DNA of 64,000 nucleotides from Pseudooceanicola marinus (GTDB lineage: Bacteria; Pseudomonadota; Alphaproteobacteria; Rhodobacterales; Rhodobacteraceae). The stretch spans positions 186,001 to 250,000 of the forward strand of contig NZ_PGTC01000009.1 of assembly GCF_002786295.1 (NCBI RefSeq), given 5' to 3'. The notes below the pieces were generated by a model that worked only from the letters and a program-made list of their open reading frames with translations, was not told where the DNA came from and did not search any database. Position numbers and translations under genes: made by a program. This document shows, piece after piece, positions 1-64,000 of this stretch; within the stretch, counting starts at the first letter, position 1; each line of letters opens with the position of its first letter.

Positions 1-872
1 GCGCGCATCTCGGGCGCGCCCGGCGCCGCGACAAAGCCGGGGTGCAGCGCCGCTTCGGGCTGCGGGCAGAGAAGGCGCAGCATCCGGCCGGGCAGGGGGC
101 GCAGCGCCGTCGCGCCGCATTGGGCGATGAGGCCGCGCAGCGCATCCGGTTCAAGCGCGCCGAAGGGGACGCCAAGCACCGCGCCAAGTTCAGGATCGAT
201 GCCCGGCTCCGGCCAGCCTAGCGCGCGCGGGGCGGCCCGCTGCCACATCTCGGGAAGCGCGGCCTTTGCGACATGGCGCGCCACGCGTCCGTTGTCGCGA
301 CCGCCGGTGGCGACGAACCATTCCGCAAGTTCGATGATCGCAGGGACCGCCTCGGCCTCGGAGACGGGCCGCCCGAGGGCCACACCGTCGGCGCGCAGCA
401 GGAGCGCGCCGTTCTCGGCCAGTTCCAGCCGGAAGTCGCCGATCGCCTCGCCGAGCCAGGCCCGGGCGCCGGTGTCGATCACGTAGCCCATTTTTGCGGG
501 CAGGTCGGGAAGCTGTGGCAGCGCCTCGATCAACCTGGTGCAGAGACGGTCCGTGAGATCGCCCGGGGACCGGTCCGGCGCGACAAGCATGTTTCGCCGC
601 GCCTCGAGCGATGGATCGAGGTCGAGCAGGCCCAGCCCTTGCAGCGCTGCAAGAAGCGCCGGGTGATCCTCATGGGCGATGCCCCGCAGTTGCAGGTTGG
701 CGCGTGATGTCAGCTCGATCAGCCCATTGCCGAACCGCTCGGCAAGATCGCACAGCCCAAGAACCTGCGCCCGGTTCAGCTCACCGCGAAAAGGGCGAAC
801 CCGGACGACGAGCCCGTCCCCGGACAGCATTGGCCGGTGGGCCCCCGGACACCATCCCTTGACCACACTCAT
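1..872 (-). CDS. cobG: Precorrin-3B synthase CobG, 3' part cut by the window edge
   Basis: About 290 residues are visible, running off the left edge. The reading frame starts at an ATG at 872 (MSVVKGWCPGAHRPMLSG) and continues with a nitrite/sulfite-reductase ferredoxin-like half domain (LIELTSRANLQLRGI). CobG is the oxygen-dependent enzyme that makes precorrin-3B by ring contraction chemistry in the aerobic cobalamin pathway and belongs to the sulfite reductase hemoprotein superfamily. The C-terminal Fe-S/siroheme cysteines lie outside the window. The start codon overlaps the stop of cobN in an ATGA, so the two are probably translationally coupled and share the riboswitch-controlled operon. 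The call rests on the N-terminal fold and on the position directly after cobN. Confidence 0.88.
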   Translation of the reverse strand, partial: MSVVKGWCPGAHRPMLSGDGLVVRVRPFRGELNRAQVLGLCDLAERFGNGLIELTSRANLQLRGIAHEDHPALLAALQGLGLLDLDPSLEARRNMLVAPDRSPGDLTDRLCTRLIEALPQLPDLPAKMGYVIDTGARAWLGEAIGDFRLELAENGALLLRADGVALGRPVSEAEAVPAIIELAEWFVATGGRDNGRVARHVAKAALPEMWQRAAPRALGWPEPGIDPELGAVLGVPFGALEPDALRGLIAQCGATALRPLPGRMLRLLCPQPEAALHPGFVAAPGAPEMR

Positions 873-3800
873 GCTACCCCCCGCGCGTTGCGCTGCGACG
901 TCCAGAGCCCTGCTGCCTGCAGCGCCGCAAAGCGGTCCAGCATCGCCGCATGGGCGCCGGGGTTTGCCCCGCGCAGGAAGGCGTCGGTTTCGGGATCGCC
1001 AAGCGTCTCTTCGTGGAAGAGATCGAAGAGCTGCGGGGCCACTGCTCCGGCGAGCTGCGCAAAGGCGGCCATATGATCGAGCGTCGCCGCGATCTCGGCG
1101 GCCCCGCGAAACCCGTGGGCGCGCATCGAGGCGATCCATGCGGGGTTCGCGGCGCGGGCATGCACGGTGCGGGCGATTTCTTCCGGCAGCGCACGGGCGC
1201 GGGGCCGTGCCGGATCCGTCGCATCCAGATGCCACAGCCGCGCATTGCCCCCCGTTACCGTCTGCGCGGCGGCAAACCCGGCTTCGTGGGCGGCGTAATC
1301 GGCCGCCATCAGGAGGTCGGTTTCGGGCAGGTCCTGAAGGTGCACGAAGGCATCCGCAGCCGCGACCTGCGCGCACAGCGCCTCGGGCTCGTGGCGCGCG
1401 GTCTCGCCGTCGAGTGCCCAGGACGACCCGGCAAGCCAGGCCTGTCCGGCGGCATGGCGGTCCCCCTCCGGCAGGTGTCCCATCCCGAGCCCGTAGCGCC
1501 CCGGCTCCGGCCCGAAGACCCGCGCGCCGGCATCGCGGCCGGCATAGGGGTTCCAGTCCGGCGCCTCGTCGCGTTGCGACAGCGCGCGCACCGCCTGCGA
1601 GAACAGAGACGAAAGCGGTGCGAACACGTCGCGAAAGAGGCCGGAGACCCGCAGCGTCACGTCGATGCGTGGACGGTCCAGCTCTGCAACGGGGAGGATT
1701 TCGAAACCGCTCACCCGGCCCGAGCCTTCGTCCCAGCGCGGGCGCACGCCCAGAAGGTGCAGCGCCATGGCGAATTCCTCGCCCGCCGTGCGCATCGTGG
1801 CCGAGCCCCAGAGATCGACCACCAGCCCGTGCGGCCAGTCGCCTTCGTCCTGCAGGTGGCGGCGCACCAGCTCTTCGGCCAGCGCGACGCCCTGCGCATG
1901 GGCGGCACGGGTCGGAACGGCGCGGGGGTCGGTGGTGAAGAGGTTGCGCCCGGTGGGCAGCACATCGCTGCGCCCACGGTAGGGTGAGCCCGACGGCCCC
2001 GCCGCGATCCGCCGCCCGTTCAGCGCGGCCAGCAGCCCATCGCGCTCCTGATCCGCGCAGGCACCGGTGCGGGCCCAGACGTGCAGCCCCTCGGGAAAGC
2101 GGCTGTCCTTGATGTCGCAAACAAAGCGGTCGATGCGGGTGATCGCCTCGGCGCCGCAGACCTCGCCCAGTCCCAGATCGGCCCCGAGACCCCGCGCCTG
2201 CGCCTCGGCCCGGATGTCCTGCATGAGCCGGTCACGGCGGCGCGGGTCGAGGCCGTCGGCGGTGGAGAACTCGTCCAGCAGCGCCTCCAGCGGGCCGAGC
2301 TTGTCGGGCGTTCCGGTCTCGCGCAGGGGCGGCGGCAGATGCCCGAGGGTCAGCGCCCCGATGCGCCGCTTGGCCTGTGCCGCCTCGCCGGGATCGTTGA
2401 CGATGAACGGGTAGAGCACCGGCAGCGCGCCGGTCAGCGCCTCGGGCCAGCAGCCATCCGACAGGGCGACCGACTTGCCCGGCAGCCATTCCAGCGTGCC
2501 ATGGGCGCCGATGTGGACCAGCGCGTCGGCCTCTTCGCGCAGCCAGAGGTAGAGGGCGACATAGGCGTGGCAGGGCAGGCGGGAGAGGTCGTGGTAGTCC
2601 TCCGCACGCCGCGCCGGGTTGCCGCGTTCCGGTTGCAGCAGCACCAGCGCCTTGCCAAGGCGCAGTCCGGAAAGGTGGAACGCGCCGTCGTGGCACAGGG
2701 CGTCCTCTTCGGGCGCCCCCCAGGCCTCGGCCAGACCTTTGCGCAACTGCGGCGACAGGGTCTGCAGTGCGGCGCGGTAGCGCTCCAGCGGCAGGCGGAT
2801 ATTCGCGGCCTGCAGGTCCGCCTCGAGCCCGGCAAAGGGCGGCACGTCGTGGCCGGCATCGCGCAGGTCCGACAGTATCGCCTCGGCGGAGGCGAGCGCG
2901 TCGAGGCCCACCGCATGGCCGACGTTCCAGTCCTTGCCGGGATAGGTCGAGAGCATCAGCGCCACACGGCGTTCCGAAGGCGCCTGTCCCGCCAGCGCCA
3001 TCCAGCCGCCGATCCGCGCCACCAGCGCTGCGATGCGCGTGGGCTCGGGGCAGTGACGGTTGCGCGCATGCTGCAAATCGGGGTCGCGCCGGCCCGCCTG
3101 CTTGAACGAGATCACGCCGCCCATCAGCCGCCCGTCAACCTCGGGCAGCACAACGTGCATCGCCAGGTCAGCAGGCGAAAGACCGCGCTCCGCCTCTGCC
3201 CAGGCGAGCCGGGAGGAGGTCGCCATCACCGCCTGGAATACCGGCACGCCCGCCGCGTCCAGCACCGGTGCGGTTTCGCCCGAGGCGGCGGAAAAGGCGG
3301 TGAGATTGACGATCACGTCCGGTTCCGCATCACGGATCGCCTCCGCCAGCGGCCCGGATTGCGCCGCACCCTTCAGCGACGGCGCGTAAAGCCCCGTCAC
3401 CTCGGCCCCCTCGGCGCGGAACGCCTCGAACAAGGCCTCCACCGGGGCCATGTCGGCGGCCATGAGATAGGAGCGGTAGAACACGATGAGCACCCGCCGC
3501 CCCTTCATCTTTCCGCACATGCTCCGGCAGGCGCGAGGGGCCGCGCCTTTCGCCGCCGCAGGCGCCAGTGCGCCGCCTTCGGGCGTCCATAGGCCGACCG
3601 TCGGCAAGGCCTTCGAGCCGGGAACCGGCGCGGCGTAAAGCCCCGAGGCAAGTGCCATCTGCGCCAGCGCCGCCTGCGCGGCCACCGCGCCGCCAGTGTC
3701 GCACAGCTCCGCCAGCCGGCGCAGGGTCGAGACCGGCAGGGTCGAGACCGCATCCAGCCGCGCATCTTCCCGCCCGTCGGCCGGCAGCACCGCCAGCGCG

Positions 3801-4126
3801 ATGCCACGTGCCTGGGCCAGCACCTGCACCTGCCGCAGCCCGTAGTCCCAGTAGGGCATCCCGCCGATCACCCGCACGAGGATGCCCTTCGCCCCCGCCA
3901 GCGTCTGCTCGACGTAGGTGTCGACCGACAGCGGGTGCCGCAGCGCCGAGAGGTTCGCCAGCCGCAGCGAGGGCAGACCGCCGTCCGCCCGGTGCCAGCC
4001 TTCCGCAAAGGCCCCCAGATCGCTGTCCGAAAAGGACAGAACCACCAGATCCGCCGGATCCTGCGCGAGGTCGGTCGGAACCGCGCTGTCCTCGAGCCCG
4101 TGGCTTTCGCGGAAGACGACGTGCAT
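869..4126 (-). CDS. cobN: Cobaltochelatase large subunit CobN
   Basis: The 1085-residue product is the large catalytic subunit of the ATP-dependent aerobic cobaltochelatase (CobNST), which inserts cobalt into hydrogenobyrinic acid a,c-diamide in the cytoplasm. Family-typical blocks are visible: VRVIGGMPYWDYGL near residue 85, the LPEVDGRLMGGVISFK stretch, HIGAHGTLEWLPGK in the middle, and the conserved C-terminal region around NPAWIASMRAHGFRGAAEIA. The length is slightly below the usual 1100-1250. The start is an ATG at 4126, three bases after the cobW stop. The cobS and cobT partners are not in the window. Confidence 0.95.
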   Translation of the reverse strand: MHVVFRESHGLEDSAVPTDLAQDPADLVVLSFSDSDLGAFAEGWHRADGGLPSLRLANLSALRHPLSVDTYVEQTLAGAKGILVRVIGGMPYWDYGLRQVQVLAQARGIALAVLPADGREDARLDAVSTLPVSTLRRLAELCDTGGAVAAQAALAQMALASGLYAAPVPGSKALPTVGLWTPEGGALAPAAAKGAAPRACRSMCGKMKGRRVLIVFYRSYLMAADMAPVEALFEAFRAEGAEVTGLYAPSLKGAAQSGPLAEAIRDAEPDVIVNLTAFSAASGETAPVLDAAGVPVFQAVMATSSRLAWAEAERGLSPADLAMHVVLPEVDGRLMGGVISFKQAGRRDPDLQHARNRHCPEPTRIAALVARIGGWMALAGQAPSERRVALMLSTYPGKDWNVGHAVGLDALASAEAILSDLRDAGHDVPPFAGLEADLQAANIRLPLERYRAALQTLSPQLRKGLAEAWGAPEEDALCHDGAFHLSGLRLGKALVLLQPERGNPARRAEDYHDLSRLPCHAYVALYLWLREEADALVHIGAHGTLEWLPGKSVALSDGCWPEALTGALPVLYPFIVNDPGEAAQAKRRIGALTLGHLPPPLRETGTPDKLGPLEALLDEFSTADGLDPRRRDRLMQDIRAEAQARGLGADLGLGEVCGAEAITRIDRFVCDIKDSRFPEGLHVWARTGACADQERDGLLAALNGRRIAAGPSGSPYRGRSDVLPTGRNLFTTDPRAVPTRAAHAQGVALAEELVRRHLQDEGDWPHGLVVDLWGSATMRTAGEEFAMALHLLGVRPRWDEGSGRVSGFEILPVAELDRPRIDVTLRVSGLFRDVFAPLSSLFSQAVRALSQRDEAPDWNPYAGRDAGARVFGPEPGRYGLGMGHLPEGDRHAAGQAWLAGSSWALDGETARHEPEALCAQVAAADAFVHLQDLPETDLLMAADYAAHEAGFAAAQTVTGGNARLWHLDATDPARPRARALPEEIARTVHARAANPAWIASMRAHGFRGAAEIAATLDHMAAFAQLAGAVAPQLFDLFHEETLGDPETDAFLRGANPGAHAAMLDRFAALQAAGLWTSQRNARGVA

Positions 4127-4129
4127 CGG

Positions 4130-5179
4130 TCAGCCCGCTGCTACGGGGGCCAGCGCCGCGCGCAGTGCCGCGGCGTCGAGCCGGTCGTCCTCGGCGATGA
4201 ACACCAGCTGACCATTGCGCGCCTCATCCGCGGCCCACATGCGGTCGTACTGGTGACGCACCCGTGCGCCCACCGCCTGCACCAGCAGCCGCATCGGCTT
4301 GCCCGAAACGGCGGCGTAGCCCTTGATCCGCAGGATGTCGTGCTCGCGCGCCAGACGTTCCAGCAGCGCGGCGAGACCCGCCGCGTCGGGCACCTCGGGC
4401 AGCGGCAGCACGATGCTCTCGAAATCTTCGTGGTCATGCTCGGGCACGCCATCGTGGTGGCTTGGACGCGCATCGAGGTCAGTTTCGGCGGCGGCCCCGA
4501 GCCCGAGGATCACCCGTGCATCCACCACGCCCTCGGCGACCTCGACCACCGGCAGCGGGCGGGGGGCTTCGGCTGCGATGATATCGCGCGCCTTGGCGAC
4601 GCCTTCCGGCCCGGCGAGGTCGGGCTTGGTGAGAAGCACGATGTCGGCGCAGGAGAGCTGGTCCTCGAAGACCTCGGACAGCGGTGTCTCGTGATCGATG
4701 CTGTCATCCGCGGCACGCTGCGCGTCCACCTTCGCCACGTCGGGGGCAAAGCGGCCTGCCGCCACCGCCTCGGCATCCGCGAGGGCAATCACGCCGTCGA
4801 CGGTGATCTTCGCGCGGATCTCGGGCCAGTCAAAAGCCTTCAGCAGCGGTTTCGGCAGCGCCAGGCCCGAGGTCTCGATCAGGATGTGATCGGGGCGCGG
4901 ATCGAGCTTCATCAGCGCCTCGATCGTCGGGATGAAATCATCGGCCACGGTGCAGCAGATACAGCCGTTGGCCAGCTCGACGACGTTCTCGGCGGGGCAG
5001 TCGGGGATCGCGCAGCCGCGCAGGATCTCACCGTCGACACCGACATCACCGAACTCGTTCACCACCACTGCAAGCCGCCGCCCGCCGGGATTCTGCATCA
5101 GCTGCGAGATAAGCGTGGTTTTGCCCGAGCCAAGAAAGCCGGTGATCACGGTGACGGGAAGCTTGGACAGATCGCTCAT
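4130..5179 (-). CDS. cobW: CobW-type G3E GTPase / metallochaperone
   Basis: The 349-residue protein is a G3E-family P-loop GTPase. Walker A is GFLGSGKT at residues 14-21 and the family-defining zinc/cobalt-binding CxCC motif is C73-x-C75-C76 (LANGCICCTV). A histidine- and aspartate-rich loop (HHDGVPEHDHEDFES) follows between the GTPase and the C-terminal CobW_C domain. CobW is inferred to deliver Co2+ to cobaltochelatase, which fits its place immediately upstream of cobN with only a 3-bp gap. It lies three bases after the stop of the DUF1636 gene, in the same operon behind the cobalamin riboswitch. Confidence 0.94.
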   Translation of the reverse strand: MSDLSKLPVTVITGFLGSGKTTLISQLMQNPGGRRLAVVVNEFGDVGVDGEILRGCAIPDCPAENVVELANGCICCTVADDFIPTIEALMKLDPRPDHILIETSGLALPKPLLKAFDWPEIRAKITVDGVIALADAEAVAAGRFAPDVAKVDAQRAADDSIDHETPLSEVFEDQLSCADIVLLTKPDLAGPEGVAKARDIIAAEAPRPLPVVEVAEGVVDARVILGLGAAAETDLDARPSHHDGVPEHDHEDFESIVLPLPEVPDAAGLAALLERLAREHDILRIKGYAAVSGKPMRLLVQAVGARVRHQYDRMWAADEARNGQLVFIAEDDRLDAAALRAALAPVAAG

Positions 5180-5182
5180 GGA

Positions 5183-5572
5183 TCAGGACTCCTTGGGGCG
5201 GACGGGAGGAATGCGCGCAAGGCAATTGCGCTTGAAATGCTCGGGGCGCTCGCGCCAGGGGATCACCCCGTCGGGCGCGGCATGATACTGCGCGGCGCCG
5301 GCGACGATCATCGCGGCATGATCGGTCTCGTCGACGTTGGAAAAGACGTAGGTCCATTTAGCATCCCCCCCGCGCAGCGCGACGGTGCAGGATTGCGAAC
5401 AGTTCTGCAGGCATTCCACAGGGGTCACCCGCAGGCCCTCCGGCCTGTCCTGCGCGGTGATGGCGTCGAACAGCACGCGGCCCGGACGACGCGCGTCGTC
5501 GGGCGGCGCCCCCTTGCGGCGGCAGGTCACGCAGACCAGCAGCTCGGTCTCTGTCGTAAGGACGTCTTTCAT
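5183..5572 (-). CDS. DUF1636 cysteine-rich protein, first gene of the cobalamin operon
   Basis: The 129-residue product begins MKDVLTTETELLVCVTC. I chose the ATG at 5572 over an upstream start at 5659, because the upstream extension approaches the riboswitch and does not look like the family. Two cysteine clusters stand out: CVTC near residues 14-17 and CLQNCSQSC in the middle, an arrangement like thioredoxin-fold [2Fe-2S] proteins. DUF1636 genes commonly sit beside cobW in alphaproteobacteria, but the biochemical role is not established. As the first gene after the riboswitch and the immediate neighbour of the CobW metallochaperone, it may act in cobalt handling or redox support of corrin synthesis. 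That role is inference. Confidence 0.85.
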   Translation of the reverse strand: MKDVLTTETELLVCVTCRRKGAPPDDARRPGRVLFDAITAQDRPEGLRVTPVECLQNCSQSCTVALRGGDAKWTYVFSNVDETDHAAMIVAGAAQYHAAPDGVIPWRERPEHFKRNCLARIPPVRPKES

Positions 5573-5684
5573 TCTCGCGGCCCCATCGGTTTGGCAAACG
5601 GGGGCACAGGCGGAAACGCGCAGGGGCACAGCAGGCCGGGCGCACTCCGACACCGGCACACCCCGTCCGGTCGGTCAATATACG

Positions 5685-5879
5685 GGCTGGCAGGTCTCCC
5701 GGCTCACGGCATCCCGGGCACATGGCCCTGCGGTGCTCCGCCTTCCCGGCCCTTGGGCCAGTGGCATCGAAGCACCTTCTCCGTTCACGGTCGCGGGGGC
5801 GGCTGTCTTGACCCGCAATGCCGACAGGCACCGCAGGCTGACCATTCCCTTTTCACCTGTTTACACAGGCACCAACACC
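5685..5879 (-). promoter_or_regulatory. Cobalamin (AdoCbl) riboswitch controlling the DUF1636-cobW-cobN-cobG operon
   Basis: Read on the minus strand, the element has the class landmarks in order: an opening GGTGTTGGTGCC arm, AAAAGGGAATGG, a GCCCCCGCGACCGTGA block matching the usual CCCCCGCAACTGT element, the B12 box GCCACTGG (about 5758-5766), GGGAAGGCGGAG, and the closing GGAGACCTGCC arm (5685-5700). It ends about 110 nt upstream of the DUF1636 start codon. Riboswitches of this class shut down expression when adenosylcobalamin is abundant. cobO lies divergently on the other side and is not covered by it. Confidence 0.93.
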
Positions 5880-5927
5880 GGGCCAGATGGCGCCAAATCC
5901 GCTGACAGGTCAAGCCCGGAGTTTCCA

Positions 5928-6539
5928 ATGACGAATGAGACCGCCGCCCGCCACAACGAGAAGATGAAGAAGATCAAGGCGGCCCGTGATCGCATGATGG
6001 CAGGCAAGACCGGCGAAAAGGGGCTCATCCTCGTGCATACCGGCAGCGGCAAGGGCAAGTCCTCGTCCGGGTTCGGGATGATCCTGCGCTGCATCGGGCA
6101 CGGGATGCCCTGCGCCGTGGTGCAGTTCATCAAGGGCACCTGGATCACCGGCGAGGCCGAGATGATCCGCTCGCGCTTTGCCGACGAATGCCGCTTCTTC
6201 GTCTCCGGCGAGGGCTTCACCTGGGAAACGCAGGACCGCGACCGTGACATCGCCGCCGCAAGGCGTGGCTGGGAGATCGCGAAGGAACAGATCCTCGATC
6301 CCGAGATCCGCTTCGTGCTGCTGGACGAGATCAACATCGCGCTGCGCTACGATTATCTGGATATCGACGAGGTGGTCGATTTCCTTCTGACCTCGAAGCC
6401 CGAGATGACCCATGTCTGTCTCACCGGGCGCAATGCCAAACCCGAGCTGATCGAGGCGGCGGACCTCGTAACCGAGATGACGCTGGTGAAGCACCCGTTC
6501 CGTGACGGTATCAAGGCCCAGCAGGGCGTCGAGTTCTGA
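5928..6539 (+). CDS. cobO: Cob(I)yrinic acid a,c-diamide adenosyltransferase (CobO/BtuR family)
   Basis: This 203-residue enzyme transfers the 5'-deoxyadenosyl group of ATP to the corrinoid cobalt. The family's P-loop is visible as HTGSGKGKSSS at residues 37-47, followed by FIKGTW, the FVLLDEIN strand and LTGRN, all hallmarks of CobA/CobO. The start is the ATG at 5928, preceded by a GGAG six bases upstream. The open frame extends further 5', but only through the riboswitch region. The gene is divergent from the cobW operon. Confidence 0.95.
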   Translation: MTNETAARHNEKMKKIKAARDRMMAGKTGEKGLILVHTGSGKGKSSSGFGMILRCIGHGMPCAVVQFIKGTWITGEAEMIRSRFADECRFFVSGEGFTWETQDRDRDIAAARRGWEIAKEQILDPEIRFVLLDEINIALRYDYLDIDEVVDFLLTSKPEMTHVCLTGRNAKPELIEAADLVTEMTLVKHPFRDGIKAQQGVEF

Positions 6540-6776
6540 ATGCGGGCCCTGGTGATCCAGGGCACGGGCTCCAATCTCGGTAGGTGGATACGGTTGGCGG
6601 GGATCGCCAACCTGTTCTGTATTGACCTCGAAAGTGCCGCTTGGCTTCGGTCATGCGGTTAGTTCGAGAGCGTAGCTCTGCCATGGATCGAAAGCACCTG
6701 ATCCGGCATGGCGGTATGCTGTGGCGGAGAGGCGATCGCCGCGGGGCCTTGCAATTCTGACAGCAGGGTCTCTGCT
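6540..6776. other. Intergenic region between cobO and the DeoR-type gene
   Basis: This 237-bp stretch between cobO (+) and the 3' end of the DeoR-type gene (-) holds two small hairpins: CCCTGG-TGAT-CCAGGG just after the cobO stop, and the stronger one listed separately at 6592-6612. I see no convincing coding frame, repeat or RNA gene. Confidence 0.5.
6592..6623 (+). terminator. Possible cobO terminator
   Basis: A perfect 8-bp stem GGTTGGCG / CGCCAACC with a 5-nt loop is followed by the U-rich but interrupted TGTTCTGT. It lies about 55 nt after the cobO stop. The imperfect U-tract keeps confidence moderate. Confidence 0.45.
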
Positions 6777-7553
6777 TCAGACGGTTTCGACGTCGACGCC
6801 ACAGATTGCGGCGCGGCTGGCGATCGGGGCAGGGGGCGGCGCGTCGGAGATCAACAGGTCGACGTCCCGCAAGCTGCCCAGCTGGACCAGCCCGCGGTGG
6901 CCGAACTTGCTGCTGTCCACCGCCAGCAGCACGCGGGCCGACTGGCGGATGGCGGCGCGGACCGTTTCGACCTCGGCGCTGTCGTCGTCACCCAGGTCGC
7001 CCTCGTCGTCCACGCCCGAGACCGACAGGATGCCAAGGTCGAACTTGAACCCTGCGATAAAACTGTCTGCCTGGCCCTGGAAAACCCCGCCGTCGACCTG
7101 GCGGACGAAGCCGCCGGGGATGGCGATGGTGAAATCCGTGGTCTCGCGCAGGTAGGCGGCGATGCGCAGGCTGTAGCTGACCACGCGCAGGTTGCGTCGG
7201 GCCAGCAGGGCGCGGGCGATGGCCTCGCAGGTGGTGCCGGTGTCGAGGAAGATCGACGCGCCATCGGGCACCAGACCCGCGACGTGGCGCGCGATCCGCT
7301 CCTTCGCCTCGGCATTGCGGATGCGGCGCCGGCGCAGCTCCTCTGGGCCGACGGCATCGGCGATCATGGCGCCGCCGTGCAGGCGACGCAGGCGGCCCTG
7401 CTTCTCCAGCTCCATGATGTCGCGGCGGGCGGTCTGGGTGGTGACCGAGAACCGGCGTGCGACCTCCTCCAGCGAGACATGCCGCTGCCGGGCCAGCTGC
7501 TCCATCAGCAGTTCCTGCCGCTGGGTCTTCTTGTCTGATCCTGTGCCGTCCAT
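6777..7553 (-). CDS. DeoR/GlpR-family transcriptional regulator
   Basis: The 258-residue protein has an N-terminal winged helix (RQELLMEQLARQRHVSLEEV, then SVTTQTARRDIMEL) with the DeoR signature, and a C-terminal sugar-phosphate-sensing DeoR domain (FLDTGTTCEAIARAL; LLAVDSSKFGHRGLVQLG). I place the start at the ATG at 7553 (MDGTGSDKKTQRQ) because the upstream 28 residues are not family-like. DeoR repressors usually respond to phosphorylated sugars. It is co-oriented with the autotransporter gene, whose 3' end lies 115 bp upstream of this start, so the two may be co-transcribed. The effector is unknown. Confidence 0.87.
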   Translation of the reverse strand: MDGTGSDKKTQRQELLMEQLARQRHVSLEEVARRFSVTTQTARRDIMELEKQGRLRRLHGGAMIADAVGPEELRRRRIRNAEAKERIARHVAGLVPDGASIFLDTGTTCEAIARALLARRNLRVVSYSLRIAAYLRETTDFTIAIPGGFVRQVDGGVFQGQADSFIAGFKFDLGILSVSGVDDEGDLGDDDSAEVETVRAAIRQSARVLLAVDSSKFGHRGLVQLGSLRDVDLLISDAPPPAPIASRAAICGVDVETV

Positions 7554-7668
7554 CGTATCCGTCTTTGCCCGCGCTGCGCCCCGCCTGTGTAAAGGGGCGC
7601 GGTTCGATCTTGCAACAAAAGGCCGCGGCGTTGCCACCGCGGCCCGGTTGTTCAGGGGGAGGAGCGCG

Positions 7669-10600
7669 TCAGAAGCGCAGGCCGACCCCGGCGGTCACCG
7701 CGTTGGCGCTGCCCTGGTCGCCGAAGCGGCCCTGGTAGCCGACCGACAGGCTGGCGGTGTCGCTGATCGCGATGGCCGCGCTCAGGCCCAGGGTCACGAC
7801 GTCCTCGGCCAGGTCGGTGCCGTCCACGTGGAAGGTGTCGCCCCCGGCGAAGGCCATGTCGGCGCTGCCAGTTTCACCGTCCATGACGTGGCGCCAGGAC
7901 AGTTCACCGCCCAGCGTGGTGCCCTGATCCAGCGCATGCTCGGCGCGCAGACCCAGCTCAGCCAGGGTGGCGGAGGCGTCGATGCCCCGCAGGACCAGGG
8001 CCGCGTCGCCACCCGTCTCGGCGCCGGTGCCGCCGTCGACCTCGATATGCGACAGGCCGGCGAAGGGGGTCAGGCGGGTGCCGCCCAGCTCCAGCTCTTG
8101 GGACAGCTCGGCGAAGACCTGGGTGGTGTCGGCCGTGTAGCCGCCGCGCAGGACCTCGGTCGTGCCCGCGTAATCCGCGCCGCGCCAGACCGACACGTCG
8201 CTGCGGGTGTAGAGCAGGCCGCCGGTCAGAGCCGTCTGGCCGAACCGCTGACCTGCCACGAGGCCGAAGTGGGTGTCGTCGCTGTCGGCCTTGCCAGCCA
8301 GACCATCGAGGCTGGCCTCGGAACTGCCGAACCCGGCCATCACGCCCAGGGTCAGGCCGTTTTCCAGCATGCCGTTGACGCCCAGAAGGGTGCCGGTGGC
8401 GCTGCGGTCCAGGTCGCGCAGGTCGCCGGTGCCGTCAACCTCGGCATCCTCGCCGTAGCCCTTCAGCCAGAAACCGGTGGTGCCCGGTGCCAGGTCCAGC
8501 GCGGCGTCCAGCTGCGTGCCGGCGATGCCGCCGACCAGGGCGCTTTGCCCTGCCAGGGCCCCGGCGGAGGCGGCGTAAAGCTCCCCCGAGAGGCTGTTGA
8601 AGGCGGCGGAGGCATTGGCCTCGCCCAGCATCACCACGCTGTTGTAGAGCGCGTTGCCAAAGCCCAGGCTCTCGATCCCGCCAGCGGCGGCGCGCCCGTT
8701 GGCCGTGTCGGCCACGCTGTCGAAGGCGGTATCGTTGCGCGCCAGTTGCAGGGTCAGGGCGTTGCTGCCGTAGGCGAGATCGGCATCGAGGAAGGCCAGG
8801 GTGGAATTGACCTGATCGAAGGTGCCCGTCAGCCCGCCATCGGCGGTCAGGATCTGCATCGACAGTTCGGGCGCGTAGTTCAGGCCCTCACCGATCACCA
8901 GGGCGGTGCCGCCCAGGATGTCGACCTGGCCTGTCACCGCAACCGTGTCGGCATTGCCGTCCTCGTCCGTCTCCACCTCGAAGGTGGAGCCGCTGGCGAA
9001 GCTCAGATCGCCATCGACGGTCAGTGCGCCGATGCTGTTACCCGCGCCAAAGGTGCCGCCCGACAGGACGGAGACCGACCCGGTGGTGCCGTTGCCGCCC
9101 AGGTGTGCGCCGTTCATGACGTTGGTCAGGGCGGAGCTGGCGGTGGAGCCGTTGACGACCAGCGTGCCGGCCTCGACATCGGTGGCGCCGGTGTAGCTGT
9201 TGTCGCCCGACAGGATCAGGGTGCCCGCGCCGCGCTTGGCCAGCGCGCCGGTGCCGGTGACCTCACCCTCGGCATCGACCGCGGCCTCGGCATCGCGGAT
9301 CTCGATCCAGCCGCCGGTGCCTTCCAGAGACACGTCGCGCGACAGGCTCTGCATGGCGGTGCCGCGCACGGCCAGGCCGCCGTTCGACAGGCGCAGGGTC
9401 GCGTCGCTGCCGCCCAGGGCCGCGTCTTCCTCGACCAGGACGGTCCCGCCCGAGGTCACCAGCGTCTCGTCGATGAAGCTGTGATCGTCGATGCAGTAGT
9501 CCACGATGGCCTGGGCCAGGCGCGGGTCGTCGCTGGTGCAGTCCAGCAGGGTTTTCTTCTCGGCCTCGGTCAGGCCGGTCAGGATCGGATTGCCGTTGTC
9601 GTCGGCGATCTGGCCCAGGTAGACATCGGTCCGCATGTTGTTGCGGGTCAGGAAGAACTCGTTGCCCTTGGCGAAGGTGGTGGCCTCGTCGCTCCAGACC
9701 AGGCGGGTGCGTTCGTCCACGGTGCCGGCGTTCTCATGCTCCAGCTTCGGGCCGATCCAGCGGAAGTCATGCGCCACGACCTCATGATCGGTGAAGGCGG
9801 TGCCATCGGGCAGGACGTCGGTCTGGTCCAGGGTGCCGGTGTAGGCGTCGGCGGGGTCATCGGTGATGACGAACCATTTGCCGAAGGGGCGCGAGGCGAT
9901 GAAGTGGTCGATGCGCACGCGGTCCCAGCTGGGCCAGGTGTTGGTGCCGTCCTCCTCGGCCGAGGGCCAGGATACGGAGCCATCGCCCAGCTCATGCGGG
10001 GCGAAATGCTCTCGCTCGGCCTCGGTCTGCAGCAGGATGAAGTTCCGCTTCAGATAGTTCATCGTCACCGGGGTGTTGTTTTCCACCGGGTACATCTCAT
10101 CCGCGAACAGATCGTCGGGGATCTGGTCGAGGCTGAGATTTTCGCCGTCATGGGCGTCGATGAAGTCGGCGATGGCGTCGGGGTCGACGGCGTATTCCTC
10201 CAGCAGGGTCCCGTAGAAGCTGTTGCCCGTGCGCAGGTAGTTCTGCAGGATCAGCTTCTGCTGCGAGGCGCGGTGAAGGCCGCGTTCGGAGACGTCACCG
10301 GCGTTCCAGTCGCCGGTCAGGATCACGGGGCGGTTCGTCGACAGGGCCCATTCGGTGATGCCATGCGCCTCCTTCAGGCGGGTGGCCGAGGGGTCGCGGT
10401 AGTCGAGGTGCAGCGAGCCGATGACGGTCTCGGGCGCGCCATTGCCCAGCTCGGCGTGCTGGTAGGCTACCGCATCGCCCAGTGTGTTGGTGTCGAAGTC
10501 GCCGCCGATCCGGCTGAGCACACCGCTGTCACCCTGGCGGATGTATTCGTATTCGCCCAGGCCTGCGTCGCGCAGGATCTGCTGCAGGCCAGCCAGGTAG

Positions 10601-10866
10601 GTGTCGTTGCGCAGCTCCTGGAAGGCGATCACGTCATAGTCGCCATTGATGAACAGCGGCGCGATGGCGTCCAGGTTGTTGCGGAACTGATCGCCCCAGG
10701 TGTTCATCGTCAGCACGCGGACGGTGCCGGCGGGGGTGGCGTCCTGCGCCTGCAGGGCGGCGGGGGCGGCCAGCAGGCCGAGGGTCGCGACACCACCCAG
10801 AAGCGCGGCGCGCAGCCCGGTCGTCAGACCGGCGCGGCGCGAAAGGGGAAGGGGAGAGAGAGGCAT
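7669..10866 (-). CDS. Autotransporter (type Va) with an endonuclease/exonuclease/phosphatase passenger
   Basis: The 1065-residue protein has a signal peptide (cleavage probably after ALQA, residue 40), then an EEP-superfamily domain at about 48-370. The expected catalytic positions are present: N55 in TMNTWG, E84 in AFQEL, D186 and N188 in TGDWNAG, D320-H321 in RIDHF, and the closing D360-H361 in FTDHEVV. A short helical region with two cysteines follows. Next come autotransporter-type beta-helix repeats (GAGTLILSGDNSYTGATDVE near 560; GGTFGAGNSIGALTVDGDLS near 630) and a beta-barrel of about 270 residues ending in GVGLRF with terminal Phe. It should be exported and displayed on or released from the outer membrane as a nuclease, phosphatase or phosphodiesterase. 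The substrate cannot be read from the sequence. Confidence 0.9.
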   Translation of the reverse strand: MPLSPLPLSRRAGLTTGLRAALLGGVATLGLLAAPAALQAQDATPAGTVRVLTMNTWGDQFRNNLDAIAPLFINGDYDVIAFQELRNDTYLAGLQQILRDAGLGEYEYIRQGDSGVLSRIGGDFDTNTLGDAVAYQHAELGNGAPETVIGSLHLDYRDPSATRLKEAHGITEWALSTNRPVILTGDWNAGDVSERGLHRASQQKLILQNYLRTGNSFYGTLLEEYAVDPDAIADFIDAHDGENLSLDQIPDDLFADEMYPVENNTPVTMNYLKRNFILLQTEAEREHFAPHELGDGSVSWPSAEEDGTNTWPSWDRVRIDHFIASRPFGKWFVITDDPADAYTGTLDQTDVLPDGTAFTDHEVVAHDFRWIGPKLEHENAGTVDERTRLVWSDEATTFAKGNEFFLTRNNMRTDVYLGQIADDNGNPILTGLTEAEKKTLLDCTSDDPRLAQAIVDYCIDDHSFIDETLVTSGGTVLVEEDAALGGSDATLRLSNGGLAVRGTAMQSLSRDVSLEGTGGWIEIRDAEAAVDAEGEVTGTGALAKRGAGTLILSGDNSYTGATDVEAGTLVVNGSTASSALTNVMNGAHLGGNGTTGSVSVLSGGTFGAGNSIGALTVDGDLSFASGSTFEVETDEDGNADTVAVTGQVDILGGTALVIGEGLNYAPELSMQILTADGGLTGTFDQVNSTLAFLDADLAYGSNALTLQLARNDTAFDSVADTANGRAAAGGIESLGFGNALYNSVVMLGEANASAAFNSLSGELYAASAGALAGQSALVGGIAGTQLDAALDLAPGTTGFWLKGYGEDAEVDGTGDLRDLDRSATGTLLGVNGMLENGLTLGVMAGFGSSEASLDGLAGKADSDDTHFGLVAGQRFGQTALTGGLLYTRSDVSVWRGADYAGTTEVLRGGYTADTTQVFAELSQELELGGTRLTPFAGLSHIEVDGGTGAETGGDAALVLRGIDASATLAELGLRAEHALDQGTTLGGELSWRHVMDGETGSADMAFAGGDTFHVDGTDLAEDVVTLGLSAAIAISDTASLSVGYQGRFGDQGSANAVTAGVGLRF

Positions 10867-11197
10867 GAAGATGTCCCTGAGTTTGACTGGCAGACAGAAA
10901 TGGGTCGGTGCAACTGCACCCGCCGCCCCTCATGACAGCTGCATATGTAAGTTTTCTTACATTTTGTAATTTGGATAACATTTTTGCTGGGCCGCTGCCC
11001 GCCTGAGCGCCCGGGCGAGAGCCTGAAGGGGTAGGGCGGCCAGGCCTGCCGGTGTCTCCCTCCGCGATCCGTCGCCGGTTTCGACGCTAACCTGTTGGCA
11101 AGGGCGGCCTCTGTCTGGCTATATCGGCTGAGAGGTCTGCCCCGGGGCCGATGCGCCACCCGGCGCCGGTGGAGAGGGGCAGGCACCGGAGGAGAAC
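10867..11197. other. Divergent promoter region between the autotransporter and acyl-CoA ligase genes
   Basis: This 331-bp region separates two divergently transcribed genes. The segment about 10941-10985 is strikingly A+T-rich against its surroundings and contains the inverted repeat listed separately at 10945-10962. Nearer the ligase start there is a strong Shine-Dalgarno (GGAGGAG) at about 11188. I see no open frame with coding character. Confidence 0.6.
10945..10962. promoter_or_regulatory. Perfect inverted repeat, candidate operator for the autotransporter gene
   Basis: ATGTAAG-TTTT-CTTACAT is a perfect 7-bp-arm inverted repeat in an A+T-rich patch about 80 bp upstream of the autotransporter ATG. 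It could be an operator (for example for the neighbouring DeoR-type protein) or a short hairpin in the leader. Only the symmetry is observed. Confidence 0.4.
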
Positions 11198-12826
11198 ATG
11201 AACACGATTTTCGACGTGGATCTGGACGCTTGCGCGGCGAACCATGCCCCGCTGACCCCGATCACCTTCCTGGACCGCAGCGCGCGGGTCTATCCCGACC
11301 GCATCGCGCTGGTGCACGGCGACCGCCGCCAGGACTGGGCCGAAACCTATGCCCGCTGCCGCCGCCTCGGATCCGCCCTGGCCGGTCGCGGCCTGGGGCG
11401 CGGCGACACGGTCGCGGTGATCGCCGCCAATATCCCCGAGCTGTTCGAGGCCCACTTCGGCGTGCCGATGATCGGGGCCGTGCTGAACGCCATAAACACC
11501 CGGCTGGACGCCGAGGCCATCGCCTTCATCCTTGACCACGGCGAGGCGAAGGTGCTGATGGTCGATCCCGAGTTCGCGCCCGTCGCGGCAGAGGCGGTGG
11601 CGATGTGCCATCGCAGCGACCTGCTGATCGTCGACATCGAGGACCCGGTGCATGGCCCGGCCGATCCCATCGGCGCGCTGACCTATGAGGCCCTGCTGAC
11701 CGAGGGGGATCCCTCCTTCGCCTGGTCGCCGCCGGGCGACGAATGGGATGCGATCACGCTGAACTACACCTCCGGCACCACGGGCAACCCCAAGGGCGTC
11801 GTCTATCACCATCGCGGCGCGCATCTGAACGCCCTGGCACAGATCCATTCCTGGGACATGCCGACCCATTCGGTCTACCTCTGGACGTTGCCGATGTTCC
11901 ACTGCAACGGCTGGTGCTTCCCCTGGGCGATGGCGGCCAATGCCGGCACTTCGGTCTGCCTGCGCCATGTCCGGGCCGAGCCGATCTTCGAGCTGATCGC
12001 GCAGGAGAAAGTCACCCATTTCTGCGGCGCGCCCATCGTGCTGAACATGCTGGCCCAGAACCCGGAGCTGAAGCAGTTCGACCACGAGGTGAAGGTGATG
12101 ACCGCAGGCGCCTCGCCGCCCGCCGCCGTGATCCAGGCGATGGAGGCCATGGGCGTGGAGGTCACCCATGTCTATGGTCTGACCGAGGTCTACGGCCCCG
12201 CCCTGATCTGCGCTTGGAAAGGTGAATGGGACAGCCTGCCGCCCGAGCAGCGGGCGAAGATGAAGGCGCGCCAGGGGGTGGGCAACATCGCCCTGAACGA
12301 GATCATGGTGGCCGATCCCGAAAGCCTGGCACCGGTGCCCCAGGACGGCCAGACCATCGGGGAGATCTTCCTGAAGGGCCACATCGTGATGCGCGGCTAC
12401 CTGAAGAACCCCAAGGCCACGGCCGAGGCCTTCCGCGGCGGCTGGTTCGCCACCGGCGACCTGGGGGTGATGCACCCCGACGGCTATGTGGAACTGAAGG
12501 ACCGGCTGAAGGACATCATCATCTCGGGCGGCGAAAACATCTCATCGGTGGAGATCGAGGAGGTGCTCTATCGTCACCCCGCGGTGCTGGAGGCGGCGGT
12601 GGTCGCCCGGCCGGACGCGAAGTGGGGCGAGACCCCCTGCGCCTTCGTCGACCTGAAGCCGAGCCTTGAGGTCGATGCCGCCGACATCATCGCCTATTGC
12701 CGCGATCACATGGCGCATTTCAAGGCGCCCAAGACGGTGGTCTTCGGCCCGCTGCCCAAGACCTCGACCGGCAAGATCCAGAAGTTCCAGCTGCGTGACC
12801 GCGCCAAGGCGCTGCCCGACGGCTGA
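11198..12826 (+). CDS. AMP-forming acyl-CoA ligase
   Basis: The 542-residue enzyme belongs to the ANL superfamily and should activate a fatty or organic acid to its acyl-CoA via an acyl-AMP. The ATP-binding loop TSGTTGNPKG is near residue 190, followed by LPMFHCNGWCFPW, the YGLTEVYG motif, the GWFATGDLG hinge region and the C-terminal catalytic lysine segment KTSTGKIQK. The FHCNGW block and overall pattern resemble short/medium-chain acyl-activating enzymes. They differ from my recollection of the DMSP-pathway DmdB sequence, so I give no symbol. The start has a GGAGGAG ribosome-binding site. It is a single gene with its own downstream terminator. Confidence 0.9.
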   Translation: MNTIFDVDLDACAANHAPLTPITFLDRSARVYPDRIALVHGDRRQDWAETYARCRRLGSALAGRGLGRGDTVAVIAANIPELFEAHFGVPMIGAVLNAINTRLDAEAIAFILDHGEAKVLMVDPEFAPVAAEAVAMCHRSDLLIVDIEDPVHGPADPIGALTYEALLTEGDPSFAWSPPGDEWDAITLNYTSGTTGNPKGVVYHHRGAHLNALAQIHSWDMPTHSVYLWTLPMFHCNGWCFPWAMAANAGTSVCLRHVRAEPIFELIAQEKVTHFCGAPIVLNMLAQNPELKQFDHEVKVMTAGASPPAAVIQAMEAMGVEVTHVYGLTEVYGPALICAWKGEWDSLPPEQRAKMKARQGVGNIALNEIMVADPESLAPVPQDGQTIGEIFLKGHIVMRGYLKNPKATAEAFRGGWFATGDLGVMHPDGYVELKDRLKDIIISGGENISSVEIEEVLYRHPAVLEAAVVARPDAKWGETPCAFVDLKPSLEVDAADIIAYCRDHMAHFKAPKTVVFGPLPKTSTGKIQKFQLRDRAKALPDG

Positions 12827-12844
12827 CGTCGCGAAACCGCCGAA

Positions 12845-12883
12845 GCCCGCCGCGGCGCGATAGGCGCGCGGCGGGCCGTTTTC
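12845..12883 (+). terminator. Rho-independent terminator after the acyl-CoA ligase gene
   Basis: A 10-bp G+C stem, GCCCGCCGCG / CGCGGCGGGC, with a 12-nt loop is followed by CGTTTTCC. It lies about 20 nt after the stop codon. Confidence 0.7.
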
Positions 12884-12962
12884 CTCGCTCGCGGGGCCGA
12901 ATCCCCCCTCGCATCCGCGCCCCCAACTTCCTATAAGCGGGACAAACAGCGGGAGACGCAGG

Positions 12963-13751
12963 ATGAGCGGAGAGCTTTCCCCCATCGACAAGGCCAAGTT
13001 CGTGGCCGCGAAGAGGGCCACCGATTTCGTCGAGGACGGCATGCGTGTCGGCCTGGGCACCGGCAGCACGGCCGCCTGGATGGTGAAATGCCTGGGCGAA
13101 CGGGTGCGCAAGGAAGGACTGAAGATCACCGGCGTGCCCACCTCGACCCGCACCGCGGACCTGGCCCGCAGCCTCGGCATCAAGGTGGTGTCGCTGGAAG
13201 AGGCGAAGTGGCTGGACCTGACCATCGACGGCGCCGACGAGATCGACGGCGACCTGAACCTGATCAAGGGCGGCGGCGGCGCGCATCTGCAGGAAAAGGT
13301 CGTGGCCACGGCCAGCGACCGCATGGTGGTCATCGCCGATGCCGCCAAGGAGGTGGAGACGCTGGGCGCCTTCCCCCTGCCGATCGAGGTGATCCGCTTC
13401 GGCTGGCGCACCACCCAGGCGCTGGTGGAAGAGATGCTGATCTCGATGGATGTGCTGGGCCGTGACGTGACCCTGCGGATGCAGGGCGACGCGCCCTTCA
13501 TCTCCGACGAGGGCAACCACATCCTCGATCTTCACCTGAACCGCATCGGCAACCCGCGCGAGCTGGCGCTGGTGCTGAATCAGGTCCCGGGCGTGGTTGA
13601 AAATGGCCTTTTCATCGATATCTGCGATACGGTGGTGATCGGCCACGGCGACGGCCGGATCGAGACCCGCGATATCAACAATGGTACCACCGAGGACACG
13701 CGCCTCGACTTCGTGGAAGAGGACAACCTTTTCAAGGATCTCTCCGACTGA
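12963..13751 (+). CDS. rpiA: Ribose-5-phosphate isomerase A
   Basis: The 262-residue product interconverts ribose 5-phosphate and ribulose 5-phosphate in the pentose phosphate pathway. Diagnostic motifs are GLGTGSTAAWMV (phosphate loop, about 30-41), TIDGADEID with the catalytic aspartate, and KGGGGAHLQEK carrying the catalytic glutamate and lysine. A GGGAGA ribosome-binding site precedes the ATG. It lies 102 bp upstream of gor. Confidence 0.97.
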   Translation: MSGELSPIDKAKFVAAKRATDFVEDGMRVGLGTGSTAAWMVKCLGERVRKEGLKITGVPTSTRTADLARSLGIKVVSLEEAKWLDLTIDGADEIDGDLNLIKGGGGAHLQEKVVATASDRMVVIADAAKEVETLGAFPLPIEVIRFGWRTTQALVEEMLISMDVLGRDVTLRMQGDAPFISDEGNHILDLHLNRIGNPRELALVLNQVPGVVENGLFIDICDTVVIGHGDGRIETRDINNGTTEDTRLDFVEEDNLFKDLSD

Positions 13752-13853
13752 CATTTCCCAGCCGCAGCGGGCCGCCCGGTCCGCCGCGCCCCGGGTTCGG
13801 CTGTCCTCCCCCGGCCGCCAGGGGCGCGCGGTACAACGCAAGGACAACGGCCC

Positions 13854-15242
13854 ATGGCATCCGATACCCCTTCGACCTTCGACTATGACCTCTTCGTGAT
13901 CGGCGCCGGATCGGGCGGCGTGCGCGCGGCCCGCGTGGCCGCCGGCGAAGCGGGCGCCAAGGTCGCCATCGCCGAGGAAAGCCGCTACGGCGGCACCTGC
14001 GTGATCCGGGGCTGCGTGCCGAAGAAGCTGATGGTCTTTGCCAGCGGCTACGGCACCATGGCTGCCGAGGCTCAGGCCTATGGCTGGGACATCACCGAGA
14101 ACGGCTTTGACTGGGGCGTCTTCAAGCCCAAGCTGGAGGCCGAGCTGGACCGCCTGGAAGGCATCTACCAGAAGCTGCTGGATGGCTCCGGCGTCGACAA
14201 GTTCGACCAGCGCGCGACCTTGGCCGACGCCCATACCGTGCGCCTGGCCGACGGCACCACCAAGAGCGCCAAGACCATCCTGATCGCCACCGGCGGCCGC
14301 CCGGTGAAGCCAGAGATCCCGGGCGCCGAGTTGGGCATCACGTCGAACGACATCTTCCATGTGGATGAGCTGCCCAAGCGGATCCTGATCGTCGGCGGTG
14401 GCTATATCGGCTGTGAATTCGCCGGTGTTCTCAACGGGCTGGGCAGCCATGTGACCCAGTACTACCGTGGCCTGCAGGTGCTGCGCGGCTTCGACGAGGA
14501 AGCCCGGACCCTGATCGCGGACGAGATGAAGATCGCCGGCATCGACCTGAAGACCGGCATCGACGTCGAGAAGCTGGAGAAGACTGACGACGGTATCCTG
14601 GTGCACGACACTCTGGGCGGCACGGCCACCTTCGACCAGGTACTCTTCGCCACCGGGCGCGCGCCCAACACCGAAGGGCTGGGCCTGGAAGAGGCGGGCG
14701 TGACGCTGGGCAAGAAGGGCGAGGTCGTGGTGGATGAATTCAGCCACACCGGCGTGCCCTCGATCTGGGCCATCGGCGACGTGACCGACCGGGTGCAGTT
14801 GACCCCCGTCGCGATCCGCGAAGGCATGGCCTTCGTCGAGACGGTGTTCAAGGGCAACCCGACGAAGCCGGATCACGAGTTGATCCCCACGGCAATCTTC
14901 ACCCAGCCCGAAATGGGCACCATCGGCCTTTCCGAGGAAGAGGCGCGGGATACGGTAAAGGAACCGCTGGAAATCTATGCCACGTCCTTCAAGCCGATGC
15001 AGCAGAGCTTCGCCGGCGGCGCGGCGCAGAAGATCCTGATGAAGCTGATCGTGGGCGCCCACAGCCGCACCGTTCTGGGCTGTCACATCGTCGGCCCCTC
15101 GGCAGGCGAGATGATCCAGATGGCCGGCATCGCCGTAAAGATGGGGGCCACGAAGGAGGATTTCGACCGGACCGTGGCGGTGCACCCGACCGCGGCGGAA
15201 GAGATGGTGACCATGCGCAACCCGGTCCGTACCCTGAGCTGA
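13854..15242 (+). CDS. gor: Glutathione-disulfide reductase
   Basis: The 462-residue flavoprotein reduces GSSG with NADPH. The FAD-binding motif GAGSGGVRAARVAA lies at about residue 17, the redox-active disulfide is GGTCVIRGCVPKKLM (about 47-61), the second nucleotide motif is VGGGYIGCEFAGVL, and the C-terminal dimer-interface active site is TVAVHPTAAEE. It follows rpiA, a major step in the pentose pathway that feeds NADPH metabolism; co-transcription is likely but not shown. Confidence 0.96.
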   Translation: MASDTPSTFDYDLFVIGAGSGGVRAARVAAGEAGAKVAIAEESRYGGTCVIRGCVPKKLMVFASGYGTMAAEAQAYGWDITENGFDWGVFKPKLEAELDRLEGIYQKLLDGSGVDKFDQRATLADAHTVRLADGTTKSAKTILIATGGRPVKPEIPGAELGITSNDIFHVDELPKRILIVGGGYIGCEFAGVLNGLGSHVTQYYRGLQVLRGFDEEARTLIADEMKIAGIDLKTGIDVEKLEKTDDGILVHDTLGGTATFDQVLFATGRAPNTEGLGLEEAGVTLGKKGEVVVDEFSHTGVPSIWAIGDVTDRVQLTPVAIREGMAFVETVFKGNPTKPDHELIPTAIFTQPEMGTIGLSEEEARDTVKEPLEIYATSFKPMQQSFAGGAAQKILMKLIVGAHSRTVLGCHIVGPSAGEMIQMAGIAVKMGATKEDFDRTVAVHPTAAEEMVTMRNPVRTLS

Positions 15243-15327
15243 GGGCGGCAAGTGGTCGCGAAAACTTGAAATTCACGCCTCGGCTGCACAGCTAGGGGCA
15301 AAGCATATTGACTGAGAAGGGGAGACA

Positions 15328-16497
15328 ATGGCTGGAGAGAATGGCGGCCCCTGGGGCGGCGGCGGCGGCGGCCGACCCACACCGCCCTCGGGAGGCAATG
15401 GCGGCAACCGCGGTGGCCAGAATGGTGGCCAGGGCGGCGGCGGTCGGGATGACAAGCCGAATATTCCGGATATCGATGAACTGGTCCGCAAGGGCCAGGA
15501 CCAGCTGCGCGTCCTGATGGGCGGTCGTGGCAACGGCGGCGGCCAGTCCGGCGGCGGTGGCGGCATGGGGGGCGGTGGTCCCCTGGTCTCGCGCTCCATG
15601 GTGGGCCTGGGCCTGATCCTGGCCTTTATCGGCTGGCTCTTCGCCAGCGTCTACACCGTGCGGCCGGACGAACAATCGGTCGAGCTGTTCCTGGGCGAGT
15701 ATTCCTCGACCGGCCAGCCGGGCCTGAACTTCGCCCCCTGGCCGCTGGTCACGCACGAGGTGATCGCGGTGACCCGCGAACGCATCGTCGACGTGGGCGT
15801 CGGTGGTCGTGGCGCACAGGCGGGCCTGATGCTGACCGGGGACGAGAACATCGTCGACATCGACTTCCAGGTCGTGTGGAACATCACCGATCCGGCGCAG
15901 TTCCTGTTCAACCTGCGCGATCCGCAGATGACGATCTCTGCCGTGTCCGAATCCGCCATGCGCGAGATCATCGCGCAGTCCGAGCTGTCGCCGATCCTCA
16001 ACCGGGATCGTGGGGCCATCGCCTCGCGGCTTCAGGATCTGATCCAGTCGACGCTGGACAGCTATGGGGCCGGCATGAACGTGATCCGCGTCAACTTCGA
16101 CAAGGCCGACCCGCCGTCGGAGGTGATCGATGCCTTTCGCGAAGTGCAGGCCGCCGAGCAGCAGCGTGAACGGCTGACCAACGAGGCCGATGCCTATGCC
16201 AACCGCGTCACCGCCGAGGCCCGTGGTCAGGCGGCGCAGCTGCGTCAGGAGGCCGAAGGCTATCGCGCCCAGGTCGTCAACGAGGCCGAAGGTCAGGCCA
16301 GCCGGTTCTCCGCCGTTCTGGATGAGTACCGCAAGGCCCCCGAGGTGACGCGCAAGCGTCTGTACCTCGAAGCCATGGAAGAGGTGCTGGGCGATGTGAA
16401 CAAGGTGATCGTCGACGGCGAAGCCGGTTCGGGCGTGCTGCCCTACCTGCCGCTGAACCAGCTTGCGCCCGGTTCTGCCGGCCAGTCGAACCAGTAA
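15328..16497 (+). CDS. hflK: FtsH protease regulator subunit HflK
   Basis: The 389-residue protein has a long Gly/Asn-rich cytoplasmic N-terminus (about 1-75), a single transmembrane helix (MVGLGLILAFIGWLFASVY, about 91-110) and an SPFH/band-7 domain exposed to the periplasm, followed by an Ala/Glu-rich coiled coil (ERLTNEADAYANRVTAEARG). HflK and HflC form a cage around FtsH and modulate its proteolysis. hflC follows after 12 bp. Confidence 0.95.
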   Translation: MAGENGGPWGGGGGGRPTPPSGGNGGNRGGQNGGQGGGGRDDKPNIPDIDELVRKGQDQLRVLMGGRGNGGGQSGGGGGMGGGGPLVSRSMVGLGLILAFIGWLFASVYTVRPDEQSVELFLGEYSSTGQPGLNFAPWPLVTHEVIAVTRERIVDVGVGGRGAQAGLMLTGDENIVDIDFQVVWNITDPAQFLFNLRDPQMTISAVSESAMREIIAQSELSPILNRDRGAIASRLQDLIQSTLDSYGAGMNVIRVNFDKADPPSEVIDAFREVQAAEQQRERLTNEADAYANRVTAEARGQAAQLRQEAEGYRAQVVNEAEGQASRFSAVLDEYRKAPEVTRKRLYLEAMEEVLGDVNKVIVDGEAGSGVLPYLPLNQLAPGSAGQSNQ

Positions 16498-16509
16498 GGG
16501 AGCGAGATC

Positions 16510-17583
16510 ATGAAAAAGACAACGATCCTTCTGCCCCTGGTGGTGGTCATTGGCCTTCTGGGCTTCTCCTCGCTGTTCATCGTCGATGAGCGCGAGAACG
16601 CCCTTGTTCTGCAATTCGGGCGCGTTGTGGATGTGAAGGAAGAGCCCGGTCTCGCCTTCAAGATCCCGCTGATCCAGGAGGTCGTGACCTATGACGACCG
16701 TATCCTGTCGCGCGATATCGACCCGCTGGAAGTGACCCCGCTGGACGACCGCCGCCTGGTGGTGGATGCCTTCGCCCGTTATCGGATCACCGATGTGCGC
16801 CAGTTCCGCCGCGCCAACGGTGTGGGGGGCATCGCTGCGGCGGAGTCGCGGATCGACTCGATCCTGCGGTCGCAGACCCGGGAGATCCTCGGTTCGGTCC
16901 GTTCGGACGAGATCCTGTCGGCCGACCGGGCCGCGCTCATGGCGCGGATCCGTGACGGTGCCTTCGACGAGGCGCAGTCGCTGGGCTTGGAGATCATCGA
17001 CGTGCGCCTGAAGCGGACCGACCTGCCGGCCGAGAACCTCGACGCCACCTTCGCCCGGATGCGCGCCGAGCGGGAGCGTGAGGCGGCCGACCAGATCGCC
17101 CGCGGTAACGAACGCGCACAGGAGATCCGCGCCGGGGCAGACCGCCAGCGGGTCGAGGTCGTGTCCGAGGCACAGCGTGAGGCCGACATCATCCGTGGTC
17201 AGGCCGATGCGCGCCGCAACGCGGTCTTCGCCGAGGCCTATGGCGCCGACGAGGAGTTCTTCGAGTTCTACCGCTCGCTGGATGCCTACCGCGCGGCCCT
17301 GTCGGGCAATACCTCTACGATGATCATGTCCCCGGACAGCGAGTTCTTCAGCTACCTGAAGTCCAACAATCCCTCCGGGGTGGCGCTGTCGCCGGCCCCG
17401 GCCACGGAGGCAGCCGCCTCCGACGAGGGTTCGGCCAACGAGGACGGCGCGACGTCCTCGGACGCGGGTTCGGAGCCTTCCGGGCAGACCGCTGATGAGG
17501 GTGCCGAGGCGCCCGAGGCCGGCAATGCGGGCGGGGCGGGCAACGCCTCGACCATGCCGCTGGACGACAGCGCGACCGAATGA
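16510..17583 (+). CDS. hflC: FtsH protease regulator subunit HflC
   Basis: The 357-residue partner of HflK has an N-terminal membrane anchor (TTILLPLVVVIGLLGFSSLF), an SPFH domain with DERENALVLQFGRVV, and a coiled coil rich in Glu/Ala/Arg. Unlike short HflC proteins it carries a Ser/Glu/Ala-rich low-complexity tail of about 65 residues. The stop codon overlaps the next start in an ATGA. Confidence 0.95.
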   Translation: MKKTTILLPLVVVIGLLGFSSLFIVDERENALVLQFGRVVDVKEEPGLAFKIPLIQEVVTYDDRILSRDIDPLEVTPLDDRRLVVDAFARYRITDVRQFRRANGVGGIAAAESRIDSILRSQTREILGSVRSDEILSADRAALMARIRDGAFDEAQSLGLEIIDVRLKRTDLPAENLDATFARMRAEREREAADQIARGNERAQEIRAGADRQRVEVVSEAQREADIIRGQADARRNAVFAEAYGADEEFFEFYRSLDAYRAALSGNTSTMIMSPDSEFFSYLKSNNPSGVALSPAPATEAAASDEGSANEDGATSSDAGSEPSGQTADEGAEAPEAGNAGGAGNASTMPLDDSATE

Positions 17584-17789
17584 TCATCGAGGCGCTTGCC
17601 ACGGGCTGTCTTGCCCTTGGTCTGGTGTTTCTCCTGGAGGGGCTGGCCTGGGTGCTGGCCCCTTCTTTCGTGGAGCGCCTGCTGGCCTTCATGGCGACCC
17701 TGGCCGAGGCGGACCGGCGCCGCGTCGGCGCCCTGGCGCTGGTCGCGGGGCTGGCGCTGCTTTGGCTTGCACATGCCCTCGGGGCGTGA
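17580..17789 (+). CDS. DUF2065 small membrane protein
   Basis: This 69-residue protein has two predicted transmembrane helices (ALATGCLALGLVFLLEGLAW and GALALVAGLALLWLAHALGA) joined by a charged loop (AEADRRR). It matches the DUF2065 family that commonly follows hflKC in proteobacteria. The ATGA overlap with hflC indicates translational coupling and hints at a role with the HflKC-FtsH complex. The function is not established. Confidence 0.85.
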   Translation: MIIEALATGCLALGLVFLLEGLAWVLAPSFVERLLAFMATLAEADRRRVGALALVAGLALLWLAHALGA

Positions 17790-17833
17790 CGTGATTTGCC
17801 AAGAGCGGCACCAGGGGACAGTCCAGACGCCCC

Positions 17834-17864
17834 TTGAAACCCGGAAAGCGGGGTTCAATATATT
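17834..17864 (+). promoter_or_regulatory. Candidate promoter upstream of the DegP-type protease gene
   Basis: TTGAAA (17834-17839) and TATATT (17859-17864) are separated by 19 bp in an otherwise G+C-rich 282-bp gap. The CTTGAAA element also resembles a heat-shock sigma -35 box, which would suit a protease gene, but no good heat-shock -10 sits at the right distance. An imperfect TTGAA...TTCAA inverted repeat overlaps it. Confidence 0.3.
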
Positions 17865-18071
17865 GAAAAGTCATGCGTTTTGTCCCGGTGACTCCTGCGG
17901 CCCCGGGACGTGGTTGCGGCCCCGCGCGCTTTCACCCGGCTTTCACACCCTGTTGACGGGGCGCGATAGTCTTTGTGTTGCGGCGCGGCAGGCCTACATT
18001 AGAAACAAGGAACACGGCGGCTCCCCCGGGCGCCTCCGAGGCATCTTCAGCAAGAAGAAGGAGAATTGGGA

Positions 18072-20828
<2,757 letters not shown>

Positions 20829-20829
<1 letters not shown>

Positions 20830-21587
20830 TGGCCCGCGCGTGGCGCCGGGGCAGGGGCGGGCGACACGCCGCGCTGCTGTCTCTGGCCGCCGCGCTGCTG
20901 TGGACCGCGCCGGACCTGCCCGCGCAGGAGGTGTCGCAAGTCCTTTCGGCCCGCTACTTGGACCCCACCACGCGCTACGCGCACGGGGTTCTGGGGGATG
21001 AGATCGAGCATGGCACCCTTGAGCTGACGCTCTCCAACGGGGTGATCCGTCGCTTCACCCTCGATCCCTCGCTGGTCTTTGAAGATGTGGCACCACGGCT
21101 GGCGGACCTGGATGGTGACGGCGCGCCGGAGGTGATCGTGGTGGAAAGCCACCGGAGCCGCGGCGCGCGGCTGGCCGTCTGGGCGGCTGAAGGACGGATC
21201 ACCGCAACACCCGCCATCGGGCAAGCCTTCCGCTGGCTGGCCCCGCTGGGTGCCGCGGATCTGGACGGGGATGGCCGTGTCGAGATCGCCTATGTCGACC
21301 GCCCGCATCTCGCCAAGACGCTGCGGATCTGGCGATACGACCCGACCTCCCGGACGCTGGACGAGGTCGCGCAGGCCCCGGGCGTCAGCAATCATCGTAT
21401 CGGCTGGGCGTATATCCCCGGGGGCCTGCGGGACTGCGGCACGGGCCCCGAGATGATCCTGGCCGACGCGGACTGGCAGTCGATACTGGCCCTGCGCCTG
21501 ACGAAAACAGGGCAGATCACCCGCCGCCCCCTCGGTCCCTATCTGGGGCCGGACAGCCTGGATGCGGCCCTCGTGGCCTGTGACTGA
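20829..21587 (+). CDS. Secreted FG-GAP/VCBS-repeat protein
   Basis: The 252-residue protein has a signal peptide (hydrophobic core HAALLSLAAALLWTA) and at least two calcium-binding FG-GAP-type repeats (LADLDGDGAPEVIVVE, GAADLDGDGRVEIAYVD), suggesting a small beta-propeller in the periplasm. The start overlaps the ferredoxin stop (TGATG), so the two are coupled. I do not recognise a specific function; the coupling to a ferredoxin is unexplained. Confidence 0.8.
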
Positions 21588-21599
21588 CGCCGGCCGGGC

Positions 21600-22253
21600 C
21601 TAGCCCGACTTGCCGAAGGCCTCCGGCAGGTCACGCCCCTCGGGCAGGCGCGCCGGGCGTGGCCCGCCCAGTGTCCACAGAATGAAGGGCAGGGTGGCGA
21701 TAGGGTATTCCTCCGGCTGCCGGAATGGCCAGAACCGCCATGCGGCGACGGCCCCCGCGACCTTGATCGACAGAAGTCCCGGCAGCGCCATCAGGAAGAT
21801 CCGGGGTTGATGCTGGAAGCCGACCCCCAGAAGCAGCGTCAGGGCCACGCCGACCAGCAGGGCTGCCGTACCGATCAGGAAGAAAGCCAGCCGGGCCCGC
21901 CCGGTTTCCTCCATGCGGTAGGTCAGCCCGGGCCGTACCTCGGCCAGCCGTTCGGAAATCTCTGACAGCAGGGCCAGGAAGGCGGTGTGGTCGGGATCCT
22001 CCTGTCGCCGGCGGGCCGAGGTCGTGATCTGCAATCGTGCGATCTGGCTTCCGGTTTCCAGATCGAAGCGCATCATCCGCATTCCACCGCTGCGCATCTG
22101 CACCAGCGTCAGGTGCTGCACGCTGCGCAGCGCGACCGAGCCGCCCGGTCCGGTCAGCCTGTCCCCGCGCAGCGTCCAGCTTTGCGTTCTCCGCAGCTTG
22201 GCTGGGCGAAACACATGCGTCTGGTCCTCTGGAGGCGTGGCAGCAGCGATCAT
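21600..22253 (-). CDS. Membrane protein of unknown function
   Basis: The 217-residue product begins MIAAATPPEDQTHVFRPAKL at an ATG at 22253. The N-terminal half is soluble and PH-domain-like in flavour (WTLRGDRLTGPGGSVALRSVQHLTLVQMRSGG). Two hydrophobic segments follow (LAFFLIGTAALLVGVALTLLLGV and FLMALPGLLSIKVAGAVAAW), then a C-terminal tail. I do not recognise a named family. It is convergent with the FG-GAP gene, with 12 bp between stops. Confidence 0.65.
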   Translation of the reverse strand: MIAAATPPEDQTHVFRPAKLRRTQSWTLRGDRLTGPGGSVALRSVQHLTLVQMRSGGMRMMRFDLETGSQIARLQITTSARRRQEDPDHTAFLALLSEISERLAEVRPGLTYRMEETGRARLAFFLIGTAALLVGVALTLLLGVGFQHQPRIFLMALPGLLSIKVAGAVAAWRFWPFRQPEEYPIATLPFILWTLGGPRPARLPEGRDLPEAFGKSG

Positions 22254-22449
22254 GCGGCCGAAGGGTAGCCTAAAGGGTGAGTCGCGCAAGAAAACTCGCC
22301 CGTGCCCGGAGGGCGGTCGCAAAAGCGCGTCGCGGCTGCTACACTCCGGCGAAAATGCCATGAAGTTGCCGCAATTGCGCCTTGAAAATAAGGGTATTTG
22401 GGCGCTGCGCGCCGTAGCGCGCGCCGACGACTCTCCCCTGATCGGGGGG

Positions 22450-23715
22450 TCAGTCCAGGATGCGCCAGCCGATGTCGCGCCGCAGGAAGCCGTCGGGCCA
22501 GTCCAGGGCATCGGCCATCGCATAGGCCCGATCCCGCGCCTCGGCCAGGGTGGCACCGCGCGCCGTCAGGTTCAGGACACGTCCGCCATTGGCCAGCACG
22601 CGGCCGCCGTCGCTCCGGGTGCCGGCGTGGAAGCAGTATTGCGACGCGGTCTCGGGCAGGGCCTCCAGCCCCTTGATCTCGGTGCCCTTCTTGTAGGCGC
22701 CGGGATAGCCCTTGGCGGCCATGACCACGGTCATGGCATGGTCGTCGGCCCAGTTGACCTTGGCCTCCGGCAGGCGGCCTTCGGCGGCGGCCTGCATCAG
22801 GTCCAGCGCCTGCCCGCCCAGGCGCATCATCAGCACCTGGCATTCCGGATCGCCGAAGCGGCAGTTGTATTCCACCAGCCGGGCCTGGCCGTCCTTGATC
22901 ATGAACCCGGCATAGAGGACGCCCTGGTAGGGCGTGCCGCGCTTCGCCATTTCGGCCAGGGTCGGGCGGATGATCTCTTCCATGGCGCGCTCGGCGATGG
23001 CGTCGGTCAGCACGGGGGCGGGGGAATAGGCGCCCATGCCGCCGGTGTTGGGGCCCTCGTCGCCTTCGCCCACGCGCTTGTGGTCCTGGGCGGTGCCGAT
23101 CGGCAGGGCATCCTCGCCGTCGCAGAGGATGAAGTAGGAGGCCTCTTCGCCCTCCATGAACTCCTCGATCACCACCTCGGCGCCCGCGGCACCGAACTCG
23201 CCGCCGAACATGTCGTCGATGGCGGCCAGGGCCTCGGCCTCGGTCATGGCGACGATCACGCCCTTGCCGGCGGCCAGCCCGTCGGCCTTGACCACGATGG
23301 GCGCGCCCTGCTGGCGGATGTAGTCCTTAGCGGCCTCGGCGTCATCGAAACGGGCGTAGGCGGCCGTCGGCGCGCCGGCGGCGTCGCAGACCGCCTTGGT
23401 GAACCCCTTGGAGGCCTCCAGCTGCGCCGCGGCCTGGCTGGGGCCGAAGACCAGCACGCCCGCCTCGCGCAGGCGGTCGGCCACGCCGGCGGCCAGGGGC
23501 GCCTCGGGGCCGATGATGACGAAGTCGATGGCGTTGTCCTGGACGAACTCGGTCACCGCGCCACCGTTCAGGATGTCGAGGTCGGCGCATTCCGCGATGT
23601 TCGCGATCCCGGCGTTGCCCGGCGCCACGATCAGCTTGTCGCATTTCGGGTTCTGCAGCACGGCCCAGGCCAGCGCATGTTCGCGGCCACCGCCGCCGAG
23701 GATGAGAATGTTCAT
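22450..23715 (-). CDS. purD: Phosphoribosylamine-glycine ligase
   Basis: The 421-residue ATP-grasp enzyme makes glycinamide ribonucleotide in purine synthesis. It opens with MNILILGGGGREHALAWAV and carries IIGPEAPLAAG, VKADGLAAGKGV (ATP-grasp loop), EFMEGEEASYF, GEGDEGPNTGGMGAYSP and YNCRFGDPECQ. The ATG at 23715 is used; the upstream in-frame extension is not conserved-looking. It is monocistronic as far as seen. Confidence 0.97.
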   Translation of the reverse strand: MNILILGGGGREHALAWAVLQNPKCDKLIVAPGNAGIANIAECADLDILNGGAVTEFVQDNAIDFVIIGPEAPLAAGVADRLREAGVLVFGPSQAAAQLEASKGFTKAVCDAAGAPTAAYARFDDAEAAKDYIRQQGAPIVVKADGLAAGKGVIVAMTEAEALAAIDDMFGGEFGAAGAEVVIEEFMEGEEASYFILCDGEDALPIGTAQDHKRVGEGDEGPNTGGMGAYSPAPVLTDAIAERAMEEIIRPTLAEMAKRGTPYQGVLYAGFMIKDGQARLVEYNCRFGDPECQVLMMRLGGQALDLMQAAAEGRLPEAKVNWADDHAMTVVMAAKGYPGAYKKGTEIKGLEALPETASQYCFHAGTRSDGGRVLANGGRVLNLTARGATLAEARDRAYAMADALDWPDGFLRRDIGWRILD

Positions 23716-23877
23716 GGAAAGCCTCCGCCGGTTTCGCCGGGGTTTAGCGGTGGCAGGCCCCATGGGCAAGCACCGAGGACAGGGGAGCGGTCCCGCGCCT
23801 GGTGTGCCGGAGGGTATGCTCGGCTCTCTGCTCTCCGCAGGGGGTGCAGGCGCAAGGGCCGCGCTATCCTGCTGTCG

Positions 23878-25260
23878 TCACCCGGGCCCGCCCGCGCTCT
23901 GGTCAAGCGCGCGCCGCCACTCCGCTGCATAGCCTTGCAAGGCGTCGGCGTTGGACAGGGGCACAGTATCGCCGCCGGTGGCCCCGCGGCCCTCGGCGAA
24001 GAGCAGGGCGGCCCCGATGCTGGTGCCGGTGGCCGAGGTCATCGCGCGAACGCCCTCGGGCCGCAGCGCCGCCAGCATGTCGAGGTAATCGGCATTGCGT
24101 GCGAAGGGCCCCTCTATTATGACCGGCCCCGCAGCGCCAGCAAGGCCCAGGCAGGTGTCGGTCATCAAGGCGAGGTACCAAGACAGCGCAAGCATCTTCT
24201 CTCCCGCCGTCGCAGGTGTGCCCTCCCAGCCGCCCGCCCGTCCGGCGAAGGGTCCCGAGCCACGCTCGATCCCCGGCAACAGCCGAAGGCCACGGCGCAG
24301 CACGGCGCGCCGGTCGTCGTCGGTCGGCACGGCCTCGCAGCCATCGCGGATGATCTCGTATTCCCGTCCCCCCATGAAGCGGGCGGAGGGCACGGGCGCC
24401 CCCAGGGCGTTCACGTTGACCAGCGTGTCGCGCGAGGGGTCCAGCGTGACGGGGGCTCCGCCGACGGCCATGGCGACGACCCAGGTGCCTGTCGAGACGA
24501 CGGAGAAGGGCGGCGTTTCCGACAGGATATGCGGGTAGAGCGAGGCGTTGCTGTCGTGGATGCCCGTCACCACCGGCGTCGCGGTCGAAAGCCCGGTCTG
24601 GCCTGCCACCTCGGGCGTGACGGTCCCCAGGATCTCGGTCGCGCGTTTCGGCGGGGCCAGTCGGCCCGTCAGGCCGAGCCGGTCCACCAGGGCCGAGGGC
24701 TGCGCGCGCCAGGGATCCCAGAGGTCGGTGTGGCAGCCCAGAGAGGTCACGTCGCTGGCCAGCGCGCCGGTCAGGCGGAAGCCCCAGTACTGCGGATAGG
24801 TGACGACATGGGCCAGCCGCGCGTCCAGCCCCGGGTCGCTGCGCAGCATCCAGTGCAGCTGCGCACCGAGGTTCAGCCCCGCCGGCAGCCGGGGCGATCC
24901 GGTCTCGACGAAATCGGGGCGCAGCGCGTCATAGTCGGTGCGCAGGCTGTCCGGGCCGTCGTGTTCGTAATCCAGCATGGGCGCCGCCAGATCGCCATTG
25001 GCATCCAGCAGCACCGCCGAGGCGCCGTGGGTCGTGACCGAGATGGCGTCGATGCCATGGGCGGCGTGGAAACGGGCCAGCCCGTCGAGGAAGAAGGCCC
25101 AGTGCCCGTCGAGGTCGAAATGCGGCCAGGGCGGCCCCGGTCGCACGCTGTTGGGCCGGGTCTCGACGGCGATTTCGCGCAGGCTGGCGGCATCGACGAG
25201 CGCCAGCTTGGCGTTGGTCTTGCCCACGTCGAGGACGGCGATGTGGCGCAGCTCGGTCAT
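23878..25260 (-). CDS. rhaK: FGGY-family L-rhamnulose kinase (RhaK)
   Basis: The 460-residue sugar kinase has the actin-fold nucleotide motif [14 protein letters not shown] at about 8-21, [13 protein letters not shown], and [12 protein letters not shown], with [11 protein letters not shown] and [16 protein letters not shown] near the C-terminus. It should phosphorylate L-rhamnulose to L-rhamnulose 1-phosphate. Its place as last gene of the rhamnose import operon, overlapping rhaU by ATGA, matches RhaK of Rhizobium leguminosarum, where the kinase is also needed for uptake. Confidence in the substrate comes mainly from context. Confidence 0.9.
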
Positions 25261-25571
25261 GGCAGGTGAAAGACCGTCCGCAGGTCCACCGACTTCGGCG
25301 AGTTGTCGGAGTTCGTTTCCATGATGTCGCCCATGTAGACCCACCACTTCTGCATAACCGGATGGTCGGGCAGGTCGTCCATGCCATGCCCCTCGGCCCG
25401 CCAGAGCACGGCGAAAAGCGCGTCTGTCTCCGGGTCGAGGTGGATCGAGTAATCCTGCACCCCGGCGTCGCGCAGCAGCGCCACCAGGTCTGGCCATATC
25501 TCGTCATGGCGGCGCTGGTATTCCGCGGCCATGCCGGGCCGCAGAGTCATGCGAAAGGCGATCTTCTCCAT
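25257..25571 (-). CDS. rhaU: L-rhamnose mutarotase
   Basis: This 104-residue protein of the RhaM/RhaU family interconverts the alpha and beta anomers of L-rhamnose. Recognisable residues include [24 protein letters not shown] (with the active-site His in RHDEIW) and the Trp pair in [12 protein letters not shown]. It overlaps rhaK by ATGA and abuts rhaQ, all in one operon. Confidence 0.94.
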
Positions 25572-26569
25572 CACGCCCTCCGCAGTTTCGCGACCAGCCG
25601 CGGGATGGCGATCACCCCGATCAGCAGCGCGCCGATGAAGATCGACATGACGATGCCCGGCACGTTCAGCAGGCCCAGGCCAAAGGTGACCATGCCCATG
25701 ACCAGTGCCGCGATGACCACGCCCAGAATGGAGCCGGAACCGCCCAGGATCGACACGCCGCCCAGGACGACCATGGTCACCACTTCCAGTTCCCAGGCGT
25801 AGGCGATGGAGGGGCGGGTGGAGCCGAGCCGGGCGGTCAGGCAGATCGCGGCGATACCGGACATCAGGCCGGTCAGAAGGAAGAGGATCATCTTTACCCG
25901 CTCCACCCGGATGCCGGAAAACCGTGCGGCCGTCGGGTTGTTGCCGATGGTGTAGACGTGCCGGCCGAAGTTCGTCTTGTGCAGCACCAGGGCGTAGATC
26001 GCGGCGAAGATCGCGAACAGTGTCAGTTCGAAGGAGATCACCCAGAAAACGTAGCCGCGCCCGAACCAGGCGAAGCTGTCGGGGTAGCCGTTGAAGGCCT
26101 GGTCGCCCAGCACGATGTAGCTGATGCCGCGAAAGAGGCTCATGGTGCCGATGGTCACGACGATCGACGGCAGGCCCAGCCGGGTGACCAGCACGCCGTT
26201 GAACGCCCCGCAGAGCAGGCCGACGGCCAGGCCGATGGCCACGAGGCCGGGCGTGCCCACCCCGAATTGCAGGGCCCAGCCCATGGCGGTGGAAGCCAGG
26301 GCGATGATGCCCGCCACGCTCAGGTCGATCTCGCCCGAGATGATCAGCAGCGCCATGGCGAAGCCGATCATCGCCTTTTCGGTGAAGTTGAAGGTGGCGT
26401 CCGACAGGTTCCAGGGATCGAGGAAATAGGGGCTGGCCTGGGTGTTGGCGACAAAGATCAGCACGGCGATCCCGAAGAGCAGCAGCTCCCAGCTTTTCAG
26501 GATACGGGTGCCGCGCCCGTGCAAGCGGTCGGGCAGGCTGCGGCTGCGGGTGTCTTCGGCCAGGCTCAT
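25571..26569 (-). CDS. rhaQ: Rhamnose ABC transporter permease RhaQ
   Basis: The 332-residue integral membrane protein of the BPD_transp_2 (RbsC-type) family has about nine hydrophobic segments. Typical stretches are [35 protein letters not shown] and [19 protein letters not shown]. It pairs with RhaP to form the channel. The start ATG at 26569 overlaps the rhaP stop by four bases; the P versus Q assignment follows the rhizobial gene order. Confidence 0.9.
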
Positions 26570-27549
26570 TGCGCATGCTCCGCGGATTTCAGGATGATAC
26601 GGCCCTGCTTGCGGTTGCTTTGGGCGTTGAAGGCCACGGCGATGATGATCGCAGCGCCCGAGATGGCGAGTTGCCAGAAGGGCGAGATGCCGGCGACGGG
26701 CAGGGCGTTCTTGATCGTGCCGAGGAAAAGCGCCCCCAGCACCGCGCCGGTCACCGTGCCAAGGCCCCCGGCGATGGAGATGCCGCCGATGACGCAGGCC
26801 GCCACCACGTCGAGCTCGAACCCGCCGGCGACATCCACATAGGCCACGGCGTAGCGCGACACCCAGAGATAGCCGCAAAGCCCGGCCAGACCGCCGGCGA
26901 TGGTGAAGGCCGCAAAGCGGGTCTTGCCCACGTCGATGCCGGTGTAGACGGCGGCATGGGGGTTGCCGCCCACGGCGTAGAAGGCGCGGCCCAGGGCCGA
27001 GCGGTTCACCAGCACGGCAAAGCCCGCGATGACGGCGATGGCGATCCACGACAGTACCGGCAGACCCAACAGCTCGAAGCGCGGCACCGCCTTGTAGGCC
27101 GCGCCCATCTCGTGGCTGTTGACCCATTCGCCGCCCGAGATCAGGAAGATCAGCCCGCGGTAGATGGTCAGCGTGCCCAGGGTCACCACGATGGGCGGGA
27201 TGTCCAGTTTCCACACCAGGATGCCGTTGAACATGCCCATGATGACGCCGAGCGCGATGGCGATGGCGATCAGGGCGGCCACCGGCACGCCCGGCATGGC
27301 GGCGTTGATCATCGCCGTGACCATCCCGGTCAGCGCCAGGTTCGACGCCAGCGACAGGTCGATGCAGCGCGTCAGGATCACCAGCGTCTGGCCAAGCGCC
27401 AGGATGATCAGGATCGAGGTGTCGTTGAACACCGAGGCTAGGTTGCCCGGCGCGGCAAAGCCGGAAAACCGGCTTTCCACCACCAGCACCAGGGCGATGA
27501 GCGCGGCGACCAGGATCGCCTCGCGCGATTTGATGAAGTCGCGGATCAT
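26566..27549 (-). CDS. rhaP: Rhamnose ABC transporter permease RhaP
   Basis: The 327-residue permease is of the same RbsC-type family, with [41 protein letters not shown] and [18 protein letters not shown]. It overlaps both neighbours by ATGA, so rhaT-rhaP-rhaQ are tightly coupled. Confidence 0.9.
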
Positions 27550-29087
27550 GCCGCCTCCCCTCCGTCGTAACCGGCCGCGGCGCGCACCAGTTTTTCGGGC
27601 GTCAGCCCCTCGCGGTCGTATTCCGCCTCGATGCGCCCCTCGCGCATCACGATCACCCGGTCGGACATGCCCAGGATCTCGGGGATCTCCGAGCTGACCA
27701 TGATGACCGACAGGCCTTCGGCGGCCAGTTCGGCCATGAACTCATGCACCGCCGCCTTGGACCCCACGTCGATGCCCTTGGTGGGCTCGTCCAAGATGAT
27801 GACCTTGGGCTTGGTGGCCAGCCACTTGGCGATCACCACCTTCTGCTGGTTGCCGCCCGACAGTTCGCCCACGTTCTGGTCGAGCGAGGCGGCGCGCAGG
27901 TCCAGCCGTTCGGTATAGCTGCGGGCCAGGGCGAATTCCTCGGCCATGCGGGTGAAGCCCTCTTTCGAGGTGGTCTTCAGCGAGGGCAGGGTGACGTTCT
28001 GGAAGATCGGCATGGCCGTCACCGCCCCCTGCGCGCCCCGGTCCTCGGGGACATAGACGATGCCGCGCGCGATGGCCTCGGCGGGGGAGCGGATCACGGC
28101 GATATGCCGGTCGATGCGGCAGGCCCCCTTCGAGGGCTTCGTCACCCCGAACAGCGCCTGCATGAACTCGGACCGCCCGGCGCCGACCAGCCCGTAGAAG
28201 CCCAGGATCTCGCCCCGGCGCAGGGTGAAGCCGATGTCGGCGAATTCGGTCGGGTGGGAATAGCCGGAGACGGTCAGCACCTCCTCGCCCGGGGTGCTGT
28301 GGCGCTCGGGGAAGATTGTGTCGACGGCGCGGCCGACCATCTTCTCCACCAGCTGGTTCTCGGTCACTTCGGCGATCAGCCCGGCATCCACCATCTCGCC
28401 ATCACGGAAGACGGTGTAGCGGTCGGCGATGCGGAAAATCTCGTCGAACTTGTGGGAAATGAACAGGATCGCCTTGCCCTCGGCCTTCAGCCGGTCGACC
28501 AGCTCGTAGAGCTCCTCGATCTCGGCGGCAGAGAGCGAGGCGGTGGGTTCATCCATGACGACGACGCGGGCATCGACCGACAGGGCGCGGGCGATGGCAA
28601 CAAGGTGCTTCGACGCGATGCCAAGCTCGCGGAGCACCGTCTTCGGGTCGATCTGCGCGCCGATGCGGGTCAGGATCTTCTGCGCGTTCTCGTTCATCGC
28701 GGCCCAGTCGATCAGGCCGAACCGGCCCCGGGGCGCATGGCCCAGGAAGATGTTCTCGGCCACCGTCAGCTCGTCAAACAGCACGGTTTCCTGGTGGATC
28801 GCCGTCACGCCCGCCTCCGCGGCGGCGGTGGCGGTGGGAAAGCGGGTCGGCTGCCCGTCGACGGTGATCGTGCCGGCGTCGGGCTGGTAAATGCCGGTCA
28901 GGATTTTCACCAGCGTCGACTTGCCCGCGCCGTTCTCGCCCACCAGGGCGGTCACCTGGCCGGGGTAAAGCGCCAGTTCGACGTCCCCCAGGGCGCGCAC
29001 GCCGGGGAAGGTCTTGGTGATGCCGTCGAGCCGCAGGATCGGATCGACGGAGACCGGGGCGCTGGCGATGTTCTCGGAATAGTTCAT
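27546..29087 (-). CDS. rhaT: Rhamnose ABC transporter ATPase RhaT
   Basis: The 513-residue protein has two fused ABC domains, as in sugar ATPases of the RbsA/MglA class. The first has Walker A GENGAGKST and Walker B VVMDEPTAS. The second has a degenerate loop GLVGAGRSEF but a good signature LSGGNQQKV and Walker B VIILDEPTKG. It energises rhamnose import with RhaS, RhaP and RhaQ. Confidence 0.94.
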   Translation of the reverse strand: MNYSENIASAPVSVDPILRLDGITKTFPGVRALGDVELALYPGQVTALVGENGAGKSTLVKILTGIYQPDAGTITVDGQPTRFPTATAAAEAGVTAIHQETVLFDELTVAENIFLGHAPRGRFGLIDWAAMNENAQKILTRIGAQIDPKTVLRELGIASKHLVAIARALSVDARVVVMDEPTASLSAAEIEELYELVDRLKAEGKAILFISHKFDEIFRIADRYTVFRDGEMVDAGLIAEVTENQLVEKMVGRAVDTIFPERHSTPGEEVLTVSGYSHPTEFADIGFTLRRGEILGFYGLVGAGRSEFMQALFGVTKPSKGACRIDRHIAVIRSPAEAIARGIVYVPEDRGAQGAVTAMPIFQNVTLPSLKTTSKEGFTRMAEEFALARSYTERLDLRAASLDQNVGELSGGNQQKVVIAKWLATKPKVIILDEPTKGIDVGSKAAVHEFMAELAAEGLSVIMVSSEIPEILGMSDRVIVMREGRIEAEYDREGLTPEKLVRAAAGYDGGEAA

Positions 29088-29125
29088 GGACCCCCCGCAG
29101 GACGGTGGATGAAGCAGGAGCGGCC

Positions 29126-29152
29126 GCGCGGGGCAGGGGATCTGCCCCGCGC
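29126..29152 (-). other. Strong stem-loop between rhaS and rhaT
   Basis: A 10-bp perfect G+C stem, GCGCGGGGCA / TGCCCCGCGC, with a 7-nt loop lies 18 nt after the rhaS stop, with no U-tract on the transcribed strand. This suggests a 3'-end-stabilising or partial-termination hairpin that keeps the binding protein in excess over the membrane subunits. Similar hairpins follow the dctP- and tctC-type genes. Confidence 0.7.
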
Positions 29153-29170
29153 GCGAACGGGATCAGAGGA

Positions 29171-30166
29171 TCAGAAGATGCTCTTGAACTCGTCGATGTT
29201 GCTCGCGTCATAGGTGAAGGGCTCGGACATGGCGGCGGTCTTGTCTTCGTCCAGCGTCACGCTGCCCATGCGGCCTGTCGGGATCTCGGCGCCCGGCTCC
29301 GCGGTGGCGGCGTCGGTGGCCAGGGCATGGGCGATCATCGCCGTGGTGTAGCCCAGGTCGACCGGGTTCCAGATGGCGAAGGACTTCGATGCGCCGCTTT
29401 CGACCGCGCCGGCCATTTCCGACGGAAGGCCCAGGCCGGTGACGTTCACCTGGCCCACCTTGCCGGCATCCTGCACCGCCTGGGCGGCGGCGACGATGCC
29501 GACGGAGGTCGGCGCGATGATCGCGTCGAGGTCGGGGTAGGACTGCATCAAGCCCTGCGCCTCGCGGTAGGACTTGTCCGCCAGGTCGTCGCCATAGACC
29601 GTCGCCACGACTTCGATGTCGGGATACTGGTCCATGACCTTGTTCATTTCCTCGATCCAGGTGTTCTGGTTGGTCGAGGTCGAGGTGGCCGACAGCAGGG
29701 CCACCTTGCCGCCGTCGGGCAGCTGGTCGGCGGCCAGCTTGATGATCGTCTGGCCGATCAGCTCATCCGACGAGGGCGCCAGGTGCATTTCCCGGCCCTC
29801 GGGCGCGACGCCGGAATCCCAGGAAATCACGGTGATGCCGCGCTGCATGGCCTTCTGCAGGGCCGGGGCGACAGCATCGGGGTCATTGGCGGAAATCGCG
29901 ATGGCGTCGACCCGCTGGGCGATCAGGCTGTTGATGACCTCGATCTGGCCCTCGGCGGTGGTCGAGGTCGGCCCGGTGTAGATGATCTCGGTATTGCCGA
30001 GCTCCTCGGCGGCTTCCTCGGCGCCACGCGCGGCGGCCTCGAAGAACCCGTTGCCCAGCGACTTGGCCACCAGCGCGATGCGGACATTGTCCTGCGCCAT
30101 GGCGGTTGATCCCATCAGCGACGCGGCAAGGCCGAGCCCGATGGCGAAACGTCTTGTCAGTGTCAT
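29171..30166 (-). CDS. rhaS: Rhamnose ABC transporter substrate-binding protein RhaS
   Basis: The 331-residue periplasmic type I sugar-binding protein has signal peptide MTLTRRFAIGLGLAASLMG...AMA|QDN. The body shows RIALVAKSLGNGFFEAAARGAEEAA and AISANDPDAVAPALQKA. I use the ATG at 30166 rather than the ATG six bases upstream, because only it has proper spacing (seven bases) from GGGAGG. Confidence 0.92.
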   Translation of the reverse strand: MTLTRRFAIGLGLAASLMGSTAMAQDNVRIALVAKSLGNGFFEAAARGAEEAAEELGNTEIIYTGPTSTTAEGQIEVINSLIAQRVDAIAISANDPDAVAPALQKAMQRGITVISWDSGVAPEGREMHLAPSSDELIGQTIIKLAADQLPDGGKVALLSATSTSTNQNTWIEEMNKVMDQYPDIEVVATVYGDDLADKSYREAQGLMQSYPDLDAIIAPTSVGIVAAAQAVQDAGKVGQVNVTGLGLPSEMAGAVESGASKSFAIWNPVDLGYTTAMIAHALATDAATAEPGAEIPTGRMGSVTLDEDKTAAMSEPFTYDASNIDEFKSIF

Positions 30167-30209
30167 TTGCATTCCTCCCTTGAAATGACTCCCGAAATGA
30201 CCGGACGGG

Positions 30210-31016
30210 TCAGCCCGCCTCGGCCTCCTCCTCACTCGCGGCCCCCGAGGGCGCCACGATCAGTGTCACGCCGGCGCTTTCCAGCATGGCGGCGTGGACA
30301 TCTGTGATGCGGTCGTCGGTGATCAGCGTGTCCACCCGTTCAAGTGGGCACAGGATCAGGCTCGACCGTTTCTCGAACTTCGAACTGTCGGCCAGGATCA
30401 CCACCTCCTCCGCCTGTCCGATCAGCTTCTGCTCGGACTGGATGACCAGCGGGTCGGGTTCCATGATCCCCAGCGGTGCGATCCCCTGGCAGCCCATGAA
30501 CATGCGCCGCGCGTAGAAATTGCGGGTCACGTCGTTGTCGAAGGGCGACAGGATGATGTTCTGTTCGCGGTAGATCGTGCCGCCCGGCAGGACGACGGTG
30601 TTCTTGGTCTGCTTCAGTAGGTGTTCGGCGATCGGAAACGAGTTGGTGAAGACCTGGCAGCGGCGCGTGGCCAGCGGATGCACCATCTGGAAGGTGGTCG
30701 TGCCACCGTTGATGATGATCGCCTCGCCGTCTTCCAGTATCTCGACCGCGGCGCGCCCGATGGCGCGTTTCTGCGCGGCATTCTTCGACTGGTTCACCGA
30801 AAACGGCCGGCCCAGCAGGCCGGTCACGGCAGGCGGCGCGACCGACTCGGCCCCGCCACGCACCCGGCGCAGCTTCTTCTGCATGTGCAGCGTCGCGATA
30901 TCGCGCCGGATCGTCGCCTCGGACGATTCCGTCATCTCCACCATCTCGGCAACCGACACGAACGGCTTGGCCTCGACGGCGGACAGGATCACGCGATGTC
31001 GCTCATTCTCGTGCAT
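30210..31016 (-). CDS. rhaR: Rhamnose operon regulator RhaR (DeoR family)
   Basis: The 268-residue DeoR-type repressor has a winged helix at about 3-55 (HRVILSAVEAKPFVSVAEMV, then SSEATIRRDIATL) and a DeoR sensor domain (IIINGGTTTFQMV; VILADSSKFEKRSS). The ATG at 31016 follows GGGAGG by five bases. It is the first gene of rhaRSTPQUK and is divergent from rhaDI. In Rhizobium RhaR negatively regulates the locus. The symmetric boxes upstream are candidate operators. Confidence 0.92.
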   Translation of the reverse strand: MHENERHRVILSAVEAKPFVSVAEMVEMTESSEATIRRDIATLHMQKKLRRVRGGAESVAPPAVTGLLGRPFSVNQSKNAAQKRAIGRAAVEILEDGEAIIINGGTTTFQMVHPLATRRCQVFTNSFPIAEHLLKQTKNTVVLPGGTIYREQNIILSPFDNDVTRNFYARRMFMGCQGIAPLGIMEPDPLVIQSEQKLIGQAEEVVILADSSKFEKRSSLILCPLERVDTLITDDRITDVHAAMLESAGVTLIVAPSGAASEEEAEAG

Positions 31017-31054
31017 GGATGCCTCCCTTGGTGGTTCAGCATGACGCGGTGTTT

Positions 31055-31138
31055 CGATCATTGTCAATCATAAATGATCGTAACCGATCTTTCTGCATCT
31101 GCATAATGATTGGTATTGATCGTTTGTGATTGACAATG
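31055..31138. promoter_or_regulatory. Candidate RhaR operator region, nested inverted repeats
   Basis: The A+T-rich rhaR-rhaD gap holds a perfect 12-bp inverted repeat, CATTGTCAATCA (31059-31070) with TGATTGACAATG (31127-31138), arms 56 bp apart. Overlapping the left arm is a second perfect repeat, CGATCATT (31055-31062) with AATGATCG (31073-31080). Extra GATCG/CGATC words occur at about 31085-31089 and 31118-31122. The layout suits one repressor controlling both divergent operons, perhaps by looping. Confidence 0.6.
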
Positions 31139-31207
31139 GCGGGCGGCGAACTCATCCTGTCCTCGACATCACGACCGGCCCTCGCGGGCCTGATGGGAGG
31201 AAACGCC

Positions 31208-33310
31208 ATGCTCAAGACAGTGTCCGGAACCGGGCTCGATAACCTGTGGGACGATGCCAGGACGTCCGGGATGACCGAGTCCGACAAGTTGCTTTACCGT
31301 TCGAACCTGCTGGGCTCGGACAAGCGGGTCACCAACTACGGGGGCGGCAACACCTCCGCCAAGGTGATGGAAACCGACCCGCTGACCGGGGAGGCGGTCG
31401 AGGTGCTTTGGGTCAAGGGCTCTGGCGGGGACATCGGCACCATGGACAAGTCGGGGTTCGCCACGCTTTACATGGAGAAGCTGGAGGCGCTGAAGGGCCT
31501 CTACCGCGGCCTCGAACATGAGGACGAGATGGTGGGCTACCTGCCGCATTGCACCTTCGATCTGAACCCGCGCGCCTCCTCCATCGACACGCCGCTGCAC
31601 GCCTATGTGCCGAAGAAGCACGTCGATCACGTCCACCCGGACGCGATCATTGCCATCGCCGCCTCGAAGAACTCGAAGGAGCTGACGCAGAAGATCTTCG
31701 GGGATGAGATCGGCTGGCTGCCCTGGAAGAAACCGGGGTACGAACTCGGCCTCTGGCTGGAGGATTTCTGCAAGACAAACCCGGACGCAAAGGGCGTCGT
31801 GCTGGAAAGCCACGGGCTGTTCACCTGGGCCGATGACGCGAAAGAGTGCTACGCGCTGACCCTCGACACCATCAACCGCGCCATCGCCTGGTTCGAGGAA
31901 CAGACCGAGGGCGTCGCGCCCTTCGGCGGGTCCGTGCACCCGACGTTGCCGGAGGCCGAACGCCGCCGTGTCGCCGCAGCCCTGATGCCCGCGATTCGCG
32001 GCATGATCTCCGAAGACAGCCACAAGGTCGGCCATTTCGACGACCAGGACGCGGTGCTGGATTTCGTCGGCGCCCAGGACATGCCGCGCCTCGCGGCGCT
32101 CGGCACCTCCTGCCCGGACCACTTCCTGCGCACCAAGATCCGGCCGCTGGTGGTGGATTTCGACCCGTCGAATCCGGACATCGACGGCACCCTGGACAAG
32201 CTGAAGGGCATGATCGAGGACTACCGCGCCGACTACGCCGCCTATTATGACCGCTGCAAGCATGCCGATAGCCCGGCCATGCGCGATCCTAACGCGGTGG
32301 TCTACCTGGTGCCCGGCGTCGGCATGATCACCTTTGCCAAGGACAAGGCGACGGCGCGGATCTCGGGGGAGTTCTACGTCAACGCCATCAACGTGATGCG
32401 TGGCTCGGACGCCGTCAGCGATTACCAGGGCCTGCCAGAGCAGGAGGCCTTCGATATCGAATACTGGCTTCTGGAAGAGGCCAAGCTGCAACGCATGCCC
32501 AAGCCCAAGAGCCTGGCGGGCCGCATCGCCATCGTCACCGGCGGCGCGGGCGGCATCGGCATGGCCACGGCCGAACGCTACCTCGCGGAAGGCGCCTGCG
32601 CCGTTCTGGCCGACATCGACGCCGAGGCCCTGGCCCAGGCGACCGAGGCGCTGGTACAGCGCTATGGCCGCGACATGGTGCGCAGCGTGCAGATGAACGT
32701 GACCTCGGAGGAAGCGGTGGCCGCCGCCTATGCCGACATGGCCGTGGAATTCGGCGGCGTCGACATCGTGGTGTCCAACGCCGGGATCGCCTCCTCGGCC
32801 AAGGTCGAGGACACCACGCTGGAGCTGTGGAACAAGAACATGTCGATCCTGTCGACCGGCTATTTCCTCGTCGCGCGAGAGGCCTTCCGCGTGCTGAAGG
32901 CCCAGGGCATCGGCGGGTCGATGGTCTTCGTGGCCTCGAAGAACGGGCTGGCGGCCAGCCCCGGCGCCTCGGCCTATTGCACCGCAAAGGCGTCCGAGAT
33001 CCACCTGGCCCGCTGCCTCGCGCTGGAAGGCGCGCCGGAGGGCATCCGGGTGAATGTGGTGAACCCCGACGCGGTGCTGCGCGGCTCGAAGATCTGGACC
33101 GGCGAATGGCTGGATCAGCGCGCCGCCACCTATGGCACCGACAAGGACGGGCTGGAACAGATGTACCGCGACCGCTCGCTGCTGAAACGCAGCGTGCTGC
33201 CCGAGGACATCGCCGAGGCCTGCTATTTCTTCGCCGCCGACACGAGCGCGAAATCGACGGGCAACATCCTGAACGTCGATGCCGGCAACGTGCAGGCCTT
33301 CACGCGCTGA
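31208..33310 (+). CDS. rhaD: Bifunctional rhamnulose-1-phosphate aldolase / lactaldehyde dehydrogenase RhaD
   Basis: The 700-residue fusion joins a class II aldolase domain (about 1-420; YGGGNTSAKVME and HVDHVHPDAIIAIAA supply the phosphate and metal sites) to a short-chain dehydrogenase (about 435-700; VTGGAGGIGMATA for the dinucleotide, SNAGIAS, and the catalytic Y-x3-K in AYCTAKASE). It cleaves L-rhamnulose 1-phosphate to dihydroxyacetone phosphate and L-lactaldehyde and is expected to oxidise the latter to lactate. I start at the ATG at 31208, seven bases after GGGAGG; the longer upstream frame overlaps the operator region. Confidence 0.94.
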   Translation: MLKTVSGTGLDNLWDDARTSGMTESDKLLYRSNLLGSDKRVTNYGGGNTSAKVMETDPLTGEAVEVLWVKGSGGDIGTMDKSGFATLYMEKLEALKGLYRGLEHEDEMVGYLPHCTFDLNPRASSIDTPLHAYVPKKHVDHVHPDAIIAIAASKNSKELTQKIFGDEIGWLPWKKPGYELGLWLEDFCKTNPDAKGVVLESHGLFTWADDAKECYALTLDTINRAIAWFEEQTEGVAPFGGSVHPTLPEAERRRVAAALMPAIRGMISEDSHKVGHFDDQDAVLDFVGAQDMPRLAALGTSCPDHFLRTKIRPLVVDFDPSNPDIDGTLDKLKGMIEDYRADYAAYYDRCKHADSPAMRDPNAVVYLVPGVGMITFAKDKATARISGEFYVNAINVMRGSDAVSDYQGLPEQEAFDIEYWLLEEAKLQRMPKPKSLAGRIAIVTGGAGGIGMATAERYLAEGACAVLADIDAEALAQATEALVQRYGRDMVRSVQMNVTSEEAVAAAYADMAVEFGGVDIVVSNAGIASSAKVEDTTLELWNKNMSILSTGYFLVAREAFRVLKAQGIGGSMVFVASKNGLAASPGASAYCTAKASEIHLARCLALEGAPEGIRVNVVNPDAVLRGSKIWTGEWLDQRAATYGTDKDGLEQMYRDRSLLKRSVLPEDIAEACYFFAADTSAKSTGNILNVDAGNVQAFTR

Positions 33311-33369
33311 CACTGACGGGGCCGCGCCCGCCCGATGGGGCGGCGCGCGCACCCCGAGGGAGGAAACCC

Positions 33370-34644
33370 ATGATCGACGCAACCACCATCACCGCCGCCA
33401 ACGCGGCGGCGGACGCCGCCCTGCGCGCGGATTACGACGCGCTTGGCGATCACCTGGCTCGTCGCGGCATCGACATCGCCACCATCAAGGACAAGGTCGC
33501 CGCCTATGGCATCGCGATCCCCTCCTGGGGCGTCGGCACCGGGGGCACGCGCTTTGCCCGTTTCCCCGGGGTGGGGGAGCCGGCCAATGTCTTCGACAAG
33601 CTCGACGACTGCGGGGTGATCCACCAGCTGACCGGCGCCACGCCGCGCGTGTCGCTGCACATCCCCTGGGACGATGCCGACCCGGCCGACCTGCTGGCCA
33701 AGGCCGAGGAAACCGGGCTGGCCTTCGACGCGATGAATTCCAACACCTTCCAGGATCAGCCGGGGCAGGCGCACAGCTACAAGTACGGCTCGCTGTCGCA
33801 TAGCGATGCCGCGACCCGCGCCCAGGCGGTGGAGCATAACCTCTACTGCATCGAGCTGGGGCAGAAGATCGGGTCGAAGGCGCTGACCATCTGGGTTGGC
33901 GACGGATCGAACTTTCCGGGGCAAAGCAACTTCACCCGCCAGTTTGAACGCTACCTGGGCAGTGCCAAGGAAGTCTACGCCGGGCTGCCCGACGACTGGC
34001 GCCTGCTGACCGAACACAAGATGTTCGAACCTGCCTTCTATTCGACCGTCGTGCAGGACTGGGGCACCAACTACATGATCGCGCAGGAACTGGGTCCGCA
34101 GGCGCAGTGCCTCGTCGATCTGGGCCACCATGCGCCCAATGTGAACATCGAGATGATCGTCGCGCGGCTGATCCAGTTCGGCAAGCTGGGCGGCTTCCAC
34201 TTCAACGACAGCAAGTATGGCGATGACGATCTCGACACCGCGTCGATCGACCCCTACCGCCTGTTCCTGGTGTTCAACGAGTTGGTGGAGGCCGAGGGCA
34301 CGCCCGATTTCGACCCGGCGCATATGCTGGACCAGAGCCACAATGTCACCGACCCGATCGAAAGCCTGATGAATTCGGCGATGGAGGTGCAGCGCGCCTA
34401 TGCCCAGGCGCTGCTGGTGGATCGCGAGGCGCTGGCGGGCTTCCAGGACGGGAACGACGCGCTGATGGCGTCGGAAACGCTGAAGGCGGCCTTCCGCACG
34501 GATGTGACCCCGATCCTGAAGATGGCCCGGCTGGAGAAGGGCGCGGCGATTGATCCCGTGGCCGCCTACCGGCAGTCAGGCTACCGCGCGGCGGTGGCCG
34601 AAACGCGGCCCGTCTCGGACGGCAGCGGCGGCGGGATCGTCTGA
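33370..34644 (+). CDS. rhaI: L-rhamnose isomerase RhaI
   Basis: The 424-residue xylose-isomerase-like TIM barrel belongs to the rhizobial/Pseudomonas stutzeri RhaI subgroup rather than the enterobacterial RhaA type. Visible metal- and substrate-site blocks are SLHIPWDD, WVGDGSNFPGQSNF, LLTEHKMFEPAFYST, LVDLGHHAPN and GGFHFNDSKYGDDDLD. It converts L-rhamnose to L-rhamnulose. It lies 59 bp after rhaD with a GGGAGG site at the start. Confidence 0.94.
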   Translation: MIDATTITAANAAADAALRADYDALGDHLARRGIDIATIKDKVAAYGIAIPSWGVGTGGTRFARFPGVGEPANVFDKLDDCGVIHQLTGATPRVSLHIPWDDADPADLLAKAEETGLAFDAMNSNTFQDQPGQAHSYKYGSLSHSDAATRAQAVEHNLYCIELGQKIGSKALTIWVGDGSNFPGQSNFTRQFERYLGSAKEVYAGLPDDWRLLTEHKMFEPAFYSTVVQDWGTNYMIAQELGPQAQCLVDLGHHAPNVNIEMIVARLIQFGKLGGFHFNDSKYGDDDLDTASIDPYRLFLVFNELVEAEGTPDFDPAHMLDQSHNVTDPIESLMNSAMEVQRAYAQALLVDREALAGFQDGNDALMASETLKAAFRTDVTPILKMARLEKGAAIDPVAAYRQSGYRAAVAETRPVSDGSGGGIV

Positions 34645-34731
34645 ACCCGGTGTAAACCCCGGTCCTGCCTGTCCCCGCGGCGGGCAGGGCCCCCGGGAGG
34701 GCAGGGCCCCGGGGCGGGCTGTCGTATCGCG

Positions 34732-35256
34732 TCAGAGGCTGGCGGCGGCGCGGGCGGCCTGGTCATAGCCGCCGGACATGGCCCGCAGGAGGGCGGCAAG
34801 GCGCGACACCTCCGCCGGGTCGATGCCCGTGGCCTTCAGTGACCGGATCAGCAGCGCCTCTCGCACCGTACCGTACTTGCGGCACAGCTCGGCGCCCGCG
34901 TCGGTGATCGAGACGGTCTTCTCCTTGCCCTTGCGCCCCGTGGTCACCAGCTTGCGCTCCACCAGCTTGCGCAGGGCGTAGTTGACCGTGTGGGTGTCCT
35001 CGATGTTCAGGACCAGGCAGATGTCGGCCAGGGTCTTGGGCCGTTCGCGGTGATGGACCAGGTGCAGAACCTGGATCTCCAGCGGGGCCATGCCGGACGC
35101 ACCGGCGGCGTCCATGCAGCGGGTCATCCAGCGCTGGAAGGCGTGATTGCCCATGGCCATGGCGAACTCCATCTCCGAGACCTCGGGCATGGCGGAGTTC
35201 GCGAGGTGGGCCGATGACACCACCGGCCCTACGTTGAAACGGTCTTCGTCGGTCAT
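34732..35256 (-). CDS. MarR-type winged-helix regulator
   Basis: The 174-residue protein has a MarR-like winged helix in its middle (LADICLVLNIEDTHTVNYALRKLVERKLVTTGRKGKEKTVS, quoted in part). An N-terminal region MTDEDRFNVGPVV matches a conserved winged-helix family often found beside transporters. The ATG at 35256 is two bases after the dctM stop, so it is the last gene of the TRAP operon. It may regulate that operon and the divergent oxoprolinase gene. Confidence 0.82.
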   Translation of the reverse strand: MTDEDRFNVGPVVSSAHLANSAMPEVSEMEFAMAMGNHAFQRWMTRCMDAAGASGMAPLEIQVLHLVHHRERPKTLADICLVLNIEDTHTVNYALRKLVERKLVTTGRKGKEKTVSITDAGAELCRKYGTVREALLIRSLKATGIDPAEVSRLAALLRAMSGGYDQAARAAASL

Positions 35257-35258
35257 GG

Positions 35259-36554
35259 TCACATCGTCCTCGGCAGCCACAGCGCGATTTGCGGGAAAAC
35301 CGACAGAAGTGCAACGGCCGCCACCAGGATCAGGAAGAAGGGCAGGGCGTAGCCCGCCAGCTGCAGGATGTCGCGCCCGGTGATCTTCTGCAGCACGAAG
35401 AGGTTGAAGCCGACGGGCGGGGTGATCTGGCTCATCTCCACCACGATCACCAGGAAGACGCCGAACCAGATCGGGTCGAGGCCCACGGCGGTGACCATCG
35501 GCAGGATGATCGACACTGTCAGCACCACGATGGAAATCCCGTCGAGGAACATCCCCATGATGATGAAGAAGACCGTCAGGGCCGCCAGCAGGGCGTAGGG
35601 CGACAGATCCATCGCGCCGATCCAGGCGGCCAGGGCGCGCGGGATGCCGGTGTAGCCCATGGCGACGGTCAGGAACCCCGCGCCGGCCATGATGAAGGCG
35701 ATCATGCAGGTGGTGGTCGAGGCGGCCATCAGGCTGTCGCCGATGCCGCGCCAGCTGGCCGCGCCTGTGGCCCAGGCCAGGATCATCGCGCCCACGACGC
35801 CGATCACGGCCGCCTCGGTGGGCGAGGCGATGCCTGCGTAGATCGAACCGATGACGGCGATGATCAGACCCACCACGGGCAGCAGCCGGGCCAGCGCCCG
35901 CAGGCTGTCGCGACCGTTCACCGCCGGTTCGATGTCGGGCATGCGGGTGGGGTTCAGCATCGCCCAGATCATGATGTAGCCCGAGAACATCGCGGCCAGC
36001 ATCACGCCCGGCACGAGGCCGGCGAGGAAGAGCTGCGCGATGGATTGCTCGGTCGCGGCGCCATAGACGATCAGGATGATCGACGGCGGGATCAGGAAGC
36101 CGAAGGTGCCGGCGCCGGCCAGGGTGCCGATGGCCATCTTCGGGTCATAGCCGCGCGCCGTCAGTTCGGGGATGGACATGCGGCCGATGGTGGCCGTGGT
36201 CGCGGCCGACGATCCAGACACGGCGGCAAACAGAGCGCAGCCCAGCACGTTGACGTGCAGCAGGCGCCCCGGCAGGCGGCGGGTGAAGGGGGCCAGCCCC
36301 TCGAACATGTCCGACGAGAGCCGCGAGCGGACCAGGATTTCCCCCATCCAGATGAACATCGGCAGCGAGGTCAGGTCCCAGACGGTCAGGCTGCCCCAGA
36401 CCTTGGTGGCGAAGACCAGCGTGACCGGCGCGGTGGAGGCCGCCAGCATGGCCACGAGGCCCACGGCGATCAGGGCAAAGCCGATCCACAGGCCGGCGGC
36501 CAGGGCGGCGAAAAGGACGACGACGAGGAGGGGGGCAAGCACGGCGATTTCCAT
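35259..36554 (-). CDS. dctM: TRAP transporter large membrane subunit (DctM type)
   Basis: The 431-residue protein has 12 or so hydrophobic segments and family blocks LPMFIWMGEILVRS, SSAATTATIGRMSIPEL, GTFGFLIPPSIILIVYG and VVEMSQITPPVGFNLFVLQ. It is the channel subunit of a sodium-coupled TRAP importer. The start overlaps the dctQ stop by one base (TGATG). Confidence 0.94.
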   Translation of the reverse strand: MEIAVLAPLLVVVLFAALAAGLWIGFALIAVGLVAMLAASTAPVTLVFATKVWGSLTVWDLTSLPMFIWMGEILVRSRLSSDMFEGLAPFTRRLPGRLLHVNVLGCALFAAVSGSSAATTATIGRMSIPELTARGYDPKMAIGTLAGAGTFGFLIPPSIILIVYGAATEQSIAQLFLAGLVPGVMLAAMFSGYIMIWAMLNPTRMPDIEPAVNGRDSLRALARLLPVVGLIIAVIGSIYAGIASPTEAAVIGVVGAMILAWATGAASWRGIGDSLMAASTTTCMIAFIMAGAGFLTVAMGYTGIPRALAAWIGAMDLSPYALLAALTVFFIIMGMFLDGISIVVLTVSIILPMVTAVGLDPIWFGVFLVIVVEMSQITPPVGFNLFVLQKITGRDILQLAGYALPFFLILVAAVALLSVFPQIALWLPRTM

Positions 36555-37096
36555 CAGGCCTCTCCCTGTTCCTGGGCCGCGTAGCCGGGCGTGCCGCCCC
36601 GCAGCAGCGTCACCAGCCCGTCCAGCAGGGCGACCAGCAGCAGGATCAGGCCCAGGGTCATCACGCCCTGCGGCAGCCACAGCGGCACGCGCACCATGCC
36701 GAAGGACACGCTGTCATAGACCCAGCTGTCCCAGGTCTGCAGCACCGAGGACCAGGTGGCGAAAAGGCACAGCCCGGCGGCGAGGATCAGCACCAGCGCC
36801 TCCAGCGGGCGGGCGATGCGCGGCGGCAGGGCGCCGGTCAGCAGGCCGACGCGGACATGGCCGCCCCGGCAGAAGGTGCCGGCAAGACCGAGGAAGACCG
36901 CGGAGAGGAACAGCATCCCGCCGATTTCCGCCAGCGAGGGCACGGTGATACCAAGGGGGGCGGCGCCGATCAGCCGGGCGCCCCGGTCGATCAGGCGGCC
37001 GAGGATCTGCACCAGCACCAGCGCGGCGATGGCGGCAAAGGCCGCCGCGGCCAGCATCAATGCGCCGGTGTAAAGCCGGTCGAGTGTCTGTCTCAT
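36554..37096 (-). CDS. dctQ: TRAP transporter small membrane subunit (DctQ type)
   Basis: The 180-residue protein has four transmembrane helices and the DctQ-type pattern LAEIGGMLFLSAVFLGLAGTFCRGGHVRVGLL and FGMVRVPLWLPQGVM. The start is the ATG at 37096 (MRQTLDRLYTG); an upstream in-frame start is unlikely because it falls beyond the intergenic hairpin. Confidence 0.88.
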   Translation of the reverse strand: MRQTLDRLYTGALMLAAAAFAAIAALVLVQILGRLIDRGARLIGAAPLGITVPSLAEIGGMLFLSAVFLGLAGTFCRGGHVRVGLLTGALPPRIARPLEALVLILAAGLCLFATWSSVLQTWDSWVYDSVSFGMVRVPLWLPQGVMTLGLILLLVALLDGLVTLLRGGTPGYAAQEQGEA

Positions 37097-37124
37097 CTGT
37101 CTTGCTTCCCTGCGCGGCGCCGGT

Positions 37125-37170
37125 GTGCCCCGGCCTTGTCCATATGGAGGATGCAAACCGGCCGGGGCAC
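37125..37170 (-). other. Strong stem-loop between dctP and dctQ
   Basis: A perfect 11-bp inverted repeat GTGCCCCGGCC (37125-37135) / GGCCGGGGCAC (37160-37170) with a 24-nt loop lies 32 nt after the dctP stop. A U-tract is lacking. It probably protects the dctP message or attenuates read-through into dctQM. Confidence 0.7.
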
Positions 37171-37202
37171 GGCATCCGCGCGCCCCGGCCGGTCCGGTGG
37201 TC

Positions 37203-38180
37203 TTACTCGGCGTGGTAGGCGTCGACGACCGACTGGCCTTCCTCGCCGGCTTCTTCCAGCCATTCGGCGGTCATCGTCTCACCGATCTCGGCCAGTTCCG
37301 CCGACAGGGTCTCGGAGGGGTCCGAGATGGTCATGCCGTTCTCTTCCAGCACCGCCAGCTTCTCGGCGGTTTCGGCCTTGGACATCTCCCAGCCGCGGGT
37401 TTCGGCGGCGGCGGCGGCCTCCAACACGGCGGCCTTCGTGTCGTCCGACAGCGCGTCGAAGGCGCGGGAGTTCACGATCACCATGTTCTTCGGCAGCCAG
37501 GCCTGAAGTTCGGTGTAGTTCGACACGAAGTCCCAGGCCTGAGAGGAGACACCGGTGGAGGGCGAGGTGATCATCGCGTCGGCGCGCCCGGTGGAGAAGG
37601 CAGTGGGAATGTCGCCGGTCTCGATCTGGGTGGGCACGGCGCCCATCAGCTGGGCCAGGCGTTCGGTGGCGTTGTTGTAGGCGCGGAAGGCGGCGCCTTC
37701 GAGGTCGGCGGTGCTTTCCACGGGGCCGGCGGTGAACAGGCTCTGGCCCGGCCACGGTACGGCATAGAGCAGGGTCAGGCCCTGTTCGGCCAGCTTCTCT
37801 TCGACCATGGGGCGCGAGGCCTCCCACAGCTTCATGGCGTCATCGTAGTTGGAGGCCAGGAAGGGGATCGAGTCGATGGCGAAGATCGGATCCTCGTTCG
37901 CCAGGCGCGACATCAGGGTCTCGCCGATCGGGGCCAGGCCGCGACGCACGGCATCCTTGATTTCCGGGTGGGCGAAGAGCGAGCCGGCGGAATGCACGGT
38001 GATCTCCAGGTCGCCATCGGTGGCCTCGGTCACGTCCTCGGCAAACTCGATGATGTTCGCGGTGTGGAACACGCTGTCGCCATAGGGCGTGGGCATGTCC
38101 CAGGTTTCCGCCATGGCGGCAGGGGCGGCCAGGGCGGCGAGGGCCCCGGCGAAGAGCGGCATGCGAAGGTGTTTGGTCAT
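37203..38180 (-). CDS. dctP: TRAP transporter solute-binding protein (DctP type)
   Basis: The 325-residue periplasmic protein has signal peptide MTKHLRMPLFAGALAALAA...AMA|ETW and DctP features: SVFHTANIIEFAEDV, IPFLASNYDDAMKLWEA and the ligand-binding region FRAYNNATERLAQLMGAVPTQ, with the conserved Arg just after GAAF. The divergent oxoprolinase/hydantoinase gene suggests a small organic acid or cyclic amide as substrate. A GGGAG site precedes the ATG. Confidence 0.93.
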   Translation of the reverse strand: MTKHLRMPLFAGALAALAAPAAMAETWDMPTPYGDSVFHTANIIEFAEDVTEATDGDLEITVHSAGSLFAHPEIKDAVRRGLAPIGETLMSRLANEDPIFAIDSIPFLASNYDDAMKLWEASRPMVEEKLAEQGLTLLYAVPWPGQSLFTAGPVESTADLEGAAFRAYNNATERLAQLMGAVPTQIETGDIPTAFSTGRADAMITSPSTGVSSQAWDFVSNYTELQAWLPKNMVIVNSRAFDALSDDTKAAVLEAAAAAETRGWEMSKAETAEKLAVLEENGMTISDPSETLSAELAEIGETMTAEWLEEAGEEGQSVVDAYHAE

Positions 38181-38249
38181 CTTGGGTCTCCCAGTTGTCG
38201 ATTTTCTGAGCAGCGGATCAGGTCCGCCACCTCGCTTCGTGCCCCGACC

Positions 38250-38278
38250 TTGACAGATACGCTGAAAGTTCGTCAACA
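38250..38278 (+). promoter_or_regulatory. Possible promoter of the oxoprolinase-type gene
   Basis: TTGACA (38250-38255) is a consensus -35 with a weak -10 (TCAACA) 17 bp on. It lies 40-70 bp upstream of the start codon in the divergent gap with dctP. Overlapping TCAACAAATTGTCA has partial dyad symmetry and could bind the MarR-type protein. Confidence 0.35.
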
Positions 38279-38319
38279 AATTGTCAGCGAAATGACTGCA
38301 AGATGCAGGGAGAAGATGA

Positions 38320-41300
38320 ATGAATAAGCAGCAGCGCGGCGCGGAATGGGATTTCTGGATCGACCGTGGGGGCACTTTTACCGATGTGATCGCCCGTTCC
38401 CCCGAAGGGGGACTGACCGCGATGAAGCTCCTGTCGGAGAATCCCGGCGTCTACGAGGATGCCGCAATCGAGGGGATTCGTCGCCACCTGGGCGAGGATG
38501 AAATTGATTCGTCCCGCGTCGGCACCGTCCGCATGGGCACCACCGTGGCGACAAATGCGCTGCTTGAACGTAAGGGCGACCGGACGCTTCTGCTGATCAC
38601 CAAGGGGTTCCGCGATGCCCTGCGCATTGCCTACCAGGACCGGCCCGACATCTTTGCCAAGGAAATCATCCTGCCCGAACAGCTTTACGAACGGGTGATC
38701 GAGGTCGAGGAACGGGTGCGCGCCGACGGCACGGTGGAGGTCGCGCTGGATGCGGAAGGCACCCGCGCCGAGCTGGAGAAGGCGAAGGCCGACGGGATCG
38801 ACGCGGTGGCCATCGTGCTGATGCACGCCTGGACCGCGCCCGATCACGAGTTGGCGCTGGAGGCTTTGGCGCGCGAGGTGGGCTTCGGCCAGATCTCGGT
38901 CAGCCATGAGGTGTCGCCGCTGATCAAGCTGGTGGGCCGGGGCGATACCACCGTCGTCGACGCCTATCTGACACCGATCCTGTCGCGCTATGTCGAACGG
39001 GTGGCCAGCGCCCTGGGCGCCACGCCCCCGGACGAGGCGGGACCCACGCTTCTGTTCATGATGTCCTCGGGCGGGCTGACCGCCGCCGACCGCTTCAAGG
39101 GCCGCGACGCGATCCTGTCGGGCCCCGCAGGCGGGGTCGTCGGCATGGCACGCACCGGGCAGATCGCTGGCCATGACAAGGTGATCGGCTTCGACATGGG
39201 CGGCACCTCGACCGACGTGGCGCATTTCGATGGCGCCTTCGAGCGCGCGTTTGAAACCCAGGTGGCGGGCGTCCGGATGCGCACGCCCATGGTCCAGGTG
39301 CACACCGTCGCCGCCGGGGGCGGGTCCATCCTGCATGCCGACCCGGGCCGCTTCCGCGTCGGCCCCGACAGCGCCGGCGCCCATCCGGGGCCGGCTTGCT
39401 ACCGGGGCGGGGGGCCGCTGACCGTGACCGATGCCAATGTCATGCTGGGCAAGCTGAACCCCGACTACTTCCCCGCCATTTTCGGCCCCGATCAGGACCA
39501 GCGACTGGACCGCGACACCGTGGCGGCGAAGTTCACCGAGATTTCCGATGGCCGTGCCCCCGAAGAGGTGGCCGAGGGCTTCCTGCGGATCGCCGTGGAA
39601 AGCATGGCCAACGCGGTGAAGAAGATCTCGGTGCAGCGCGGCCATGACGTGACGGGCTACCTGCTGAACGCCTTCGGTGGCGCAGGCGGGCAGCACGCCT
39701 GCCTGGTGGCCGATGCCCTGGGGATGAGCCAGGTTCTGATCCACCCGCTGTCGGGCCTTCTGTCGGCCTACGGTATCGGCCTGGCCCGCGTGACCGAGGC
39801 GCGCCAGCAGGGGCTGGAAGGCACCTTTGGCGAAACCACCGAAATCCCCCCCGCGCTGGAGCGGCTGGAGGGTGAGGTGCTGACCGCCCTGGCCGAACAG
39901 GGCGTGCGCGACGGTGTCGAGATCCGCCGCCGGTTGCACCTGCGCTATGCCGGCACCGACACCGCCCTGCCGGTCGCCTGGGACGGCGACGAGGGGGCCG
40001 CGCGCGAGGCCTTCGAGGCCGCGCACCTGGCCGAATTCGGCTTCACCGATCCGCAGGCGGCGCTGATCGTCGAGGCGGTGGAGGTCGAGGGCGAGGCGCC
40101 CGAGGGCGATCGCATCGACGGCACCTCCGCCCTGACCGAGGGCGCGGCAGAGATCGAGGCCCGCGTGCCGGTCTTCTCGGGCGGCACCTGGCACGAGGCC
40201 GCGGTGTTGCGCCGCAACGCCCTGACGCCCGGCCGCCACGTGCAGGGCCCGGCGCTGGTGATCGAACCCAACCAGACCATCGTCGTCGAACCCGGCTGGC
40301 GCGCCGAGGTCAGCCAGCATGACCACGTCATCATGACCCGCACCGAGGCCGCCAATCGCGCCGAGGCGGCGGGGACCGAGGCCGACCCGGTCCTGCTGGA
40401 GGTGTTCAACAACCTCTTCATGAACATCGCCGAACAGATGGGGGTCGCCCTGCAGAAAACCTCGCGCTCGGTCAACATCAAGGAACGGCTCGATTTCTCC
40501 TGTGCGGTCTTCGATGCCGATGGCGCGTTGGTGGCCAATGCGCCGCATATGCCGGTGCACCTCGGCTCCATGGACCGGTCGGTCGAGGCGGTGATCCGGC
40601 AGAACAAGGGCCGCGTCCGTCCGGGTGATGTCTTCGCGCTGAACGCGCCCTATAACGGCGGCACCCACCTGCCGGACATCACCGTGGTGACGCCGGTTTT
40701 CGAGGGGGAGGAGATCCTCTTCTGGACCGCCTCGCGTGGGCACCACGCGGATGTGGGTGGCATCGCCCCCGGGTCCATGACCCCGCGCGCCACCAGCGTC
40801 GACGAGGAAGGCGTGCTGATCGACAACTTCCTGCTGGTCGAGGGCGGGCGGTTCCGCGACGGCCCGCTGCGCGAGCTGCTGACGGATCACCCGTACCCCT
40901 GCCGCAACCCGGATCAGAACATCGCTGACCTGAAGGCCCAGGTGGCCGCCAACGCGCGCGGCGCGGCGGAATTGCGCCGGATGATCGAGCAGTTCGGGCT
41001 GGAGGTCGTGCAGGCCTACATGGGCCACGTGCAGGACAATGCGGCCGCCGAGGTGGCGCGGGTGCTGGGCCGGCTGGACGACGGGGACTACGCGTACCCC
41101 ACCGACACCGGCCAGGTGATCCGCGTGAAGATCACCATCGACCGTGACGCGGGCGAGGCCACGGTGGACTTCACCGGCACGTCGCTCATGGCCGAGAACA
41201 ACTTCAACGCACCGGAACCGGTGACGCGGGCGGCTGTTCTCTATGTCTTCCGGGTCATGGTCGAGGCGCCGATCCCGATGAACGCAGGCTGCCTGCGGCC

Positions 41301-41916
41301 CATTCGGATCATCGTGCCCGAGGGCTGCATGCTGGCGCCCACCTACCCGGCGGCGGTGGTGGCGGGCAACGTCGAAACCTCGCAGCATGTCACCAACGCG
41401 CTTTTCGGGGCGCTTGGGGCCATGTCGAACAGCGAGGGCACGATGAACAACCTGACCTTCGGCAACGACGCCTACCAGTACTATGAAACTATCTGCGCGG
41501 GTTCGCCCGCCGGTCGGTTCAACGACGGGCGGGAGTTCGCGGGCCAGGCGGGGGTGCATGTGCACATGACCAACTCGCGCCTGACCGATCCGGAGATCCT
41601 GGAAAGCCGCTACCCGGTCCTGCTGGAACGCTTCGGCATCGACGAAGGCTCGGGCGGTCAGGGCCGGGTTGCGGGCGGCGACGGCACCAGCCGGGTGATC
41701 CGCTTCCTCGAACCGATGGATCTGTCGATCCTGTCCTCGCACCGGGCGAACCCGCCACAGGGCCTGAAGGGCGGCCAGCCCGGCCGCTGCGGCAAGACCG
41801 AGGTGCGGCGCCTGTCGGGGCAGGTCGAGGTGCTGAAGGCCTGCGACCAGACCGAACTGGCCGCCGGAGAGGCGGTGATCGTCACCACCCCCACGCCCGG
41901 CGGCTACGGCAGCTGA
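38320..41916 (+). CDS. Hydantoinase/5-oxoprolinase family protein, fused A and B subunits
   Basis: The 1198-residue protein has the length and order of ATP-dependent 5-oxoprolinase (OPLAH type). An N-terminal HyuA actin-fold domain comes first ([18 protein letters not shown] at about 12; [16 protein letters not shown] at about 290; [20 protein letters not shown] near 450). A HyuB domain follows from about 690 ([56 protein letters not shown]). It should open 5-oxoproline or a related hydantoin/cyclic imide with ATP. The divergent TRAP operon probably imports its substrate. The exact substrate is not readable. Confidence 0.9.
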
Positions 41917-41940
41917 TCCCGGGGGCACAGCCTGAAACGC

Positions 41941-41976
41941 AAAAGACCGGCGCAGATCGCGCCGGTCTTCTGTCTT
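41941..41976. terminator. Bidirectional rho-independent terminator
   Basis: The 11-bp stem AAGACCGGCGC / GCGCCGGTCTT with a 5-nt loop is followed on the plus strand by CTGTCTTTT and on the minus strand by TTGCGTTT after the stem's own terminal U's. It serves the oxoprolinase gene and would have served the degraded gene on the other strand. Confidence 0.85.
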
Positions 41977-41978
41977 TT

Positions 41979-42160
41979 GATAGGCAGGCTGCACACCCGC
42001 TGGCCGGTCAGCCGGGCCACGGTATTGAGCGCCGCCGGCGGCACGGCGGGCAGGTCGGGCTCGCCCACGCCGCCCGTCTGGGCGCCGGAGCCTGCCAGGA
42101 AGCCACGGCGCGAGATGTTTTGCGGCGCGAGGCAGGGGTGATCTTGTCGAGGATCCCCAT
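41979..42160 (-). pseudogene. Remnant of a twin-arginine-exported molybdopterin-binding (xanthine dehydrogenase-like) subunit
   Basis: A good Shine-Dalgarno (AAGGAGG at 42175-42169, eight bases before the ATG) leads into MGILDKITPASRRK. After a one-base shift in an A-run the frame reads NISRRGFLAGSG, a twin-arginine signal start. The sequence then jumps directly to GGVGEPDLPAVPPAAL...TGQRV...SLPI, which resembles the C-terminal tail of isoquinoline-1-oxidoreductase/aldehyde-oxidase beta subunits (GVGEPGxPPxAPA...G). About 700 residues that such an enzyme would need are missing. The most economical reading is a large in-gene deletion plus a one-base frameshift. The family assignment rests on two short ends only. 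Confidence 0.65.
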
Positions 42161-42425
42161 GGATCGGGCCTCCTTGCAGGCCCTCGTATGGCTTGTCCGG
42201 CGCAGGCATCCTGCGAAGGGCAGGGCGCGCCGGCATTGCGTCGCCGGCGCAAGGATGACCCCCATGGGCGCCTTACGCTCAGGGCGGCGGCCAGATAGGA
42301 GCAATGAGCCTGCCTCATGAATTGGGCGCCCCTTGGCCGCAGGACCGACGGCGGGGGCCCATTTTCCGTTGGAAAGCGTCCGGCGGCCCTGTAGCACCGA
42401 AGGGGTACAGGGCAGGGAGGGGGCC
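42161..42425. other. Upstream region shared by the gene remnant and the GMC gene
   Basis: This 265-bp gap between divergent starts contains the Shine-Dalgarno of the remnant and, just before 42426, the GGGAGGGGGCC site for the GMC gene. Short G+C hairpins are present, but I see no further gene or clear operator. Confidence 0.5.
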
Positions 42426-44096
42426 ATGGCGCAGGCAACACCGGAGGGGGAGACCTTCGATTACGTCATCGTCGGCGCGGGCACGGCGGGCTGCCTGCTG
42501 GCCAACCGGCTGAGCGCCGATCCCGGCACACGTGTCCTGCTGCTGGAGGCGGGTCCGAAGGACAGCTACCACTGGATCCATATCCCGGTCGGCTATCTCT
42601 ACTGTATCGGCAATCCGCGCACCGACTGGATGTATTCCACCGAGGCCGCGCCGGGGCTGAACGGGCGCAGCCTGCTCTATCCGCGCGGCAAGACCCTGGG
42701 GGGCTGTTCCTCGATCAACGGCATGATCTACATGCGCGGCCAGGCGCGGGACTACGACGGCTGGGCGCAGATCACCGGAGAGGACGCCTGGGGCTGGCAG
42801 GCCTCGCTGGAAGATTTCAAGCGCCACGAGGATCACTACCGGCTGGACGGCGGGGCCGATCCGGTCACCGGTGACAACAGCCGCTTTTCCGACCTGCATG
42901 GGTCGGGCGGCGAATGGCGGGTGGAGAAACAGCGCCTGCGCTGGGACGTGCTGGACAGTTTCGCCGAAGCCGCCGCCGAGGCCGGGATAGAGCCGACCGA
43001 GGATTTCAACACCGGCGACAACGCGGGCGTGGGTTACTTCGACGTGAACCAGCGCGCGGGCTGGCGCTGGAACGCCTCAAAGGCCTTCCTGCGGCCCGCG
43101 CGACACCGCGCGAACCTGACCATCTGGACCGGCGCGCAGGCGGAGCGGCTGACCTTCGAGCGTACCGGCGCCCTGCGGTGTGACGGCGTGGTGGTGCGGC
43201 GCGGCGGCGCCAGCGTGACGGCAAGGGCCCGGCGCGAGGTGGTGCTGGCGGCGGGGGCGGTGAACTCCCCGGCGCTGCTGCAGCTCTCGGGGCTGGGGCC
43301 GGCGGAGCTGCTGCGCACGCACGGGATCGAGGTGCTGCGGGATGTGCCCGGAGTGGGGGAGAACCTGCAGGACCATCTGCAGATCCGCGCCGTCTACAAG
43401 GTGGCCGGGACGAAGACGCTGAACGCGCTGACCGCCAGCCTCTTCGGCAAGGCGGCGATCGGGCTGGAATACGCCCTGCGCCGCTCGGGCCCGATGAGCA
43501 TGTCCCCCAGCCAGCTGGGTGCTTTCACCCGGTCAGACCCGGACCGGGCGCATGCCAACCTGCAATATCACGTGCAGCCGCTGAGCCTCGATGCCTTCGG
43601 TCAGCCGTTGCACGGGTTCCCGGCAATCACGGTTTCGGTCTGCAACCTGAACCCCACCTCGCGCGGGCAGGTGCGGATCGGATCGGGGGATTTCCGCGAC
43701 GCGCCGAAGATCGCGCCGAACTACCTGTCGACCGAGGAGGATCGCCAGGTCGCCGCCGCCAGCCTGCGCCAGGTGCGCGGGATCATGGAACAGCCCGCCA
43801 TGGCGCGCTATGCGCCGGAGGAATACAGGCCCGGGGTGCAATACCAGAGCGACGAGGAGCTGGCGCGGCTGGCCGGCGACATCGCCAGCACGATCTTCCA
43901 TCCCGTCGGCACGGTCCGCATGGGGGCCAAGGACGATGCCACCGCGCCGCTGGATCCACATCTGCGGATGAAGGGGGTGGCCGGGCTGCGGGTGGTCGAT
44001 GCCTCGGTCATGCCCCGGATCACCAGCGGCAACACCAATGCGCCAACGCTGATGATCGCCGAAAAGGCCGCCGGCTGGATCCGCGCGGGGGGCTGA
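42426..44096 (+). CDS. GMC-family FAD oxidoreductase (choline/alcohol dehydrogenase-like)
   Basis: The 556-residue flavoenzyme has the N-terminal dinucleotide fold YVIVGAGTAGCLLANRLS, the GMC signature YPRGKTLGGCSSINGMIYMRG, the second signature GAVNSPALLQLSGLGP, and the C-terminal HPVGTVRMG...NTNAPTLMIAEKAA with the catalytic His/Asn pair. It oxidises an alcohol, with the substrate undetermined. It is convergent with the ferredoxin end of the catabolic operon (17 bp between stops). Confidence 0.93.
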   Translation: MAQATPEGETFDYVIVGAGTAGCLLANRLSADPGTRVLLLEAGPKDSYHWIHIPVGYLYCIGNPRTDWMYSTEAAPGLNGRSLLYPRGKTLGGCSSINGMIYMRGQARDYDGWAQITGEDAWGWQASLEDFKRHEDHYRLDGGADPVTGDNSRFSDLHGSGGEWRVEKQRLRWDVLDSFAEAAAEAGIEPTEDFNTGDNAGVGYFDVNQRAGWRWNASKAFLRPARHRANLTIWTGAQAERLTFERTGALRCDGVVVRRGGASVTARARREVVLAAGAVNSPALLQLSGLGPAELLRTHGIEVLRDVPGVGENLQDHLQIRAVYKVAGTKTLNALTASLFGKAAIGLEYALRRSGPMSMSPSQLGAFTRSDPDRAHANLQYHVQPLSLDAFGQPLHGFPAITVSVCNLNPTSRGQVRIGSGDFRDAPKIAPNYLSTEEDRQVAAASLRQVRGIMEQPAMARYAPEEYRPGVQYQSDEELARLAGDIASTIFHPVGTVRMGAKDDATAPLDPHLRMKGVAGLRVVDASVMPRITSGNTNAPTLMIAEKAAGWIRAGG

Positions 44097-44113
44097 GGCG
44101 GCCGCGCGCGGGC

Positions 44114-44464
<351 letters not shown>

Positions 44465-45676
44465 TCAGGCGGCCGCCAGGGCCTTCAGGTCGGTCTCCGG
44501 CGCGGCCAGTAGCGCCGGGTCGGGGCTGGTGTCCCGGGCCAGCAGGCGGCGGCCGATCATGTAGGCGCGCGGGTCGTTCATCGCGTCCAGCGCGATCAGC
44601 CGGTCCCCGGCGTAGTACCAGTGCGACAGGCTGCCGGCGCGGGCGCCGGGGCGGGCGACGACGCGGGTGTAGCCCGCGTTCAGCCCGGCGATCTGCAACT
44701 TGGTGTCGTATTGATCCGACCAGAACCAGGGCTGTGGATCATAGGGCGTTTGCGCGCCCAGCAGGTTGGTTGCGACGCATTCGGCCATGTCGATGGCGTT
44801 CTGCACGCTTTCCATCCGCACTCGGGTGTCGCGCCACGGGAAGCTGGCGCAGTCGCCCGCCGCCCAGATGTGCGGATCGCCCGTCCGGCCCAACTTGTCC
44901 ACGGCGATGCCATTGTCCAGCGGCAGGCCCGCGGCTTCGGCCAGGGCGACATTGGGGGCGACGCCGATCCCGGCCAGCACCAGGTCCGCCTCGACCCGGC
45001 TGCCATCCGACAACTCCGCCCCGGTGACGTGGCCCGCACCCAGAAGCCGCGCCAGCCCCGTGCCTTCGCGCAGGTCGACGCCATGGGCGCGGTGCAGGGC
45101 ACGGAAGTAGTCCGAGGTTTCCGGCGCGGCGACCCGTTGCAGGATACGTGGCGCGGCCTCGATCAGGGTGACCTGCAGGCCGAGGCCGCGCGCCACCGCC
45201 GCTGCTTCCAGCCCGATGTAGCCACCGCCCACCACCAGCAGCCGCGCGCCGGGGCGCATCCGCGGGGCCAGGGCGTCGACATCGGCGATGCCCCGCAGGG
45301 TGAACACCCCGTCGAGGCCGCCGCCGATCATGTTGGGCAGGCGGCGGGGCGTGGCGCCGGTGGTCAGGACCAGCTGGTCGTAGGGCAGCCGTTCGTCGCC
45401 GATGCGGACGCACCGCGCGGCGCGGTCGATGGCATCCGGCGCGCAGCCCGTCCGCAGGGTGATCCCCTGGTCGGCATAGAAGGCCTCGGGGCGCAGGAAC
45501 AGCCGCTCGCGCGGCATCTCGCCCAGCAGGTATTTCTTCGACAGGGGCGGGCGCTGGTAGGGCGGATGGGGTTCGGCGCCCAGCAGGGTCAGGGGGCCGT
45601 CATGGTCCAGGGCGCGCAGCTTCGCGACCAGGGCACAGCCCGCCTGGCCCGCGCCGATGACGACGATGCCGCTCAT
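44465..45676 (-). CDS. NAD(P)H-dependent FAD ferredoxin reductase
   Basis: The 403-residue protein resembles putidaredoxin/rhodocoxin reductases. The FAD fold is IVVIGAGQAGCALVAKLR at the start, followed by YQRPPLSKKYLLG, the NAD fold LLVVGGGYIGLEAAAVARGLG, IWAAGDCASFP, and a C-terminal reductase domain (PWFWSDQYDTKLQIAG). It should reduce the downstream [2Fe-2S] ferredoxin and/or the Rieske protein. The start overlaps the GFA stop by ATGA. Confidence 0.93.
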   Translation of the reverse strand: MSGIVVIGAGQAGCALVAKLRALDHDGPLTLLGAEPHPPYQRPPLSKKYLLGEMPRERLFLRPEAFYADQGITLRTGCAPDAIDRAARCVRIGDERLPYDQLVLTTGATPRRLPNMIGGGLDGVFTLRGIADVDALAPRMRPGARLLVVGGGYIGLEAAAVARGLGLQVTLIEAAPRILQRVAAPETSDYFRALHRAHGVDLREGTGLARLLGAGHVTGAELSDGSRVEADLVLAGIGVAPNVALAEAAGLPLDNGIAVDKLGRTGDPHIWAAGDCASFPWRDTRVRMESVQNAIDMAECVATNLLGAQTPYDPQPWFWSDQYDTKLQIAGLNAGYTRVVARPGARAGSLSHWYYAGDRLIALDAMNDPRAYMIGRRLLARDTSPDPALLAAPETDLKALAAA

Positions 45677-46188
45677 GCCGCGCCCTCCGCCAGCATGCGC
45701 GCGAAGGCCGCGTGCAGCTCCGGCATCGGCGGGGCGCCTTCGTATTGCGCCACGCCGGGCAGGGCGGGCAGCCAGGGTTGGCGCTCCTCTATGAATAACT
45801 CCGCCACCGGACGCAGCCAGCCGGGCGCGTCCAGCGTGCCGGGTTTCAGCACCACCACCGGGCTGCCCTCCACCCGGTGGGTGATCCGGGTGCCGCAGGC
45901 CGGGCAAAACCGGATCTCGCCTGCGCGCCCCGAGCCGCCGGTGACGGCGCGGGCCTGCAGCTCGCCCTCGATCTGCAGATCCTCGGGGCGCAGTTGCAGG
46001 CTCTCGCCGAAGGCGCTGCCCGATTGCCGCTGACAGCGCGAGCAGTGGCAGAGGTAGAAGGTGACCGGCGCGCCGGTCACCCGGTAGCGCACCGCGCCGC
46101 ATTGGCAGCCACCGGTCAATGGCAGATCGGGCAGCGCCAGCGCGCCGCCCGGCTTGGGCGTCGAGGCGTCAGATCGAGAGGACGACAT
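45673..46188 (-). CDS. GFA-domain zinc protein
   Basis: The 171-residue protein has the cysteine arrangement of the GFA/Mss4-like fold: GGCQCGAVRY, CHCSRCQR and FCPACGT, which bind zinc. GFA proteins were named for glutathione-dependent formaldehyde activation, but most are uncharacterised. I start at the ATG at 46188 because it lies six bases after GGAGG, while the ATG at 46194 directly abuts it. The start overlaps the Rieske gene by 20 bp. Its role in the operon is unknown; handling of a released C1 aldehyde is possible. Confidence 0.82.
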   Translation of the reverse strand: MSSSRSDASTPKPGGALALPDLPLTGGCQCGAVRYRVTGAPVTFYLCHCSRCQRQSGSAFGESLQLRPEDLQIEGELQARAVTGGSGRAGEIRFCPACGTRITHRVEGSPVVVLKPGTLDAPGWLRPVAELFIEERQPWLPALPGVAQYEGAPPMPELHAAFARMLAEGAA

Positions 46189-46582
46189 AGTCATCCTCCG
46201 TCCGCACCTCGAAGATCTCCGCCTGGTAGGGGCCTTCGGCCAGGGTCTCGCCCGGCTTCACCTCCACGTCGAAGGTCTTCACCCGCATGCGGTTCGGGTC
46301 GCAGTAGGACCGCCCGTTGGCCAGGTCAAACTCCCAGCCGTGCCAGGGGCAACGCACCATGATCTTCTCGTCCTCGGTGCGGTAGTCTCCTGGCCCGTCG
46401 GCGCTGATGAAGGCCGCGACCTTGCCGTGGCACAGCTCCGCCCCTTCGTGGGGACAGCGATTGGTGATCGCGGCGAAGCGATGGCCCAGGTTGAAGATCG
46501 CGATGACGCGGCCCCCGATTTCCACCCGGCGGGCGGCGCCTTCGGCGATCTCGTCGGTGCGGCAGATGATGTGATCGGCCAT
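46169..46582 (-). CDS. Rieske [2Fe-2S] protein
   Basis: The 137-residue protein is a single Rieske domain with ligands C43-x-H45 (RCPHEGAEL) and C78-x2-H81 (RCPWHGWEFDL). There is no catalytic alpha-subunit domain, so it is either a Rieske-type ferredoxin or a truncated oxygenase piece; the length and complete C-terminus favour the former. It lies between the amidohydrolase and GFA genes. Confidence 0.88.
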   Translation of the reverse strand: MADHIICRTDEIAEGAARRVEIGGRVIAIFNLGHRFAAITNRCPHEGAELCHGKVAAFISADGPGDYRTEDEKIMVRCPWHGWEFDLANGRSYCDPNRMRVKTFDVEVKPGETLAEGPYQAEIFEVRTEDDYVVLSI

Positions 46583-46592
46583 GATGCCTCCT

Positions 46593-47690
46593 TCAGGTCA
46601 GGTTGTAGACGCCCAGGGCATTGTCGCGCAGGATGCCGCGCCGGGCCTCCTCGGACATGCCGACGCGGAAGGCGCGGTCGGGGTGGTCGAAATCCCAGTG
46701 CGGGTAGTCGGTGGAGAACATCAGCTTGTCCCAGCCGATCCAGTTCAGCAGGTGGGTCATGTGGCGCACGTTCGGCGGCTCCTCCACCGGCTGGGTGGTC
46801 AGCCAGACGTTGGATTTCACGTAGTCCGAGGGGCGCCGGGTGACATGGGGCACCTCTTCGCGCATGCGTTCCCATTCACGGTCCATGCGCCACATCAGCG
46901 GCGCCAGCCAGGCAAAGCCGCCTTCGACCAGCACCACCTTCAGTTTCGGGAAGCGCTCGAAGACGCCCTCGAAGATCATCGAGGTCAGCATGGTCTGTGC
47001 GGTGTGGGCGAAACCGTAGTGCTCCTCCACGTAGAAGCTTCCCCAGCCCGCGCCCGAATTGGCGCGCCAGCCGGTTGCGGCGGAATGCACGCCGATGGGC
47101 AGATCCAGCGCCTCGGCCCTTTCGTAGATCGGCCAGTAGCGGCGGCGCCCGGCCGGTTCCATGGACCGGGGCACGAAGGCCACCTGCACGAAGCGCGGGT
47201 CCTTCGAGCGTTCGTCGATCTCGCGCAGGGCGGCGGCGGTGTCCTCCTGCGGGATCGAGATGCCGCCTTTCAGCCGCGGCTCCTTCGACAGCCACTTGTC
47301 GATCTGCCAGTCGTTGAAGGCTGAACAGACCGCCGCGCCCAGCTCCTGGTTCTGCAGCGAGGGGCCGGCGTTCAGGGCATGCAGCAGGCCGAATTCGATG
47401 TTCAGATCATCCAGCAACTGCGTCTGCATGAAGGCCAGGTTGGACGCCGGCGCACCGCCGTCGGGCGGATAGCTGTCCTGGCGCATGCCGTGGCCCATGC
47501 GGGGATATTGCAGGGCCCCGGCGAAGGGTCCGCCCGATCGCATCCCCCAGTCGCGGACATGGTCGCGCCAGCGCAGCGGCAGGAAGGCGGCAATCTCGCC
47601 CCGCGTCGTCAGGGCCGGGTGGATGTCGCAATCGACGATGCCCAGCTTCGCCTCGGTGGTTTCGGTCTTTTCCAGTTCGGTGACGGACAT
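46593..47690 (-). CDS. Amidohydrolase-2 family metal-dependent hydrolase (copy 1)
   Basis: The 365-residue TIM-barrel protein has the N-terminal metal motif VDCDIHPAL, a barrel His in IGVHSAATG, a likely metal or catalytic His near VEEHYGFAH, and the closing metal Asp in MFSTDYPHWDFD. The family includes ACMSD-like decarboxylases and ring or amide hydrolases. The start is the ATG at 47690; the few upstream in-frame residues lie in the gap with copy 2. It is the smaller of a tandem pair. Confidence 0.87.
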   Translation of the reverse strand: MSVTELEKTETTEAKLGIVDCDIHPALTTRGEIAAFLPLRWRDHVRDWGMRSGGPFAGALQYPRMGHGMRQDSYPPDGGAPASNLAFMQTQLLDDLNIEFGLLHALNAGPSLQNQELGAAVCSAFNDWQIDKWLSKEPRLKGGISIPQEDTAAALREIDERSKDPRFVQVAFVPRSMEPAGRRRYWPIYERAEALDLPIGVHSAATGWRANSGAGWGSFYVEEHYGFAHTAQTMLTSMIFEGVFERFPKLKVVLVEGGFAWLAPLMWRMDREWERMREEVPHVTRRPSDYVKSNVWLTTQPVEEPPNVRHMTHLLNWIGWDKLMFSTDYPHWDFDHPDRAFRVGMSEEARRGILRDNALGVYNLT

Positions 47691-47691
47691 G

Positions 47692-48780
47692 TCACACCTC
47701 CAGTCTGGGGTAGGTGGCAAGGATGTTGTCGCGGCAGATCGCCGGGGCCAGATCGGGCGCCAGCCCGGCCGGCCAGAGCGCGGCGCGCGGCCCCTGGTCG
47801 TGTGGGAAGTCCGAGGAGAACAGCAGCATGTCGGACCCGCCTACGCAGTCGATGACGGCCGCGACCTCCTCGGGATCGTCGGGCAGGTCGAAGGGATGCA
47901 GGGTGAACCGCAGCTGGCGTTGCAGTACCACCTCGGGGCTTTCCTTCAGCCAGGGCACCTCCACCCGGCTGCCGCGCCAGTCCTTGGCCATCCGCCAGGA
48001 CAGGCCGAAGAGCCAGGAGATGCCGCTTTCGGCCATGACGACCTTCATGTCGGGAAACTCGGTCAGCACCCCTTCGGACAGCAGGCTGGCCGTCTGGCTG
48101 GCAAAGCCCTGGGTCCAGGTCACCTGTTCCTCCACCAGATAGCTGAGGAAGCCCGCCTGGGTGGGCGCATGGCGATAGTTGCTGCCCGGGTGGATCGACA
48201 GGGCGAAACCCGCCTCGCTGGCGGCGCGCCAGATGGGCCAGTAGTCGCGCTGCCCCAGCAACCCGTCGCCCATGCAGATCGCCAGCACCTGCACGAAACG
48301 CTTGTCGTCGGCATAGCGCCGGATCTCCGCCACGGCCTCCTCCACGTGGCGGAAGGGCACCAGCAGAGAGCCGCGCAGGCGCGGATCGTGATCCAGCCAT
48401 TCGGCGGCCAGCCAGCGGTTTGTGGCTTGGCACATCGCCGTCTGCATGTAGGGATCGAACAGCGCCTGCACCCCGTTCACCACGTTCAGCACCGCCGCCG
48501 ACAGGCCCAGCGGATCCAGATGCGCCTCGGCCAGCCGTGCGGGGGTGGCGACGCCGCCGTCCGCGCCTTCGGCCCGGAAGGGCTTGGTGGCGAAGGGGTA
48601 GGAGGTCAGCTCCATGTGGCCGATGTCGCGATAGGGCAGCATGTCGCGCCAGTAGCTGTCCATGAACGGCATCAGGTCGGCCTGTTCGGGACTGCGCGGA
48701 TGCACGTCGCAGTCGATGGCGCCAAGGCCCTTCAGGGGTCCGGCGGCGGTCTCTGTCTTCGGATCGAGCTCTGTCAGCAT
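47692..48780 (-). CDS. Amidohydrolase-2 family metal-dependent hydrolase (copy 2)
   Basis: The 362-residue paralogue of the neighbouring gene has the same layout: AIDCDVHPRSPEQ, LSIHPGSNYRHAP, VVMAESGISWL and FSSDFPHDQG. Only one base separates its stop from the next start. The pair may form a hetero-oligomer or act in consecutive steps. Confidence 0.87.
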   Translation of the reverse strand: MLTELDPKTETAAGPLKGLGAIDCDVHPRSPEQADLMPFMDSYWRDMLPYRDIGHMELTSYPFATKPFRAEGADGGVATPARLAEAHLDPLGLSAAVLNVVNGVQALFDPYMQTAMCQATNRWLAAEWLDHDPRLRGSLLVPFRHVEEAVAEIRRYADDKRFVQVLAICMGDGLLGQRDYWPIWRAASEAGFALSIHPGSNYRHAPTQAGFLSYLVEEQVTWTQGFASQTASLLSEGVLTEFPDMKVVMAESGISWLFGLSWRMAKDWRGSRVEVPWLKESPEVVLQRQLRFTLHPFDLPDDPEEVAAVIDCVGGSDMLLFSSDFPHDQGPRAALWPAGLAPDLAPAICRDNILATYPRLEV

Positions 48781-48797
48781 GTCTCGGTCTCCTGCGG

Positions 48798-50777
48798 TTA
48801 CATGAAGAAGGGAAGTTCGAAGGGGGTGTGCAGCACGCGGTCGTAAAGCCCGTAGAGGACCAGCCCGATCGCGGCGGTGTAGAGGGCCACGATCCACCAG
48901 CGGAACCGCCCCCAGAGCGCGGCGTAGAGGCCGGCAAAGCCGAGGATCGCCGCGTAGGTGCCGATCCAGGGGGTCAGGGCGACCATCAGGGTCACCGCCG
49001 CCAGCAGGGTCATCTGCCGCCCGTGGTCGGCCACGAACCCGGCCAGCGTGCCTCCTGCCGACTGGTCGCCCGCGGCCCGGGCGGCGGCGATGCGGCCCAG
49101 CCGGACACGGTCCTGCAGCAGGACGAAGCCCATGATGACCAGCCCGGCCACCCCGAAGGAAATGGGCGAGAGCTTCGCCAGCAGCTTCCAGTCCAGCGCC
49201 ATCCAGACCGCCCCGGCAAAGACCATCGCCAGCAGCACGGCGAGGCCGGAGGAGAGCAGCAGGCTCGCCTTCGTTTCCACCGTGTTCTCGATCGAGTGCT
49301 CCGCCAGGCCGCGCCGGGTCGAGCGCAGGGCGAAGGCGAAGACGACGCCCAGCACCAGAACCAGGCCGATCACGGTGGGCCGGCTGATGACCTCCATCGG
49401 CGTGTAGCTTTGCCAGGTGATCGACAGCGCGCTTTCCAGCACCGGGCCCAGCACGAAGCCCAGGATGAAGGGCGGGCGTGGCCAGCCCGCGGCCTTCAGC
49501 ACGTAACCCAGCAGGCCCACGCCCAGCAGGGTGATCCAGGTGAACATGCCCGGTTCCCAGACCCAGGAGCCCATGAAGATGAACAGGATCACGGCGGGCA
49601 CGATGAAGTTGCCGTCGACGAAGGCCGCGCGGGCCACCTGGCGGCCCCAGATCATCAGGGCGGCGGCGCCGATGATATTGGCGATGATGATCGTCCAGAC
49701 CATGGAGAAGGTGGTGTCCAGGTTCTCGCCCAGCATGTTGCGCCCCGGCGAGAAGCCGTGGATCGTCAGCGCCCCCAGCAGGACGGCCATGGCGCCTGAG
49801 CCCGGAATGCCGAAGGCCAGCGTCGGGATCAGCGACCCGCCCAGCACGGCATTGTTGGCCGCCTCCGGCGCGATCACGCCGCGCACGTCGCCCTTGCCGA
49901 ACTGGCTGCGGTCCTTGGCGCCCTGGGTGGCATGGCCATAGGCCAGCCAGTCCACCACCGACGAGCCGATCGCCGGCAGCATTCCCACGTAGACCCCCAT
50001 CAGCGAACAGCGCACCACCAGCCAGCGGTTGCGGATCGCCTGGCGGATGCCGTTCAGGATGCCGTCGTCTTCGGCGCGGGTGTCGCTGATATGGGCAATG
50101 GCACTGCGCCGGGCGGCCAGGTCCATCATCTCGGGCAGGCCGAACAGCCCGAGGATCACCGGCACCAGCGGCAGCCCGTCCAGCAATACCCGCTGATCGA
50201 AGAAGTAGCGCGGCATGGAGCTCGCCACCGGGTAGCCCATCTGGCTGAGCATCAGGCCGAGCGCGGCGGCGCCCAGCCCCTTCGAGATCGCGTTGCCGCT
50301 GACCGCGCCCACCATCAGCAGGCCCAGCAGGGACAGCAGGAAGAACTCGGGCGAGCCGAAGGCCAGGATGATCCACAGCGCGAAGGGCAGGGAGGCCGCC
50401 ATGGCCAACCCGCCCAGCACGCCGCCGAAGGCGGAGCTGGCGAAGGCCGCGCCGAAGGCGGTCTGCGCCAGCCCGCGTTTGGCCATGGCATTGCCGTCGA
50501 TGACGGTGGCCTGGCTGGCGATGGTGCCGGGGATGCCCAGCATGACCGAGGTGATCGTGTCCGAGGTCGAGACCACGGCGAAAAGCCCCAGGAGCATTGC
50601 CAGCCCCGCCGCCGGATCCATGCCGAAGGTCAGCGGCAGCAGCACGACCATGCCGGTCACGCCGCCCAGGCCCGGCACCACGCCCAGCCAGAGCCCCACG
50701 GCGATGCCCGCCAGCAGGTAGAAAAAGGTTGGAAAGGTCAGGACAAGGCCCAGCCCCGCCAGGAAGGAATCGAACAT
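48798..50777 (-). CDS. TTT transporter membrane protein, TctA fused to TctB
   Basis: The 659-residue protein has a TctA channel of about 490 residues (GLWLGVVPGLGGVTGMVVLLP; APEAANNAVLGGSLIPTLAFGIPGS), then a linker and an extra 160-residue four-helix domain (SSGLAVLLAMVFAGAVWMALDW ... IVALYTAAIGLVLYGLYDRV). The latter has the size and hydropathy of the small TctB subunit, which is otherwise absent from the operon. Confidence 0.9.
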   Translation of the reverse strand: MFDSFLAGLGLVLTFPTFFYLLAGIAVGLWLGVVPGLGGVTGMVVLLPLTFGMDPAAGLAMLLGLFAVVSTSDTITSVMLGIPGTIASQATVIDGNAMAKRGLAQTAFGAAFASSAFGGVLGGLAMAASLPFALWIILAFGSPEFFLLSLLGLLMVGAVSGNAISKGLGAAALGLMLSQMGYPVASSMPRYFFDQRVLLDGLPLVPVILGLFGLPEMMDLAARRSAIAHISDTRAEDDGILNGIRQAIRNRWLVVRCSLMGVYVGMLPAIGSSVVDWLAYGHATQGAKDRSQFGKGDVRGVIAPEAANNAVLGGSLIPTLAFGIPGSGAMAVLLGALTIHGFSPGRNMLGENLDTTFSMVWTIIIANIIGAAALMIWGRQVARAAFVDGNFIVPAVILFIFMGSWVWEPGMFTWITLLGVGLLGYVLKAAGWPRPPFILGFVLGPVLESALSITWQSYTPMEVISRPTVIGLVLVLGVVFAFALRSTRRGLAEHSIENTVETKASLLLSSGLAVLLAMVFAGAVWMALDWKLLAKLSPISFGVAGLVIMGFVLLQDRVRLGRIAAARAAGDQSAGGTLAGFVADHGRQMTLLAAVTLMVALTPWIGTYAAILGFAGLYAALWGRFRWWIVALYTAAIGLVLYGLYDRVLHTPFELPFFM

Positions 50778-50806
50778 GAGACGTCAGCCCGTAAGAAGGT
50801 CGAGGG

Positions 50807-50850
50807 CCCGCGCCCGGAGGCCGGCCAGGGCAGGAGGCCCCGGGCGCGGG
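50807..50850 (-). other. Strong stem-loop between tctC and tctA
   Basis: A perfect 11-bp inverted repeat CCCGCGCCCGG (50807-50817) / CCGGGCGCGGG (50840-50850) with a 22-nt loop occupies the 181-bp gap between the binding-protein gene and the membrane-protein gene. No U-tract follows on the transcribed strand. Confidence 0.68.
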
Positions 50851-50958
50851 AGGGTCGGATGGGCAAGCCCCCTCCGGTCACGGCCCGCCATGGCTGGCGG
50901 GACCGCACGGCCGGATCCGCCGGGGCCTGCGATGAGGGCGGAAAGGGCGCGCCGGCCC

Positions 50959-52053
50959 TTACCGCTCCATCCGGTCGATCAGGCCGCGCATGGCGTCCTT
51001 GATCTCTTCGGGGGTGTTCTGCACGTCGGCGATGATGCCGCTCATCTCCTCGGCGTTGACGATGTTGGGGGGCGAGCCGTAGACCTTCGTCGCCTGTTCC
51101 AGGTAGGCCGCGTCGGCCACCGCCGCGTCGAAGCTCTCGCGCAGCATCGCCAGGTGCTCTTCCGGGGTGCCGGGGGGCGCCACGACGATCCAGTTCACGG
51201 GCGCGGAGGCTTCGGCGTGGTACATGACCACGTCCCACATCGGCCCCTCGGGCGCGGCACCGGTGGCGGCCTCGATGTATTCGCCCACCGTCGGGATACC
51301 CTCCAGCGCGGGGTCCTTCTTCATGGTGCCATCTTCCAGGATCGGGCCCATCTGCCAGACCGCCATGGAGGTGCCATCGGCGATCGGGCCAGCCTCCAGC
51401 TCGTTCATGTATTGCGCGGTGGTGGCGGGGTAGGCCTCGATCTCGCCCCGTTGCAGCGCGGCGTAGAGGGGCCCGTCGCCGAACATGCCGGAGACATAGG
51501 ACCAGTCGACGCCCAGCAGGTCGAGCGCGGCCAGGGTCTGCATGCCCTGGGTCATCTTGGGGGAATAGCCGCCGACCTTGACGCTTTCGAGGCTGGCGAA
51601 CTCGTCCCGGCCTTCCAGACCGCCGCCGAGGTCGGTGCGGGCATGCACCAGGAAGTTGGACCCGCCGATGCCGGCGATGGTGCCGAACTCCTCGAAGGGG
51701 ATCTGCAGGATTTCCGGATCGAGGATCCGCGTCGTGCCCTGCCAGGCCAGGTAGCCCAGGGTCAGACCGTCGGGTCGCGCCTCCATCACGTGGTCGATGC
51801 CCTTGGTCAGGGCGCCGCCGGCCACCGACTGCACGACCATGGTGGGGTTGCCCGCCATGGTCTGCGCCCAGGCATCGGCCAGCACCTGCGCGCTGAGGCC
51901 GGTGGCGCCGCCGGGCGAGGCGTTGTGGACCAGGGTCACGGTCTTGCCGTCGAGATCCAGCACCTGCGCGCCGGCCGGCGCGGTTAGCGCCAGCATCGCC
52001 GTCAGGGCCGACGCCGCCAGGGCGCCGGGGGTCTTGGTCATTCCAGGTTTCAT
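50959..52053 (-). CDS. TTT transporter solute-binding protein (TctC/Bug type)
   Basis: The 364-residue periplasmic protein has a signal peptide (LAASALTAMLALTAPAGAQ) and Bug-family features: VTLVHNASPGGATGLSAQ (ligand loop), VVQSVAGGALTKGIDHVM and VVAPPGTPEEHLAML. It is the first gene of the catabolic operon and brings in a carboxylate-containing substrate, possibly aromatic or amide-linked. A GGAGG site lies five bases before the ATG at 52053. Confidence 0.9.
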   Translation of the reverse strand: MKPGMTKTPGALAASALTAMLALTAPAGAQVLDLDGKTVTLVHNASPGGATGLSAQVLADAWAQTMAGNPTMVVQSVAGGALTKGIDHVMEARPDGLTLGYLAWQGTTRILDPEILQIPFEEFGTIAGIGGSNFLVHARTDLGGGLEGRDEFASLESVKVGGYSPKMTQGMQTLAALDLLGVDWSYVSGMFGDGPLYAALQRGEIEAYPATTAQYMNELEAGPIADGTSMAVWQMGPILEDGTMKKDPALEGIPTVGEYIEAATGAAPEGPMWDVVMYHAEASAPVNWIVVAPPGTPEEHLAMLRESFDAAVADAAYLEQATKVYGSPPNIVNAEEMSGIIADVQNTPEEIKDAMRGLIDRMER

Positions 52054-52470
52054 GTCTTCCTCCCATGTGGACCGCCGGGGAGCCGGTTCGGGGCAGGCAT
52101 CCCTGGAACCGGCGAGGCCGTCTTCGGGCGTCTGTACCCGGACCCCTCCTCAAAGGTCCGCGGCGCCGTCGGATGGCAGGACCGGGGCGGGGCGATCAGC
52201 CGCCCGCGGTCTGGTCGTCTGACGCGCTGGCAGGGCCTTGTCTGCCATGGGTCGCGTCGTGTTGCGTGCCGGTCCGTCGCGGTCTCCCGTCCGCGCGGTC
52301 ACGGCCTATTACTGCGAAGGATGTATACACCTCCTTCGCCCGCCACAGGCGATTCCTGACCGCCAGTATCGTCGTTGAATCATGGATACACTATTTTTCT
52401 TGATCCTCGCAGAGGGATCGGCAGACTTTCCCACATCGTGGGAGGCGATGTTTCATTGAGGGAGGTATAC
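52054..52470. promoter_or_regulatory. Divergent control region between tctC and the IclR-type gene
   Basis: The left 250 bp are G+C-rich without clear signals. The right part is A+T-richer and holds three related boxes: ATGTATACAC (52321-52330), TGGATACAC (52383-52391), and GTATACAT in reverse orientation (52465-52472), the last overlapping the ribosome-binding region and start codon of the IclR-type gene. These are candidate IclR sites for autoregulation and control of the operon. Confidence 0.45.
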
Positions 52471-53265
52471 ATGGCGACATCCGGTCAGGATGGAGTCCAA
52501 TCGGTCGGCCGTGCGCTCGACCTGTTGGAACTGCTGTCACAGAACGAGGATGGCCTGCGGGCCAGCGATCTGGCGCGGTTGTCGGGGCTGGCGGTGTCGA
52601 CCACGCACCGGCTGCTGACCACGCTGGAGGGGCGGGGCTTTGCCCACAGCGATCCCGACAGCGCGGCCTGGCACGTGGGGCGCACCGCCTTCGCCGTGGG
52701 CAGCACCTACGGGCGGCGGCGCAGCTTTGCCGTGCCGGCGATGCCCTACCTGCGGCGACTGCGCGACCTGACGCGCGAGACGGCGAACCTGGGCGTGCTG
52801 GACAATGACCACCTGGTCACCATCAGCCAGGTGGAAAGCCGCGAGATCGTACGCGCCATCGCGCCGCCGGGCGGGCAGGCGCCCATCGTCTGTTCGGGCA
52901 TGGGCAAGGCGCTGCTCGCCACCTGGCCCGATGCCGAGATCGCGGCGCTGGTCGCGCGCACCGGCCTGCCGCCGATGACGCCGCACAGCCTGACCTCGCT
53001 TCAGGCGGTGATGGCCGACATCCGACAGGTCCGCGAACGTGGCTACGCGGTGGACGACGAGGAACGCAATCCCGGCCTGCGCTGCGTCGCCGCCCCGGTC
53101 TGGGCGGCCAGCGGTGAGCCGGTCTGCGCCATTTCCATCTCTGCCCTGGCGGTGCGGCTGACCCTGGCACGGATCCCGGAGGTGGGCGCCCAGGTGCGTG
53201 AGGCGGCCCACGCGCTGAGCCTGCATCTGGGCGGCGTGCCGGAGATGCCACCGCCGCGGGAGTGA
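52471..53265 (+). CDS. IclR-family regulator of the catabolic operon
   Basis: The 264-residue protein has an N-terminal IclR winged helix (VQSVGRALDLLELLSQNEDGLRASDLARLSGLAVSTTHRLLTTL, quoted in part) and a C-terminal effector domain (CSGMGKALLATWPDAE; GYAVDDEERNPGLRCVAAPVW). IclR proteins sense aromatic or organic-acid metabolites. The ATG at 52471 follows GGGAGG; the upstream in-frame extension is rejected. It is divergent from the TctC operon. Confidence 0.9.
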   Translation: MATSGQDGVQSVGRALDLLELLSQNEDGLRASDLARLSGLAVSTTHRLLTTLEGRGFAHSDPDSAAWHVGRTAFAVGSTYGRRRSFAVPAMPYLRRLRDLTRETANLGVLDNDHLVTISQVESREIVRAIAPPGGQAPIVCSGMGKALLATWPDAEIAALVARTGLPPMTPHSLTSLQAVMADIRQVRERGYAVDDEERNPGLRCVAAPVWAASGEPVCAISISALAVRLTLARIPEVGAQVREAAHALSLHLGGVPEMPPPRE

Positions 53266-53506
53266 GCGGGGAGAGATTCGCCACGGCCCTGCGGGCGGCG
53301 CGTCGTGGCAACGGCGTGCCCCTCTTAAACAGGGCCCAGGGGCATCTGATGCCCGTCCGGTGGGCGAGTTTTCGGGGAAAGGGGCCGCCTCGCGCGCTTC
53401 TGTCTTGACCGATCTGTCATGCTGACGTCACACGGATGCGCAGGGTGCCGCACCGTCATCCGATCCAGATCCCCATGCCGCCAAGGCACAGCAGGAGGCC
53501 GATCCC
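53266..53506. other. Gap between the IclR-type and GlxA-type genes
   Basis: The 241-bp gap holds the ribosome-binding site of the next gene (GGAGG at about 53492) and no obvious hairpin, repeat or further gene. Confidence 0.5.
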
Positions 53507-54565
53507 GTGGAAAACAGTTTCAAGGACCGCTTCACCACCGCCGCCCCCGTGGTTCCGCAGGGCGATGCCTTCTTCCCCTTGCCGGCGCCGGAGACGTCGA
53601 CCGTCTTCGCCTTCCTGCTGGTGCCCGGGTTCACCCTGCTGGCCTTTTCGGCCGCGGTCGAGGCGCTGCGCATCGCCAACCAGCTGTCGCAGCAGCCGCT
53701 GTATCAGTGGCGTGTGCTGTCGGTGGATGGTGAGCCGGTCTATTCCTCCTCCGGCATCCCGATCGGGGTCGAAGGGGCAATCGACAAGCTGCCGCGCGAC
53801 ACGGGCCTTTTCGTCTGTTCCGGCAACCCGGCGGCAGAGGCGATGACGCCGGCCGTGGTGGGCGCGGTGCAGCGCCACCACCGCTTCGGCGGCATGGTGG
53901 GCGGGATCTGCACCGGCGCCGTGGCACTGGCTCGCGCGGGCCTGCTGGGCGACAAGGCCTTCACCCTGCACTGGGAAAACCTGCCCGCCTTCCGCACCCA
54001 TTTCCCCGATCTGCTGCCCAAGGAAACCAAGTACGAGATCGACGGTCGCCTGATGACCTGCGGCGGCGGCTCGGCGGCCATCGACATGATGCTGGACCTG
54101 ATCGGCCGGGACCATGGCGAGGCCTTCGCCGCGATGGTGTCGGAGATGTGCCTGCGAAAGGTGGCCGTGGGCCGCGAGGAAGAGCAGCGCAGCTCGACCT
54201 CTGTGCTGATCCGCACCCGTCACCCGGGCCTGCTGTCGATGGTGGAGCTGATGAAATCCCACCTCGAAGATCCGCTGACCATGGAAGAGCTGGCGCTGAC
54301 CTCGGGCTATTCCCGGCGCCATATCGAGCGGCTGTTCATGTCGGTCTTCGGCAAGACTCCGGGGGAGTTCTACCGCGGGCTGCGACTGGACCACGGGCGG
54401 ATGCTGCTGAGCTCGACCGACCTGGAGCTGATCGACGTGGCGACCGCCTGTGGCTATGGCTCGGTCGGGCATTTCTCGCGCTGCTTCAAGGCGCGTTTCG
54501 GCGTGGCCCCCACGGCCTACAACCGCGCCCTGGGGCGCGCGCGGCGCACGACGCGCCGGGGATGA
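53507..54565 (+). CDS. GlxA-family regulator (DJ-1/PfpI domain plus AraC helix-turn-helix)
   Basis: The 352-residue protein has an N-terminal class I amidotransferase-like domain without amidase function (FLLVPGFTLLAFSAAVEALRI; GGICTGAVALARAGLL, with Cys at the nucleophile elbow) and a C-terminal AraC DNA-binding domain (LTMEELALTSGYSRRHIERLF; YGSVGHFSRCFKARFG). Relatives control glycine betaine, carnitine and arginine metabolism. It starts with GTG at 53507, nine bases after GGAGG. Confidence 0.9.
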   Translation: MENSFKDRFTTAAPVVPQGDAFFPLPAPETSTVFAFLLVPGFTLLAFSAAVEALRIANQLSQQPLYQWRVLSVDGEPVYSSSGIPIGVEGAIDKLPRDTGLFVCSGNPAAEAMTPAVVGAVQRHHRFGGMVGGICTGAVALARAGLLGDKAFTLHWENLPAFRTHFPDLLPKETKYEIDGRLMTCGGGSAAIDMMLDLIGRDHGEAFAAMVSEMCLRKVAVGREEEQRSSTSVLIRTRHPGLLSMVELMKSHLEDPLTMEELALTSGYSRRHIERLFMSVFGKTPGEFYRGLRLDHGRMLLSSTDLELIDVATACGYGSVGHFSRCFKARFGVAPTAYNRALGRARRTTRRG

Positions 54566-54610
54566 CGACGGACGTTCGCCTGTCTGGGAAGCGAGCCTGT
54601 CTCGGCAGAT

Positions 54611-54738
54611 AAAAGGGGGGGGTAGGGCACCGGAGACGGGGGGACATGTCTCCGGTGCCAAGTCCGGGGGCGAGACGAGGAAAAAACACGACCCCAGAAC
54701 CGATGCACTATCTGTACGGGACGAGGACATCGGACGGG
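54611..54738 (-). ncRNA. Candidate stress-induced small RNA
   Basis: A perfect EcfG-type promoter (54744-54768) points leftward into a gap with no gene on that strand. About 110 nt downstream the transcript would form a 12-bp hairpin (54626-54659) with the loop ATGTCCCCCC, then a C-rich run and UUUU. C-rich loops are typical of small RNAs that bind Shine-Dalgarno sequences. No open frame with coding character is present. The U-tract is short and separated from the stem, so the 3' end is uncertain. Only promoter and hairpin are observed; the RNA itself is inferred. Confidence 0.4.
54626..54659. terminator. Perfect hairpin downstream of the GlxA-type gene
   Basis: GGCACCGGAGAC / GTCTCCGGTGCC is a perfect 12-bp stem with a 10-nt loop. 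On the minus strand it is followed by CTACCCCCCCCTTTT. It may end the GlxA-type message and/or the candidate small RNA. Confidence 0.55.
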
Positions 54739-54743
54739 AAGCT

Positions 54744-54768
54744 AACGCGCGGCCCCGGAATGGGTTCC
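54744..54768 (-). promoter_or_regulatory. EcfG-type promoter with no gene behind it
   Basis: On the minus strand, GGAAC (54768-54764), 16 bp, then CGTT (54747-54744). This is exactly the element found before nepR and DUF1328. It begins 9 bp after the stop codon of the amidotransferase gene and points away from it. Confidence 0.7.
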
Positions 54769-54776
54769 AAGAAAAA

Positions 54777-55550
54777 TCAGGATTTCTCGAAAAAAGTTGT
54801 CGGCGCGTCGACAGCGGGCATGCGGTCGACTTCCTGCATCTGCCCAAGGCCCTTCTGACGGGCGCGCGCGGCGGACACGAGGGCGCGGAAAATGCGGCGC
54901 TGGCGGCGGGCGTAGACCAGGTGTTCGGGGTGCCATTGCACACCGATGGCAAAGGGATCCGACAGGCTTTCGAGGGCCTGGGGCATGCCGCCTTGGTCGC
55001 GGGCCGACAGGCGCAGCCCGTCGCCCAGCCGGTTCACCGCCTGGCTGTGCAGGGCATTGACCTTCATCGGTTCGGTGCCGGCCAGGTCGGCCAGGCGGGT
55101 CCCGGGCAGCACCTCGACCTTGCGGCGGGGCAGGATGGTCCGGTAGCGGCGCGAACTGTCGTAGACCTCGAAGGCATCCTGGTGCAGCGTGCCGCCCAGC
55201 ACCACGTTCAGCATCTGGGCGCCGCGGCAGATGCCAAGAACGGGCAGGCCATGGCCACGGGCCTTTTCGATCACCCGCGATTCCATCCGGTCGCGGGCCG
55301 GGTCCAGAGTGACGCCCGCACGGACCTCGCCGCCGTAGAGCATCGGCGCAATGTCATCGCCACCGCCGATGACCACGCCGTCGACCTTGTCCAGATCGAC
55401 CTCATCCTCCCGGATCCAGCGCAGGGCCTTGCCGCCCGCCAGGGCCACCTGAAGGCGGATCAGCGGAAAGATCCGCCAGGCCGAGCGGGCCGAGACGGTG
55501 ACGCCGATCCTCGGGCGCGGGCCATCCCGCTTGCCGAACAGCAGGCTCAT
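54777..55550 (-). CDS. Class I glutamine amidotransferase (gamma-glutamyl hydrolase-like)
   Basis: The 257-residue protein resembles PuuD-type peptidase C26. It has VIGGGDDIAPMLYGG, the nucleophile elbow LGICRGAQMLNV with the catalytic Cys, and the His-x-Glu pair in VQWHPEHLVY. Its start overlaps the stop of the amidoligase gene by ATGA, so the two are coupled. It probably supplies ammonia to, or cleaves the amide product of, the amidoligase. Confidence 0.86.
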   Translation of the reverse strand: MSLLFGKRDGPRPRIGVTVSARSAWRIFPLIRLQVALAGGKALRWIREDEVDLDKVDGVVIGGGDDIAPMLYGGEVRAGVTLDPARDRMESRVIEKARGHGLPVLGICRGAQMLNVVLGGTLHQDAFEVYDSSRRYRTILPRRKVEVLPGTRLADLAGTEPMKVNALHSQAVNRLGDGLRLSARDQGGMPQALESLSDPFAIGVQWHPEHLVYARRQRRIFRALVSAARARQKGLGQMQEVDRMPAVDAPTTFFEKS

Positions 55551-56560
55551 GAACGCAGCGCCTCGGCCAGCTGCCGCAGATCGCCATGGCCGGCGCGGGT
55601 CAGGATGTCTTCCGAGGTCTCGACCCAGCCGTTCAGCTGCAGGCGCAGCCGTTCCATCGGGTCTTGGCGCATCGCCCGCCAACGGGTGCAGAGCGCCTCC
55701 AGCGTGTCGCGATCCTCAGCCAGCCGTTCCACGGCGCACCACAGGGCCCATTCGCCGGCCAGGCTCCAGCTTGGCTCGTCGATACGGCAATCGGGCATAC
55801 GGTAGTGATAGGCGGGCCGGGCCGAGACGGTGCCCCCCGCGCCACGGGCCAGGGCGTCGCGGGTCAGGTCCGGGCACAGGTGGGCGAAGATCGGCAGCAT
55901 GTCGAGCGCATGGTTGCGCGAATGCGTGGCCCCCAGGTAGCTTTCGACCAGGGTATCCAGCCGCTCGGGACAGCCCTGGGCCAGGACATCCAGCAGGCGC
56001 TGCGGGTAGGGATCGACAAAGGGCAGGGCGCGGCGCGACATGTCCAGGTCGTAGGCGTCGCGCAGCAGCGGTTCGGCCATGGCGAAGGCGGTGGTGACGG
56101 ACCAGAGATGCGCGGCCGTGGGCGCGGCGATCTGCACGTTCAGATGCACGCCGAAGCCCAGCAGGATCCCGCCATGGGTGCCGCTGGCTCCGGCGGCGCG
56201 ATAGCGTGCCAGAACCTCGTCCAGCTCGCCCAGCCGGTCGGGCGGAAAAGGGGAGGTGACCAACTCCACCGGCACGACGTTGCGCGCCAGGTCCAGGGCG
56301 GCCCGGCCAAGCGCGGTGTCATCCTGATTGCGATAGGCCGTATCCATGTAGAGCTTGCAGGTGCCGAAGGGCGTGTCCTCGACGCGGTAGTCCTCATCGC
56401 CCTGCGTGACCTCGCGGTCCGTCATTCCGGCCAGGATATCCGCGGCGCGGCCCTCGGTCAGCCCGCCGAATTCCACCTCGACGCCCAGCAGGCGGGTCTC
56501 TCCGTCCTCGTTCTGCGGAGAGGGCAGGGCGGGGATGACGGAGCTGTGGCGCAAGGACAT
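55547..56560 (-). CDS. Putative amidoligase (Amidoligase_2-like, glutamine-synthetase fold)
   Basis: The 337-residue protein has the N-terminal LLGVEVEFGG strand, TCKLYMDTAY (an unusual position for the second metal-site block), ELVTSPF and GGILLGFGVHLNVQI, which together match the predicted COOH-NH2 ligase family of glutamine synthetase fold. Such genes are found paired with a class I amidotransferase, as here. The substrate is unknown. It lies just downstream of the stress sensor kinase on the same strand, but with a 60-bp gap and a G+C hairpin between them. Confidence 0.8.
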   Translation of the reverse strand: MSLRHSSVIPALPSPQNEDGETRLLGVEVEFGGLTEGRAADILAGMTDREVTQGDEDYRVEDTPFGTCKLYMDTAYRNQDDTALGRAALDLARNVVPVELVTSPFPPDRLGELDEVLARYRAAGASGTHGGILLGFGVHLNVQIAAPTAAHLWSVTTAFAMAEPLLRDAYDLDMSRRALPFVDPYPQRLLDVLAQGCPERLDTLVESYLGATHSRNHALDMLPIFAHLCPDLTRDALARGAGGTVSARPAYHYRMPDCRIDEPSWSLAGEWALWCAVERLAEDRDTLEALCTRWRAMRQDPMERLRLQLNGWVETSEDILTRAGHGDLRQLAEALRS

Positions 56561-56620
56561 CGGGTGCGTTCCTTTCGGGGTGAGCGGGCGGGGCCGTCGT
56601 CGGCGCCCGCCCGGTCGGCG

Positions 56621-58354
56621 TCAGTAGTCCAGCGGTTCCGGCTGGAAGCTGGCAACTTCGAAGCTGATCGAGGCGCGGTATTCCTTCTCGGTTTCCTTGA
56701 TCTCGATCGAGCTGCCCAGCTGGGTGGCAAAGGCGCGGATCAACTGGTTGCCCAGTCCCGTGCTTTCGCCATCGGTTTCCAGGTGGTGCGCTGCGCCCTT
56801 GGAGTTGACGACGACCAGGCGCGCCCGGTTCCCTTCCTGCACCAGCGTCAGGGTCATCCAGGGCGGACCCTGGTCGCTACCGGTGTATTTCACCCCGTTG
56901 GCCATCAGTTCGGAAGCCAGCAGCGACAGAGGCACGGCCTGGTCAGGGTAGAGGATCACGTCGGCCACGTCGTATTTGACCCGGATCCGGTGCCCGCCCG
57001 AGGCGGAGGCCTGCAGGGTCTGGTTCGCGACTTCGCGCACCAGCTTGCCCACGTTGACCTGACCCTGGCTTTCGACCTGGTGCAGGTTGCGGTGGATCGA
57101 CGCCATGGCGAGCACGCGATCCTGCAACCGGGAAAGGATGGCCTTGGTCTCCGGCGAATGGGCGCGGCGGATGTTCATGTTCATGATCGAGCTGATCAGC
57201 TGAAGATTGTTCTTCACCCGGTGGTGCACTTCCTTCAGCAGCACGTTGCGCTGGCGCACGGCGTTTTCCAGCTCCGCCTGGTCGTGCAGGATCGTTTCGG
57301 CCATGAGGATGAAATCCTCTTCCATGTTCTTCAGCTCATCGGCGGCATAGCGCATCGAGCGTTGGCCCTCGAAGGTGCGCACCCGTTCAAACCGGCGCAT
57401 GCGGCGGCTGAGCTGGCGGATATGGCGGCCGGCCATGCGGTCGATGGCCACCAGCCCGACCACGGCGGAGGCGATCCACATCAGCAGCGGGAAGAGAATG
57501 ACGGGGACCTGGATCTGGTCGCTCATGTTCTCGAAGGAGGGCCAGATGCCCAGGGCGAAGACCTCGTCCTCGACGATCGGGACGACGACATAAAGCTGAT
57601 CGCCTTCGGCGCGGCTCTGCCCGGAGAAGACCATCGGTGCCAGCCGCGACATATCCTCCAGCGAAGAGCGGATCGGCAACAGGCTCTGTGTCCTTTCCCC
57701 GTCCGGCGCGGCGTCCTCGATGCTGCTGGTCAGCACCTCGCCGGACGCATTGAAGGTCATCAGGTAGTCAGGCGCGGCGCCGAAGCTGGGCTGATGTGCC
57801 AGGTTCAGGTTGGCATGGGGCACCGAGATCGCGGTGTAGCCGACATAGGTGCCGTCAATCTCGACCGGATGGGACACGACAAGGACGGAGGTGTCGCTGA
57901 TCGCACCGTGGTTCACCACCATGACGCGAGGGCGCTTTTCACGGATCGCTTCCAGATGCGACGCCCGCTCGGACACGTCCTGACCCACGCCGCGCGAGGA
58001 GCAGCTGACCTGGCCGTCGACCGGGATGAAGGCCGCCAGGCTGAAATCCGGCATGGCGGCGTTAAACTCCTGCATCACCTCGCGGCAGCCCGGCGCGTCA
58101 GGGCCCTGGGTCTGGATCATGCGCGCCAGCGCCGCTGTCGCGCCGAAGGCCTGTTGCAGCACGGCGCGCTCTTCCTCGACGCCCTGCTGGGTCAGCGCCA
58201 GCAGGGACAGTCGTGTGACTTCTTCGGCCTGGGAAGAGACCTGGTTGGTCTGGTAGATCGCGATGGACCCGATGGGGACCAGCGCCAGAGAGAGGACACC
58301 TGCGATCCGGAAGGACAGCGACCGGAACCAGGGCGTATTCGCGCTATGCGGCAT
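56621..58354 (-). CDS. HisKA_2/HWE-type sensor histidine kinase of the general stress response
   Basis: The 577-residue protein has transmembrane helices at about 15-33 and 283-303 flanking a 250-residue periplasmic sensor domain, then a HAMP-like linker, the phosphoacceptor motif EVHHRVKNNLQLI (H378 the likely site) and an ATPase with ASELMANGVKYTG and GLGNQLIRAFATQLG. Kinases of this class phosphorylate PhyR. It follows ecfG with a 15-bp gap, so nepR-ecfG-kinase form one operon. The sensed signal is unknown. Confidence 0.9.
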   Translation of the reverse strand: MPHSANTPWFRSLSFRIAGVLSLALVPIGSIAIYQTNQVSSQAEEVTRLSLLALTQQGVEEERAVLQQAFGATAALARMIQTQGPDAPGCREVMQEFNAAMPDFSLAAFIPVDGQVSCSSRGVGQDVSERASHLEAIREKRPRVMVVNHGAISDTSVLVVSHPVEIDGTYVGYTAISVPHANLNLAHQPSFGAAPDYLMTFNASGEVLTSSIEDAAPDGERTQSLLPIRSSLEDMSRLAPMVFSGQSRAEGDQLYVVVPIVEDEVFALGIWPSFENMSDQIQVPVILFPLLMWIASAVVGLVAIDRMAGRHIRQLSRRMRRFERVRTFEGQRSMRYAADELKNMEEDFILMAETILHDQAELENAVRQRNVLLKEVHHRVKNNLQLISSIMNMNIRRAHSPETKAILSRLQDRVLAMASIHRNLHQVESQGQVNVGKLVREVANQTLQASASGGHRIRVKYDVADVILYPDQAVPLSLLASELMANGVKYTGSDQGPPWMTLTLVQEGNRARLVVVNSKGAAHHLETDGESTGLGNQLIRAFATQLGSSIEIKETEKEYRASISFEVASFQPEPLDY

Positions 58355-58369
58355 TTGGGCTCCCGCCGG

Positions 58370-58981
58370 TCAGCGAGCCGTCATGGGTTTCGACGTCACC
58401 ACGGCCATCGTGGCAGGGTCGGTCAGTTCCAGGGCTTCATTTTCGTTCAGCTTCATCAGTTCGGCCAGCTTGGCGCGGCCACGGTTCGCACGGCTCTTGA
58501 TCGTGCCGACAGCCACACCGCAGGATTCCGCGGCTTCCTCGTAGGAGGCGCCGAGGGCACCGACAAGGACCAGCGCCTCGCGCTGTTCGTCGGGCAGCTG
58601 GTTGAAGGCGGTACGGAAATCGGCCATCGCGAGGCGGCCGTCATGGGCCGGTTTCTCGGACAGGCTTTCGGCAAAGACGCCGTCGACATCCGCCACTTCG
58701 CGGCGCGTCTTGCGCAGCGAGGAGTAATAGGTATTGCGCAGGATGGTAAACAGCCAGGCACGCAGGTTGGTGCCGACCTGGAATTTCTCGATGTTGGTCC
58801 AGGCTTTCACGATCGCGTCCTGAACAAGGTCGTCGGCGGTGGCCGAGTTCCGGGTCAGACCGAGGGCGAAGGCACGCAGCGCGGGCAGGTGATTGACCAG
58901 CTCATCACGCGGGTTGGGGCCGGACAGGCCGCTGGTGTCGTCGCCGGCGCCGCCATTGGCGGAGGTCGCTCGCGTCGTCAT
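58370..58981 (-). CDS. ecfG: ECF sigma factor EcfG of the general stress response
   Basis: The 203-residue ECF15-type sigma factor has region 2 (LRAFALGLTRNSATADDLVQDAIVKAW; LRAWLFTILRNTYYSSLRKTRRE) and region 4 (FNQLPDEQREALVLVGALGASYEEAA; GTIKSRANRGRAKLAELM). It directs RNA polymerase to GGAAC-N16-xGTT promoters. It overlaps nepR by ATGA, giving coupled synthesis of the sigma factor and its anti-sigma. Confidence 0.94.
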   Translation of the reverse strand: MTTRATSANGGAGDDTSGLSGPNPRDELVNHLPALRAFALGLTRNSATADDLVQDAIVKAWTNIEKFQVGTNLRAWLFTILRNTYYSSLRKTRREVADVDGVFAESLSEKPAHDGRLAMADFRTAFNQLPDEQREALVLVGALGASYEEAAESCGVAVGTIKSRANRGRAKLAELMKLNENEALELTDPATMAVVTSKPMTAR

Positions 58982-59154
58982 TCCCGGTGCTCCTCGTTGT
59001 CAGCGGAAGCGCTCTGGGGCTCCTGCTTCTGCAGCTGCTGCAACAGGTCCTTGAACCGGTCGGGGATGTCCTCTTCCAGAGTGGATTGGAACACGCGACG
59101 CAGGTTGTCGTCGATCCCACCGTGTGAGCTTGATTTTGTCTGACCCAATGTCAT
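58978..59154 (-). CDS. nepR: Anti-sigma factor NepR
   Basis: The 58-residue protein carries the NepR core IDDNLRRVFQSTLEEDIPDRFKDLLQQL (quoted in part: DDNLRRVF, IPDRF, LLQQL). It binds EcfG in unstressed cells and is released by phosphorylated PhyR. I use the ATG at 59154. A longer in-frame start at 59202 lies at the -10 of the EcfG promoter and upstream of the expected RNA start, so it cannot be used on that transcript. Confidence 0.9.
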   Translation of the reverse strand: MTLGQTKSSSHGGIDDNLRRVFQSTLEEDIPDRFKDLLQQLQKQEPQSASADNEEHRE

Positions 59155-59193
59155 GTTCCTCTTTCGATAGTCCGAGAAATTCTCATCGCTGGC

Positions 59194-59218
59194 GGAACCC
59201 AACGCGCCATCCGGAGTT
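59194..59218 (+). promoter_or_regulatory. EcfG promoter of phyR
   Basis: GGAAC (59194-59198), 16 bp, AGTT (59215-59218). It lies 33 bp before the phyR ATG and overlaps the nepR promoter on the other strand almost completely. Confidence 0.8.
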
Positions 59219-59225
59219 AGGTTCC
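59201..59225 (-). promoter_or_regulatory. EcfG promoter of the nepR-ecfG-kinase operon
   Basis: On the minus strand, GGAAC (59225-59221), 16 bp, CGTT (59204-59201). The expected RNA start is near 59195, about 40 nt upstream of the nepR ATG at 59154. Confidence 0.85.
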
Positions 59226-59250
59226 TGAAAAATGCAAAAAAGGGGATAAA

Positions 59251-60075
59251 ATGTCAGTCTCTTCCGGCAACGCATCGAACACCGGTGATCTTGCTGCACT
59301 GATCGGTGCGCATCTGCCTTTCCTGCGCCGTTACGCGCGGGCGCTGACGGGGGCGCAGTCCAGCGGTGACGCCTATGCGGCCGCGACGTTGGAGGCGATC
59401 CTCCAGGACCGGTCGGTCTTCGAAGGGGGCATTGGCGAGAAAGTTGCCCTTTTCAAGGTGTTCCATACGATCTGGGCCAGCTCCGGGGCCCCCGTTTCCA
59501 TCGAGGCTTCGGGGCTTGAGGCGCAGGCGCAGAGGCACATGGCAAAGCTCAGCCCGAACACGCGCGAGGCGCTGCTGCTGCACACCATCGAAGATTTCAA
59601 CGTAAGCGAGGTGGCCAGCGTTATGGGAACCGACGAATCCGAGGTCGAGACCCTTCTCGATACCGCCCGCCAGGAGATGGCCGACGCAGTCTCCGGCCGG
59701 GTCATGATCATCGAGGACGAGGCGATCATCGCCATGGACCTGGAGGCCCTGGTGGCCGAAATGGGTCACAAGATCACCGGCGTGGCACGCACCCACGGTG
59801 AGGCGGTGGATCTGGCCAAGGCGGAAACGCCGGACCTGATCATGGCGGACATCCAACTGGCCGACAACTCCAGCGGCATCGACGCGGTGAACGAGATCCT
59901 GGGCGAGCTGGGCGACCGTCCGGTGATCTTCATCACGGCCTTCCCCGAACGCCTGCTGACCGGCGATCGTCCCGAACCCGCCTTCCTGATCTCCAAGCCC
60001 TACCGCGAAGACCAGGTTCGCTCGGCTGTCAGCCAGGCGATGTTCTTCGCCTCCACCGAGACGCTGAAAACCTGA
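59251..60075 (+). CDS. phyR: PhyR, anti-anti-sigma response regulator
   Basis: The 274-residue protein has an N-terminal sigma-like (EcfG-mimicking) domain (about 1-140; FLRRYARALTGAQSSGDAYAA and LSPNTREALLLHTIEDFNVSEVA) and a C-terminal receiver with acidic pocket IIEDE and phosphoacceptor D200 in MADIQLADNSSG. Phosphorylated PhyR sequesters NepR and frees EcfG. It is divergent from nepR-ecfG, completing the partner-switch module. Confidence 0.95.
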   Translation: MSVSSGNASNTGDLAALIGAHLPFLRRYARALTGAQSSGDAYAAATLEAILQDRSVFEGGIGEKVALFKVFHTIWASSGAPVSIEASGLEAQAQRHMAKLSPNTREALLLHTIEDFNVSEVASVMGTDESEVETLLDTARQEMADAVSGRVMIIEDEAIIAMDLEALVAEMGHKITGVARTHGEAVDLAKAETPDLIMADIQLADNSSGIDAVNEILGELGDRPVIFITAFPERLLTGDRPEPAFLISKPYREDQVRSAVSQAMFFASTETLKT

Positions 60076-60136
60076 GGATGCTGCGGGTCCCGGCTGTACC
60101 GAGTGCCCGCCATATCCCTGTTTTGACGAAAGAAAC

Positions 60137-60169
60137 GCCCCGCCGATCTTCGCGATCGGCGGGGCATTT
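60137..60169 (+). terminator. Rho-independent terminator after phyR
   Basis: A perfect 12-bp stem GCCCCGCCGATC / GATCGGCGGGGC with a 5-nt loop is followed by ATTTT, about 60 nt after the stop. Confidence 0.92.
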
Positions 60170-60197
60170 TCGTTGACGTTTCTTGCTCTGCCCGAGG

Positions 60198-60395
60198 TCA
60201 GTACCCGCGAGAGTTCTCGTCGAACTCGTCTTGGTTCTGATCCTCCGTCATGTGCAGCAGGAGCGACAGGATCCCGAGACCTGCAAAGAGCAGGAACAAG
60301 ATCTGTGCGATCCCCGCAGAGGCTGCCGCGATCCCCGCGTATCCGAAGATTCCGGCGATGAGCGCGACAGCAAAGAAAGTGATTGGCCAGATCAT
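60198..60395 (-). CDS. DUF1328 small membrane protein, stress regulon
   Basis: The 65-residue protein has two hydrophobic helices (ITFFAVALIAGIFGYAGIAAASA; GIAQILFLLFAGLGILSLLL) and an acidic tail, matching the DUF1328/YtjA family. The start ATG at 60395 follows GGAGG. It lies behind a perfect EcfG promoter, so it is predicted to be induced in the general stress response. The function is unknown. Confidence 0.85.
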   Translation of the reverse strand: MIWPITFFAVALIAGIFGYAGIAAASAGIAQILFLLFAGLGILSLLLHMTEDQNQDEFDENSRGY

Positions 60396-60451
60396 GGCAC
60401 ACCTCCGTTTTTCGTGTCGCTTCAGGCGTTTCCATCCGTCTTGGATAAGTA

Positions 60452-60476
60452 AACGCCGCACACGGGGGGTGGTTCC
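60452..60476 (-). promoter_or_regulatory. EcfG promoter of the DUF1328 gene
   Basis: On the minus strand, GGAAC (60476-60472), 16 bp, CGTT (60455-60452). It lies about 60 bp upstream of the start codon, with no other promoter-like sequence evident. Confidence 0.82.
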
Positions 60477-60544
60477 GCAGAGTCCCCTGGGAATCCGGAG
60501 ATTCTAAGTGAAATTTGAGATAATTTCTGCGGAGCGCCGCAGGA

Positions 60545-61570
60545 TCACGGGCGGTCCAGCTCGTCCCCGGCGGTGACGCCGGAGATCAGCTGGTAGGCCA
60601 GCAGGTCATGCATATGCGCCGGGTCGCGCAGCAGCGGAGTGACGTTGGCTGCCAGGCGCTTCAGTCGCGCGGCAGGGGCCACGGGCAGGGGGGCGGCTCC
60701 TGCATCGTCGAGCAGGGTGAAGTGCAGCGGGCTGCGCGCGTCGGCCTGGATCAGGCGGGGCAGGTCCTCGGGATGGATGGACCCGAGGCGGGGATACCCG
60801 CCGATGGTCTGGCATTCCGGACCCAGCACGAAGGGGGTGCCATCCCCGGTGATCTGCACGTCGCCGACCTGGATCGGCTCGGACGCCATGCCGCCGGCGT
60901 CCAGGTGCCAGTCCTGCGCCGCCTCGCAGAGCAGTTGGATGGCCTGGCGGTTGCTGCGCGGGCCGCGGGTGAACCGCGCGGCCAGAAAGCTTTCCATCCG
61001 GGCGCGGTTGAAAAGGTGAGTCTGCGGGCCGGGCAGCAGACGCAGGGACCCGCCGCCAAAGCGTGGCTCGGGGCGCAGGGCGCAAGCCGGGCGGTGCGGC
61101 ATGGGGTCGTCCCCGGTGGGCAGGGAGGTGCCATCGGCCAGGAGGGTGCCGACCCCGGCGGCCAGGTGCGCGGCGCGGCTGCCCATCAGGGGCGGCGTGG
61201 CGAGGCCGCCAGCGGGTGTCAGGTAACCCACCGTGCCGCCGGTGGTGCCGCCGATCCGCAGGACCTGGCCCGGGCGGACCGGGTGGGCGGCGTGCCAGGC
61301 CAGCGGCTGGCCGTCCAGCGTCGCCTGCATCGGCGCCCCGGTCAGCGCCAGGCGCATCGGCGCCGTGACCGCGAAGGTGGCGCCCATGCCGGGCATTTCG
61401 ACCGAGGCCACGGGGCCTTTCAGCCCCAGCAGGGCGGCGGCCTCCCATAGGGCCAGCGGGTCGAGCGCCCCGCCGCGGGACAGCCCCTGGCCCGCACGGC
61501 CCGGGCGGCCCAGGTCCTGGACAGTCAGTGCCGGGCCGGGGGCGGAGACGATCAGCGCGGCGCCGGTCAC
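60545..61570 (-). CDS. pxpC: 5-oxoprolinase subunit C (biotin-dependent carboxyltransferase-like, KipA type)
   Basis: The 341-residue protein shows VQDLGRPGRAGQGLSRGGALDPLALWEA, PRSNRQAIQL and PFVLGPECQTIGGYPRLGSI, matching PxpC/KipA. With PxpA and PxpB it forms the bacterial ATP-dependent 5-oxoprolinase. The start overlaps the pxpB stop by ATGA. No pxpA is next to it in the window. Confidence 0.92.
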   Translation of the reverse strand: MTGAALIVSAPGPALTVQDLGRPGRAGQGLSRGGALDPLALWEAAALLGLKGPVASVEMPGMGATFAVTAPMRLALTGAPMQATLDGQPLAWHAAHPVRPGQVLRIGGTTGGTVGYLTPAGGLATPPLMGSRAAHLAAGVGTLLADGTSLPTGDDPMPHRPACALRPEPRFGGGSLRLLPGPQTHLFNRARMESFLAARFTRGPRSNRQAIQLLCEAAQDWHLDAGGMASEPIQVGDVQITGDGTPFVLGPECQTIGGYPRLGSIHPEDLPRLIQADARSPLHFTLLDDAGAAPLPVAPAARLKRLAANVTPLLRDPAHMHDLLAYQLISGVTAGDELDRP

Positions 61571-62307
61571 GACAGGATCTCCAGCCGGGCGCCACCCATC
61601 GGATCTTCACCCAGGGCCTTCAACTCGCCGTCGGGGATGGCGTGAAAGCGGATCTCGTCGCCGGTGCGCAGGGGCATCGGGTCTGTCGCGTCCGGTTGGA
61701 ACGGGCGGAAGGCGGCACGGCCGATCTGCATCCATCCGGTCGGCGAGGCGTTTGAAAACAGCACCATCTGCCGGATCGCCAGGGTCAGCGCCCCGGCGGG
61801 CACGTCCTGCAGCTGTGCGCGACGGGGCAGGTCGAAGACCGGGGGCAATTGGCCAAGGTAGGGCTGCCCCGGGGCAAAGCCGATGGCCAGGACGCGGGGC
61901 CGTTCGGCCAGGATACGGGTCACGACGTCGGCCTCGGGCAGGCCAGTGATCCGGGCCACCTCGGGCAGGTCGGGTGCATCCGCCTTCGCGAAGGAGACCG
62001 GCAAGTGCCAGCACCGGGCGGCCGGTGCGGCGGGCAGGGACAGCCAGTCGTGGCTGTCCAGCAGGGCGCGCGCGGCGCTTTGGACCTGGGCGGCGGGCTG
62101 TTCCCGAGGATCGAGGCGCAGCAGGACCGAGGCCGGGGCCGGAACGACCTCCGTCACGCCGTCCAGCGCCGCGGCCTCTGCCGCGAAGGCGCGGGCGGCC
62201 CGGTTTCCCTCTTCGGTGAAGGTGGTGCCGAAGCGCACGAGCACCCCGTCCAGGCCGAGCGGCAGAAGCGCGGGCAGGGCAACAGGATCACGGGCGGCGG
62301 CGGGCAT
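61567..62307 (-). CDS. pxpB: 5-oxoprolinase subunit B (KipI type)
   Basis: The 246-residue protein has the PxpB core: a cyclophilin-like C-terminal domain with ALTLAIRQMVLFSNASPTGWMQIG and the GFAPGQPYLGQLPPVFDLPRR block. I use the ATG at 62307 (MPAAARDPVAL); the only upstream alternative is a TTG. It is translationally coupled to pxpC. Confidence 0.9.
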   Translation of the reverse strand: MPAAARDPVALPALLPLGLDGVLVRFGTTFTEEGNRAARAFAAEAAALDGVTEVVPAPASVLLRLDPREQPAAQVQSAARALLDSHDWLSLPAAPAARCWHLPVSFAKADAPDLPEVARITGLPEADVVTRILAERPRVLAIGFAPGQPYLGQLPPVFDLPRRAQLQDVPAGALTLAIRQMVLFSNASPTGWMQIGRAAFRPFQPDATDPMPLRTGDEIRFHAIPDGELKALGEDPMGGARLEILS

Positions 62308-62474
62308 CGGGGTGGGCTCCGGCAGGGGGCGGACGGGGAGGGGCACAGGTTGCAATTCCGCTCCCCGTTGTCAACGTGGCGTGCCCGACGGCGGCGGCTG
62401 GCCCAGGGGGCCGCCGGGGCTTCGATCCGCCGCCGGGATCGGATAGGATGGGCCAGAGCAGACGAGGTGGGTGC

Positions 62475-63740
62475 ATGAGAAAGAGACCGGACGGCGCGGG
62501 GGCCCTGCGCCGGATCGCCCTGTGGCTGGTGGTGACCGCCGGCATGACGCTGGCCGGCGTTTCCGGCAGCACCGCGATGGCACAGGACTTCACCGCGCGC
62601 GCCACGGTCCTGCCGGGCGACAGCGGGATCCGCGACCGGCGCGGCCGGCTGGAGCTGTCACTGCACCTCAGCCAGGGGGTGCCCTACCGCATTTTCACGC
62701 TGGAGGACCCGCGTCGCATCGTGCTGGACTTCCGCGAGGTTGACTGGCGCGGCGTCGATCCGGCGGTCCTGCTGAAATCTGACCTGGCGACGGCGGTGCG
62801 CATGGGGCAGTTCCGCCCCGGCTGGTCGCGCATGGTGATCGACCTGGCAGAGCCCCTGGCGCTGGAGGAGGCGGACCTGCGCCTGACCGAGGACAGCGGT
62901 CGCGCCCGGCTGACCGCGCGGTTCGGCCCCGTGGCGGCGGAGGAGTTCACCCGGCTCTCGGGCTATCCCGCAACCCCGGGCTGGGGCCGCGAGGGTCTGG
63001 TTGCCCTGCCGATGCAGGTGCCGCCCAAGGCACCTGACGGGCCGATGCGCATCCTGCTGGACCCGGGCCATGGCGGCATCGACCCGGGCGCCGAGCGTGC
63101 GGGCGTGGTCGAGGCCGACCTGATGCTGACCTTCGCCCGCGAGTTGCAGGAGGCGCTGGTGCGCTCCGGTGCCGAGGTCTATCTGACGCGCGAGGACGAC
63201 AGCTTCGTCAGCCTGGAAGGGCGGGTCGCCATGGCCCATGCGCTGGAGGCGGACCTGTTCCTGTCGCTTCACGCGGACGCCTTGGCCTCCGGCCGGGCGC
63301 TTGGCACCACGGTGCATACCCTTGCGCGGTCGGCCAGCGACGAGGCCAGCCGCCTGCTGGCGGAACGTCACGACCGCGCGGACCTGCTGGCGGGGATCGA
63401 CCTGAGCGACAGCGACGACCAGGTGGCCGGCGTGCTGATGGACCTGGCCCGGACCCAGACGCAGCCGCGCAGCGAGCAACTGGCCGATGCCATCGTCCTT
63501 GCGCTGCGCAGCGAGGGGATGCCGCTGAACACCCGCCCGCGCCGCGCTGCCGGCTATTCGGTGCTGAAGGCGCCCGATGTGCCGTCGGTCCTGATCGAGA
63601 CGGGCTTCCTCTCGTCGCCCCGGGACCGGGAGAACCTGGTTGACCCGGTGTTCCGTGCGCGCCTTGCCAATGCGATCCGCGACGGCATCCAGGCCTGGAA
63701 GATCGCCGATGACACCCTGGCGCCCCTGCGGCTGAAGTAG
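62475..63740 (+). CDS. N-acetylmuramoyl-L-alanine amidase (AmiC type)
   Basis: The 421-residue periplasmic protein has a signal peptide (to about residue 36, AMA|QDF), an AMIN domain (SLHLSQGVPYRIFTLEDPRRIVLDF) that targets the septum, and a zinc amidase domain: ILLDPGHGGIDPGA, the zinc Glu in VVEADLMLTF, LFLSLHADA and catalytic SVLIETGFLSSP. It splits daughter-cell murein. The ATG at 62475 (MRKRPDG) is preceded by the short GAGG of ACGAGGTG. The PBP1A gene follows, a common pairing in Rhodobacteraceae. Confidence 0.94.
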   Translation: MRKRPDGAGALRRIALWLVVTAGMTLAGVSGSTAMAQDFTARATVLPGDSGIRDRRGRLELSLHLSQGVPYRIFTLEDPRRIVLDFREVDWRGVDPAVLLKSDLATAVRMGQFRPGWSRMVIDLAEPLALEEADLRLTEDSGRARLTARFGPVAAEEFTRLSGYPATPGWGREGLVALPMQVPPKAPDGPMRILLDPGHGGIDPGAERAGVVEADLMLTFARELQEALVRSGAEVYLTREDDSFVSLEGRVAMAHALEADLFLSLHADALASGRALGTTVHTLARSASDEASRLLAERHDRADLLAGIDLSDSDDQVAGVLMDLARTQTQPRSEQLADAIVLALRSEGMPLNTRPRRAAGYSVLKAPDVPSVLIETGFLSSPRDRENLVDPVFRARLANAIRDGIQAWKIADDTLAPLRLK

Positions 63741-63909
63741 CAGGGCGGGGCGGATCCGCCTCCGCCCGTCCATGGCGGGGTGGGGAGGCTGCGCGCGCGG
63801 CAGTAGCGGCAGCATCGGACCGCCGGTGACGCCTCCTTGCGGGGATGTGTTTTGACCGTCATGGGCACGCGGTCTATATGGTCGAGCCTAATCAGAGAGG
63901 CCCGGGCGC
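63741..63909. other. Gap before the PBP1A gene
   Basis: This 169-bp gap contains the palindrome GGCGGATCCGCC near 63748-63759, which lacks a U-tract, and an AGAGAGG ribosome-binding site near 63895. Confidence 0.45.
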
Positions 63910-64000
63910 GTGATCAGATTCGTACTTTCCTTCCTCGGCGGTATTTTCACCCTGGTGACCGCCGGCATTGCCATGGTGGCCCTGTCGGTGGGCGCCATCT
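63910..64000 (+). CDS. mrcA: Penicillin-binding protein 1A, 5' end only
   Basis: Thirty codons are visible from a GTG: an N-terminal membrane anchor (IRFVLSFLGGIFTLVTAGIA, then MVALSVGAI). This resembles the start of Rhodobacteraceae PBP1A proteins, and the position after the amidase gene agrees. The transglycosylase and transpeptidase domains are beyond the window. Confidence 0.7.
   Translation, partial: MIRFVLSFLGGIFTLVTAGIAMVALSVGAI

Follow-up and report, generated by a model that had tools for sequence, protein, structure and literature searches.

A segment at the end of the general stress block of Pseudooceanicola marinus probably encodes a conserved noncoding small RNA of about 127 nucleotides, here called the first-type RNA, which would be driven by EcfG, resemble GsrN of Caulobacter crescentus, and pair with G-rich sites in mRNAs. 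The segment lies in a 64,000-nucleotide stretch of one contig (genome G000), referred to as the window. Comparison within the genus established the conservation of the element, the covariation of its stems, the fixed place of its promoter box, its linkage to ecfG, and the lack of a conserved reading frame. The element is very probably a real conserved noncoding RNA under EcfG control. We regard it as a new family of an already known, GsrN-like kind. In the full-text literature, a coverage that mostly leaves out subscription journals, we found no description of an EcfG-linked small RNA or C-rich-loop RNA in the Rhodobacteraceae or Rhodobacterales or of a small RNA in Pseudooceanicola. The idea of an EcfG-controlled riboregulator, as represented by GsrN, is thereby extended to the Rhodobacterales. 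Together with a second RNA type described below, the result comprises two RNA families supported by covariation, whose limits are sharp and testable.

Genomic locus and promoter

On the minus strand, reading toward the RNA, lie a nepR-like gene (58978..59202, start uncertain), the gene for an EcfG-type sigma factor (58370..58981), a HisKA_2/HWE histidine kinase gene (56621..58354), an amidoligase gene (Amidoligase_2; 55547..56560), and a class-I amidotransferase gene of the peptidase C26 family (54777..55550, in an open frame that extends to 55682). A phyR-like gene (59251..60075) is divergent, on the plus strand; this gene and the nepR-like gene were named by place and translation only. Since the five minus-strand genes lie upstream of the RNA on its own strand, the RNA closes the general stress block. 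On its other side, a GlxA-type gene (DJ-1/PfpI and AraC-type domains) on the opposite strand ends at 54565. The contigs G000:C8 and G000:C9 start with near-identical sequence (L010 and L013; 406-430 in each), which is probably a repeat where the assembly broke.

Inspection of the sequence located an EcfG-type promoter, GGAACCCATTCCGGGGCCGCGCGTT, with the pattern GGAAC-N16-CGTT, at 54744-54768 on the minus strand, 8 bases past the amidotransferase stop codon (54777-54779). A perfect match to this pattern had been reported in a preliminary description of the window, and both its letters and its position were confirmed. Transcription would start near 54737, and the predicted RNA of about 127 nt (54611..54737, minus strand) has both of its ends inferred. 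The covariance model R1 matches positions 54616-54743 (G000:C9:240616-240743, 101.9 bits, E 2.5e-25), a copy that was itself among the sequences used to build the model.

The exact EcfG motif was found three times in the window, compared with 0.30 expected, and the two further boxes (59201-59225 and 60452-60476) both lie inside the general stress block. Genome-wide, 41 matches were found, compared with 32 for the reversed pattern, so that most exact matches may be due to chance; the motif count was dropped as stand-alone evidence because it is too near this reversed control. The folded strand at 54600-54738 was more stable than shuffled sequences (z -4.25; 0 of 200 shuffles as low). The element is raised above chance by its conservation in 9 of the 22 genus genomes, its covarying stems, and the EcfG box that precedes it.

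Predicted structure and covariation

The first-type RNA has three predicted stem-loops, all on the minus strand, of which the preliminary description had covered only the last. Stem-loop 1 (54700..54733; CCGAUG.../...GCAUCGG) has the stem consensus CCGAUGY/GCAUCGG, and its loop holds UGUCCC and CCCC in seven of the nine genomes that carry the RNA. Neither motif occurs in stem-loop 1 of the window's copy, where the longest C-run is three. Stem-loop 2 (54663..54698) is the weakest of the three helices, with 88.9% of cells paired; its loop is UACCUCGU in six of nine carriers and CCUCGU in the window's copy. The loop 1 motifs are absent only from the window's copy and G009, and both of these also lack the loop 2 motif. 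Stem-loop 3 (54626..54659) is a terminator-like, perfect 12-bp hairpin with the 10-nt loop AUGUCCCCCC, and all nine carriers have a run of at least five C in this loop. The tail that follows, CUA-C8-U4 (54611..54625), contains eight C (54615-54622) and UUUU (54611-54614). This perfect hairpin with its C-rich loop, C-run, and UUUU is exactly where it had been reported earlier.

In G004, the U-run directly follows the terminator-like hairpin. The U-run of the window's copy is separated from the hairpin by eight C and may therefore terminate poorly. A C-run in place of a U-run after the last hairpin was seen at 54615-54622 of the window and at L190, L194, L195, and L196, and such runs are common to several first- and second-type RNAs. 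A run of this kind could be a further pairing site or reflect another mode of termination.

The covariance analysis of the hairpin that had been proposed at the outset was carried out over all three stems, which show compensatory changes. The covariation score of the nine sequences was 0.315, compared with 0.160 in shuffles, and none of 500 shuffles scored as high; sliding the stem partners by 1 to 3 columns destroyed the signal. Over the nine sequences, 96.3% of cells pair, and two-sided changes were found in 9 of 24 pairs (3.4 in shuffles), counted, as for the second type, in an alignment fitted to the RNA's own model. The number of further pair types was less striking (20 compared with 16.8, with 9 of 500 shuffles reaching 20). 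Stem 1 is nearly invariant (five of its seven pairs never vary), so that its support comes mainly from being kept. In the predicted ensemble, the loop motifs are for the most part single-stranded, although UGUCCC of loop 1 is so in only about half of it.

Compensatory stem changes are not what would be expected if the element encoded a small protein, a reading that we consider extremely improbable. An ATG in stem 1 does open a frame in several carriers, but in G004 and G015 TAA comes immediately after it, in G018 and G021 the frame is 18 codons long, and G002 has GTG with a stop after five codons.

Distribution of the first-type RNA

The conservation search called for in the preliminary description was performed with model R1, which is a covariance model of nine sequences with the promoter left out. 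Among 22 Pseudooceanicola genomes, R1 detected the RNA in nine (E 3e-25 or better). These are its own training sequences found again, and the independent part of the result is the absence of the RNA elsewhere. The same scan gave one extra chance match in the window's own genome (a tRNA-like gene and terminator, judged by eye). Comparison thus supports what had been described as an orphan EcfG promoter followed by a C-rich-loop RNA of about 130 nt; the RNA is conserved and structured, with a predicted length of about 127 nt.

A close amidotransferase (at least 60% identity) is present in 18 of the 22 genomes. In all eight carriers that could be read together with this gene, the RNA lies directly behind it; the ninth carrier, G015, is split over contigs, and its RNA is on a separate contig. 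The DNA behind the close amidotransferase was readable in 17 genomes, eight with the RNA and nine without it. Relatives that keep the flanking gene and lose the RNA had been named beforehand as evidence against a stress RNA, and these nine count in that direction; in them, however, ecfG is distant from the amidotransferase gene, which counts in its favor.

Outside the genus, we found no convincing copy in the sampled genomes. The family scan (394 genomes of 393 genera) returned only the window's own genome and two chance matches, and the class scan (385 genomes) returned only the own genome and three chance matches; both scans were filtered more strictly and may have overlooked copies that have diverged. 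Comparison of the window with Rfam 15 gave no match at the gathering score except a cobalamin riboswitch elsewhere in the window (5672-5891, minus strand, 85.8 bits).

Weak model matches were rejected on reading their letters. These were L079 (a tRNA-like gene and terminator, by eye), L080, and L081; L126, L118, L169, and L185; L144 (twice), L159, L163, L156, L150, and L208-L211; and L212, L213, L215, L216, and L247-L249. When thirteen weak matches were rechecked, including that of L200 and L214, one box was seen, a loose GGAAT...GGTT at L169, where a lone hairpin had been matched. At L156, the weak match has an exact GGAAC-N16-CGTT some tens of bases upstream, which was judged to be due to chance.

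Promoter conservation and linkage to ecfG

Among the eight carriers with complete upstream DNA, seven have GGAAC-N16/17-CGTT directly before the RNA, and the box of the eighth, G021, is degenerate (GAAAC-N16-AGTT). Only the CGTT half of the box falls inside the contig of G015. The letters between the box halves differ widely among carriers, and the box therefore looks kept by selection.

This constancy of place bears on whether the element is only the terminator and 3' UTR of the operon formed by the kinase, amidoligase, and amidotransferase genes, or an RNA processed out of that operon, with the box a chance or minor feature. Such an origin would fit an RNA that immediately follows the operon, lies on its strand, and has a terminator-like hairpin at its end, as well as a box motif that is common by chance and is not clear in G021. 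It would not readily account for a box at the same place in seven of eight carriers despite the differing letters between its halves, or for the two conserved stem-loops that precede the terminator, loop 1 being among the best-kept parts of the RNA. We consider this origin unlikely and favor a separate EcfG-driven RNA.

The order phyR-like gene, ecfG, kinase gene, and then RNA is kept in all seven carrier loci read at length, and the core of the RNA lies about 3.6 kb beyond ecfG in these seven; in some of them, the amidoligase or amidotransferase frame was overlooked or called wrongly by the crude gene caller. The first-type RNA would thus be inherited together with the ecfG block, as its last part. 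The next gene after the RNA varies (names assigned by eye): it is of the GlxA type only in G000 and G009, resembles an AMP-binding acyl-CoA synthetase in G004, G019, and G015, is Rieske-like and on the RNA's own strand in G018, and is yet another gene in the remaining loci. Since this neighbor differs among carriers, GlxA is disfavored as a general antisense target. The preliminary description had proposed antisense action on the 3' end of the GlxA-type gene; the RNA and this gene do converge in the window, and read-through past a weak terminator could reach the gene. The RNA nevertheless stops about 45 bp short of the stop codon of the GlxA-type gene and is kept beside other genes where GlxA is not adjacent, and the antisense proposal, which we regard as very improbable, was abandoned.

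A second RNA type and wider candidates

EcfG was detected in 20 of the 22 genus genomes. All 11 genomes with EcfG but without the first-type RNA carry another RNA, with two stem-loops, near ecfG (L189-L199; for example, L198 11049-11157, plus strand). All 20 genomes with EcfG therefore have one type or the other, and neither RNA was found in the two genomes without detected EcfG, G014 (66% complete) and G020 (95% complete). The second loop of the second type contains CCCCGAUUUACCUC in 4 of 11 and UACC in 10 of 11; CCCC occurs in the first loop in five of the 11.

When the 22 genomes were scanned with the final model of the second type, R3, each of the 11 was detected with an E of at most 5.3e-6. 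G011 was found although it was absent from the R3 training set, which included its near relative G003. In the nine first-type carriers, the best R3 match had an E of 0.013 (G004), and that of G002 had an E of 0.041. The stems of the second type also covary, with 99.5% of cells paired and two-sided changes in 12 of 19 pairs, compared with 5.0 in shuffles; the score cutoff removed L199 from this count (two wrong-strand matches would have entered alongside it), and in L193 the 5' portion is wrongly aligned with the locus's own promoter. One locus analysis excluded L120, L124, and L189-L199 as members of the training set or duplicates of it.

A box of the form GGAAC-N16/17-NGTT accompanies the second-type RNA in 11 of 11 genomes, with CGTT in nine and AGTT in G012 and G010; in G010, it overlaps the start of the model match, and the first hairpin is misaligned there. 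Seven of these RNAs were first noticed by the EcfG box and short motifs and four by a promoter-free model, so that the box is independent evidence only for L189, L191, L192, and L193. The second-type RNAs are not behind the amidotransferase gene and still have the box, which is a further point against the first-type RNA being a 3' UTR of the amidotransferase operon.

The type of RNA follows the ecfG allele: a tree of the 20 EcfG proteins has two groups split by one branch (100/100). The genus holds two separate ecfG alleles, with 80 to 100% and 67 to 74% identity to that of the window, and their surroundings differ. The two alleles may stem from an old divergence or from the block having been exchanged as a whole. 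Both RNA types share control, place, and short C-rich motifs; they may be a single lineage that has diverged or two separate inventions. If both prove to act on the same targets, this would be a case of a regulatory RNA whose sequence and shape are replaced while its regulation and its exposed C-rich motifs persist. More broadly, we tentatively suggest that stress loci of the Rhodobacterales may hold, as a standing component of the module, an EcfG-driven RNA with C-rich loops that diverges quickly and changes with the ecfG allele, with two builds (three or two stem-loops) doing the same job within one genus and with a run of C instead of the U tail, in several copies, possibly giving Hfq independence.

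Across 98 stress loci, 534 EcfG-like sites were found, of which 272 show no obvious reading frame. Downstream of 26 of these 272 lies a hairpin whose loop is C-rich, and downstream of 6 lie two such hairpins; for the reversed pattern, the counts were 3 of 92 and 0 of 92. The 26 sites include known RNAs, and some loci were counted twice (L109/L201, L120/L190, and L124/L193). In two Roseovarius loci, L152 (1118, plus strand) and L158 (about 2090, plus strand), an EcfG-like box precedes a stretch of 76.6% identity with several predicted stem-loops, and L152 has a UGUCCCC loop. This pair is a possible third RNA type and belongs to a small number of these sites that may mark further such RNAs. Candidates at L153, L157, L143, and L121 are unrelated; the last of these, from a Loktanella MAG (R2 E 0.84), has a box and resembles the second type, and it was excluded from all counts.

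Comparison with known RNAs and possible targets

Stress-related RNAs with C-rich (CCUCCUCCC) loops are known from the same order: the CcsR RNAs of Rhodobacter sphaeroides, which are RpoH controlled and occur in several copies. Farther afield, GsrN of C. crescentus is described as a noncoding, SigT-driven RNA of about 100 nt; its main target is katG, with whose G-rich leader it pairs through a C-rich 5' loop, and its proposed relatives typically lie beside ecfG/nepR/phyR (PMC5869019). Compared by these described features, the first-type RNA, with its three stem-loops, is like GsrN in the stress-sigma site of its promoter and the vicinity of ecfG/nepR/phyR, and may also be like it in an exposed C-rich loop and an intrinsic terminator. 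Both a near-consensus EcfG/SigT site upstream and proximity to ecfG/nepR/phyR were found. An exposed C-rich loop in the 5' half, with CCCC in loop 1, was found in seven of nine carriers and not in the window's copy or G009; unlike the 5' loop described for GsrN, the CCCC of the window's copy is in the last loop and the tail. The hairpin of the putative intrinsic terminator is conserved, and its U-run is clean in G004 and broken by C in the window's copy.

The available part of the report on sX13 of Xanthomonas describes a 115-nt RNA with a free 5' end and loops containing CCCC, CCCC, and CCCCC, which represses mRNAs with G4 motifs by pairing (PMC3771888). sX13 (RF02232) and the first-type RNA both have three C-rich stem-loops. 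However, sX13 belongs to another bacterial class, and EcfG control is not a feature described for it in that part of the report (PMC3771888). sX13 was the nearest Rfam family, but its model aligned weakly in two of the nine carrier loci (27.5 and 23.2 bits), the best score (E 0.14-0.26) falling far short of the gathering score of 50 bits, and gave no match in the other seven, including the window's own.

We infer that the first-type RNA is transcribed, depends on EcfG, and pairs with mRNA. Once the general stress response is on, it would be transcribed from its own EcfG promoter, and its three stem-loops would expose C-rich stretches, the last one doubling as the terminator. The loops would then pair with G-rich stretches at or near the ribosome-binding sites of several mRNAs, and this pairing would alter translation or stability in the manner of GsrN and sX13. 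The masking of Shine-Dalgarno sequences, as raised in the preliminary description, is a plausible possibility.

A katG-type peroxidase (PF00141) gave no match in G001, G014, and G021. Since G021 carries the first-type RNA and G001 the second type, katG is not the sole or universal target. phyR was considered as a target and rejected; its duplex energy placed it 35th among the 48 genes of the window, in a ranking limited to crude gene starts and 64 kb of one genome. The start site of phyR (59236-59253 in the window) reads GGGGA in six of seven first-type loci (L200-L206) and AGGU in most of the other loci read (L189-L199).
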